Shown: piece by piece, positions 1-34,328 of the stretch | How positions within the stretch are numbered: the stretch's first letter is position 1 | How the letters are laid out: every line of letters starts with the position of its first letter | Assembly (NCBI GenBank): GCA_025928335.1 | Contig: JAICJQ010000027.1 | Location: forward strand, 1 to 34,328 | Direction of reading: 5' to 3' | Length of the DNA stretch: 34,328 bases | Origin: Gemmatimonadaceae bacterium | GTDB taxonomy: Bacteria > Gemmatimonadota > Gemmatimonadetes > Gemmatimonadales > Gemmatimonadaceae | Made by a program: the position numbers and the translations under genes | The notes under the pieces: model-generated | What the model was told of the DNA's origin: nothing | The model's database searches: none | What the model saw: only the letters and a program-made list of their open reading frames with translations

Positions 1-334
1 CGGGGGTCGGCTGGACGACCGGCGCCTGCATCGGAGGCGGCGGTGAAACGGGGCGCGGAACTTCCGCCCGCGGCTCAGGGCGTCGCGGGGACCGTGTTCT
101 GGGCTGCGGTACGGGAGCGGTCTCCTTTGCCGGCGCCGGCTTGGGGGTCGGCGCTACCGCGGTATCCTGGAACGTCGGCTGCGCGGTCGGCTGCTGCGAT
201 GCGAGCGCCAAGTCGCGCGTGAGAGCAGAATCTGCCGCGGCTTTGGATTGCGCGCCGCGATCGCCGCATGCGGCGACGTATACCATCAGCGTTGCGAGGG
301 TAACCCAACTCCCCAGCACCCGGTATTTCGTCAT
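1..334 (-). CDS. Proline-rich lipoprotein, C-terminally truncated by the window edge
   Basis: The ATG is at 332-334 on the complement, and the frame stays open to base 1, so the C-terminus lies outside the window. The first 24 residues form a short signal peptide ending in VAAC, a plausible lipobox with the lipidated Cys at about residue 24. What follows is low complexity: an Ala/Gln/Thr stretch and then a Pro/Arg/Glu-rich stretch ending in PPPP and VQPTP. Such a region often spans the periplasm ahead of a C-terminal domain such as OmpA or TonB-C, but none is visible here. It lies downstream of the gas vesicle operon on the same strand, separated by 108 bases that include a hairpin, so it is probably a separate unit. 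No function can be assigned. Confidence 0.7.
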   Translation of the reverse strand, partial: MTKYRVLGSWVTLATLMVYVAACGDRGAQSKAAADSALTRDLALASQQPTAQPTFQDTAVAPTPKPAPAKETAPVPQPRTRSPRRPEPRAEVPRPVSPPPPMQAPVVQPTP

Positions 335-401
335 CGTTCGTTCTCCGAGAGCAAACTTGCCACTCCGCCCCAACGCGGCGAAGTGTAGACGTGACATTGT
401 A

Positions 402-419
402 CCCCGTCGTTAGGCGGGG
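402..419. terminator. Strong hairpin after the gas vesicle operon
   Basis: CCCCGTC (402-408) pairs with GGCGGGG (413-419) across a GTTA tetraloop, with one G-U pair. It lies 24 bases beyond the stop codon of the histidine kinase at 443. The minus-strand transcript lacks a clean U-run after the stem (TACAATG follows), so this is a possible rather than canonical intrinsic terminator. TACAAT just beyond it could also act as a -10 element for the lipoprotein gene. Confidence 0.4.
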
Positions 420-442
420 GTTCTGTCCGCTACCGCCTGTAT

Positions 443-2677
443 CTAGACGGACACGCTCGTCGCGGGATACTCTGACTGGCCGGGAGCAGGAACCCGTAGC
501 GGCAAATAAACGGAGAACGTGCTCCCCTCGCCGTACGAGCTCTGCACGGTCACGGTACCGCCCAGCCGCTCCAGGAGTTTTCGCGTGATGCTGAGCCCGA
601 GGCCGGTACCGGGGAATTCACGGGTTCGCGACTGGTCGACCTGGCGGAAATCTTCCCAAATCGCCTGCAGATCCGATTGCCGGATGCCGATTCCCGTGTC
701 CACGACGTCGATGCGGACGCCACCCGGAGCGCACTCGGCGTGAACCGACACACCGCCCCTGTTCGTGAATTTCACGGCATTCGACAGCAGGTTGAGCATT
801 ACCTGCTTGATCTTGGTCCGATCCGAATAAATCACCGGACACTCGGACGAAACATCGATCGCGAAGTCGAGTTGCTTTTTGCGCACCATCGGCTCGATCT
901 GCTGCGTGACTTCGGTCGTGACTTCTCGCAGCGACACGTCCTCGAGGTGCAGCGGCATCTTGCCCGCCTCGATCTTGGCGAGATCGAGGATGTCGTTGAT
1001 CAGCGCCAGCAGATGCTCGGCCGCGGCGCGTCCGCGTAGTAGCGCGTCGCTCTGACGCGGATTTACCTCGCCAAGTACGCCGTCGAGCATCAACGCGGAA
1101 TAACCAATCAGTGCATTGATCGGCGTCCGCAACTCGTGCGACATGCTCGCCAGGAATTCCGACTTGAGCTTGTTCGCGCGCTCCACTTCCTGCGACTGCC
1201 ACTGCAGTCGCGCGTTTTGTTCGGCCAGGTCGGCGGTCGCTTCACGAATGCGTTGTTCGAGCTCGCTGTTAAACCGCTTGAGCGCCTCGTACAGCCGTTC
1301 GTTCTCGACTTGCTTGGTGAGGTCGTGCAGTACGGAGACGATCGCGATCGGTTCGCCGCGCTCGTTTTTTACCTTGCCTGACACCACCTCCACCGGCAGC
1401 TCGATCCCGCTTCGCGGGTACATGAGCGTCATCCGCTCGCGGCGGGAGTCGTCGTCGAGAAGCGCGAATTCGGAGATGAACGACGTGAACTTCGTGTCGT
1501 TCCCTCGAACCGCCGCGAGCTGCGCGCGACTACGCGCTTCGGCCTCGCTGTGGAAGAGTTGCTCCGCCTGATCGTTCATCAGGATGATGTTGGAGCGCTC
1601 GTCGGTGACGAGAATCGGATCGGCGACGTTCTCCAAGACCAAGTTCAAGCGGTCACGCTCGCCGCGAACGCTGATTTCCGCCTGCCGAACGCGTTGAACC
1701 TGGCGCTCGAGCTCGTTGGCAGCGCGCCGCAGATCGGTGACGTCCCGCAACACCGAGAGCACGGCGTCTTCGGGCCCGACGCGCTCGCCCAGTGGGTGCG
1801 AGAGCACCTCGAACAGCAGGTCGTTGCCTTCGTCCGGATCGACGAGGTTCAACTCGCGAGGGCCGCCCTGCGCGCCTCCCATCATCGCCGCCTTCGACAG
1901 GAACGACGTGAAGAGCAAGTTGTTCAGCTCGATCGCGCGACGACGACCGGCCGAGTCGTCGTCGCGAACATGAAGCAAACGATCGGCGCGGTGATTCTGC
2001 GCGATGATGTCGTTCGCCGCATTCGTGATGACCACGGGGTCGGGGAGCGAATCTACCATCAGCGTGAGCCGCTCCCGCTGCTGCGACAACTTGTCGGTGT
2101 TGTCTCGCGCGTCCTCCAGCGCCGATAGGCGACCCATGAGTGGGCTCGCCAACCCGAGGATCTCAGCTGCCTCGTCGACGATTGTCGGGTCGTCCGGGTT
2201 CTCGAGCAGGACAACGCCAGCCGGAGCCACGCCGAGTCGCCGCTCCGGCGTGGGAAGCACGCTGATCGTGCGCGACGACACCAGTTCCGTGGCGCGCTCG
2301 GGCGACATCGCGCCCGGCGCACCGCGGTACCGCGGTTGCGACATCGGCAGAGCAATCCAACGGTCGAAGCCGGTCAACGCACGTTGACCGAGCGGACTCG
2401 TTCCCTGCATCCGGACGAGTGCGAGCGCGCTGATTACCAACGGACTGGACAAGTCACTAAGTGGAATGGCGAGCTCGCCGGGGTCGACGTCGAGGCCGAC
2501 CGCTGCCACGAGTTCAGCGTTCTCGTGGCTGGAATCCAAGCGCAGCATCGCCGCGCGCCGTGCGCCGGCGATGTCGGCGAGCTGCGCCAAAAGGAATGAC
2601 GCGGCGGCGCGGAAGTCCGGCGCCTCGGCCAAAGCCGAGAGGAGACCAGCGATCGATCGGTCTCCAAGCACTGCCAT
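443..2677 (-). CDS. Soluble GAF-PAS-PAS sensor histidine kinase at the end of the gvp operon
   Basis: 744 residues with no membrane segment. A GAF-like domain spans about 10-185, a first PAS about 205-320 (LPDPVVITNA), a coiled coil about 320-345, a second PAS about 345-460 (VADPILVTDE), and a second coiled coil about 458-505. A HisKA domain follows with phospho-acceptor His514 in SMSHELRTPINAL. The HATPase domain has its N-box near 631-640 (LLSNAVKFT), G1 DTGIGI at 660-665 and G2 GTGLGLSI at 690-697, so all catalytic boxes are intact. There is no receiver domain and no response regulator beside it. The start lies 19 bases after the gvpA stop on the same strand, so it is probably co-transcribed. 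It is likely a cytoplasmic sensor of a small ligand or redox state; the signal and target are unknown. A link to gas vesicle control is inferred from position only. Confidence 0.9.
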   Translation of the reverse strand: MAVLGDRSIAGLLSALAEAPDFRAAASFLLAQLADIAGARRAAMLRLDSSHENAELVAAVGLDVDPGELAIPLSDLSSPLVISALALVRMQGTSPLGQRALTGFDRWIALPMSQPRYRGAPGAMSPERATELVSSRTISVLPTPERRLGVAPAGVVLLENPDDPTIVDEAAEILGLASPLMGRLSALEDARDNTDKLSQQRERLTLMVDSLPDPVVITNAANDIIAQNHRADRLLHVRDDDSAGRRRAIELNNLLFTSFLSKAAMMGGAQGGPRELNLVDPDEGNDLLFEVLSHPLGERVGPEDAVLSVLRDVTDLRRAANELERQVQRVRQAEISVRGERDRLNLVLENVADPILVTDERSNIILMNDQAEQLFHSEAEARSRAQLAAVRGNDTKFTSFISEFALLDDDSRRERMTLMYPRSGIELPVEVVSGKVKNERGEPIAIVSVLHDLTKQVENERLYEALKRFNSELEQRIREATADLAEQNARLQWQSQEVERANKLKSEFLASMSHELRTPINALIGYSALMLDGVLGEVNPRQSDALLRGRAAAEHLLALINDILDLAKIEAGKMPLHLEDVSLREVTTEVTQQIEPMVRKKQLDFAIDVSSECPVIYSDRTKIKQVMLNLLSNAVKFTNRGGVSVHAECAPGGVRIDVVDTGIGIRQSDLQAIWEDFRQVDQSRTREFPGTGLGLSITRKLLERLGGTVTVQSSYGEGSTFSVYLPLRVPAPGQSEYPATSVSV

Positions 2678-2696
2678 ACTACGTTACCCCACCGTT

Positions 2697-2993
2697 TTAA
2701 CCGTTACGAAGCTCGAGCTGACGCCGCAGCTCGGCATTCTCTCGCTGCATGCGCTCGAGCTCGTCTCCCGCGCCGACTTCCCGCGGCCTCGAAACAGGCG
2801 CCGTGATGCCGACCGCTTCCGAGTACTTCAAATATGTGTCGATGGACGCGACTACGACGCGCGCTTCAACGGTCACCAAGTCGATGCCGACGAGGGACAC
2901 TCGGACCCAGGCATCGATCACGATACCCTTGTCCAGTACGCGATCGAGAACGTCGATCAATGAACTGCCGCTAGGCGTGCGTTCGACAGCCAT
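2697..2993 (-). CDS. gvpA: GvpA, main gas vesicle shell protein, with C-terminal extension
   Basis: GvpA is the small hydrophobic protein that polymerises into ribs forming the gas vesicle wall. Residues 10-62 match the family core closely: [20 protein letters not shown], then [20 protein letters not shown] and [13 protein letters not shown]. Of the three GvpA-family genes here, this has the most canonical structural sequence. At 98 residues it is longer than the usual 70-75. The extra tail (about 72-98) is charged and predicted coiled coil, ending [26 protein letters not shown] sits just upstream of the ATG, a better ribosome binding site than at most genes of the operon, fitting a need for high expression. 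It follows gvpJ by 59 bases. Placing gvpA near the 3' end is unusual, since gvpA is often first in characterised clusters. Confidence 0.95.
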
Positions 2994-3052
2994 GTTCTTC
3001 CGTCCTGTGGGGCTAGGGTCCGGTTTCTACTTTGCGCGCGCTTCTGCGTGCA

Positions 3053-3397
3053 TCACTTGCGAGACGACTTGGACACCGATTCGCTCGCCGACCCCGCCGA
3101 TTGGGCGAGTCGGGTAAGCTGTTCTTCGATCCGCGTAAGACGTGCATCGAGCTCGACATTTGCCGCAGCGGCAGACGCAGTCGACATCGTGAGTCTCGGA
3201 TCGTTGCGCCACCAATTCAGCCCGATCTGCTCGGCCTTGTCGATCGAGCAGACGAGTAGACGAACCTGAATCGTCAGGAGCTCGACGTTCGCCAGGTTGA
3301 TCTTGATGTCACCAGCGATGACGAGGCCCTTGTCCAGCACGCGATCGAGGATGTCGACCAGGCCGTGCGTCCGCGTCGGATTTACGAGCTCGGGCAT
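3053..3397 (-). CDS. gvpJ: GvpJ, minor GvpA-family gas vesicle protein
   Basis: 114 residues of the GvpA superfamily. The core (about 12-60) reads [20 protein letters not shown] followed by NLANVELLTIQVRLLVCSID. The GvpJ signature of a Trp pair then Asn-Asp-Pro (GLNWWRNDP, about 59-67) separates it from GvpA and resembles Bacillus megaterium GvpJ. The C-terminal third (75-114) is a charged coiled coil ending in a Ser/Lys-rich tail. GvpJ is an accessory protein essential for gas vesicle formation in studied systems, thought to act in nucleation or tip assembly. It follows gvpK by 26 bases and precedes gvpA by 59 bases. Confidence 0.9.
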   Translation of the reverse strand: MPELVNPTRTHGLVDILDRVLDKGLVIAGDIKINLANVELLTIQVRLLVCSIDKAEQIGLNWWRNDPRLTMSTASAAAANVELDARLTRIEEQLTRLAQSAGSASESVSKSSRK

Positions 3398-3423
3398 CTG
3401 TAGTTGGTGAGTGGCAGTCTCGG

Positions 3424-3774
3424 CTACCTCAGCCTTCCCAGCGGCCCGAGGTCGATGTTGAGGTCCTCATCGGTCAAACCGAAGACCTCCTTCAACTCGT
3501 CCATCCGATGGTTCAGCTTGAGCAATGCGAGACCCAGGCGCTCCACCTCCTGATCGTTCAGCGTACCACCGTCCATTCGCCGAATCGCTTGGTGCTCCAA
3601 GATTTCGCGTAGCAGTTCTATCACTGTCAGGACGAGTCGCGCAAGACCTTGCTCGACTCGTTCCGGGTCAGCGTTGATTCGCTCCGGCAGCGATCTCGCG
3701 ATGGCGTGGAGCGCCGTCACCGTCTGATCTTCTGCCTGCTGACCGGAGTGCCTCAGCTCGCCACCGTCCGCCAT
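3424..3774 (-). CDS. gvpK: GvpK gas vesicle protein
   Basis: 116 residues, typical for GvpK. After a short variable N-terminus the family core is almost uninterrupted: ERVEQGLARLVLTVIELLRE, then RRMDGGTLNDQEVERLGLAL, and the diagnostic C-terminus FGLTDEDLNIDLGPLGRL. GvpK is an accessory protein needed for gas vesicle formation; its biochemical role is not settled. The ATG lies 3 bases after the stop of the upstream GvpF/L gene, so translational coupling is likely. Confidence 0.95.
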   Translation of the reverse strand: MADGGELRHSGQQAEDQTVTALHAIARSLPERINADPERVEQGLARLVLTVIELLREILEHQAIRRMDGGTLNDQEVERLGLALLKLNHRMDELKEVFGLTDEDLNIDLGPLGRLR

Positions 3775-3777
3775 GCC

Positions 3778-4530
3778 TCAGTCCGCCAGTTTCATGCCGT
3801 GCAGTCCGGTGTCGCTATTTCCGAGCGCGCAGAAGCTATACGGGGCTCGAGGGCCGATGACGAGGAATCGAAGCTCTGTTGTGCTCGCTACCGAAAAGGC
3901 TGCGGCCTTGTAATTCGCGACATCTGGCCGCGGAACGAGATGCGAAATGGTTCGCAGGGGAAGCCGAGTTACCTGGTCGTGAACGGCGCGACGCCGCACG
4001 AAGTCCTTCGTGGCGTCGGTGAGCCTTTTGTCGAGTGAGTCGAGGGAGCGACGAACCGACCCGGTCGCCGCCTCGCGCGCTCGGAGGGATTCCATGTACT
4101 CGCGGCCCGCGCCGGAGCGCTCTGAATCGATCATCGCCGGAATCCCCGGCTCCAGATCGCGTATCATGCGACGCGTGGATGGCGTGAGGATCAACGTCAT
4201 CTCGACGAATCCCTGCATGTCGGCGAGAAGCGTCGTCACCGAATCGGAATAGCTTTCCAGCGCTCCGCGACAGGCCTCGTCGCTGACGAACTCTTGGCCG
4301 AAGCGCGCGGGTACCGGAGTCGCGCCGGTTTCGAGCGCCGCCTCGACGACGGCGTCGTGGGCGCGGACACCATCGATCGACACCGGCATGCCTCGCTCGG
4401 CGTCGCTGATCCAGGCGACCAAACCGCCCATCGCCATCGAACGCACGCGGGCCCCGTCGATTCCGCGAAGATCGGACGGCGGGTCGCCATGTCGCTCGGT
4501 GGGTAGCACGCAGTACAAATGTGTCGTCAC
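3778..4530 (-). CDS. gvpF: GvpF/GvpL-family gas vesicle protein (second copy, divergent)
   Basis: 250 residues starting at a GTG that overlaps the stop of the GvpS-like gene as GTGA. The N-terminal domain begins THLYCVLPTE and contains the family pattern of a strand-rich start, HDAVVEAALETGATPVPARF at about 58-77 and GFVEMTLIL near 107-115. The C-terminus keeps a recognisable end, FLVIGPRAPYSF, in place of the usual GPWPPYSF. GvpF and GvpL proteins are accessory factors that bind GvpA-family subunits during assembly. This copy is more divergent than the one at 4750-5586. Family assignment is firm; the choice of F over L rests on order relative to the Bacillus megaterium cluster and is uncertain. 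Confidence 0.88.
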   Translation of the reverse strand: MTTHLYCVLPTERHGDPPSDLRGIDGARVRSMAMGGLVAWISDAERGMPVSIDGVRAHDAVVEAALETGATPVPARFGQEFVSDEACRGALESYSDSVTTLLADMQGFVEMTLILTPSTRRMIRDLEPGIPAMIDSERSGAGREYMESLRAREAATGSVRRSLDSLDKRLTDATKDFVRRRAVHDQVTRLPLRTISHLVPRPDVANYKAAAFSVASTTELRFLVIGPRAPYSFCALGNSDTGLHGMKLAD

Positions 4531-4766
4531 GTCGATGGTCCCTGTCCCGCGGAAAGCTGGTTCAATGTTCGATCGACATTTCGTTGCACGGCCGTCTCCA
4601 CCGATGACAGCAACAGCCGGAGATCGAGAACGAGCAGATCGATGTCGGCGATGGAGATCGTCACCGTGCCGCTGATCACGACGCCCTTGTCGAGCACGTG
4701 ATGCAGCAAGTCGCCGAGCACCAGCTGCTCGGTATCGATCTCGTCGTCGTCAGGAGCTGGCGCCAT
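4527..4766 (-). CDS. gvpS: GvpS/GvpM-like GvpA-family protein
   Basis: 79 residues from the internal ATG at 4766, which follows the family layout better than the 129-residue open frame. The core LGDLLHHVLDKGVVISG then TISIADIDLLVLDLRLLLSS and VETAV matches GvpS of Bacillus megaterium (IAGVDLVYLDLRVLISSVET) better than GvpA or GvpJ. The N-terminus is short and acidic. It overlaps the 3' end of the upstream GvpL/F gene by 17 bases and the next gene by 4 bases, so translation is tightly coupled. The likely role is a minor shell or nucleation component. In other lineages a similar protein is named GvpM, so the symbol is approximate. Confidence 0.85.
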   Translation of the reverse strand: MAPAPDDDEIDTEQLVLGDLLHHVLDKGVVISGTVTISIADIDLLVLDLRLLLSSVETAVQRNVDRTLNQLSAGQGPST

Positions 4767-5586
4767 CGTCGGCGGTCGAAGTCTGAGCGAAGTGGTACGG
4801 TGGCCAAGGTCCGGTAAAGTCGAAGCGGAAGCCGCGCTGATCGCGCCGTTCGATGATCGACGTGAGTGTTCTCTGAAACTCCTCGAGCGCCGACGACGCG
4901 ACGAGAAATGAGGCATTGAGGACCATGGTCCCGCTCCCCGCGGTCCGGTCAGCGGCCCGCGGAATCGGCGATCGCACCGACTCGAGCGCGCTGCGACCGA
5001 GCTGCTCCACGATCCCGTCCACGAGCTCCTGCGTTACCGTTCGGACCTCGCCGCGCTTTTCCCCATCGAGCTTTCGCTCGAGGAGGTAGCGTTGCCCTGG
5101 TGAGGCGCTCTCCGCCTGCGCCGCCAGCTCGCGCAGGCGCGGACTCATTTCCGGAATCACATCGAGCAATTCGGCGTCCACGCGATACACCCGAAGCGAG
5201 TACTCGCGTCCCTGCCTCACTTTTGCCAGCGCCGACGAGAGTTGCGCGGTTCGCTCGTCGAGCATCGCACAAACGGCGTCGCGGCCGGAAAAGAGGGAAA
5301 ACATCGGGAGCGGGACTACGGCGCCACGGTCACTCGCCCACGTGAGCACCCGATCGTGCGCCATGGCGCGTGGGCTCAGCCAGTCGACCTCTCCGGAGCT
5401 TTCCTCGACACGGTTTGGCGCGTATGCCGCGCCATCGAGGACGGAGACGAGCGCGGCCAACTCACCACGCCGTTCGATGGCGACGTGCGTGTCGTCGAGT
5501 CCCTCGGGGAGCGTGAGAGACGCGCTAGCAAATTCGCCGGGAACGATCCCGTACACGTACCAGATCGAGTCGAGCGTCGACGGCAT
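4750..5586 (-). CDS. gvpL: GvpL/GvpF-family gas vesicle protein (first copy)
   Basis: 278 residues. The N-terminus SIWYVYGIVPGEF is the usual first strand, AHDRVLTWASDRGAVVPLPM (about 102-121) is the conserved His-helix-strand segment, and the C-terminus has both family hallmarks, TMVLNASFLV and FTGPWPPYHF. This is the more canonical of the two GvpL/F proteins here. Its start overlaps the ArsA-like ATPase stop as TAATG, so the two are translationally coupled, and its 3' end overlaps the GvpS-like gene by 17 bases. Position between a G-containing block and gvpS resembles gvpL in the order G-L-S-K-J of Bacillus megaterium, which is why L is used; F is possible. Confidence 0.92.
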   Translation of the reverse strand: MPSTLDSIWYVYGIVPGEFASASLTLPEGLDDTHVAIERRGELAALVSVLDGAAYAPNRVEESSGEVDWLSPRAMAHDRVLTWASDRGAVVPLPMFSLFSGRDAVCAMLDERTAQLSSALAKVRQGREYSLRVYRVDAELLDVIPEMSPRLRELAAQAESASPGQRYLLERKLDGEKRGEVRTVTQELVDGIVEQLGRSALESVRSPIPRAADRTAGSGTMVLNASFLVASSALEEFQRTLTSIIERRDQRGFRFDFTGPWPPYHFAQTSTADDGASS

Positions 5587-7457
5587 TATGACTCAGCGGA
5601 TCGGTTCATCTCGTACCACGAACGAGCCCATGCGCGCAACGCATCCACGCCAATCGGCGACGGGCTCGCGTTATCGGCGCAAAACTGTCGACGCGCATAC
5701 GACTCAGGAAGAGGGGGAGCCGTATTCGTGACGCGATTCCATACAACTCCGATCACGCCGATGCCGAGCGAGTCGACCGCCGCGGTAAGACGGGCGGTCT
5801 CGGCGCGGACGACGGGTTCGTCGAGGGCGACGATCAAGACTCCCGCGCGACCAGCGTCGTGAAGCAGCGCGTCGAGCGCCCGAGTTCGTTTCGCGAAGGC
5901 GAGGAGCTCTTCCGCCGCCGAGCCGAGTCCCACGGCTTCGCGATACTTGAGCATCAAGCGCATCAAGCGATGCGTCCAGTCGAGCGCGAGCGCCGGCATC
6001 TCGAGGAGCCGGAGGAGATGCCCCGTCGGCGCCGGGTCCACGATCACGCGCGTGAACCGACGCTCGAAGAGGGCGTCGCCGAGCAGTGAGAGGGCAAATA
6101 GCTCGTCGATGCCGGGAGGTGCGAGCGAGAGAAGGTTTCGCATGATCCGGCGGTCGCGGTCCGCGTCGACACCGCGTCGCACGATGGCGTTGAACATCGC
6201 GTCGATCCGATCCTGATACTCGTCGCGAAGTCGCGCGAAGGCGGCGCTCGCGTCCATCTGTCGCGCGACCAATCCCGGAACGCCCTCGACGGGCCGCTCG
6301 CGATCTCCCCATGCCGCACCGGACTGCCCGAATGCATCGGCAATCGATGGAGCCGGGTCGGTGGAAACCAACAGCACGTCGTCGCGACCTTCATCGGCCG
6401 CCGCGATCGCGAGGGCGCAGGCAACCGTGCTCTTGCCTACACCACCCTTTCCGCCAACGACGGTCAGTGGGCGAACGAGCTCGGCGACCGCGGTGTCTTG
6501 AAACGCCGGCGCGGCCGCGAGCGGTGCTCGAGCGTTCGACGACCGTCGAGTGGCCCCACGAGAAATCGGCCCTAGTCGTGAGATGGTGTCCGCCACGGCG
6601 TCTACGCCACGCGGCGGCTCGCGCCGCGGAATAAAGTAGGTTGGCAGCGATTCTCCGACGGCGATTCGCGCCGCGGTCGGTTCAGCCGCGTTGACGATCA
6701 GTGCCGCGATGCGAATCTGAAGCGCAGACAGATCCCGGACGTACCGAACTGTCTCGGCAACGACGAGCGGCTCCTCGCGGACGACGACGACCGCGGCGAG
6801 CGCCGCGGGGTCGGCCAGCGTCATACGGAGTCGGTCGATCCGCGATCGCATGTCATCGATGAACTCGTCGGCACGGTCGCGTCGGTATCGATGGGTAAGC
6901 GCGCGCACCATGAAGCGGTGCTTGTCCTGCATCTCGTCGAGCATCGCGAGGAGGGCACGGAACGTGTCGGGGAGCGCGAGCAGGCGCAGCGTGTGCCCCG
7001 TCGGGGCCGTATCGACCACGATGCGTCGATGGCGGCTCGAGGGATCGGCCAGGATATGGGCGACCGCGAGAAGCGAGAAGATCTCGTCGGCGCCCGGGAG
7101 CGCGGCATCAACCAGCCCATCGACGTCGGCGCGGTCGAGATACGTCCCACGATCGATGATCTCGGCGATGACATCGCGCCATCGGTCGAGGAAATTGTGA
7201 CGAAGCTCGCCCGCGGCCAACTGTCGTGCATCCAAACCGGGCACGGACTCCACCGGCATGGCCTCGGTGCCGATGGGAATGCCCATCACTTCCGCAAGCG
7301 CCGCCGCCGGATCGGTCGACAGGAGCAGCACCGGCTCGCCCCGTCGCGCGAAGGCGACCGCGAGCCCGGCGGCGCACGTGGTTTTTCCGACGCCGCCTTT
7401 TCCGACAATCAGTGACGTTCGCGGGAGCTGCTCGATGAGAGAATCGAGCGAGCTCAC
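5586..7457 (-). CDS. Tandem ArsA/Get3-like ATPase within the gas vesicle operon
   Basis: 623 residues made of two ArsA-type P-loop NTPase halves. Half 1 has the deviant Walker A GKGGVGKTT at 19-27 and the signature DTAPTGHT at 149-156. Half 2 has GGKGGVGKST at 335-344 and VDPAPTGH at 473-480. A linker rich in Ser/Arg/Ala lies near 300-325. Both nucleotide sites look intact. The Cys residues that bind arsenite in ArsA are absent, as is the Get3 zinc CxxC, and no arsR, arsB or arsC lies nearby, so arsenic export is unlikely. It starts with GTG overlapping the gvpG stop (GTGA), and its TAA overlaps the GvpL/F ATG. Inference: an assembly or chaperone ATPase for the hydrophobic GvpA-family subunits, perhaps doing the job that the AAA+ protein GvpN does elsewhere. 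The fold is certain; the role is not. Confidence 0.88.
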   Translation of the reverse strand: MSSLDSLIEQLPRTSLIVGKGGVGKTTCAAGLAVAFARRGEPVLLLSTDPAAALAEVMGIPIGTEAMPVESVPGLDARQLAAGELRHNFLDRWRDVIAEIIDRGTYLDRADVDGLVDAALPGADEIFSLLAVAHILADPSSRHRRIVVDTAPTGHTLRLLALPDTFRALLAMLDEMQDKHRFMVRALTHRYRRDRADEFIDDMRSRIDRLRMTLADPAALAAVVVVREEPLVVAETVRYVRDLSALQIRIAALIVNAAEPTAARIAVGESLPTYFIPRREPPRGVDAVADTISRLGPISRGATRRSSNARAPLAAAPAFQDTAVAELVRPLTVVGGKGGVGKSTVACALAIAAADEGRDDVLLVSTDPAPSIADAFGQSGAAWGDRERPVEGVPGLVARQMDASAAFARLRDEYQDRIDAMFNAIVRRGVDADRDRRIMRNLLSLAPPGIDELFALSLLGDALFERRFTRVIVDPAPTGHLLRLLEMPALALDWTHRLMRLMLKYREAVGLGSAAEELLAFAKRTRALDALLHDAGRAGVLIVALDEPVVRAETARLTAAVDSLGIGVIGVVWNRVTNTAPPLPESYARRQFCADNASPSPIGVDALRAWARSWYEMNRSAES

Positions 7458-7756
7458 TCCTCTTCGTTGTTCTTGGCGACGCGAACGGGGCCGCCGCTCG
7501 TCGCCTTTCCGAGCCGCTCACGCCACGCTCGCACGTCGCGCAGCTGCGCCATCAGCGCCGCCTCGCGCTCGACGTATTGGTCGTCCGTGATATCGCCAAG
7601 CTCGAGCTGCATTTGCAGCTCCATCAACGCCTGCTTCACGGGCGCGTCGTCGGTAAGCTCTTCTTCGACGACGCTCTGGACCTTCCCCAGCGACCAACGG
7701 ATCCCGGCGACGGGACCGCTGATCGGAAAGAAGAGAAGCTTGCCGAGAAGGCCCAC
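7454..7756 (-). CDS. gvpG: GvpG gas vesicle protein
   Basis: 100 residues from a GTG at 7756. The longer open frame upstream is a shadow of the kinase gene. The start GLLGKLLFFPISGPVAGIRW is the GvpG hydrophobic N-terminus. VVEEELTDDAPVKQALMELQ, then LELGDITDDQYVEREAALMA, form the charged helical middle with the typical G-(E/D)-I-(S/T)-(D/E) turn. The tail is short and acidic (KNNEEE). GvpG is a small accessory protein found beside GvpF/L and needed for gas vesicle formation in studied systems. It begins 13 bases after the deoxynucleoside kinase stop and overlaps the ArsA-like gene by 4 bases. Confidence 0.88.
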   Translation of the reverse strand: MGLLGKLLFFPISGPVAGIRWSLGKVQSVVEEELTDDAPVKQALMELQMQLELGDITDDQYVEREAALMAQLRDVRAWRERLGKATSGGPVRVAKNNEEE

Positions 7757-7769
7757 GGCTTGTCTCCGC

Positions 7770-8450
7770 TCAGGCGAACGCGCGCTTGCGCGTCGCGTTC
7801 GGCCAAAGCTCCGTCTGTGGTAGCTCGCCCTCGAGCTCCGTGCGCACCCGGGCCGCGATCTCGTCCACCGCGTGCGGATCGGCCACGAGGTCGTAGTCGC
7901 GAACGTCGAGCGACAGGACGGCGCACTGCGTGAACCCGGCGATCCAACGCTCGTAGCGATCGTGGAGCGCGGTCCAATAGTCGAGCGACGTTTCCTTTTC
8001 TTTCGGTCGGCCGCGCATCGCGATGCGCGCGGCAATCACGTCGAGCGGACCATGCAGGTAAATGAGCAGGCGCGGCGGCCGTGCCGCGGGCGAATACAGC
8101 AACTCGGCGTAGAGACGTCGATAGAGCGTCCACTCGTCCGATGTCATGTAGCCCTGCTCGAACAGTCCACGCGCGAAGATCTCTGCGTCTTCGTACCATG
8201 TTCGATCGAGCACCCAGCTGCCGCCGAGCCCGCGCATTCGTCGCATGCCGGCGAAGCGCGTCGCAAGAAAATGCAGCTGCAATTGCAACGCGTACGCGCG
8301 CATCTCTTCGGGCCCGCCGTAGAAACTCTCCAGCCACGGATTGTCCGCGTCGACGCTCTCGAGCGCGAGCTGCAACCCGAAGCGCGAGGCGAGCGCGCGC
8401 GAAAGAGTAGTCTTTCCCGTCCCGACCATGCCGGCAACGCCAATCAACAT
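7770..8450 (-). CDS. Deoxynucleoside kinase (dAK/dGK family)
   Basis: 226 residues. It has a P-loop GMVGTGKTT at 7-15, an acidic substrate-site segment around LESVDADNPW (35-44), the family DR motif in LDRTWYEDAEIFARG (about 81-95), and a LID segment with RGRPKEKETSLDYW (about 147-160). These are the marks of the dNK family (PF01712), which phosphorylates deoxynucleosides in salvage. It is the first gene of the tight run leading into gvpG, 13 bases apart. Upstream there are 82 bases holding an inverted repeat, then the Rieske operon on the same strand. Salvage function follows from family; which base it prefers cannot be read. Its place at the head of a gas vesicle operon may be chance. Confidence 0.88.
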   Translation of the reverse strand: MLIGVAGMVGTGKTTLSRALASRFGLQLALESVDADNPWLESFYGGPEEMRAYALQLQLHFLATRFAGMRRMRGLGGSWVLDRTWYEDAEIFARGLFEQGYMTSDEWTLYRRLYAELLYSPAARPPRLLIYLHGPLDVIAARIAMRGRPKEKETSLDYWTALHDRYERWIAGFTQCAVLSLDVRDYDLVADPHAVDEIAARVRTELEGELPQTELWPNATRKRAFA

Positions 8451-8466
8451 GGACGCAAGCTATTTC

Positions 8467-8524
8467 GTGAGCGAACTGACAGCTAGACAGCGAGATGACC
8501 TTCGCTATCAAACCGTTCGCTCAC
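8467..8524. repeat. 10-bp perfect inverted repeat between the Rieske and dNK-gvp units
   Basis: GTGAGCGAAC (8467-8476) is exactly complementary to GTTCGCTCAC (8515-8524). The 38-base interior holds a second small inverted repeat, AGCGA (8489-8493) with TCGCT (8502-8506). The arm at 8514-8524 is also part of a tandem near-repeat, CCGTTCGCTCA then CCGTTCACGTCA. The whole element fills the gap between the second Rieske stop and the kinase start. It could be a weak terminator, an mRNA-processing or leader structure, or a regulator site. It has no U-run. Confidence 0.6.
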
Positions 8525-8532
8525 CGTTCACG

Positions 8533-9000
8533 TCAAGCGATGGTGATCGTGCCCGCCGCCGTGTCGATCGTGACGTCTAACTGTCTCAATGCTGTGATCG
8601 GACCACTCGAGACATTGGGGCCATGAATCACCGACCCATCCTTCGCGTACAGCGACCCGTGACAGGGACACTCGAGTTGGTTACTGCGCACTTCGACATC
8701 GCACTGCTCGTGAGTGCAAATGCGCGATAAGCCGAGGAAGCTGTTCGCGCCCGTGCGCATCACCGCGCGCTCGCGGTCGAGCTCCACGAGCACACCGACC
8801 GTGGCGAGCTCCGGATGACTGGCGAGCGAGATCGTCAGCGGTGGACCTGGGGGCACGTTCGGATCCCCACCCCCAGTGGTATTACGGAGTGGTGGACCGA
8901 TTTGGCCATCGCCGCACGCCTCCAGCGCGGCCAATGCCGCCGCGGCGAGGGCGGAACGGGCGAAAAACTCACGTCGATTCAGGCAGTCCTGACAGGACAT
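8533..9000 (-). CDS. Tat-exported Rieske 2Fe-2S lipoprotein, high-potential type
   Basis: 155 residues from the ATG at 9000. NRREFFARSA at 8-17 is a twin-arginine signal, and LEAC (Cys29) after the hydrophobic stretch may be a lipobox, so it is probably a folded, anchored periplasmic protein. The cluster motif is C95-T-H97 and C111-P-C-H114. Cys100 and Cys113 match the extra disulfide pair of bc1/b6f-type Rieske proteins, which usually goes with high potential. It follows a second Rieske gene by 20 bases in an operon with two membrane proteins. An electron-transfer role is firm; its partner is not known. Confidence 0.9.
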   Translation of the reverse strand: MSCQDCLNRREFFARSALAAAALAALEACGDGQIGPPLRNTTGGGDPNVPPGPPLTISLASHPELATVGVLVELDRERAVMRTGANSFLGLSRICTHEQCDVEVRSNQLECPCHGSLYAKDGSVIHGPNVSSGPITALRQLDVTIDTAAGTITIA

Positions 9001-9020
9001 GGCGAGTCTTTGGTGACGGT

Positions 9021-9560
9021 TCACACCGTGACGACGGCCGCCTTCCACTCCGTTTCGTCGTCGTCTTCCTGGTACAGCTTATCCAGGTTGACCATCAGAT
9101 TGTTCCCGTCTTTGCGAACGGCGAACCGATCCAGCCCGCGCGTGGCACGGCCACTGTCCTTCACATAGAGCCCGTCGGGCTGAAAGCGCGAGTGGTGCTT
9201 GGGGCACTCGAACTGCCCGTCTTTGTCGAACCATTTGATCGCCGTATTCTGGTGCGGACAGGCAAGCGAGAACGCGTACACCATTCCCTGCCAGCGGGTC
9301 ACGATGACGCCGTTCTCCTTGTCGATCTGGCTCCCGTCCTTCGCGGGAATGGGATACGGTTTGTCGTCTCGTGAGCCACCAATCGACGTTATCGCCTCCA
9401 GCGGCGCCGCCGCGGCGCGAGCCGGAGACGCGCCGAGGGCGACGAGAATGCCCACCGCGATCGCGCCCGCGTCGCGCAGAAACTCTCGGCGCGGGACCAG
9501 CGCACAACCATCGCACCCATCGTTTTCGTTCACGTTTGCTGCATATGTGCCGCGTGACAT
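9021..9560 (-). CDS. Tat-exported Rieske 2Fe-2S protein, without the disulfide pair
   Basis: 179 residues from the ATG at 9560; the longer open frame overlaps the upstream gene. LVPRREFLRDAG at 21-32 is a twin-arginine signal, followed by a hydrophobic stretch and ASPARA as a probable cleavage site. The Rieske ligands are C101-P-H103 and C119-P-K-H122. The two extra cysteines of bc1-type proteins are absent, so it resembles the lower-potential, ferredoxin-like or arsenite-oxidase-small-subunit group. Cys16 and Cys19 lie before the Tat motif (CDGC). It starts 8 bases after the membrane protein stop. Confidence 0.9.
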   Translation of the reverse strand: MSRGTYAANVNENDGCDGCALVPRREFLRDAGAIAVGILVALGASPARAAAAPLEAITSIGGSRDDKPYPIPAKDGSQIDKENGVIVTRWQGMVYAFSLACPHQNTAIKWFDKDGQFECPKHHSRFQPDGLYVKDSGRATRGLDRFAVRKDGNNLMVNLDKLYQEDDDETEWKAAVVTV

Positions 9561-9568
9561 CAGGTTGA

Positions 9569-10069
9569 TCAGCTCAGGTTTACAAGGGCTACGCCGAGCG
9601 CCGTGATGATGAACCACAGCGCGAGGCTGGAGATGGAGCCGCGACGCAAAGAGGCCCAGGCCGGCGAGGCCGGCGCGGGATCTTTGCCGAGCGCACTCTC
9701 GGCGCGGAGCATCAACAGGCCATTTAGCAGAAGCAGTGCGACGAGCCCCATCTTCGTCCAGAAGATCCACGATCCGAAGAAGGTCTCGATGTCCGCGGTG
9801 AGCATCGCCAGGCCGCTGATCACGACGACCACCAATCCCGTGATCACCCAGCGGTGGACCGCGGCGAGCTCGCGCAGCTGCTGCCCACGATCCGCAACGA
9901 CGCCGCGGACTGTTCGCAGCGAGCCGCGATCTGCCGAAATCGCGAGGCCGCCCGCGAGTAACGTGCCGCCGATGTGAAGGAACTGCACGACGGTTTCGGC
10001 GCCCTTGGAGTGACTGTAGTACTTGTTCCAGGGCTCGAACAATTGCACGATCGAACCAGGAAGAATCAT
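9569..10069 (-). CDS. Four-helix membrane protein of the Rieske operon
   Basis: 166 residues with four likely membrane helices near 28-45, 73-91, 100-121 and 147-165. His32 (FLHIGG) lies in helix 1 and His72 (VHRW) at the head of helix 2, positions that could ligate haem, but two more ligands are not obvious. I do not recognise a named family; it resembles small CopD- or b-type-like membrane proteins in layout. It lies 8 bases after the preceding membrane protein gene and 8 bases before the Rieske gene, so the four genes are one transcript. Inference: a membrane anchor or redox partner for the Rieske proteins. Confidence 0.75.
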   Translation of the reverse strand: MILPGSIVQLFEPWNKYYSHSKGAETVVQFLHIGGTLLAGGLAISADRGSLRTVRGVVADRGQQLRELAAVHRWVITGLVVVVISGLAMLTADIETFFGSWIFWTKMGLVALLLLNGLLMLRAESALGKDPAPASPAWASLRRGSISSLALWFIITALGVALVNLS

Positions 10070-10077
10070 CGAGAGGC

Positions 10078-10680
10078 TTAGCGATTCCAGAGTTTCATGG
10101 CGGTACCACTGATCACGGTCAAACCCATTGCGGATAGCGCGACCGTTCGATGCAACCGCCGTTTACTCGCGTCAGTCTCAGCCTCGTTCGAGAGTTTGGC
10201 TCCCGCGTATGTGAACGCAGCATCGGCCGCAACCATCGAAAACGCATGGACCGTACGCAGCACACGTCCCTGCGCCAGCATCCGCGAGTCCCACCAGTTC
10301 CACAACCCGGTCACCGTATTTACGGTGAACATCCCCGCAAGCGCTGTAGCGCCTGCTCGATGGACGGTTTTGGCCCACGTCGGAGCGGCCCGGCTCTCGT
10401 CGTAGAGCTTCTTCCCGGCGATCCATTGTGCCGCGAACACCGGAATCGTGCTGTAGGCGGTATACCGATGAATTGTCAGGCGTCGGGAGTACCAGTCGCT
10501 CACTTCGATGACCCTGGGGCGAGCCCGCGGGGTATCGGTCGGGATCGCGGGACGGGCACGCAGGGGATTCACCGTATCAAGCGCCGCCGCGAATGCCCGG
10601 GGCTGCTCGACGGACGCGATCGCCGGCGCCGGTCCACCGGTCGCCAAGCAGCACATCAGGCCGAATACCGTCATGTCCAT
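10078..10680 (-). CDS. Membrane protein with b-type cytochrome-like His pattern
   Basis: 200 residues. The first 25 look like a signal segment, then comes a Pro/Arg-rich stretch and four hydrophobic helices. His71 (IHRYTAY), His107 (TVHRAG), His145 (TVHAFS) and His177 (LHRTVA) each sit at the start of a helix. This spacing is what is expected of two bis-His haem sites or one plus a spare pair, as in cytochrome b561-like or DUF4405-like proteins. Trp-rich GLWNWW lies at 125-130. It is the first gene of the Rieske operon; the promoter should lie in 10681-10799, shared with the divergent gene. Haem binding is inference. Confidence 0.75.
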   Translation of the reverse strand: MDMTVFGLMCCLATGGPAPAIASVEQPRAFAAALDTVNPLRARPAIPTDTPRARPRVIEVSDWYSRRLTIHRYTAYSTIPVFAAQWIAGKKLYDESRAAPTWAKTVHRAGATALAGMFTVNTVTGLWNWWDSRMLAQGRVLRTVHAFSMVAADAAFTYAGAKLSNEAETDASKRRLHRTVALSAMGLTVISGTAMKLWNR

Positions 10681-10799
10681 GCAGGAATCACGTCAGGGTC
10701 CGTGTTCTCGACAAGCCAGAACTGTCTCACCCTCATCAACCCGTCCGGGGAGGTCCCGCGTTCCCGAAAACGGCGTGTCTGCCCTATACCTTTCGTGGC

Positions 10800-11471
10800 A
10801 TGACGAACGCAACCACCCCGGCGCATCCGGGCGCGCGAGCCGCGCCGTCCGACGACTGGCTGGAACTGGTGGATCAGGTGTTACTCGGACTCGATCACGC
10901 GCTGAACAATCGCCTTGGTGCGTTACGCGCATTCGCCGAGCTACTTCGCGACGACGTCTGGCGGACGACGAGCGCGGCGACGGATAGCATCCACAAGGAA
11001 GTGGCGCGCCTGGAGGAGACGACAAGCGTCGTTCGCCTGCTGGCCCGGCCAAGACAGGCGCTGGCGACGGGGTTGATCCTCGAGGACGTCCTCACCGACG
11101 TCCTGCGCATCCAGGCGATGCTGTATGACGTGCGGCGCACGCCGATCGAGCTCCCGCCTGCCGCGCCAGTGGAGCCGGTCTGGAGCGAACGGTCTGCGCT
11201 GATCCGACTGCTCTCTCTCGCTCTCTACGGCCTACGACGCCGGGCTTGTGCGGCGGGCGTCGACGGCAGCCTCCATTTGATGACGGAACCGGATGGGAAG
11301 GCGGTTCGAATCGTGATCGCCTCGCCGACCGCGATCGACGAATCGGCGGTCAGCCAATACATGGCGTCGCTTGCCTCGTTCATTGGCGCCGATTGTCACG
11401 TGAGCGACGGCCGGCTCCAGGTGCGCCTAGCGACCCTCAAGTCGCACCGCGAACCACCGACTGCCGGGTAG
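10800..11471 (+). CDS. Small histidine-kinase-like protein with degenerate ATPase domain
   Basis: 223 residues from the ATG at 10800; the longer open frame upstream runs through the promoter. LDHALNNRLGALRAFAELL at 31-49 resembles the H-box helix of kinases with an H-x-L-N-N pattern (His33). A helical hairpin follows to about 100 and then a domain shaped like HATPase_c. However, the N-box and the DxGxG and GxG glycine motifs are not evident, so ATP binding is doubtful. It may be a phosphotransfer or scaffold protein. It converges with the FliA-type sigma gene, with 18 bases between stops. No response regulator is adjacent. Confidence 0.65.
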   Translation: MTNATTPAHPGARAAPSDDWLELVDQVLLGLDHALNNRLGALRAFAELLRDDVWRTTSAATDSIHKEVARLEETTSVVRLLARPRQALATGLILEDVLTDVLRIQAMLYDVRRTPIELPPAAPVEPVWSERSALIRLLSLALYGLRRRACAAGVDGSLHLMTEPDGKAVRIVIASPTAIDESAVSQYMASLASFIGADCHVSDGRLQVRLATLKSHREPPTAG

Positions 11472-11489
11472 CCGAGTCGCGAGCCGGCT
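11470..11489. terminator. Short hairpin between convergent genes
   Basis: AGCCG (11470-11474) pairs with CGGCT (11485-11489), and GAGCCGGCTC at 11481-11490 is itself a palindrome. It fills the 18-base gap between the stop codons of the kinase-like gene and the sigma factor gene. There is no T-run on either strand, so a terminator role is only suggested by place. Confidence 0.25.
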
Positions 11490-12254
11490 CTACGACACCA
11501 GCGCGCCGCCGACGATCTCGCGCAGGCGGGACAGTGCCTTGGACCGGACCTGCGAGATGCGGGAGTCGGTCACGCCAAGGATCCTGGCGATCTCGTGGAT
11601 CTTGAGACCTTCGAAATAGTAAAGTCCTAATACCGTCCGTTCCTGCTCGCGAAGGTCGAGGATAGCCTTGTGCAGAAGCGCGATCTCTTCCTCGCGCCCG
11701 AGTTGCTCGTCGACGGCTTGCGAGGGTTCCGTGTGCAAAAGGTCGAGGACCGAGGCGGGGGACGTGTCACCGCGCGCTCGAGTCGGTCGATCGAGCGGAA
11801 GCCGCACGGCGCTCTCGACGTCGGACTGCCACTTCCAGAACGTCTCCAGCGGCACACCCAATTGTGCCGCCAGCTCCTCGTCGTCCGGCGCTCGGCAGAG
11901 CTTCGCGGCTAATGTCTGACGCGCCGTTTCGATCTCGCGCGTCTTGCGGCGGACGGAACGGGGCACGTGATCTTGCCGCCGGAGCTCATCGAGAATGGCG
12001 CCGCGGATACGAGGGACGGCAAAGGTGCTGAAGGCGAGGCCTCGACGCGGGTCGAACGCACCCATCGCCGACATCAGGCCCAGGATGCCGGCGCTCACCA
12101 ACTCGTCGTGGTCCACTTTGTCGCCCAGCCGACGCCCGAGCTGACGTGCGACGTGGTGCACGAGGCTCAGGTTCTCGGTAAGCAGCGCATCACGGGCGGT
12201 CGAATCTCCCGCGACAAACGCGTCCCACAACGATGTATGTCGTGAATCCGGCAC
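11490..12254 (-). CDS. RNA polymerase sigma factor, FliA/WhiG (sigma-28) family
   Basis: 254 residues from a GTG at 12254, which has GGAG five bases upstream. An earlier GTG at 12293 adds 13 residues but has its GGAGGT touching the start codon. Region 2 runs from LLTENLSLVHHVARQLG through DHDELVSAGILGLMSAMGAF and AFSTFAVPRIRGAILDELRR. Region 3 is QTLAAKLCRAPDDEELAAQL. Region 4 has TVLGLYYFEGLKIHEIARIL followed by GVTDSRISQVRSKALSRL, the family's helix-turn-helix. This is the group 3 sigma type that reads TAAA-N15-GCCGATAA promoters. A FlgM-like gene with such a promoter lies about 3 kb away. No flagellar structural genes are present in the window. Confidence 0.92.
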   Translation of the reverse strand: MPDSRHTSLWDAFVAGDSTARDALLTENLSLVHHVARQLGRRLGDKVDHDELVSAGILGLMSAMGAFDPRRGLAFSTFAVPRIRGAILDELRRQDHVPRSVRRKTREIETARQTLAAKLCRAPDDEELAAQLGVPLETFWKWQSDVESAVRLPLDRPTRARGDTSPASVLDLLHTEPSQAVDEQLGREEEIALLHKAILDLREQERTVLGLYYFEGLKIHEIARILGVTDSRISQVRSKALSRLREIVGGALVS

Positions 12255-12523
12255 TTCGGCTCCGCATCGGCGAGGTAGGGAGGCGCCGGGCACACCTCCG
12301 GCCTGCGGTGCTAAAGGCAGGTGACAGACCAGTCGAACGCCGATGGGTCGGAGCGGGCGACACGGAGCAGCGGATCGCTATTAAAGCGTTACCCCGCTAC
12401 GTCTTGGAGAGATGCCGAGGCACGATTCACGGCAATGCCCAGAGCGCAGGCTCTCGGAAATTTCTGCCGCATCGGCAAACCATGCCGAGCCAGTGACCCC
12501 GGAAAAACTTGCCGCTGGGGTTT
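12255..12523. other. Intergenic region upstream of the sigma factor gene
   Basis: The longest gene-free stretch in the window. It holds the leader and promoter of the sigma gene and the 3' flank of the acetamidase gene. ACCCC and GGGGT (about 12496-12522) can pair across 16 bases, with TTTT following on the plus strand only, where no gene ends. CGGCATGGTTTGCCG on the minus strand (about 12473-12487) is a small hairpin. I see no open frame, RNA gene or convincing promoter. Confidence 0.5.
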
Positions 12524-13617
12524 TTAGGGCTTCGTGAAGATCGATTTCGGGATCATGACATGGACGCCGTACGGGCCGTCCACCAGCTGGGTCATGTTCA
12601 CATCGCCGGCGACGCTGATCAGCTGGTACGCATCCTCGCGGGACATCCCTTTGAGGTCGACCAGCATTTGGATGCCTTGGCGTATGGCGAGCTTGGTGGC
12701 GTTCATGAGCGACGAATCAATGCCCATCGCGATGTAGTGCGTCGGGGTTTCGGCACGCGGCCAGTCGAGGTGCTCCCCCTTCCGGACGACAACCTGCAAC
12801 CGCCCGATCAGCGACGTTTCGATCGCCGTGATATCGACTTCACCGTTGCCCTGGCCGGCGTGGCCGTCGCCCACTTCGAGCAAAGCGCCTTTCGTCCAGA
12901 CGGGGATGTAGAGCGTCGATCCCGCGATCAGCTCGCGGTTGTCGAGATTGCCGGCGTGAATTCCCGGCGGCGCGCTGTTCACGGCGCCCATTGACGCCGG
13001 CGGGGCGACGCCGACGCTGCCGAAGAACGGGTGCAACGGGATCGTCACGGCGTCACTGAACTTTCCGAGCATCCGAACCGTGTCCAGCTCGATGATCTTG
13101 GAATGCGACGACGTGAAGTCCTCCTTGAGGAATCCGCTGCGCGGGCCGAACGAGTTACACCCGTAGTTGATCGCCGGGCGAATGTCCTTGAAACGAACCT
13201 CGAGCACATCGCCGGAATCCGCGCCCTCGACGTAGATAGGACCGGTCAGGATGTGTCCCCCCGGTCCGTGTTTCATCTTGTCTCGCGCGGCGTAAATTTC
13301 TTTCGCCAGCTGCTCGATACGCGTCGTGTCGAGGCCGGCGTTCTTGAGCGACTGTGGACTGCACGTCGAGAGCGCGCGCAGCACGATCTCATCGCCCGAG
13401 GCCACGCGCAGCACGGGCCGACCCGCGGCATCGTACCATCCCCATGCTACCGTCGTCGGCGTTGGGAGAAGCGTATAGGTGCGACCAGTGGCCGGCGCGG
13501 GCCACGACATCGCCCCGTTGCGCGCCGGCGCATTTCCAGCGGCACCAACGGAAGGCGGGGTGTGACACCCAAGTGCCGACACCCCGCCGAGAATCGCCAG
13601 TGCAACAGTCGTTCGCA

Positions 13618-13621
<4 letters not shown>
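12524..13621 (-). CDS. Acetamidase/formamidase-family lipoprotein
   Basis: 365 residues. The first 19 form a lipoprotein signal (LGGVSALGC, Cys19). The rest is the FmdA/AmdA fold: HGPGGHILTGPIYVEGADSG near 117-136, FGPRSGFLKE near 158-167, the conserved GVAPPASMGAVNSAPPGIHA then GNLDNREL, and VGDGHAGQGNGEVDITAIET. Family enzymes hydrolyse acetamide or formamide to ammonia and the acid and are normally cytoplasmic; an exported, lipid-anchored form suggests an extracytoplasmic amide or ester substrate. Its ATG overlaps the TGA of the NtrC-type regulator, so the two are translationally coupled. Activity is not proven by sequence alone. Confidence 0.88.
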
Positions 13622-15081
<1,460 letters not shown>

Positions 15082-15101
15082 GGCTTTATTAGGGCGCCGG
15101 C

Positions 15102-15128
15102 TCAAGCTGGAAAGGCAGGAGCCGATAC
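15102..15128 (+). promoter_or_regulatory. Sigma-28 (FliA)-type promoter for the FlgM-like gene
   Basis: TCAAGCTG (15102-15109), exactly 11 bases, then GCCGATAC (15121-15128). The FliA consensus is TAAAGTTT-N11-GCCGATAA: the match is 5 of 8 and 7 of 8 with ideal spacing. It points toward the FlgM-like gene, giving a leader of roughly 80 bases. The only sigma-28-family gene seen here is at 11490-12254. This was found by eye, not by a scored search. Confidence 0.6.
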
Positions 15129-15212
15129 TCTTCGGAGGACGCGCGGAGCGTGGCTGGGGCAACCCTCGGGGCGAGGCACGCGCCGGCTCCTCGCAAGATG
15201 GGGGATGGCAAA

Positions 15213-15425
15213 ATGCATGAACCGCTGTCGGACAAAATAATGCGCAGTCAGCGCGAACCTGCGGTCGAGCGCGACCAGGATAAACCCGTGGAGCGGGAGG
15301 TTCGACTCGACGCCGCGCAGTCGCACGACGCGGAGATTCGCGAGCGCATCGCGGGCGGATTTTACCATACGCCGGCCGTCGCGGACGTCGTTGCCCGACA
15401 AATTCTGAAGAGGGGAGACCTGTAA
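15213..15425 (+). CDS. FlgM-like anti-sigma-28 factor candidate
   Basis: 70 residues from the ATG at 15213, with GGGGGAT about eight bases upstream; an in-frame ATG at 15198 is an alternative. The N-terminal half is charged and probably disordered. The C-terminal half, DAEIRERIAGGFYHTPAVAD then VVARQILKRGDL, fits the FlgM pattern of a helix, I-x-x-G-x-Y, V/A and a final helix that binds sigma-28. Flagellar FlgM is about 95 residues, so this is short. A sigma-28-type promoter lies upstream and a FliA-family sigma gene lies in the same window, which supports the call. Inference: it holds that sigma factor inactive. A small unrelated protein remains possible. Confidence 0.65.
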   Translation: MHEPLSDKIMRSQREPAVERDQDKPVEREVRLDAAQSHDAEIRERIAGGFYHTPAVADVVARQILKRGDL

Positions 15426-15450
15426 CCCGGCGAGAGAGCTTTAGCTTGAG

Positions 15451-15464
15451 TGTTCTAGAGAACA
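15451..15464. promoter_or_regulatory. Palindrome in the leader of the epimerase gene
   Basis: TGTTCT (15451-15456) and AGAACA (15459-15464) are exact reverse complements separated by AG. Pairing can extend outward, CTTGAG (15445-15450) with CTCAGG (15466-15471), past one bulged base. It lies 10 bases before the epimerase ATG and 25 bases after the FlgM-like stop. It may be a repressor site or a weak terminator hairpin. I know of no regulator for it. Confidence 0.4.
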
Positions 15465-15473
15465 GCTCAGGCC

Positions 15474-16364
15474 ATGATTCTCGTCTCCGGCGCAAGCGGG
15501 TTGATCGGCTCAGCGCTCGCTCGAGCGCTGCGTTCCCAGAATGTCGAGGTGAAGCGGCTGGTCCGGCGTCGTGCGTCGCACCCGGACGAGGTCTCCTGGT
15601 ACCCGGATCGCGCCGAGATCGACCCGCGCGCGATGGACGGCGTCACCGCGGTCGTAAATCTCGCCGGCGAGAATCTCTCGCAGCGGTGGACGTCGAGCGC
15701 TCGGCAGCGAATCCGCGATAGCAGGATTCAGTCGACAACGCTGCTGGCGCGCGCTGTTGTCGGGTCGGACCCTCGGCCGCGTGTCCTTGTGAACGCGTCG
15801 GCGATGGGGATCTACGGCACCCACCGCGACGATCCGCTCGACGAGACTGCCGCGCTGGGCGACGACTTCCTGGCGACGGTCTGCAAAGAATGGGAAGCGG
15901 CGACGAAACCAGCGGCGGATGCCGGCGTTCGCGTCGCGCTCTCGCGAACGGGCCTCGTGCTCGCGCGTGAAGGCGGGGTGCTCGCCAAGCTGTTGCTGCC
16001 CTTTCGACTCGGCTTGGGTGGAACGCTTGGCAGGGGTCGCCAATGGATGAGCTGGGTCGCGCTCACCGACGTCGTTCGCGCTCTGCGGTTCATGATCGAC
16101 AACGAGTCGATCAGCGGGCCGGTGAATGTCGTCGGACCAAATCCGGTGACGAACGCCGAGTTCACGGACACGCTTGGGCGTGTGCTCGGCCGGCCGACGT
16201 TTACGACTGTTCCCGCGTTCGCGCTCAAGCTGGCGCTCGGGCAGATGGCGGAGGACACGGCGCTGGCGAGCCAGCGTGTGGTGCCGCGGCGCCTCACCGA
16301 GGCTGGCTTCGAATTCGCTTTTCCGAATTTGGAGAGCGCATTGCGGTCCGAGTTGTCATCCTGA
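15474..16364 (+). CDS. TIGR01777-family NAD(P)-dependent epimerase (YfcH-like)
   Basis: 296 residues. The dinucleotide-binding start is MILVSGASGLIGSALARALR. TIGR01777 hallmarks follow: VVNLAGENLSQRWTSSARQR (about 60-79), ASAMGIYGTHRDDPLDE (about 108-124), VCKEWEAAT near 136-144, RTGLVLAREGGVLAKLLLPF (about 157-176), GRGRQWMSWVALTDVVRALR (about 186-205), and GPVNVVGPNPVTNAEF. Members are extended SDRs of unknown substrate, related to the plant division protein GC1/SulA. The TGA stop lies inside the first unit of the downstream 20-bp tandem repeat. Confidence 0.93.
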   Translation: MILVSGASGLIGSALARALRSQNVEVKRLVRRRASHPDEVSWYPDRAEIDPRAMDGVTAVVNLAGENLSQRWTSSARQRIRDSRIQSTTLLARAVVGSDPRPRVLVNASAMGIYGTHRDDPLDETAALGDDFLATVCKEWEAATKPAADAGVRVALSRTGLVLAREGGVLAKLLLPFRLGLGGTLGRGRQWMSWVALTDVVRALRFMIDNESISGPVNVVGPNPVTNAEFTDTLGRVLGRPTFTTVPAFALKLALGQMAEDTALASQRVVPRRLTEAGFEFAFPNLESALRSELSS

Positions 16365-16411
16365 GCCCTCGGTTGTCATCCTGAGCCCTCGGTTGTCATC
16401 CTGAGCCCTCG
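16352..16411. repeat. Three tandem 20-bp direct repeats
   Basis: Three perfect copies of GTTGTCATCCTGAGCCCTCG at 16352, 16372 and 16392, and a fourth partial copy from 16412 that runs into the dispersed palindrome (GTTGTCATCCTGAG shared). The first copy contains the last codons and TGA of the epimerase gene. The unit is the left end of the palindrome, so the array probably arose by slippage or repeated end duplication. There are no spacers, so this is not CRISPR. Confidence 0.95.
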
Positions 16412-16413
16412 GT

Positions 16414-16506
16414 TGTCATCCTGAGCGAAGCGAAGGATCTACTCGCCGTGACTAGTAACTAGCCAAGGACAGTAGGTCCTTCGTCGCTGCGCTCCTCAGG
16501 ATGACA
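16414..16506. repeat. Dispersed palindromic repeat, copy A
   Basis: Begins TGTCATCCTGAGCGAAGCGA and ends with the complementary CTCAGGATGACA. GAAGGATCTACT near the left pairs imperfectly with AGTAGGTCCTTC near the right. The centre holds GTAACTAGCCAAGGAC, shared almost exactly with copy B at 20528-20622. It lies between the convergent stops of the epimerase and the LytTR regulator (5 bases from the latter) and could fold as a long hairpin on either strand and end both transcripts. Similar TCATCCTGAGCGAAGCGAAGG elements are familiar from several GC-rich phyla; no transposase is present. Confidence 0.9.
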
Positions 16507-16510
16507 GCCG

Positions 16511-17281
16511 CTACGCGATCGCGGCGCTCAAACGATCGCTGAACACTCGACTCGCGGTGAGACGGGTACCGTCGCGCATGATCACGATGTACTCACCGTG
16601 GAACCACGGCTCGAGCTCCTTGATCCGATCGATGTTGACGATCGCCGAGCGATGGATGCGGACGAAGGTCTTGGGATCGAGGCGCGACTCCATGTTCTTC
16701 ATGCTCTCACGGAGCAGGTGCGCGTCGTTCTTCGTGTGAATCTTGACATAGTTGCCGGAGGCTTCGACCCAGTCGATCTCCTCCGTTCGCACGAAGAACA
16801 CCCGGCCGCCCGACTTCACGATGAGCCGCTCGGAGTACTTTCGCTCCTCGTGGAGCTCCTCGAGCAGGGAGACGAGACGCGGATCGAGTCCGCTGGCGCG
16901 ATCGTGATTGAGGTGCCCGCGGGCGCGGTCGAGCGCCTTCTCGAAGCGCGTTTGATCGAACGGCTTGAGCAGGAAGTCGAGCGCGTGAATCTCGAAGGCG
17001 CGAAGCGCGTGGGCATCGTGGGCGGTGACGAAAACCACCGCCGGCATCGCGCTCTTATCGACGTTGTCGATCACTTCGAACCCGTCCATCCCGGGCATCT
17101 GAACGTCGAGGAACACGAGATCGGGACGCGCACGGTCGATCGCTTCGACAGCGCTCGGGCCGTCGGTGCACACACCCACGATCTCGACGTCCGGCTGCCC
17201 GGAGAGGAGCGTATGGATGCGATCGCGCGCGAGCTCCTCGTCGTCGACGATCAATGTCCGAATTTTCTTTTGGTCAGTCAT
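16511..17281 (-). CDS. LytTR-family response regulator
   Basis: 256 residues from the ATG at 17281. The receiver domain (1-125) has Asp13 and Asp14, phospho-acceptor Asp59 in LVFLDVQMPGMDG, Thr86 and Lys106 in DFLLKPFDQ. A linker with a short coiled coil leads to a LytTR DNA-binding domain (about 150-256): VKSGGRVFFVRTEEIDWVEA, then SGNYVKIHTKNDAHLLRESM and FVRIHRSAIVNIDRIKELEP. Its ATG shares one base with the TGA of the kinase upstream (TGATG), a coupled two-component pair. Target sites are not identified. Confidence 0.95.
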   Translation of the reverse strand: MTDQKKIRTLIVDDEELARDRIHTLLSGQPDVEIVGVCTDGPSAVEAIDRARPDLVFLDVQMPGMDGFEVIDNVDKSAMPAVVFVTAHDAHALRAFEIHALDFLLKPFDQTRFEKALDRARGHLNHDRASGLDPRLVSLLEELHEERKYSERLIVKSGGRVFFVRTEEIDWVEASGNYVKIHTKNDAHLLRESMKNMESRLDPKTFVRIHRSAIVNIDRIKELEPWFHGEYIVIMRDGTRLTASRVFSDRLSAAIA

Positions 17282-18507
17282 CAGTCTGCCGCCATCCGCT
17301 CGGTGTGGGTGAAGGGAATGACTACCGTGACATGGACGCCTTCGTTGGGAGCGCCACGCATGGTAAACACATAGTTGTCGCCGTACAGGTGAGAGAGACG
17401 CGACCGGGTGCTGGCGAGGCCCACGCCTTCCTTGTGCCCCGTACGCAGGCCTCGGCCGTCGTCGACGACGTCGCAGCGTAGCATGTCGTCGTCGCGCCGG
17501 ATGGAGATCGTGATCGAACCTTGCCCCAGATCGCCGAACCCGTGACGGAACGAGTTTTCTACCAGCGGCTGGAAAAACAGGTTGGGCACGCGGGCGTCGC
17601 GAGTCTCGGGGTCGATGTCGATCGACACGCGAAGCCTGTCGCCGAACCGGAGCTGCATGATCTCGACGTAACGCTGCAGGAAGTCGAGCTCCGACTGAAG
17701 GGGAACCTCCTGCGCGCCGATGTTCTGCAGCGACATCCGCAGCAAGTCGCTCAGTGCGGCCACCATCGAATCGGCGCGGCGCACATCTTTGTGCATCAGC
17801 GCCGAGATGGAATGCAGCGTGTTGAAGAGGAAGTGGGGCTGTAGCTGCATGCGCAACATCTGAAGTTGCGCTTGCGCGAGGCTCGCCTCGAGCTGGGATG
17901 CGCGGAGTGCTCGGTCCTTTGAGACCCGGTAGTAGATCACGGCGTGATTCACCGTGACCAGCGCGCAGTAGACGATCGCGTCGAAAACGGTCCAGGAGAG
18001 CAGCGATCTGCCGAGGACGCGCGGGAGGCTCGGCAGGTCCATCCCTGGCGCGAGGAGCATCGTGGCGAGCGAGAAGAGCGTTACGTGGACGAGCACGAAC
18101 GCGATCATCGCCACCATGTGGACGGCGAGGTTCCGATTGACCTCTCGACCGCGGAGCGGGAAGCGCTGCGCGAAGCGCATGACGAGGGGCGCGAGGAGCG
18201 CACCCGCGTAAGTAAAAATCAGTTCGGCGGGAAGAACGCTGCGGAGTGATACCGGCTCGCCGACCCAACGGCTGTAGAGGTACCGCTCGAGCGAGTAGAG
18301 CAAAGCGATCCCCGTGGCCGCGATGAACAGGACCGCGGCAAAGCCGACCCGACGCTCCCGGATCAACGCCTGGTCGACGTCGCGCGTGAGGCCGTAAATG
18401 CTGTATTCGCTAGTCTGGGCGAGCGCTTCGAGCGACCTGGGCAGGCCGCTGACGGCACGAAATGCTGGTGCTGGGCTCGCTTCTCTCCGTGCCGGTCGGG
18501 CGGTCAT
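17281..18507 (-). CDS. LytS-type membrane sensor histidine kinase (His_kinase family)
   Basis: 408 residues. Four membrane helices lie near 56-74, 95-113, 129-152 and 170-192, with no large extracytoplasmic sensor domain. A coiled coil (198-220) leads to the PF06580 motif LQMLRMQLQPHFLFNTLHSI with His225. The ATPase domain has FFQPLVENSFRHGF as N-box, VVDDGRGL as G1 and GVGLASTRSRL as G2. It is the cognate partner of the LytTR regulator whose start overlaps its stop. The upstream 163 bases contain the CACCAAAACA hairpin. The stimulus is unknown. Confidence 0.95.
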   Translation of the reverse strand: MTARPARREASPAPAFRAVSGLPRSLEALAQTSEYSIYGLTRDVDQALIRERRVGFAAVLFIAATGIALLYSLERYLYSRWVGEPVSLRSVLPAELIFTYAGALLAPLVMRFAQRFPLRGREVNRNLAVHMVAMIAFVLVHVTLFSLATMLLAPGMDLPSLPRVLGRSLLSWTVFDAIVYCALVTVNHAVIYYRVSKDRALRASQLEASLAQAQLQMLRMQLQPHFLFNTLHSISALMHKDVRRADSMVAALSDLLRMSLQNIGAQEVPLQSELDFLQRYVEIMQLRFGDRLRVSIDIDPETRDARVPNLFFQPLVENSFRHGFGDLGQGSITISIRRDDDMLRCDVVDDGRGLRTGHKEGVGLASTRSRLSHLYGDNYVFTMRGAPNEGVHVTVVIPFTHTERMAAD

Positions 18508-18528
18508 CCTATAAGGGCCCCGCAGTGG

Positions 18529-18623
18529 TTTTGGTGCGTACGTCTACTACCGACGTCGCGGGCCAAGGGTTTCGTCCCGGCGCACGTCCTTTAGACACCA
18601 AAACACTGAGAACTGTTTTGGTG
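18529..18623. promoter_or_regulatory. Hairpin and repeated TTTTGGTG motif upstream of the LytS/LytTR pair
   Basis: CACCAAAACA (18596-18605) and TGTTTTGGTG (18614-18623) form a perfect 10-bp stem with an 8-base loop CTGAGAAC. A third copy of TTTTGGTG lies at 18529-18536, about 22 bases before the kinase ATG. The arrangement could be binding sites for the LytTR regulator or another dimeric protein. The stem also lies 48 bases after the amidase stop, so it may be the amidase terminator, though no U-run follows. Confidence 0.5.
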
Positions 18624-18670
18624 GGCGTGTAGGATTTTTGTAAGAGCTGAGCGGTTGGGCGATCGGGCGA

Positions 18671-20515
18671 CTAAGGGAACTGCGGCGGCCGCTTCTTGTG
18701 GAAGTCCGTCGCCGTCTGGAAGGCATGGGCGACGGCGAGGAGTTTCTCGTCCTGATAGATCGGACCCATGATGTACATCGACGTCGGGAGTGGTACGACG
18801 GGCGCCGGCGGAGCGGCTGGTGCGGCGGTGCGAGTGCTGTCGCCACGGCCGCCGCCGGCGCCGCGGCCGCCCCCGCCGGCACCCCGGCCTTGGAAAGGTT
18901 GCGGGATGGCGAAGCCAGTCGGGACGACGATCGATGGCGTACCGACCACATTCGTGACGGACGTGTTCTCCTGCGGCGTGAAGATCACGTCGTATTTCTC
19001 GAACAGGTTCCACCATTGCTGGCAGAGCAGGGTGCGAGCGCGATTGGCGTTCACGTAATCGGTCGCCGGATAGAACTGGGCGGCACGGAAGTAATCCGGC
19101 CAGGTGCTCGGGAATTCCGTCCGACCGCGCATCATCACGTCGAGTTGGCTGACGAGGGTCGGCTGCTGGAAGGCGGCGCCCGCCTCAGCGTGCAAGATCA
19201 GATCGTCGAGATATCCGCCGTTCGGCGTCGGGTCCTCGACCTCCACGACCTTGGCGCCGAGCGATTCGAGAACTTTAAGGAAATTGAGCGCTTCGGCGTT
19301 GGGCACGGTGTTGCCTTCGGCATCGCGCCGCTCGAACAGGTTGCGCTGACCGCTCATCTTGAAGTAGCCGACGCGCAGTTGCGACGGTTTGAGGGCGGCG
19401 TTCCAGTTGAACGGATACTCCTTGACCGAGTAGTCGTATCCGTCGGGCCCCTGGATGGCAGCGAAGACGAGTGCCGCGTCCTCGGCGCTGCGACAGATCG
19501 GACCGAGCTTGTCGGTCGTCCACGAGAGGGCCATCGCGCCAGTCCGAGGGACACGGCCGAAGGTCGGACGGAATCCGCTCACGCCGCAGGTGCGCGACGG
19601 AGAGGTGATCGAGCCATTCGTCTCCGAACCGATCGAAAAACCGACGCATCCCGATGCTGTGGTGGACGCTGGGCCGGCCGACGAGCCGCTCGATCCGGTC
19701 GCCGGATTCCAGGGATTGCGCGTCCGCTCGCCGAACCAGACGTCGCCTTGGGCCAGGGCGCCGAGTGTCAGTTTAGCGAGAAGGACCGCACCAGCATCGT
19801 CGAGGCGCTTGACGACGGTGGCGTCATAGTCGAGCACTTGATCCTTGTAGGGCAGCGCGCCCCAGGTGGTCGGATACCCTTTCACAGCGAGGAGGTCTTT
19901 CGCGCCCCAGGGAATTCCGTGCAGCGGGCCGCGATAGTGGCCTCGTGCGATCTCGGCGTCCAGAACGCGGGCCTGCTTTCGCGCGCGCTCTTCGGTGAGC
20001 GTGATGACGAAGTGCAGCTGCGAGTCGTAGCGCTTGAGCCGAGCGAGATACATGTCGGTGAGCTCCGACGGCTTCACCTTGCGCGCGTGCACCATCTCCG
20101 AGAGGACCGTCACCGGCTGGTACGCCAACTCGTCGAGGCTGCCGGGGCGCGCCATGACCGCGGCGCGGCTGCGTTGCATTGGTGCCTTCGTCTTGGGCGC
20201 CAGCTTCTTTCCGGGTGGCACTGGTTCGAAGACGATCGCCGGGAAGACGCTCATGTCGAGCGGCTCCTTGTGCAACGATGCCGCTTCCCCCTTGAGCTGT
20301 CGCAGCCCCTGCGCGATGGCGGTGCGTTGCTCGTCGGTGAACGAGAGTCCGGAGATCGATTCGGCTCCGGCGATCATCTCTTTTGAGATCTCTGAAGCCT
20401 GCTGCTGCGTCGCCTGCCCCCAGAGGACGCCGGGCAGCAGCGTGCTCCCGAGACCAATGCTGCTGAAGTACGCCATGAAGGCGCGGCGATCGACGGTCGT
20501 CGTGGTTTCGGACAT
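18671..20515 (-). CDS. Exported amidase-signature-family hydrolase
   Basis: 614 residues from the ATG at 20515; an upstream ATG at 20533 lies within the dispersed repeat and adds six residues. VDRRAFMAYFSSIGLGS at 8-24 is a Tat-like signal. The amidase signature domain follows with the Ser-cisSer-Lys triad visible: Lys in WGAKDLLAVKG, Ser in TGSSGSSAGPAS and SIGSETNGSITSPS. GFRPTFGRVPRTGAMALSWT and KLGPICRSAEDAALV continue the fold. Near the C-terminus an unusual Gly/Arg then Ala/Pro-rich insert (about 545-580) interrupts the domain before the final PTSMYIMGPIYQDEKLL block. It resembles GatA-like amidases but is exported and has no GatB or GatC beside it, so it is not a tRNA amidotransferase. 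Substrate unknown. Confidence 0.92.
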   Translation of the reverse strand: MSETTTTVDRRAFMAYFSSIGLGSTLLPGVLWGQATQQQASEISKEMIAGAESISGLSFTDEQRTAIAQGLRQLKGEAASLHKEPLDMSVFPAIVFEPVPPGKKLAPKTKAPMQRSRAAVMARPGSLDELAYQPVTVLSEMVHARKVKPSELTDMYLARLKRYDSQLHFVITLTEERARKQARVLDAEIARGHYRGPLHGIPWGAKDLLAVKGYPTTWGALPYKDQVLDYDATVVKRLDDAGAVLLAKLTLGALAQGDVWFGERTRNPWNPATGSSGSSAGPASTTASGCVGFSIGSETNGSITSPSRTCGVSGFRPTFGRVPRTGAMALSWTTDKLGPICRSAEDAALVFAAIQGPDGYDYSVKEYPFNWNAALKPSQLRVGYFKMSGQRNLFERRDAEGNTVPNAEALNFLKVLESLGAKVVEVEDPTPNGGYLDDLILHAEAGAAFQQPTLVSQLDVMMRGRTEFPSTWPDYFRAAQFYPATDYVNANRARTLLCQQWWNLFEKYDVIFTPQENTSVTNVVGTPSIVVPTGFAIPQPFQGRGAGGGGRGAGGGRGDSTRTAAPAAPPAPVVPLPTSMYIMGPIYQDEKLLAVAHAFQTATDFHKKRPPQFP

Positions 20516-20527
20516 TATCGGGGGGGT

Positions 20528-20622
20528 TGTCATCCTGAGTGAGGGCAGCGAACGAAGGACCTACTTGTCTTGGCTCGTAACTAGTCAAGGACTGTAGGGC
20601 CTTCGCTTCGCTCAGGATGACA
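20528..20622. repeat. Dispersed palindromic repeat, copy B
   Basis: Starts TGTCATCCTGAGTGAGGGCA and ends CTTCGCTCAGGATGACA. The centre GTAACTAGTCAAGGACTGTA matches copy A at 16414-16506 with few changes. It sits between the divergent amidase gene and the zinc-ribbon/SPFH genes, and an ATG in the amidase frame (20533) lies inside it. A short extra hairpin, GCGGTT (20643-20648) with AACCGC (20654-20659), follows. The amidase promoter must lie within or beyond the repeat. Confidence 0.9.
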
Positions 20623-20753
20623 GCCGACGGTCGTGGCCGCAAGCGGTTCTGACAACCGCCGTCGGGCCTGCCAGCCTATCTCGGCCAGCCATATGGGCTT
20701 GCGACCCCCTGAAACAACCCGGTCGTCACTCGCGTTGTCTGTCATCGAAGCAT

Positions 20754-21008
20754 ATGAGCGAAATCATTCTCGAGGGTGTCCTCTTCGTCGCGCTGGTCGC
20801 GGCAGTGGGCACCCTTCTCTACTTGGTGGTTCTCTACTTCACACCGGTCGGTGTTCGGCTCCGCCAGACGCGGAACCGGAGGCGAATCGATCGCGCGGCC
20901 GACCTGGTGTGCCCCATTCATGGCCCGCGCGCCGCTTCGGATCTGGTACGCCTCACCAGCGGGGAAACGCTGTGCCCCGATTGCTACAAGGAGATTGCGC
21001 ATGGGTAG
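20754..21008 (+). CDS. Small membrane protein with C-terminal zinc-ribbon-like motif
   Basis: 84 residues. One membrane helix at about 7-30, then a basic segment (RLRQTRNRRRIDR) marking the cytoplasmic side. A possible zinc-binding fold follows, with Cys53-x2-His56 (CPIHG) and Cys74-x2-Cys77 (CPDC). It overlaps the SPFH gene by 8 bases, and its 3' end supplies that gene's AAGGAG ribosome binding site, so the two are an operon. I do not recognise a named family. Inference: a membrane-bound partner of the SPFH protein. Confidence 0.75.
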   Translation: MSEIILEGVLFVALVAAVGTLLYLVVLYFTPVGVRLRQTRNRRRIDRAADLVCPIHGPRAASDLVRLTSGETLCPDCYKEIAHG

Positions 21009-21930
21009 CTCAATTGGCGACCGCTTGTCGTCTATAGGGTTCGTTCCGACACCGGATGACGGGTTGGGCCGGAAGATCCGGCGCGTGGTTGGGCTGATCG
21101 TTGGCCTCATCGTCGTGCTCGTGCTGCTCCCGACGACCGTCACCTACGTGAACCCTGGCTACGTCGGCATCGTGATTCACCGCGCCGGCGGTGGCGTGGA
21201 CAGAGTACCGCTCGGTCCGGGGCTGCACATGAGAAATCCTTTAACCACCGGCATCGAGGAGTATCCGGTGTTCATGCAAACGTTGGTGCTCACGAAAGCG
21301 TCGACCGAAGGCTCGGCGCTGAACGACGAGATCAACGTGAACAGCAAGGAAGGCCAGCCCATATCGCTCGACGTGTCGATGAGCTTCGAGCTGGACCCGG
21401 ACAAGACGCCGAATTTATACAGCACCTTCCGGCGCGACATCCAGGCAATCCAGCACGGCTACGTGAAGCAGTCGATTCGTCAGGCGCTGCAGGAAGTGAT
21501 CGGCAACGAGGAGATCGCCGCGGTCATCGGTCCGAAAAAGGCCGAAGCGGTCAACCAGACGCAGATGCTGTTGTCGCAACGACTGGCGCAATACGGGATC
21601 GTCGTGAAGCAGTTCACGATCAACGAACTGCGCGCGCCGCCGGCGGTCATCGAAGCGATCAACCAAAAGAACGTGATGCAGCAGCAGGCGCTCACGTCAC
21701 AGAACGAGCTTCAGAAGAACACGTTCCAGGCCCAGGGTGATTCGATCAAGGCGATGGGCCACGCCAAAGCGATCCTCGCCGAGGCGGAAGCACAAGCCAA
21801 GGCGAATGAGCTCCTGTCGCGGAGCGTCACGGCGAATCTCGTGCAGTACGAGATGGCGAAGCGATGGGATGGGAAGATGCCGCAGGTTGCCGGAGGCGCT
21901 ATGCCTCTGCTCCAGCTTGGAAAGCCGTAG
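21001..21930 (+). CDS. SPFH/band 7 (prohibitin-like) membrane protein
   Basis: 309 residues from the ATG at 21001, with AAGGAG seven bases upstream. A single membrane helix lies at about 27-48. The SPFH domain follows (about 48-225): TYVNPGYVGIVIHRAGGGVD, LGPGLHMRNP, then KEGQPISLDVSMSFELDP and RQALQEVIGNEEIAAVIGPK. A helical coiled coil (about 225-285) is rich in Gln and Ala, the part that drives ring or scaffold formation. Members organise membrane microdomains or bind proteases such as FtsH. No NfeD or FtsH gene is adjacent; the only partner here is the small zinc-ribbon protein. Confidence 0.92.
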   Translation: MGSSIGDRLSSIGFVPTPDDGLGRKIRRVVGLIVGLIVVLVLLPTTVTYVNPGYVGIVIHRAGGGVDRVPLGPGLHMRNPLTTGIEEYPVFMQTLVLTKASTEGSALNDEINVNSKEGQPISLDVSMSFELDPDKTPNLYSTFRRDIQAIQHGYVKQSIRQALQEVIGNEEIAAVIGPKKAEAVNQTQMLLSQRLAQYGIVVKQFTINELRAPPAVIEAINQKNVMQQQALTSQNELQKNTFQAQGDSIKAMGHAKAILAEAEAQAKANELLSRSVTANLVQYEMAKRWDGKMPQVAGGAMPLLQLGKP

Positions 21931-21963
21931 TCGAGCGGAGAGCAGGATCGCTTCGTCCGCGTG

Positions 21964-22008
21964 AGCCGGAGAAAGGGGCGCCGAGAGGCGCCCCTTCGCA
22001 TTCCGGCT
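21964..22008. terminator. Long GC-rich hairpin between convergent SPFH and tlpA-like genes
   Basis: AAGGGGCGCC (21973-21982) pairs perfectly with GGCGCCCCTT (21987-21996) across a GAGA tetraloop. An outer helix joins AGCCGGA (21964-21970) to TCCGGCT (22002-22008). It begins 33 bases after the SPFH stop, between convergent genes. There is no long T-run, but the stem is the most stable seen in the window and is a reasonable transcription end. The remainder of 21931-22139 shows nothing else. Confidence 0.65.
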
Positions 22009-22139
22009 GCTTCGCGTGATCCGGAGGTCATCTACGCGCAGAAGGAGACGATGCTCGCGCCGTAACGGAACCTCAAACGCCTTGCAGCAGCAATCGAACA
22101 TCGAAGCTGCCTACGCTCAGTCCCTAGCCTCGACCTCGA

Positions 22140-22664
22140 CTACTTGAGGGCCGTCTCGACCGCGCCGCGCACATCGCTCAGCACGTCCACGATATTCCCG
22201 GTTCGCTTCCAAAGGAGCTTTCCGTCCCGGCCGATCACGAAGGTCGTCGGAACGCCGACGAGCTGATACGACTGCTCGATCGACGCCGCCGGGTCGTGGG
22301 CGATGGTGAAGCCGAGGTGGTTCGTTGCGGCGAAGCGGCGGACGCGTTCGGTCTCGCCCTCGTCGACGCTCACGCCGATCACGCGGACGCCGCGGGATTT
22401 GAATTCGCGCGACAGCGAGTCGAGCGCTGCCATCTCTTCCTGACAGGCGACGCACCACGTCGCCCACACATTCAGAATGGTCGGCTCCTCTTTACCGCCG
22501 ACGTGCACGGTGTCGCCAGTAATCGTCGCCGCGGCATAGGTGGGCACCGAGGTGCCAACCGAAAGCGGTTGGAACGCCGCGCCGTCGTTGCTCGTCTTCG
22601 CGCAGCCGGCGACGAACAGAGCAGCGCCAAGCGCGACACCGCGAGTGGTGCTATGGCGAATCAT
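22140..22664 (-). CDS. TlpA/ResA-like thioredoxin-fold lipoprotein
   Basis: 174 residues. The N-terminal 21 residues are a lipoprotein signal (ALFVAGC, Cys21). The thioredoxin-like domain has the redox pair Cys71-Val-Ala-Cys74 in NVWATWCVACQEEM, then VRVIGVSVDEGE and the cis-Pro segment LVGVPTTFVIGRDGKLLWKR, as in TlpA/ResA proteins that reduce disulfides or deliver reductant outside the cytoplasm. It overlaps the BNR-repeat gene by 4 bases (ATGA) and is the last gene of the TonB-receptor operon. Inference: it keeps cysteines of the neighbouring CPCC protein, or of a metal chaperone, reduced. Confidence 0.92.
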   Translation of the reverse strand: MIRHSTTRGVALGAALFVAGCAKTSNDGAAFQPLSVGTSVPTYAAATITGDTVHVGGKEEPTILNVWATWCVACQEEMAALDSLSREFKSRGVRVIGVSVDEGETERVRRFAATNHLGFTIAHDPAASIEQSYQLVGVPTTFVIGRDGKLLWKRTGNIVDVLSDVRGAVETALK

Positions 22665-24055
22665 CGAAGGACGCCGCGTCGCACGAGAACTTGCGCCTGA
22701 CCGACCGCCTCGAGCCCCTTCGGTGCTTTCGGATCCTTCGCGTTCTTTGCGTCAGCCTCGGCCTTCTGCGCGGCGGCCGCGCTCTCTTCGGACCACGCGA
22801 CCGAAATCGAATCGTGGGTCACCGCGAGGACGGGGAACGACGCGGCTCGTCCAGCGTCGCTGAACTGCACGGCGTCGGCGAAATGAAGTCCGCCGTCGTT
22901 CGAGACACGGGCGACGACGCGAGGTGTTTGCTTGGTGCCGTCATCCCAGACAACGATCACGCGGTTGCTGTCGGCGAGCGAGAGTTGCACGTGTGCCGGG
23001 CGCGAATACTGCGCGGTGCCGAGTGGGATCGGTGCGGTGAACGTTTTGCCGCCGTCGGTCGACTGCGTGTAGAACACGCCCGCGTTTCCTTCCTTGCCCG
23101 TCCACCACGTCACGTGTAAGGTGCCGCGTGCGTCGGTCGCGATCGCCGGGCCGGCATGCGGGCAGGCGTCGAACTTCCAATCGTCCTCGTGCACCCGCAC
23201 CGGCTCACCCCACGTCGCGCCCTGATCATTCGATCGTGCGACGACGACGTCGCGGATGCTTCCCGGATAAATGTGCCGCCAGGCCATATAGAGCGCGCCG
23301 TCGGCCCCCGTGGCGAGCGACGTGCGACAACACGGGCAAGCCTCGCCCATGTCGACGCGCGCGCGCCGCGACCACGTTTTCCCGCCGTCGGTCGAGCGGG
23401 TGATCCACGACGTCGATGCGCCGTGCGCGGCGTGCGGATCGCCCTGCTGCATCGATGCCATTTTCATCTCGGGCATCGGCGTCTTCGCGACCATCGTCGC
23501 GTCGTGCTCCGGCTTCCCGAGCCACGAGACGTACACGTCACCGTTCGGCGCGACGTGGAGCGCATGGAAACCGTGCGATCCGAAGGGTTCGCCGTCGGTG
23601 ACGGTGAGCGGCAATGTCCAGGTCTTCCCATTGTCGGTCGATGTGACAATGCGCAACGCCGAGAGCGGGAATCGCTCACCGGCGACCTCTTTGCCGACCG
23701 TGTACACAGCGTAGAGCGCGCCGCTCGGACCGAAAGAGAGTTTCGGCGGCGCCTCACCGTGCGCCTGCACCGGTCCGAGTGAATCATGAATTTCCGCCGG
23801 CGCTGCTCCATTCACCGAGATGTACAAACGACCATCGGTGCCTCCGTTCGGCGCGGAGACCCAGGCGACTGCCTGAACTCCTCCCGGCCCCACAGCGACC
23901 ATCGGGGCCGTCCCAACGGCGGTCGGCGCGCTGAGCACCGCCGACTCGCCGAGCTGCATCGACGACGTGCCCGCCTTGGCGCAGGCGGCCAGCAGTACGA
24001 TTACAATGAGGAGTCGTGCTGTGCGGTAGCTGATGTCCCGCGTTACATGTCTCAT
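22661..24055 (-). CDS. BNR-repeat (sialidase-like propeller) lipoprotein with CPCC and Met/His-rich loop
   Basis: 464 residues. Lipoprotein signal with Cys25 (IVIVLLAACAK). Several Asp-box repeats, S-x-D-x-G-x-T-W/F, are visible: TSTDNGKTWT, RSTDGGKTWSR, RSNDQGATWGE, QSTDGGKTFTA and a degenerate VSNDGGLHFA, so the fold is a beta-propeller. Two features set it apart from a sialidase. A loop reads MPEMKMASMQQGDPHAAHG (about 194-212), rich in Met and His. After the second repeat comes GEACPCCRTSLA, with three cysteines within four residues. A charged Ala/Lys tail ends the protein. It starts 9 bases after the TonB receptor stop. Inference: metal binding, with copper suggested by Met/His/Cys content, rather than sugar hydrolysis. 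Confidence 0.85.
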   Translation of the reverse strand: MRHVTRDISYRTARLLIVIVLLAACAKAGTSSMQLGESAVLSAPTAVGTAPMVAVGPGGVQAVAWVSAPNGGTDGRLYISVNGAAPAEIHDSLGPVQAHGEAPPKLSFGPSGALYAVYTVGKEVAGERFPLSALRIVTSTDNGKTWTLPLTVTDGEPFGSHGFHALHVAPNGDVYVSWLGKPEHDATMVAKTPMPEMKMASMQQGDPHAAHGASTSWITRSTDGGKTWSRRARVDMGEACPCCRTSLATGADGALYMAWRHIYPGSIRDVVVARSNDQGATWGEPVRVHEDDWKFDACPHAGPAIATDARGTLHVTWWTGKEGNAGVFYTQSTDGGKTFTAPIPLGTAQYSRPAHVQLSLADSNRVIVVWDDGTKQTPRVVARVSNDGGLHFADAVQFSDAGRAASFPVLAVTHDSISVAWSEESAAAAQKAEADAKNAKDPKAPKGLEAVGQAQVLVRRGVLR

Positions 24056-24064
24056 AGTATTCTC

Positions 24065-26278
24065 TCAAAAACGCAGACGCAGGCCGCTCGTGAAAGAGCG
24101 GTGCAAGCCAAGGATCTCGCCGGCCGCGCTGGTCGTCGCGTTGTCGGCGTAGCGGACGTCGGTCGCGTTGTTGACCGAGCCATAGACCTCGACGCGCTCC
24201 GTCGCGCGGAAGGAGGTGCTCGCGTTCACAACCGTGAAGGCGGGCTGGTAGATCGTCTGATTGACGTCGAGGAACATCGCGTCATTATGGCGCGCTCCGA
24301 CGAATGCGTTCCACTTCGACGTGAGGCGCCACGTGGTGCCCAGGGTCTCGAGATGCTTCGGCACGGCTCCGAGCTGGGCGTCGACCGGATCGCCCGTCGT
24401 CGTCGACGAGTAGTGGCTGTCGGTGTAGGTGTACCCGCCGTCTATTTGAAAGCGTGGCGCTATGCGCCACGCCCCAGTGAGCTCGAGGCCGCGCGCAATG
24501 GCGTTCTGCCCGTTGGTATTGAAGTTCACCGTCGCCGGGCAGTTCGAGAGTGTTGCACCGCAGATCGCGACGACGGCCGCCGGCGCGGCTTGCGCATTCG
24601 GAATCTTGTACGCGGCGATCAGCCCATTGGTGTTGTACTGGAACCAGGTCGCGCCAACGTCGACCGCCTTCGTGCGCCAGTCGGCGCCAATCTCGCCGCC
24701 CTCCAACCGCTCGGGGGCGAGCAGCGCATTGGCGATGGTAATCGACGTCGTCGACGAGAATGAGCGATACAGATTGTTGAGCCCGGGCGCGCGGAACGAC
24801 TTGTACGCGGCGCCGCGCAGCGACAGTCCCTTCCCGACGTCGAAACGCGCCGAGACGCTCGGGTCCAACGACGTCTCATGCGAATCGGCGATCGATCCGC
24901 CGGCCGTCGCGCCCGCCGTGCCGTTCGCATACTTCGTCATCTGCGCCACGCCGCCGCTGTTCGTCCAATAGTCGTAGCGCAGGCTCAACGTCGCCTCGAA
25001 GCGGTCCACGGGGGAGACTTTCGTCTGCGCGAAGAGTCCGCCGAAGCGCTGTGTCCCGCGGCCGAAGTTGGTGCGATTGATCGTCGCGCTCGAGATATTG
25101 GTCGTCGTCGGCCGATTGTACGTCGTGGCCCGATCCTCGCCGCCAACCGTGCGGAAATCGACGCCGAACTCTGCGCTCGCCAGCGGTCCAACGGCGCCGA
25201 TCGACGACAGCACGGCCGACGCGCCGAGCTCGCGATACGGATTGTCGTCGTGCGAGTTCGCGTATTGCACGAGGGGGGACGTGGTCGACGTGGTATTGCA
25301 GCTCGCGGCGGTGGCGAGATAGCACGCCGCGCCGTTCGACTTGTCAAAACTCACGTACTGGCCCCACGCGCGAATGTCGGCGCGCGCGTTGTCACCGAGA
25401 TATTTCGTGAAGCCCGCGGCGGCGTCAGGGCCTTTCTGAAGATTCGCGCCGTAGTGATAGCCGCCCACGTCTTCGTTCGAGCGATGGTAACCGGCCCGAA
25501 GGAATCCGCTGAACGTGCCGGCCGGCGAGTAGTAGAGTGAGACTTGCGCGTTCTGGTTCGTCGCCGACGACGCGGCTTTGCCCGGCACGGTACTGAGGAA
25601 CGCATCTGGCGTGGTCTGATAGCCGTCGGTGCGCAACGCGTCGCCGCTGATCCGCATCGAGAGGCCGTTGGTGAACGTCAGGTTCTTCGAGACCGAGGCA
25701 ACCGTCGTGTTCATCGACTGGTAGCTGACGTCGGCCTGGGCGCTCTCGTCGATCGGCTTGCGCGTCACGATGTTGACCACACCGGCGACCGCGAGATTCC
25801 CCCAGAGGCTCGAGCTTCCGCCCCGCAGCACCTCGACCCGCTCGATCGACGACAGCGGAATCTTGTACCACTGCGTGGTGCTGTAGAACGGATCATGGAC
25901 CGGGATGCCGTCCACCAGCATGAGCACTTTGCTGTTCGTGACGCCGCGCATCTTCGTCTGCTGACCGGTGGGATCGGTCGTGTAGTACGGCGCGCCGGGC
26001 AGGTTCATCCCGGGGATGTCGCGCAACAGCTGGTCGAGGGTTTGCGCAGGCGACTTGAGGATTTCGGCGCGAGACACGACCGTGGCGTGCAAGGAAATAC
26101 GCTCGAGTGTCGTGCTGGCGCGAGTCGCGGACACGACGACGGCGCTCAGGGATCGCATGGTCGTGTCGGTCGGCGGAGTCGCCGATTGCGCCGCGGCGCG
26201 CGATGGCCGGAAGGCGGCTATCGCGACGAGCATGGCCAGCGATCGAAGCAACTGCGGATAGAACGGTTGTGAGGCCAT
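24065..26278 (-). CDS. TonB-dependent outer membrane receptor
   Basis: 737 residues from the ATG at 26278; a TTG at 26296 would add six. The signal peptide ends near SRAAAQSA. A TonB-box-like segment LSAVVVSATR leads to the plug domain with LDQLLRDIPGMNLPG, KVLMLVDGIPV, IPLSSIERVEVLRGGSSSLW and AVAGVVNIVTRKP. The barrel contains YKSFRAPGLNNLYR and LAPERLEGGEIGADWR, typical late-barrel motifs. The C-terminus SFTSGLRLRF ends in Phe, as outer membrane barrels do. It imports a metal complex or other small ligand using TonB energy; no tonB or exbBD is in the window. Upstream lie an 18-bp palindrome and a His/Cys-rich protein gene; downstream, the BNR and TlpA-like genes form one operon with it. 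Confidence 0.93.
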   Translation of the reverse strand: MASQPFYPQLLRSLAMLVAIAAFRPSRAAAQSATPPTDTTMRSLSAVVVSATRASTTLERISLHATVVSRAEILKSPAQTLDQLLRDIPGMNLPGAPYYTTDPTGQQTKMRGVTNSKVLMLVDGIPVHDPFYSTTQWYKIPLSSIERVEVLRGGSSSLWGNLAVAGVVNIVTRKPIDESAQADVSYQSMNTTVASVSKNLTFTNGLSMRISGDALRTDGYQTTPDAFLSTVPGKAASSATNQNAQVSLYYSPAGTFSGFLRAGYHRSNEDVGGYHYGANLQKGPDAAAGFTKYLGDNARADIRAWGQYVSFDKSNGAACYLATAASCNTTSTTSPLVQYANSHDDNPYRELGASAVLSSIGAVGPLASAEFGVDFRTVGGEDRATTYNRPTTTNISSATINRTNFGRGTQRFGGLFAQTKVSPVDRFEATLSLRYDYWTNSGGVAQMTKYANGTAGATAGGSIADSHETSLDPSVSARFDVGKGLSLRGAAYKSFRAPGLNNLYRSFSSTTSITIANALLAPERLEGGEIGADWRTKAVDVGATWFQYNTNGLIAAYKIPNAQAAPAAVVAICGATLSNCPATVNFNTNGQNAIARGLELTGAWRIAPRFQIDGGYTYTDSHYSSTTTGDPVDAQLGAVPKHLETLGTTWRLTSKWNAFVGARHNDAMFLDVNQTIYQPAFTVVNASTSFRATERVEVYGSVNNATDVRYADNATTSAAGEILGLHRSFTSGLRLRF

Positions 26279-26295
26279 TTTGGCGGTTGTGATCA

Positions 26296-26313
26296 ACGCA
26301 CGCGCGCGTGCGT
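26296..26313. promoter_or_regulatory. 18-bp perfect palindrome upstream of the TonB receptor gene
   Basis: ACGCACGCGCGCGTGCGT reads the same on both strands. It ends 18 bases before the receptor ATG at 26278, so it lies in the leader or core promoter. It could be an operator for a dimeric repressor. The flanking 26314-26441 holds no recognisable riboswitch; I checked for cobalamin and TPP motifs by eye and found none. Confidence 0.45.
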
Positions 26314-26441
26314 CTGCGGGTGAAAGTCGGAGTGAGCGAACGGCTCAGCCTCTGCGACCTGTCCCCGATGAATTCACACTGACCGGCGAATGCCGATCGC
26401 GCCTGGCGAGCCTGTGTCTCGCCTCAAGGGAGGGCCGCGCG

Positions 26442-26858
26442 TTAGGCGCGCGGCGGCCCGGTGGTGTACGGCCGGGAGAACGACGGAGCGGGTCGAGCGA
26501 GACGCTCGCCGCTCGGAAGGGTCGACGCAGGGCGATACGCGACAGCAAGCGACGGAAGCTCCGGTGCCGACGTCCTGAGGGCTACCGCGGCGGCACCCGT
26601 GCAGACGCCGATGCAGGTGCACGCGTGGTGATCGTGGGTCGGCGCGCTAGCGGGCACGTGGCTGCCGTGGTTTCCCGCGGCATCGCCGACGACATGATGC
26701 GCATGCGCCGATGCTGGAGTCGTGGCGGCAGCGTGAGCGGCGGCCCCCCCGCCCCCGTGCATTGGGCACGGACGCAAGATGCCCGGCTCCCCGACAACCA
26801 GCGGGAACCAGACGGCGAGACAGGTCGCCAGCGCACGAAACCACGGGGTTCGTCGCAT
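26442..26858 (-). CDS. Exported His/Cys-rich putative metal-binding protein
   Basis: 138 residues from the ATG at 26858. Residues 1-23 form a signal segment (RALATCLAVWFPLVVGEPG). The mature part begins with CPMHGGGG (31-38), then HAHH (52-55), His64, His67, HDHHACTC (75-82) and Cys86, followed by a featureless Ala/Pro/Ser tail. The cluster of His, Cys and one Met implies binding of zinc or copper, as in DUF2946-like or CopL-like proteins found beside copper genes. It is upstream of the TonB receptor on the same strand, 163 bases away, so it may share regulation rather than a transcript. Family assignment is tentative. Confidence 0.75.
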   Translation of the reverse strand: MRRTPWFRALATCLAVWFPLVVGEPGILRPCPMHGGGGAAAHAAATTPASAHAHHVVGDAAGNHGSHVPASAPTHDHHACTCIGVCTGAAAVALRTSAPELPSLAVAYRPASTLPSGERLARPAPSFSRPYTTGPPRA

Positions 26859-26880
26859 GCCTAATGATAATGGTTCTTGG
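26859..26880 (-). promoter_or_regulatory. AT-rich possible metalloregulator site before the His/Cys-rich gene
   Basis: On the minus strand AACCATTATCATTAGGC runs directly into the ATG at 26858; the plus strand reads CTAATGATAATGG. ATGATAAT is a half-site type seen in Fur and Zur boxes, and the tract stands out in this GC-rich DNA. The full palindrome is not present. It could equally be a -10 region of a near-leaderless transcript. Confidence 0.3.
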
Positions 26881-27046
26881 CCGGAAAACGTTCCAGAGCG
26901 CGGTTTTCGGGGCTCGCCGGACCTCTCTTGGAGGGTACCTGTGTTCGCTATTGCCGACCTCCGGTCGAACGGTATTTTGGACTTGGGCGCCGACGCCTCT
27001 CCCGCGAGCCGACCCGCTTTGCCTCCTTCCTCTCCGCGGCGGACCT

Positions 27047-27484
27047 GTGACGCAGACGCCAAATCAAACCAAGACGGTGTTGCTCGTCGAAGACAACGAG
27101 GACAACCGGTTCATTTACGCGACGGCGCTTCGGTACGCCGGCTATGAGGTCATCGAAGCGGTTTCGGGCCGGCAAGGAATCCAGGAGGCTCGCGTGCAGC
27201 GGCCGGATCTGATCCTCATGGACATCTCGATTCCCGACGTCGACGGATGGGAAGCCACGATTGTGCTCAAGGCGGACCCGCTGACTCGCTCCATCCCGAT
27301 CATCGCCGTGACGGCTCACGTCCTCCCCGGCGACGAGCGGCGCTCCATGGAAGCCGGCTGCGACGGCTACTTCGCGAAGCCCGTCACGCCCGCCACGCTC
27401 ATCGCCGAGGTGGACCGTCGGTTTGGCCGAACGAGCATTCCGCAGACCGTGGCGCGGATGGGGTCGCCGGAACTAAGAATCTGA
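27047..27484 (+). CDS. Single-domain response regulator (CheY/DivK type)
   Basis: 145 residues from a GTG at 27047. Upstream in-frame ATGs exist but the sequence before the GTG lacks coding character. The receiver has VLLVEDNEDNRF with Glu15 and Asp16, phospho-acceptor Asp59 in LILMDISIPDVDG, Thr89 and Lys111 in FAKPVTP. This is a complete receiver with no output domain. The nearest matches in style are polar-differentiation or hybrid-linked regulators (DivK-like). No kinase is adjacent; the orphan kinase at 443-2677 is in the window but any pairing would be a guess. Confidence 0.9.
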   Translation: MTQTPNQTKTVLLVEDNEDNRFIYATALRYAGYEVIEAVSGRQGIQEARVQRPDLILMDISIPDVDGWEATIVLKADPLTRSIPIIAVTAHVLPGDERRSMEAGCDGYFAKPVTPATLIAEVDRRFGRTSIPQTVARMGSPELRI

Positions 27485-27561
27485 GGTTTGGGCGGCGGGC
27501 GACGCGAGCCGACAGCAACGTTGCGCCGTTCCAAGACGTCGCGCGTGTCTAGCTTCTTCTC

Positions 27562-28053
27562 ATGCCCATCGTCCCCTTCGACTCGTTGCCGGACTCGTCG
27601 CGAGTCTGGGTTTTTGCAAGCGATACGGAATTGACCGGTGCCGCCGCGGATACGCTGCTTGCGGCCGTCGATCAGTTCTTGTCGCAGTGGAAGGCGCACG
27701 GGGCGCCCTTGCGTTGCGCGCGCGAGTGGCGCGACGATCGGTTTCTGGCGATCGGGGTCGACGTCGAAGCCGAGAACGCGTCGGGCTGTTCGATCGACGG
27801 TCTGTTCCGCACACTGCAGCAGCTCGAGCGGACGATCGGCTCGCGTCTCGTCGGCGGAGGGCGTGTCTTCTATCGCGTCGGTTCGGCGATCCGTGCGGCG
27901 ACGCGCGATGAGTTCATCGAGCGGATACAGCGCGGCGACGTGCGTAGCGAGACACTGGTCTTCGACACGAGCGTGACGGGCGCGAAGGCGTGGCGCACGC
28001 AGTTCGAGCAGCCCGCGAGCTCCGGGTGGACCGCGCCGTACTTCGGGTCATAA
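27562..28053 (+). CDS. Conserved hypothetical protein
   Basis: 163 residues, soluble, no signal. Notable segments are VWVFASDTELTGAAADTL at the start, LSQWKAHGAPLR near 36-47, RFLAIGVDVEAENASGCSID near 60-79, and RDEFIERIQRGDVRSETLVF near 115-134. I recall similar proteins of about this length, often loosely labelled ABC transporter ATPase, in Bacteroidota and Gemmatimonadota, but there is no Walker motif here and that label is unsupported. Cys76 followed by SID is the most conserved-looking point. Its 3' end overlaps the convergent SDR gene by 6 bases. Confidence 0.8.
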   Translation: MPIVPFDSLPDSSRVWVFASDTELTGAAADTLLAAVDQFLSQWKAHGAPLRCAREWRDDRFLAIGVDVEAENASGCSIDGLFRTLQQLERTIGSRLVGGGRVFYRVGSAIRAATRDEFIERIQRGDVRSETLVFDTSVTGAKAWRTQFEQPASSGWTAPYFGS

Positions 28054-28839
28054 GAGCCCTTTAATCCACCCCCCGTCGACGGCGATCGACTGCGCGGTGA
28101 TGTAGCTCGCGCGATCGGAGCAGAGGAAGGCGGCGAGGGCGCCGAATTCACGCGGCTCGCCGAGTCGCCGCATCGGGATCTCGCGCTCGAAGCGGCCGAG
28201 GACGTCCTTGGCGTCGACGCCTTCCTTGCGGGCGTTCACCTCGGCCAGCTGCTCGACGCGTTCGGTCCGAGTGTACCCGGGAAGAATCGTGTTCACGGTG
28301 ATGTCGTCAGCCGCGACTTCGTTTGCTAGGGTTCGGAGGAACCCCGTGACCGCCGCGCGAATGCTGTTCGACAACATCAAGTTCTCGACCGGCTGTTTCG
28401 CGGCGATAGAGTTGACCGCGACGATGCGGCCCCAATGTCGCTCGCGCATCCCGGGAAGCACCGCGCGGGTCAACTCCACGGCGCTGCGCAGCGTAAGGTC
28501 CACGGCGTTCTGCCATGCCTGCCAATCGTGCTTGTCGAACGTGCCCGCTGGCGGACCGCCGGCGTTGATCACGAGAATGTCCACATGACCGAACCGGTCG
28601 AGCGCGGTTCGCGTCACCTGCTCAACGCCATCACTCGTCGCGACGTCAGCGGCGATCGAGACTACGGCAGCGCCGGTCTCTTCGATGATCTCGCGCTTGG
28701 CGCGTTCGAGCGCCTCCTCGCCGCGCGCGCACATCACGAGCGCCGCGCCCTCGGCCGCCAACTCGCGCGCGACGGCGCGGCCGAGTCCTTTGCTCGACGC
28801 CGCGACAAGCGCCACCTTGCCCTGCAGTCCCAGTTCCAC
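28048..28839 (-). CDS. SDR-family oxidoreductase with substituted catalytic residues
   Basis: 263 residues starting at GTG. The Rossmann start is VALVAASSKGLGRAVARELA, an SDR glycine motif. Then come ADVAT near 65, NAGGPPAGTF (replacing NNAG), and the serine strand VAVNSIAAKQPVENLMLSNS. At the usual Y-x3-K position the sequence is S-N-S-I-R, so the Tyr is Ser and the Lys is Arg. The C-terminus TVNTILPGYTRTERV and SYITAQSIAVDGGWI is normal for FabG-like SDRs. A subgroup of FabG-like proteins reads LSN-x2-R here, so this is a family feature rather than a local mutation. It begins 3 bases after the cupin stop. Confidence 0.9.
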   Translation of the reverse strand: MELGLQGKVALVAASSKGLGRAVARELAAEGAALVMCARGEEALERAKREIIEETGAAVVSIAADVATSDGVEQVTRTALDRFGHVDILVINAGGPPAGTFDKHDWQAWQNAVDLTLRSAVELTRAVLPGMRERHWGRIVAVNSIAAKQPVENLMLSNSIRAAVTGFLRTLANEVAADDITVNTILPGYTRTERVEQLAEVNARKEGVDAKDVLGRFEREIPMRRLGEPREFGALAAFLCSDRASYITAQSIAVDGGWIKGLL

Positions 28840-28842
28840 GAT

Positions 28843-29208
28843 CTATTTCCTTAGATAGGAATCCGTCTTGTTCAGCCAGTCCTGGCGCGGCGGATCGAAG
28901 ATGTCCACGTCCAGCGTATCCTCGAGCGCCTCGGCCTTATGCGGCACGCTCGACGGTATGTGCAGCACCTCGCCGGCGCGCACGATCACCTCCTGTGATT
29001 CATCTTCGCCGATCCAGAAACGAAGCGCGCCCTCGAGGATATAGGTGAGCTGCTCGTTCTCGTGATGGTGCTTGGGCACGATACAACCCTTCTTGAGATA
29101 GACGTGCGCGAGCATCATCCGGTCGCCGGTGATCAGCTTGCGATCGAGGAGGGGCGAGACAGTTTCGCGCGGGATCTGGTCCCACGAGTAGAACGTGACG
29201 TTGGGCAT
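28843..29208 (-). CDS. Cupin-domain protein
   Basis: 121 residues, a single cupin barrel. Motif 1 is VPKHHHENEQLTYILEGALR (about 44-63), with three His and a Glu placed for metal binding. Motif 2 is VLHIPSSVPHKAEAL (about 81-95), with the fourth ligand His. The protein has no second domain and no signal. It could be a small isomerase, dioxygenase-like or sensing protein. It is 3 bases upstream of the SDR gene on the same strand, so the two are likely co-transcribed and may act on the same compound. Confidence 0.88.
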   Translation of the reverse strand: MPNVTFYSWDQIPRETVSPLLDRKLITGDRMMLAHVYLKKGCIVPKHHHENEQLTYILEGALRFWIGEDESQEVIVRAGEVLHIPSSVPHKAEALEDTLDVDIFDPPRQDWLNKTDSYLRK

Positions 29209-29247
29209 TTGTCGGTGAGAGAGGGAAGAGAGCGGCTAAAGCCTTCT

Positions 29248-29676
29248 TCAGGAAGACAGATAAGCGGTCGCTGTGATCTGAACGTTTCCGCGAATGGCGC
29301 GCGAAACGGGACACGTCTCGGCGGTTTGAGTCGCGAAACGCTGCAGAGACTCCTGATCCAAATTCGGTACGGCCGCGTGAACCTCGAGCTCCATCTTCGT
29401 GATGGTGTTTGCGTCATTGACCTTCTCGATCGTGCAACGCGCCGTGGTTTCGACGCTCTTCGGAGGCGTGCCGTTCTTCTCGAGGTTTGCGCTCAGCGCC
29501 ATGCTGTAGCATGCCGCTTCCGCGGCGGCGAGGAGCTCTTCGGGATTCGAGCCTTCGCCATTCTCGAATCGCGAGCTGAAGCTGTATTGCCCGCCCAATC
29601 CGGTGGCGCCCTTGAAGCTGCCCTTGCCTCCTCTGAGCCCACCCTCCCATTTCGCGCTCGCCGTGCGTGTCGGCAT
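29248..29676 (-). CDS. OsmC-family peroxiredoxin
   Basis: 142 residues from the ATG at 29676, with GGAG nine bases upstream; the longer open frame is a shadow. The start RTASAKWEGGLRGGKGSFKG is typical of OsmC. The two redox cysteines are Cys56 (EAACYSMAL) and Cys122 (AETCPVSRAI), with NPEELLAAAEA before the first. OsmC proteins reduce organic hydroperoxides using these thiols. The gene is divergent from sufE, with a 66-base shared intergenic region. Confidence 0.93.
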   Translation of the reverse strand: MPTRTASAKWEGGLRGGKGSFKGATGLGGQYSFSSRFENGEGSNPEELLAAAEAACYSMALSANLEKNGTPPKSVETTARCTIEKVNDANTITKMELEVHAAVPNLDQESLQRFATQTAETCPVSRAIRGNVQITATAYLSS

Positions 29677-29707
29677 CTGGTCGTTCTCCGTTGAATCAAG
29701 TGTCGGC

Positions 29708-29736
29708 TTGACGCCGCGAACGGCTCTCACTTGTAT
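29708..29736 (+). promoter_or_regulatory. Possible sigma-70-type promoter for the sufE-like operon
   Basis: TTGACG (29708-29713), 17 bases, then TTGTAT (29731-29736). The -35 matches five of six consensus bases; the -10 is weak (three of six). Transcription would begin close to the ATG at 29743, giving a leaderless or nearly leaderless message, which fits the absence of a Shine-Dalgarno sequence. Confidence 0.3.
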
Positions 29737-29742
29737 CCGTGA

Positions 29743-30198
29743 ATGAGCGACGCGACGCCACCTGGAACGCTCCCACCGACCATCGAGCGAGTGCTCGCCC
29801 GGTTCAGGTCGATGGGGCGCGAGGAAAAGATGCAGGCACTGGTCCACTACTCCAAGAAGCTGGAACCGGTGCCCCAGCGCTTCCTCGAGCTGGACCGCGG
29901 GAATTTCAGTGTTCCCGAGTGCCAAACCCGCGTCGATCTGTTCCCCGAGCATCACGACGGGAAGCTGCATTTCTATGCCGACCTGAACGTTAGGCAATCG
30001 CCGACGATCGCTGCGTTCCTGGCGATTCTCTTCTCGGCGATCAACGAACAACCGCCCGAGACCACGCTCGCCATCCCGTCCGACTTCGTGCACCAGATCA
30101 TGGAAGGGATCGGGCTGTCGGGACGCGAATTCGGGTTGAACGCCATGGTTGCGCGCATAAAGCGCTTCGCCGAGCGGGCGACACAGAACGCCGCATGA
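29743..30198 (+). CDS. SufE-family sulfur acceptor protein
   Basis: 151 residues. The SufE fold is visible: IERVLARFRSMGREEKMQAL, then HYSKKLEPVPQRF, the active Cys60 in VPECQTRVDLFPEH, DLNVRQSPTIAAFLAILFSA and the C-terminal LGLSGREFGLNAMV-like segment (GIGLSGREFGLNAMVARIK). SufE accepts persulfide from a SufS cysteine desulfurase for Fe-S assembly. No sufS or other suf gene is adjacent. Its TGA overlaps the next ATG (ATGA), so it is co-translated with a sugar-type epimerase, an odd operon partner. Confidence 0.9.
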   Translation: MSDATPPGTLPPTIERVLARFRSMGREEKMQALVHYSKKLEPVPQRFLELDRGNFSVPECQTRVDLFPEHHDGKLHFYADLNVRQSPTIAAFLAILFSAINEQPPETTLAIPSDFVHQIMEGIGLSGREFGLNAMVARIKRFAERATQNAA

Positions 30199-31211
30199 AC
30201 GAAGCTGAGCTGGAGGACCTACTGTCGGCGCCGCGCGACGCAACGGTCGCGGCGCTCAGGGCGTGCCCCGGCGACATCGTGATCCTCGGAGCGGGCGGGA
30301 AAATGGGGCCGAGCCTTTCGCGCATGGCGAGGCGCGCGGCCGACGCGGCCGGAGGCGCGATCTGTCGCGTAATCGCCGTATCGCGCTGGTCGTCGGAGGC
30401 GGCGCAGCGGGCGCTCAACGGCGTCGGCGTCGAGACGATTCGCTGCGACCTCCTCGACCGGTCGGCGGTGGACGCGCTTCCCGAGGCGCCGAACGTCATC
30501 TTCATGGCCGGCCAAAAATTCGGCACGACGGGCGCGCCGGCGATGACGTGGGGGATGAACACGCTCGTCCCGGCAATTTGCGCCGAACGGTATGCCGAGT
30601 CGCGGATCGTCGCCTTCTCGACGGGAAATGTGTATCCGCTCACGCCGGTCGAGTCCGGGGGGGCGCGTGAGACTGACTCACCGGGGCCGGTTGGTGAGTA
30701 CGCGGCGTCGTGCCTCGGGCGCGAGCGGATGCTCGAGCTGTTCGCCGAGCGCCGCGGAACGCGCAGCGCGATTGTCCGTCTGAACTACGCGATCGATCTC
30801 CGTTACGGCGTCCTCGTGGACATCGCGACGCGCGTTTTCAACGGCGACGAGATCTCGTTGGCGATGGGACACGTGAACGTGATCTGGCAGGGTGACGCGA
30901 ACCGCGTGGCGATCGAGTGTCTGGCGCACGCGTCGTCGCCGCCATTCGTCGTCAACGTGACGGGAACGACGACGCTCTCGGTTCGTGCGCTCGCGAGCTG
31001 GTTCGGCAATCGCTTCGGCAGGCCGCCTCGATTCGCCGGAACCGAAGGGCGCGACGCGCTCCTCAGCAACGCCTCGCAGATGGCGGCGACCTTCGGAGAG
31101 CCCGAGGTGAATCTGTCGCGCATGCAAGAGTGGGTTGCGGATTGGGTCGAGTGGGGCGGACCGCTGCTCGGCAAGCCTACCAAGTTCGAGGCACGCGATG
31201 GCCGGTTCTGA
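30195..31211 (+). CDS. NAD-dependent epimerase/dehydratase-family protein, Lys replaced by Cys
   Basis: 338 residues. The dinucleotide motif is DIVILGAGGKMGPSLSRMAR (27-46). FMAGQKFGTTG and WGMNTLVPAICAERY match the extended-SDR core. FSTGNVYPLTP is the serine strand. The catalytic region reads GEYAASCLGRERMLELF: Tyr169 is kept, but the Lys four residues on is Cys173. Substrate-domain segments include GDANRVAIECLAHA and VVNVTGTTTLSVRALA. It overlaps the DapA-like gene by 14 bases. The pair probably acts in one sugar or sugar-acid pathway; the substrate cannot be read. Confidence 0.88.
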   Translation: MNEAELEDLLSAPRDATVAALRACPGDIVILGAGGKMGPSLSRMARRAADAAGGAICRVIAVSRWSSEAAQRALNGVGVETIRCDLLDRSAVDALPEAPNVIFMAGQKFGTTGAPAMTWGMNTLVPAICAERYAESRIVAFSTGNVYPLTPVESGGARETDSPGPVGEYAASCLGRERMLELFAERRGTRSAIVRLNYAIDLRYGVLVDIATRVFNGDEISLAMGHVNVIWQGDANRVAIECLAHASSPPFVVNVTGTTTLSVRALASWFGNRFGRPPRFAGTEGRDALLSNASQMAATFGEPEVNLSRMQEWVADWVEWGGPLLGKPTKFEARDGRF

Positions 31212-32238
31212 GCGTGTGAGCGTTCGAGAGCATTTGCGCGCCGGTCAGGTCATTCCGGCGCATCCCCTCGCTCTGACGGAGTCCCGGACGCTCGACGAAA
31301 CGCGACAGCGTGGGCTCACGCGCTACTATATAGATGCCGGCGCCGGCGGCGTCGCCGTGGGTGTGCACACGACACAATTCGCGATTCGGGATTCCGCGGT
31401 CGGTCTCTATCGCCCGGTGCTCGAACTCGCGGCGGAAGAAGCGCGCGGCGCGCTCGCCGGTGTTGACCGCCCCTTTGCGCTCATCGCCGGCGTCTGCGGC
31501 CACACTGCGCAAGCCCGCACCGAAGCCGACATCGCCGCGGCGCTCGGCTACGACGCAGGCTTGATCAGCCTCGGGGATTGGCGTCACGAGACCGAGGCGG
31601 ACCTGCTCGATCATTGTCGAGTGATCGCCGAGCTCATTCCAGTGTTCGGGTTCTATCTCCAACCGGCCGTGGGCGGGCGCGTGTTGTCGTACGCGTTCTG
31701 GCGCGAGTTCGCGGAAATTCCGAACGTCTGGGCGATCAAGATTGCGCCCTTCAATCGCTATCAGACGATCGACGTCGTGCGCGCGGTCGTCGAGGCGGGG
31801 CGCGACGACATCGCGCTGTACACGGGGAACGACGACAACATCGTCGCCGATCTTCTGACGCCATTCCCGATCAACGTCGGAGGTTCGACGGTTCTTCGCT
31901 GGATCGATGGCGGGTTGCTCGGCCAGTGGGCCGTGTGGACGCGCGGCGCGGTCTCGCTCCTGACGGCAATCAAGGCGGCCCGGGTGACGGGCGAAGTCGC
32001 GCCGACGCTGCTGTCGCACGGTGCCGCGCTGACTGACGCAAACGCCGCGGTGTTCGACGCGGCGCACGGATTCCGGGGATGCATTCCCGGGATTCACGAA
32101 GTGCTGCGTCGACAGGGATTGCTCGACGGGATTTGGTGTCTCGATCCGCACGAGACGATGTCGCCGGGGCAGGCGGACGAGATCACGCGTGTCTGGCGCA
32201 GCTATCCCGAGGTCACCGACGACGAGCTGTCGTCTTGA
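31198..32238 (+). CDS. DapA/dihydrodipicolinate synthase-family aldolase
   Basis: 346 residues from the ATG at 31198. It has the (beta/alpha)8 features of class I pyruvate-type aldolases: GVAVGVHTTQFAIRD near 51-65 (in place of GTTGE), LIAGVCGHTAQARTEADIAA near 95-114, FGFYLQP with Tyr153, and Schiff-base Lys181 in VWAIKIAPFNRYQT. LYTGNDDNIVADLLTPFPIN follows. The N-terminus is longer than in DapA and the substrate-entry motif differs, so lysine synthesis is unlikely. Co-translation with the epimerase suggests cleavage or dehydration of a sugar acid. It converges with the MscS gene, with 10 bases between stops. Confidence 0.9.
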   Translation: MAGSERVSVREHLRAGQVIPAHPLALTESRTLDETRQRGLTRYYIDAGAGGVAVGVHTTQFAIRDSAVGLYRPVLELAAEEARGALAGVDRPFALIAGVCGHTAQARTEADIAAALGYDAGLISLGDWRHETEADLLDHCRVIAELIPVFGFYLQPAVGGRVLSYAFWREFAEIPNVWAIKIAPFNRYQTIDVVRAVVEAGRDDIALYTGNDDNIVADLLTPFPINVGGSTVLRWIDGGLLGQWAVWTRGAVSLLTAIKAARVTGEVAPTLLSHGAALTDANAAVFDAAHGFRGCIPGIHEVLRRQGLLDGIWCLDPHETMSPGQADEITRVWRSYPEVTDDELSS

Positions 32239-32248
32239 AGAGGACGAC

Positions 32249-33352
32249 TTACGACTGCTCGGTCGGCTGCGTGATCGCGACGTCTTTCGCGAGCGGGCCT
32301 TCGTGGTAGACCGTGCGGCTCGGGAACGCGAACGAGACGTTCTCCGAGGCGAACCGGCGCAGGATTTCGAGGTTGATGGCCTGCTGGATGTCCATGAACT
32401 TTTTGTAATCCGGATCGAGCACGTAGTACACGTTCTCGATTCGGACGGACGACTCGCCGAAGCTCGCGACATGCGAGCGGTCGAACTGCACGGGCTTCTG
32501 GGACGTCACGATTTGCTCGACGATCTTGGGGATTCGCGTGAGCAGCTCGGGCGGCGTGTTGAAGGTCACGTCGAGGTTGAACACCACGCGACGCTGATGC
32601 ATGCGCCGCAGGTTACGCAGCTTGCTCTTGAGCAGATCGGCGTTGCCGACGATCACCTGTTCGCCGTTCACGCTGCGAATACGGGTTGTCTTGAGGCCGA
32701 TGTGCTCGACGACGCCGGTGATGGTATCCACGCCGATCGTGTCGCCGACGTCGAACGGTTTGTCGAAGACAATGGCGAGCGCGGCCAGGATATCGCCGAG
32801 GACGTTCTGCACCGCGAGGGCGAGCGCGATGCCGCCGACGCCAAGTCCGGTGATCAGCGGCGCGACGGCGAGACCGAATACGGTCTGCAGCGCCGTGAGG
32901 CCGATCATGATCCAGAGAATGACCTTGGCACCGACGCCCATCGCCGTGACCATGGCGATGCTCGCGCGATCGTGCGTCGCCGTACGGTGCTCGAGGTAGT
33001 GCTTCACCCAGAAGCCGACCGCCGCGGCGCCCCAGACCGCGGCTTGCCAAAGCACGACGAGTTTCGCGATCGATTGGAAATAGGTCGCGGCGCGCGCGCT
33101 CATCTCCAGTTGAGCGAATCCCGCGAACAGCGCGACGACCAACAGCACCCACTTTCGCGTTTCGCGAATGAGCTCGACGATCATGTCGTCGATCTGATTC
33201 GTCGTGCGCGCGGCGAGAGCGCCGAGCCGCGACACGAGGACATGACGAAGGAGGAGCGCGAAGACGAAAAAAACCGCCGCGGTGGCGGCGCCGGTCAGCC
33301 AGGACTGGATCGGATTGTAGAGGAACTGGCGATGGAGGAGGTCTAGGGGCAC
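32249..33352 (-). CDS. MscS-family mechanosensitive ion channel
   Basis: 367 residues starting at GTG. Helices lie near 17-38, 65-85, 93-115 and 133-160. The pore helix and MscS core are clear: GLGVGGIALALAVQNVLGDI then LAALAIVFDKPFDVGDTIGV. The cytoplasmic beta domain follows with GVVEHIGLKTTRIRSVNGEQ and VIVGNADLLKSKLRN. The rest is the vestibule cage and a short tail. It opens under membrane tension to release solutes. The gene lies 37 bases after the recQ stop on the same strand. Confidence 0.93.
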   Translation of the reverse strand: MPLDLLHRQFLYNPIQSWLTGAATAAVFFVFALLLRHVLVSRLGALAARTTNQIDDMIVELIRETRKWVLLVVALFAGFAQLEMSARAATYFQSIAKLVVLWQAAVWGAAAVGFWVKHYLEHRTATHDRASIAMVTAMGVGAKVILWIMIGLTALQTVFGLAVAPLITGLGVGGIALALAVQNVLGDILAALAIVFDKPFDVGDTIGVDTITGVVEHIGLKTTRIRSVNGEQVIVGNADLLKSKLRNLRRMHQRRVVFNLDVTFNTPPELLTRIPKIVEQIVTSQKPVQFDRSHVASFGESSVRIENVYYVLDPDYKKFMDIQQAINLEILRRFASENVSFAFPSRTVYHEGPLAKDVAITQPTEQS

Positions 33353-33389
33353 AGCATATGATAATTCGCCCGCGACGACTTCGTTGCGG

Positions 33390-34328
33390 CTAGGCGCCCA
33401 ACGAACGCTCTTCCGTCGCCATGGCCGCCGAGACGCGCCGGCGAACTACGGCGGTTTCGCCGTCGCACGCGTCGCAGTTGCCGCACTCCCAATCCGCATC
33501 GACGTCCTCGCCGAAATACTCGAGGATGAACCGCGTCCGACAACGGGCGCTCTGGCAGTAGTTGATCATCGCGCGGAGCTTCGCCCGGTCCTGGATGCGG
33601 CGTTCCTCGTAGTCGGTGAGATCGGCGCTCAGGTTGACCTGCGTCAACTTGTCGCGAAGCCGCTCCCAACTGCCGCCGCGATACTCTCGCACGAGGCCGT
33701 GGCGCTTGAGGAGCACGAGGACGATGCGCGCCTTGCGTCGCGCGACGCCGGATTTGTCGGCGATATCGTCGAGGAGGATCGTCTCCTCCAACGGGACCTG
33801 TTCGAGCACGATGGCGACCTTCGCCGCCTCCTCGACATCCGGATATTTCCCGCCGAGAAAGTAGGACTGCACTCGACTGTCCTCGACTCGGTAGAGTGCG
33901 GTACACACCGCCGGCAAACCATCACGCCCGGCACGGCCGGCTTCCTGGTAGTACGACTCCACCGAGCCGGGGAAGTGGTAGTGCACGACGAAGCGAAGAT
34001 CCTGCTTGTCGATGCCGAGTCCAAAGGCGTTCGTCGCGATGATTGCCTTGAACTCGTTGGCCATGAAGCGGTCCTGCGTCTGCTTCCGGTCCGACCCGCC
34101 CATTTTCCCGTGATACAGTCCGACGGGATAGTCAACCTTGAACCGATCGTACAAGCGCTCGGCTTCACGCACGGTGGCGACGTAAATCACGCCGACGCCT
34201 TCGGTGTCGCGAAGAACCTCTTCGACCGCGGCGTCCTTCATCGCCTGATTGACCGTGCGCTTCACCTCGAACCGCAGATTCGGTCGCGCGAAACCGGTCA
34301 CCGTGATGCGAGGCTGGTTCATGCCGAG
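33390..34328 (-). CDS. recQ: ATP-dependent DNA helicase RecQ, 5' part missing at the window edge
   Basis: The frame is open to the last base, so the N-terminal helicase lobe lies outside; an internal Met near 34322 is not the start. Visible are the second helicase lobe with motif IV region GVGVIYVATVREAERLY, LYHGKMGGSDRKQTQDRFM, motif V ATNAFGLGIDKQDLRFVVHY and motif VI YYQEAGRAGRDG. The RecQ zinc domain has Cys residues in INYCQSARCRTRFI and CGNCDAC. The gene ends about 30 residues after the last Cys, so there is no HRDC domain: a short RecQ. It unwinds branched DNA in recombination and replication repair. Confidence 0.93.
   Translation of the reverse strand, partial: LGMNQPRITVTGFARPNLRFEVKRTVNQAMKDAAVEEVLRDTEGVGVIYVATVREAERLYDRFKVDYPVGLYHGKMGGSDRKQTQDRFMANEFKAIIATNAFGLGIDKQDLRFVVHYHFPGSVESYYQEAGRAGRDGLPAVCTALYRVEDSRVQSYFLGGKYPDVEEAAKVAIVLEQVPLEETILLDDIADKSGVARRKARIVLVLLKRHGLVREYRGGSWERLRDKLTQVNLSADLTDYEERRIQDRAKLRAMINYCQSARCRTRFILEYFGEDVDADWECGNCDACDGETAVVRRRVSAAMATEERSLGA

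Follow-up and report, generated by a model that had tools for sequence, protein, structure and literature searches.

In the cytochrome b of bc1 complexes, the heme ligands are two histidines on each of two helices. Rieske proteins of the kind treated here have known potentials of about +130 to +335 mV (PMC3758308, PMC12954380). In the arsenite oxidase Rieske protein AioB, the disulfide is uncorrelated with the potential, and the addition of a disulfide lowered it by 35 mV (PMC3758308); in the yeast Rieske protein, loss of the serine that hydrogen-bonds to the cluster costs about 130 mV and loss of the tyrosine about 65 mV (PMC12954380). The second-sphere Ser and Tyr are better predictors of the potential than the disulfide. 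Among small heme-binding membrane proteins, E. coli CybB is the closest characterised natural diheme four-helix protein that we found described, and the designed bundle CytbX holds its heme ligands with threonines (PMC10120048), while HemJ, according to Skotnicova 2018 (as cited in PMC11662147), is a heme protein of the b type. Lastly, a published survey of the Gemmatimonadota reported few bc1 or alternative complex III annotations (the latter in <10% of genomes) and raised, as a speculation, the existence of new types of complex III module (PMC9426454).

The window, i.e., the whole stretch of 34,328 nucleotides analysed, belongs to a 281-contig assembly of 79% completeness and carries four genes on the minus strand. 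They code for M1 (10078..10680; 200 aa), a probable membrane protein studied by AlphaFold, homologue alignment, and hydropathy; M2 (9569..10069; 166 aa), a four-helix membrane protein studied through weak profile matches, AlphaFold, and alignment; and R1 (9021..9560, ATG at 9560; 179 aa) and R2 (8533..9000, ATG at 9000; 155 aa), two TAT-exported Rieske proteins recognised by PF00355, of which only R2 has the disulfide pair. The intergenic gaps M1/M2, M2/R1, and R1/R2 measure 8, 8, and 20 bases. The original prediction, drawn from the bare sequence, had described such a four-gene redox operon, with Tat export of both Rieske proteins and a disulfide pair in one of them, and its positions and gaps, the twin-arginine signals of R1 and R2, and the pair, absent from R1 (CPH...CPKH) and present in R2 (CTHEQC...CPCH), are all confirmed. 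Its reading of the locus as a minimal membrane electron-transfer chain holds as far as the redox operon is concerned, whereas the single linear chain gives way to a better-fitting arrangement in two parts. Specifically, the best reading, to which we assign a probability of about 0.5, is that two electron-transfer modules, each made of a membrane protein and a Rieske protein (M1-R2 and M2-R1), are joined in one operon.

Downstream of the operon, after a gap of 82 bases, lies a deoxynucleoside kinase gene (7770..8450, minus strand). Among the wide loci compared, ten also have it near the operon, and it is the main recurrent same-strand neighbour; we do not count it as a member of the redox system. 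Some other recurrent neighbours (clusters 4, 5, 7, 15) seem to be shadow ORFs that lie antisense to genuine genes. Gas vesicle genes also stand just downstream on the minus strand (2697-8035), including GvpL/F at 4750-5586, GvpG within 7454-8035, small proteins that are GvpA-like by appearance at 2697-3397, and, among them, a double ArsA-type ATPase (5586-7457); a similar set occupies the same place in same-genus genomes.

R1 and R2 pass the PF00355 cut-off of 20.3 bits with 29.8 and 38.9 bits, respectively, and the cluster ligand motif CxH...CxxH is kept in 83 of 84 R1 domains (the remaining one is cut short) and in all 73 R2 domains. R1 has a TAT signal with probable cleavage after an AxA motif. 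The R2 of the window combines a TAT signal with a lipobox cysteine (Cys29) and, judging from this signature, is a probable lipoprotein; the strict lipobox pattern is present in 53/73 R2 domains, most of the others also have a cysteine there, and several domains without the strict pattern come second in tandem proteins. Of the R2 domains, 16/73 have both disulfide cysteines and 57/73 have neither, and, since these cysteines never occur singly, they point to a real disulfide where present. R1 has a second sphere with Ser (83/83) and Tyr (79/83), R2 mostly one with Ala and Phe (51 domains without the disulfide, 7 with it), so that in most genomes the higher potential is predicted for R1. The window is atypical, because its R1 has Ser and Phe and its R2 has the disulfide, Ser, and Tyr, all three features of bc1, and here R2 is predicted to be the higher-potential one. 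These residues suggest that the two clusters differ in potential, in a direction that is opposite in the window to that of most of the family. The difference anticipated originally is still predicted from Ser/Tyr versus Ala/Phe; the disulfide, on which it had been based, is a weak ground, given its presence in a minority of R2 domains and the lack of correlation in AioB.

Most R1 and R2 proteins also bear two cysteines, two or three residues apart, shortly before the twin arginine (in the window, in the N-termini starting at 9560 and 9000), in the part of the signal expected to stay cytoplasmic. In several genomes (L079, L096, L105, L123, L127, L060) R2 occurs as tandem double Rieske domains, which form one protein in L079 and L096. 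Moreover, the genome of the window contains three more R1-like Rieske genes (L043, L044, L046), with no M1 or M2 seen beside them.

The distribution of the genes was followed across roughly 300 sampled genomes of the Gemmatimonadota, which are soil bacteria. M1 is found in 90/298 genomes and M2 in 85/296, and in 71 genomes they are neighbours on one strand within 2 kb, with M1 usually upstream by <105 bases; the operon is carried by less than one third of the sampled genomes, in a patchy, accessory distribution. When 103 regions, the window among them, were surveyed with profiles, they yielded 109 gene clusters, of which M1-M2-R1-R2 is the commonest arrangement (42), followed by M1-M2-R1, in which R2 alone is missing (19), M1-R2 (9), M2-R1 (8), M2 alone (8), M1 alone (4), M1-R2-M2-R1 (4), and M1-R2-R2-M2-R1 (4), with the other arrangements occurring once each. 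The four genes are thus kept together elsewhere, as the original prediction required, in an order that recurs far beyond chance in related genomes. Rearranged and partial loci retain M1-R2 (9), R2-M1 (1), M2-R1 (8), or both pairs in M1-R2(-R2)-M2-R1 (8), and the opposite pairings M1-R1 (1) and M2-R2 (1) are rare. The association of M1 with R2 and of M2 with R1 gives a Fisher p=0.0009 when counted naively, ignoring shared ancestry, and p=0.026, again ignoring it, without the loci split by an inserted gene; several loci in these statistics come from the same genera, and the R1 and R2 classes were set by our own profiles. Because broken or reordered operons usually keep these pairs, the system is read as modular. 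In one genus (L080/L099, L081), M2-R1 is separated from M1, or from M1 and R2, by the insertion of an ABC-F-like ATPase gene that lies on the other strand. A lone M1 paralogue is located at G000:C34 15701-16165 (L002, L066), between two alpha-glucan-metabolism-like genes of the same genome.

The operon is not a bc1 complex, an alternative complex III, an AioAB, or an oxygenase, which bears out the original exclusion of the first two and of the oxygenases. None of its proteins matches the PF00033 cytochrome b, and no CxxCH motif, the mark of the c-type cytochrome subunit of bc1/b6f, occurs in the called ORFs of the window. R2 scores far below the bc1/b6f equivalogs (29.0 of 97.4 bits for TIGR01416, 40.6 of 250 for NF045928), and both Rieske proteins fall short of the AioB equivalog (R1 31.1 and R2 24.7 of 95.65 bits), with no recurrent molybdenum subunit (AioA) among the conserved neighbours examined. 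The alternative complex III subunits (NrfD-type protein, pentaheme cytochrome c, large TAT protein) are absent from the operon. A bc1-type cytochrome b was found neither in the genome of the window (79% complete) nor in three same-genus genomes (99-100% complete); across the 71 operon genomes it is present in 41 and absent in 30, against a background of 155/296. Two of these three same-genus genomes, G177 and G144, have a separate operon that is complete for alternative complex III by its anatomy (loci L077, L078), coding for a protein with five CxxCH motifs, a large TAT protein, an NrfD-type membrane protein, a protein with one CxxCH, and another large membrane protein. A replacement of bc1 or alternative complex III by the operon was rejected, and, since bc1 cytochrome b is not a condition for its presence and alternative complex III is complete in same-genus genomes, the operon is regarded as an accessory system. 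NrfD-family genes, which also serve other enzymes, occur in 293/296 genomes of the sample, compared with the <10% annotated for alternative complex III (PMC9426454), and therefore this complex is probably under-annotated in the phylum; NrfD was not found in the genome of the window, a gap attributed to its incompleteness.

A conceivable but rather unlikely reading is that the operon represents an undescribed class of Rieske/cytochrome b quinol oxidoreductase, which would use a minimal four-helix diheme cytochrome and a HemJ-like protein in place of the bc1 cytochrome b and in which two membrane-Rieske modules, with clusters that differ in potential, would have been merged into one operon. Another view takes all four proteins as one quinol:cytochrome c oxidoreductase of a further complex III type, with two hemes of M1 across the membrane, the quinone site in M2, and R1 and R2 as two electron exits. 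The prevalence of the tight four-gene arrangement, the diheme-like M1, the Rieske proteins as in bc1, and the survey's speculation on novel complex III modules (PMC9426454) agree with it, but it has to contend with the complete alternative complex III of the two same-genus genomes, the near-universal NrfD, the independence from bc1 cytochrome b, the modules standing separately in some genomes, and the presence of the operon in under one third of them; such a new complex-III-like enzyme is possible but unlikely, and less likely than two modules.

M1 begins with a likely signal-like N-terminus, ahead of four helices (62-98, 101-131, 139-167, and 171-198 in the AlphaFold model; mean pLDDT 83, helices mostly >90). 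The four histidines singled out originally are present and invariant in homologues: His107, His145, and His177 are kept in 94/94 sequences and His71 in 93/93 having that column, and in the model each helix bears one of them near its start. With a rise of 1.5 A per residue along the helix, their depths from one end of the bundle are about 14 A (His71), 36 A (His107), 9 A (His145), and 32 A (His177), an alternation that gives diagonal pairs as in the two bis-His hemes of a diheme bundle. On the basis of this placement in sequence and model, M1 is a candidate diheme four-helix b-type cytochrome, a working likeness in which heme is predicted. Thr124 is also invariant, and its likeness to the threonines of CytbX is only suggestive. 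The helices are moderately hydrophobic (family-averaged Kyte-Doolittle maxima 1.1-1.5, versus 1.6-2.4 for M2), so that, of the two membrane proteins predicted originally, M2 is upheld and M1 is likely rather than proven; the loop charges of M1 give no clear topology and leave its outward-facing end undecided.

In the profile libraries, neither M1 nor M2 receives a family assignment above a curated cut-off, and a Foldseek search of the PDB with both models returned no significant structural homologue. M1 members match DUF4079 (30/33, best 1.3e-5), the prokaryotic cytochrome b561 family PF01292 (7/33, best E 1.1e-3; tabulated scores <=16.4 bits, below the cut-off of 30.1), and the eukaryotic cytochrome b561 family PF03188 (1/33, E 0.2, below cut-off). 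Among the nearest PDB sequences and folds are the cytochrome b561 4o6y and the designed diheme bundle 4D2, both below significance; the best sequence match of the M1 profile is 4D2 (E 0.012, not significant). There is no support for a common origin of M1 and M2 (hhalign probability 1%) or for M1 as an internally duplicated protein (2%), both of which were considered. The likeness to CybB, whose family is among these weak matches, and the patchy, accessory distribution could be taken to mean that M1 works like CybB and the operon supplies periplasmic oxidative-stress defence or repair. This is quite unlikely, as the PF01292 scores stay under the cut-off and no repair or stress enzyme is conserved beside the operon among the neighbours examined. 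Moreover, CybB is not known to work with Rieske proteins, which also counts against such a role.

The AlphaFold model of M2 is a confident four-helix bundle (pLDDT 95), its loop charges favour an N-out/C-out orientation, and its invariant residues are H32, D47, H72, K106, N116, S148, and W152 (H32, H72, and K106 in 93/93; N116, S148, and W152 likewise throughout 93 sequences). Members match DUF6644 (2.4e-7), DUF2214 (2.4e-6), CopD (1.1e-4), and UPF0093/HemJ (19/29 members), all below cut-offs, and the M2 of the window scores 22.5 of 34.1 bits for DUF2214, 22.3 of 27 for DUF6644, and 14.6 of 138 for the HemJ equivalog TIGR00701; the E-values suggest that M2 is distant kin of DUF2214, DUF6644, and CopD. 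The profile search proposed with the original prediction hence places M1 near b561-like and M2 near HemJ-like families, described as or suspected of being heme-binding, with all matches weak and sub-cut-off, and not near the cofactor-free families that would have spoken against it. M2 might accordingly be a porphyrin- or heme-handling enzyme (a HemJ-like protoporphyrinogen oxidase or a CopD-like metal factor) whose electrons are taken by R1, with M1-R2 separate and co-regulated by chance; the sub-cut-off HemJ and CopD matches, the invariant His and Lys, and the separability of the two modules lend themselves to this idea, which is nonetheless improbable in view of the distance from the HemJ equivalog, an occurrence of M2 too restricted for an essential biosynthetic step, and the lack of tetrapyrrole genes among the conserved neighbours of the operon. 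Highly improbable is that M1 and M2 are cofactor-free and merely anchor or fold Rieske carriers serving dispersed periplasmic enzymes, for although R1-type Rieske genes and M1 also occur alone, four invariant histidines, one per helix and at matching depths, would make little sense unless they bind hemes or metals.

In the two-module reading, M1 would be a cytochrome b of minimal, four-helix size that holds one bis-His heme near one face (His71/His145) and another near the opposite face (His107/His177), and it may hand electrons to the lipid-anchored R2. M2 probably binds a single heme b close to the periplasmic face, through H32 and either H72 or K106, and would serve the soluble TAT-exported R1. 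The modules would most likely draw electrons from menaquinol and pass them to an acceptor in the periplasm (probably a c-type cytochrome), forming a side branch beside alternative complex III. The flow from quinol to periplasm is favoured because the Rieske potentials given above exceed that of menaquinol, a donor whose choice rests partly on the general knowledge of the phylum. Against this reading stand the family matches below every curated cut-off, the lack of a significant fold homologue, the moderate hydrophobicity and unclear topology of M1, and the limits of the pairing statistics given above; also, no quinone site was identified, and a cytochrome c gene adjoins the operon in few loci only. 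In its favour, L036 and L082 each have one cytochrome c gene immediately after M2-R1.

Beyond the phylum, the search was shallow and covered plasmids, viral contigs, and one scan of genome contigs. M1 and M2 had no matches in plasmids, where R1 had three distant Rieske matches only, and M1 and R1 had none in viral contigs; the scan with R1, which reaches close relatives only, gave six loci, all from Gemmatimonadota, and the closest named relatives of R1 are metagenome-assembled genomes of this phylum. On the Gloeocapsa plasmid NC_020051.1 (97325-97750; L159), a distantly R1-like Rieske gene follows multicopper oxidase and metal cation transporter genes. No description of the four-gene operon was found in the literature searched, and its combination of parts, each of a known kind, has no described counterpart in the papers and profile libraries searched; the set is apparently undescribed so far. 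If the hemes and complexes are real, the operon offers a small natural electron-transfer unit of the kind that protein designers also aim for (4D2, CytbX), here linked to Rieske proteins that belong to neither the bc1 nor the alternative complex III family. The operon would also be an unrecognised respiratory branch in a widespread, poorly cultured phylum with unsatisfactory complex III annotation (PMC9426454), and would provide natural Rieske pairs whose second-sphere residues differ systematically, on which the setting of the potential could be studied.

Compared with known systems, M1 resembles the cytochromes b561 (E. coli CybB, PF01292; eukaryotic, PF03188) in its four-helix bundle with two predicted bis-His hemes held by diagonal helices at alternating depth, and differs from them in scoring below the curated cut-offs, in being encoded with Rieske proteins, and in having no significant fold match. 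M2 has weak, recurrent matches over much of its length to HemJ/UPF0093, CopD, DUF2214, and DUF6644, with conserved His and Lys and with heme b bound by HemJ, but it is below every curated cut-off, is paired with a TAT-exported Rieske protein, and has an accessory distribution. AioB is small and TAT-exported like R1 and R2, whose profiles match it including the signal region, and the NT-26 AioB also lacks the disulfide; unlike AioB, R1 and R2 are below the equivalog cut-off, with no AioA seen near the operon and membrane partners instead. The bc1/b6f complexes share with the operon a diheme membrane cytochrome, here predicted, and a Rieske protein, with the disulfide, Ser, and Tyr of bc1 all found in the R2 of the window, whereas the operon is devoid of PF00033 cytochrome b and of cytochrome c1/f. 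Lastly, the bundles 4D2 and CytbX have the minimal four-helix diheme architecture predicted for M1, although these designs are artificial and the similarity is not significant.
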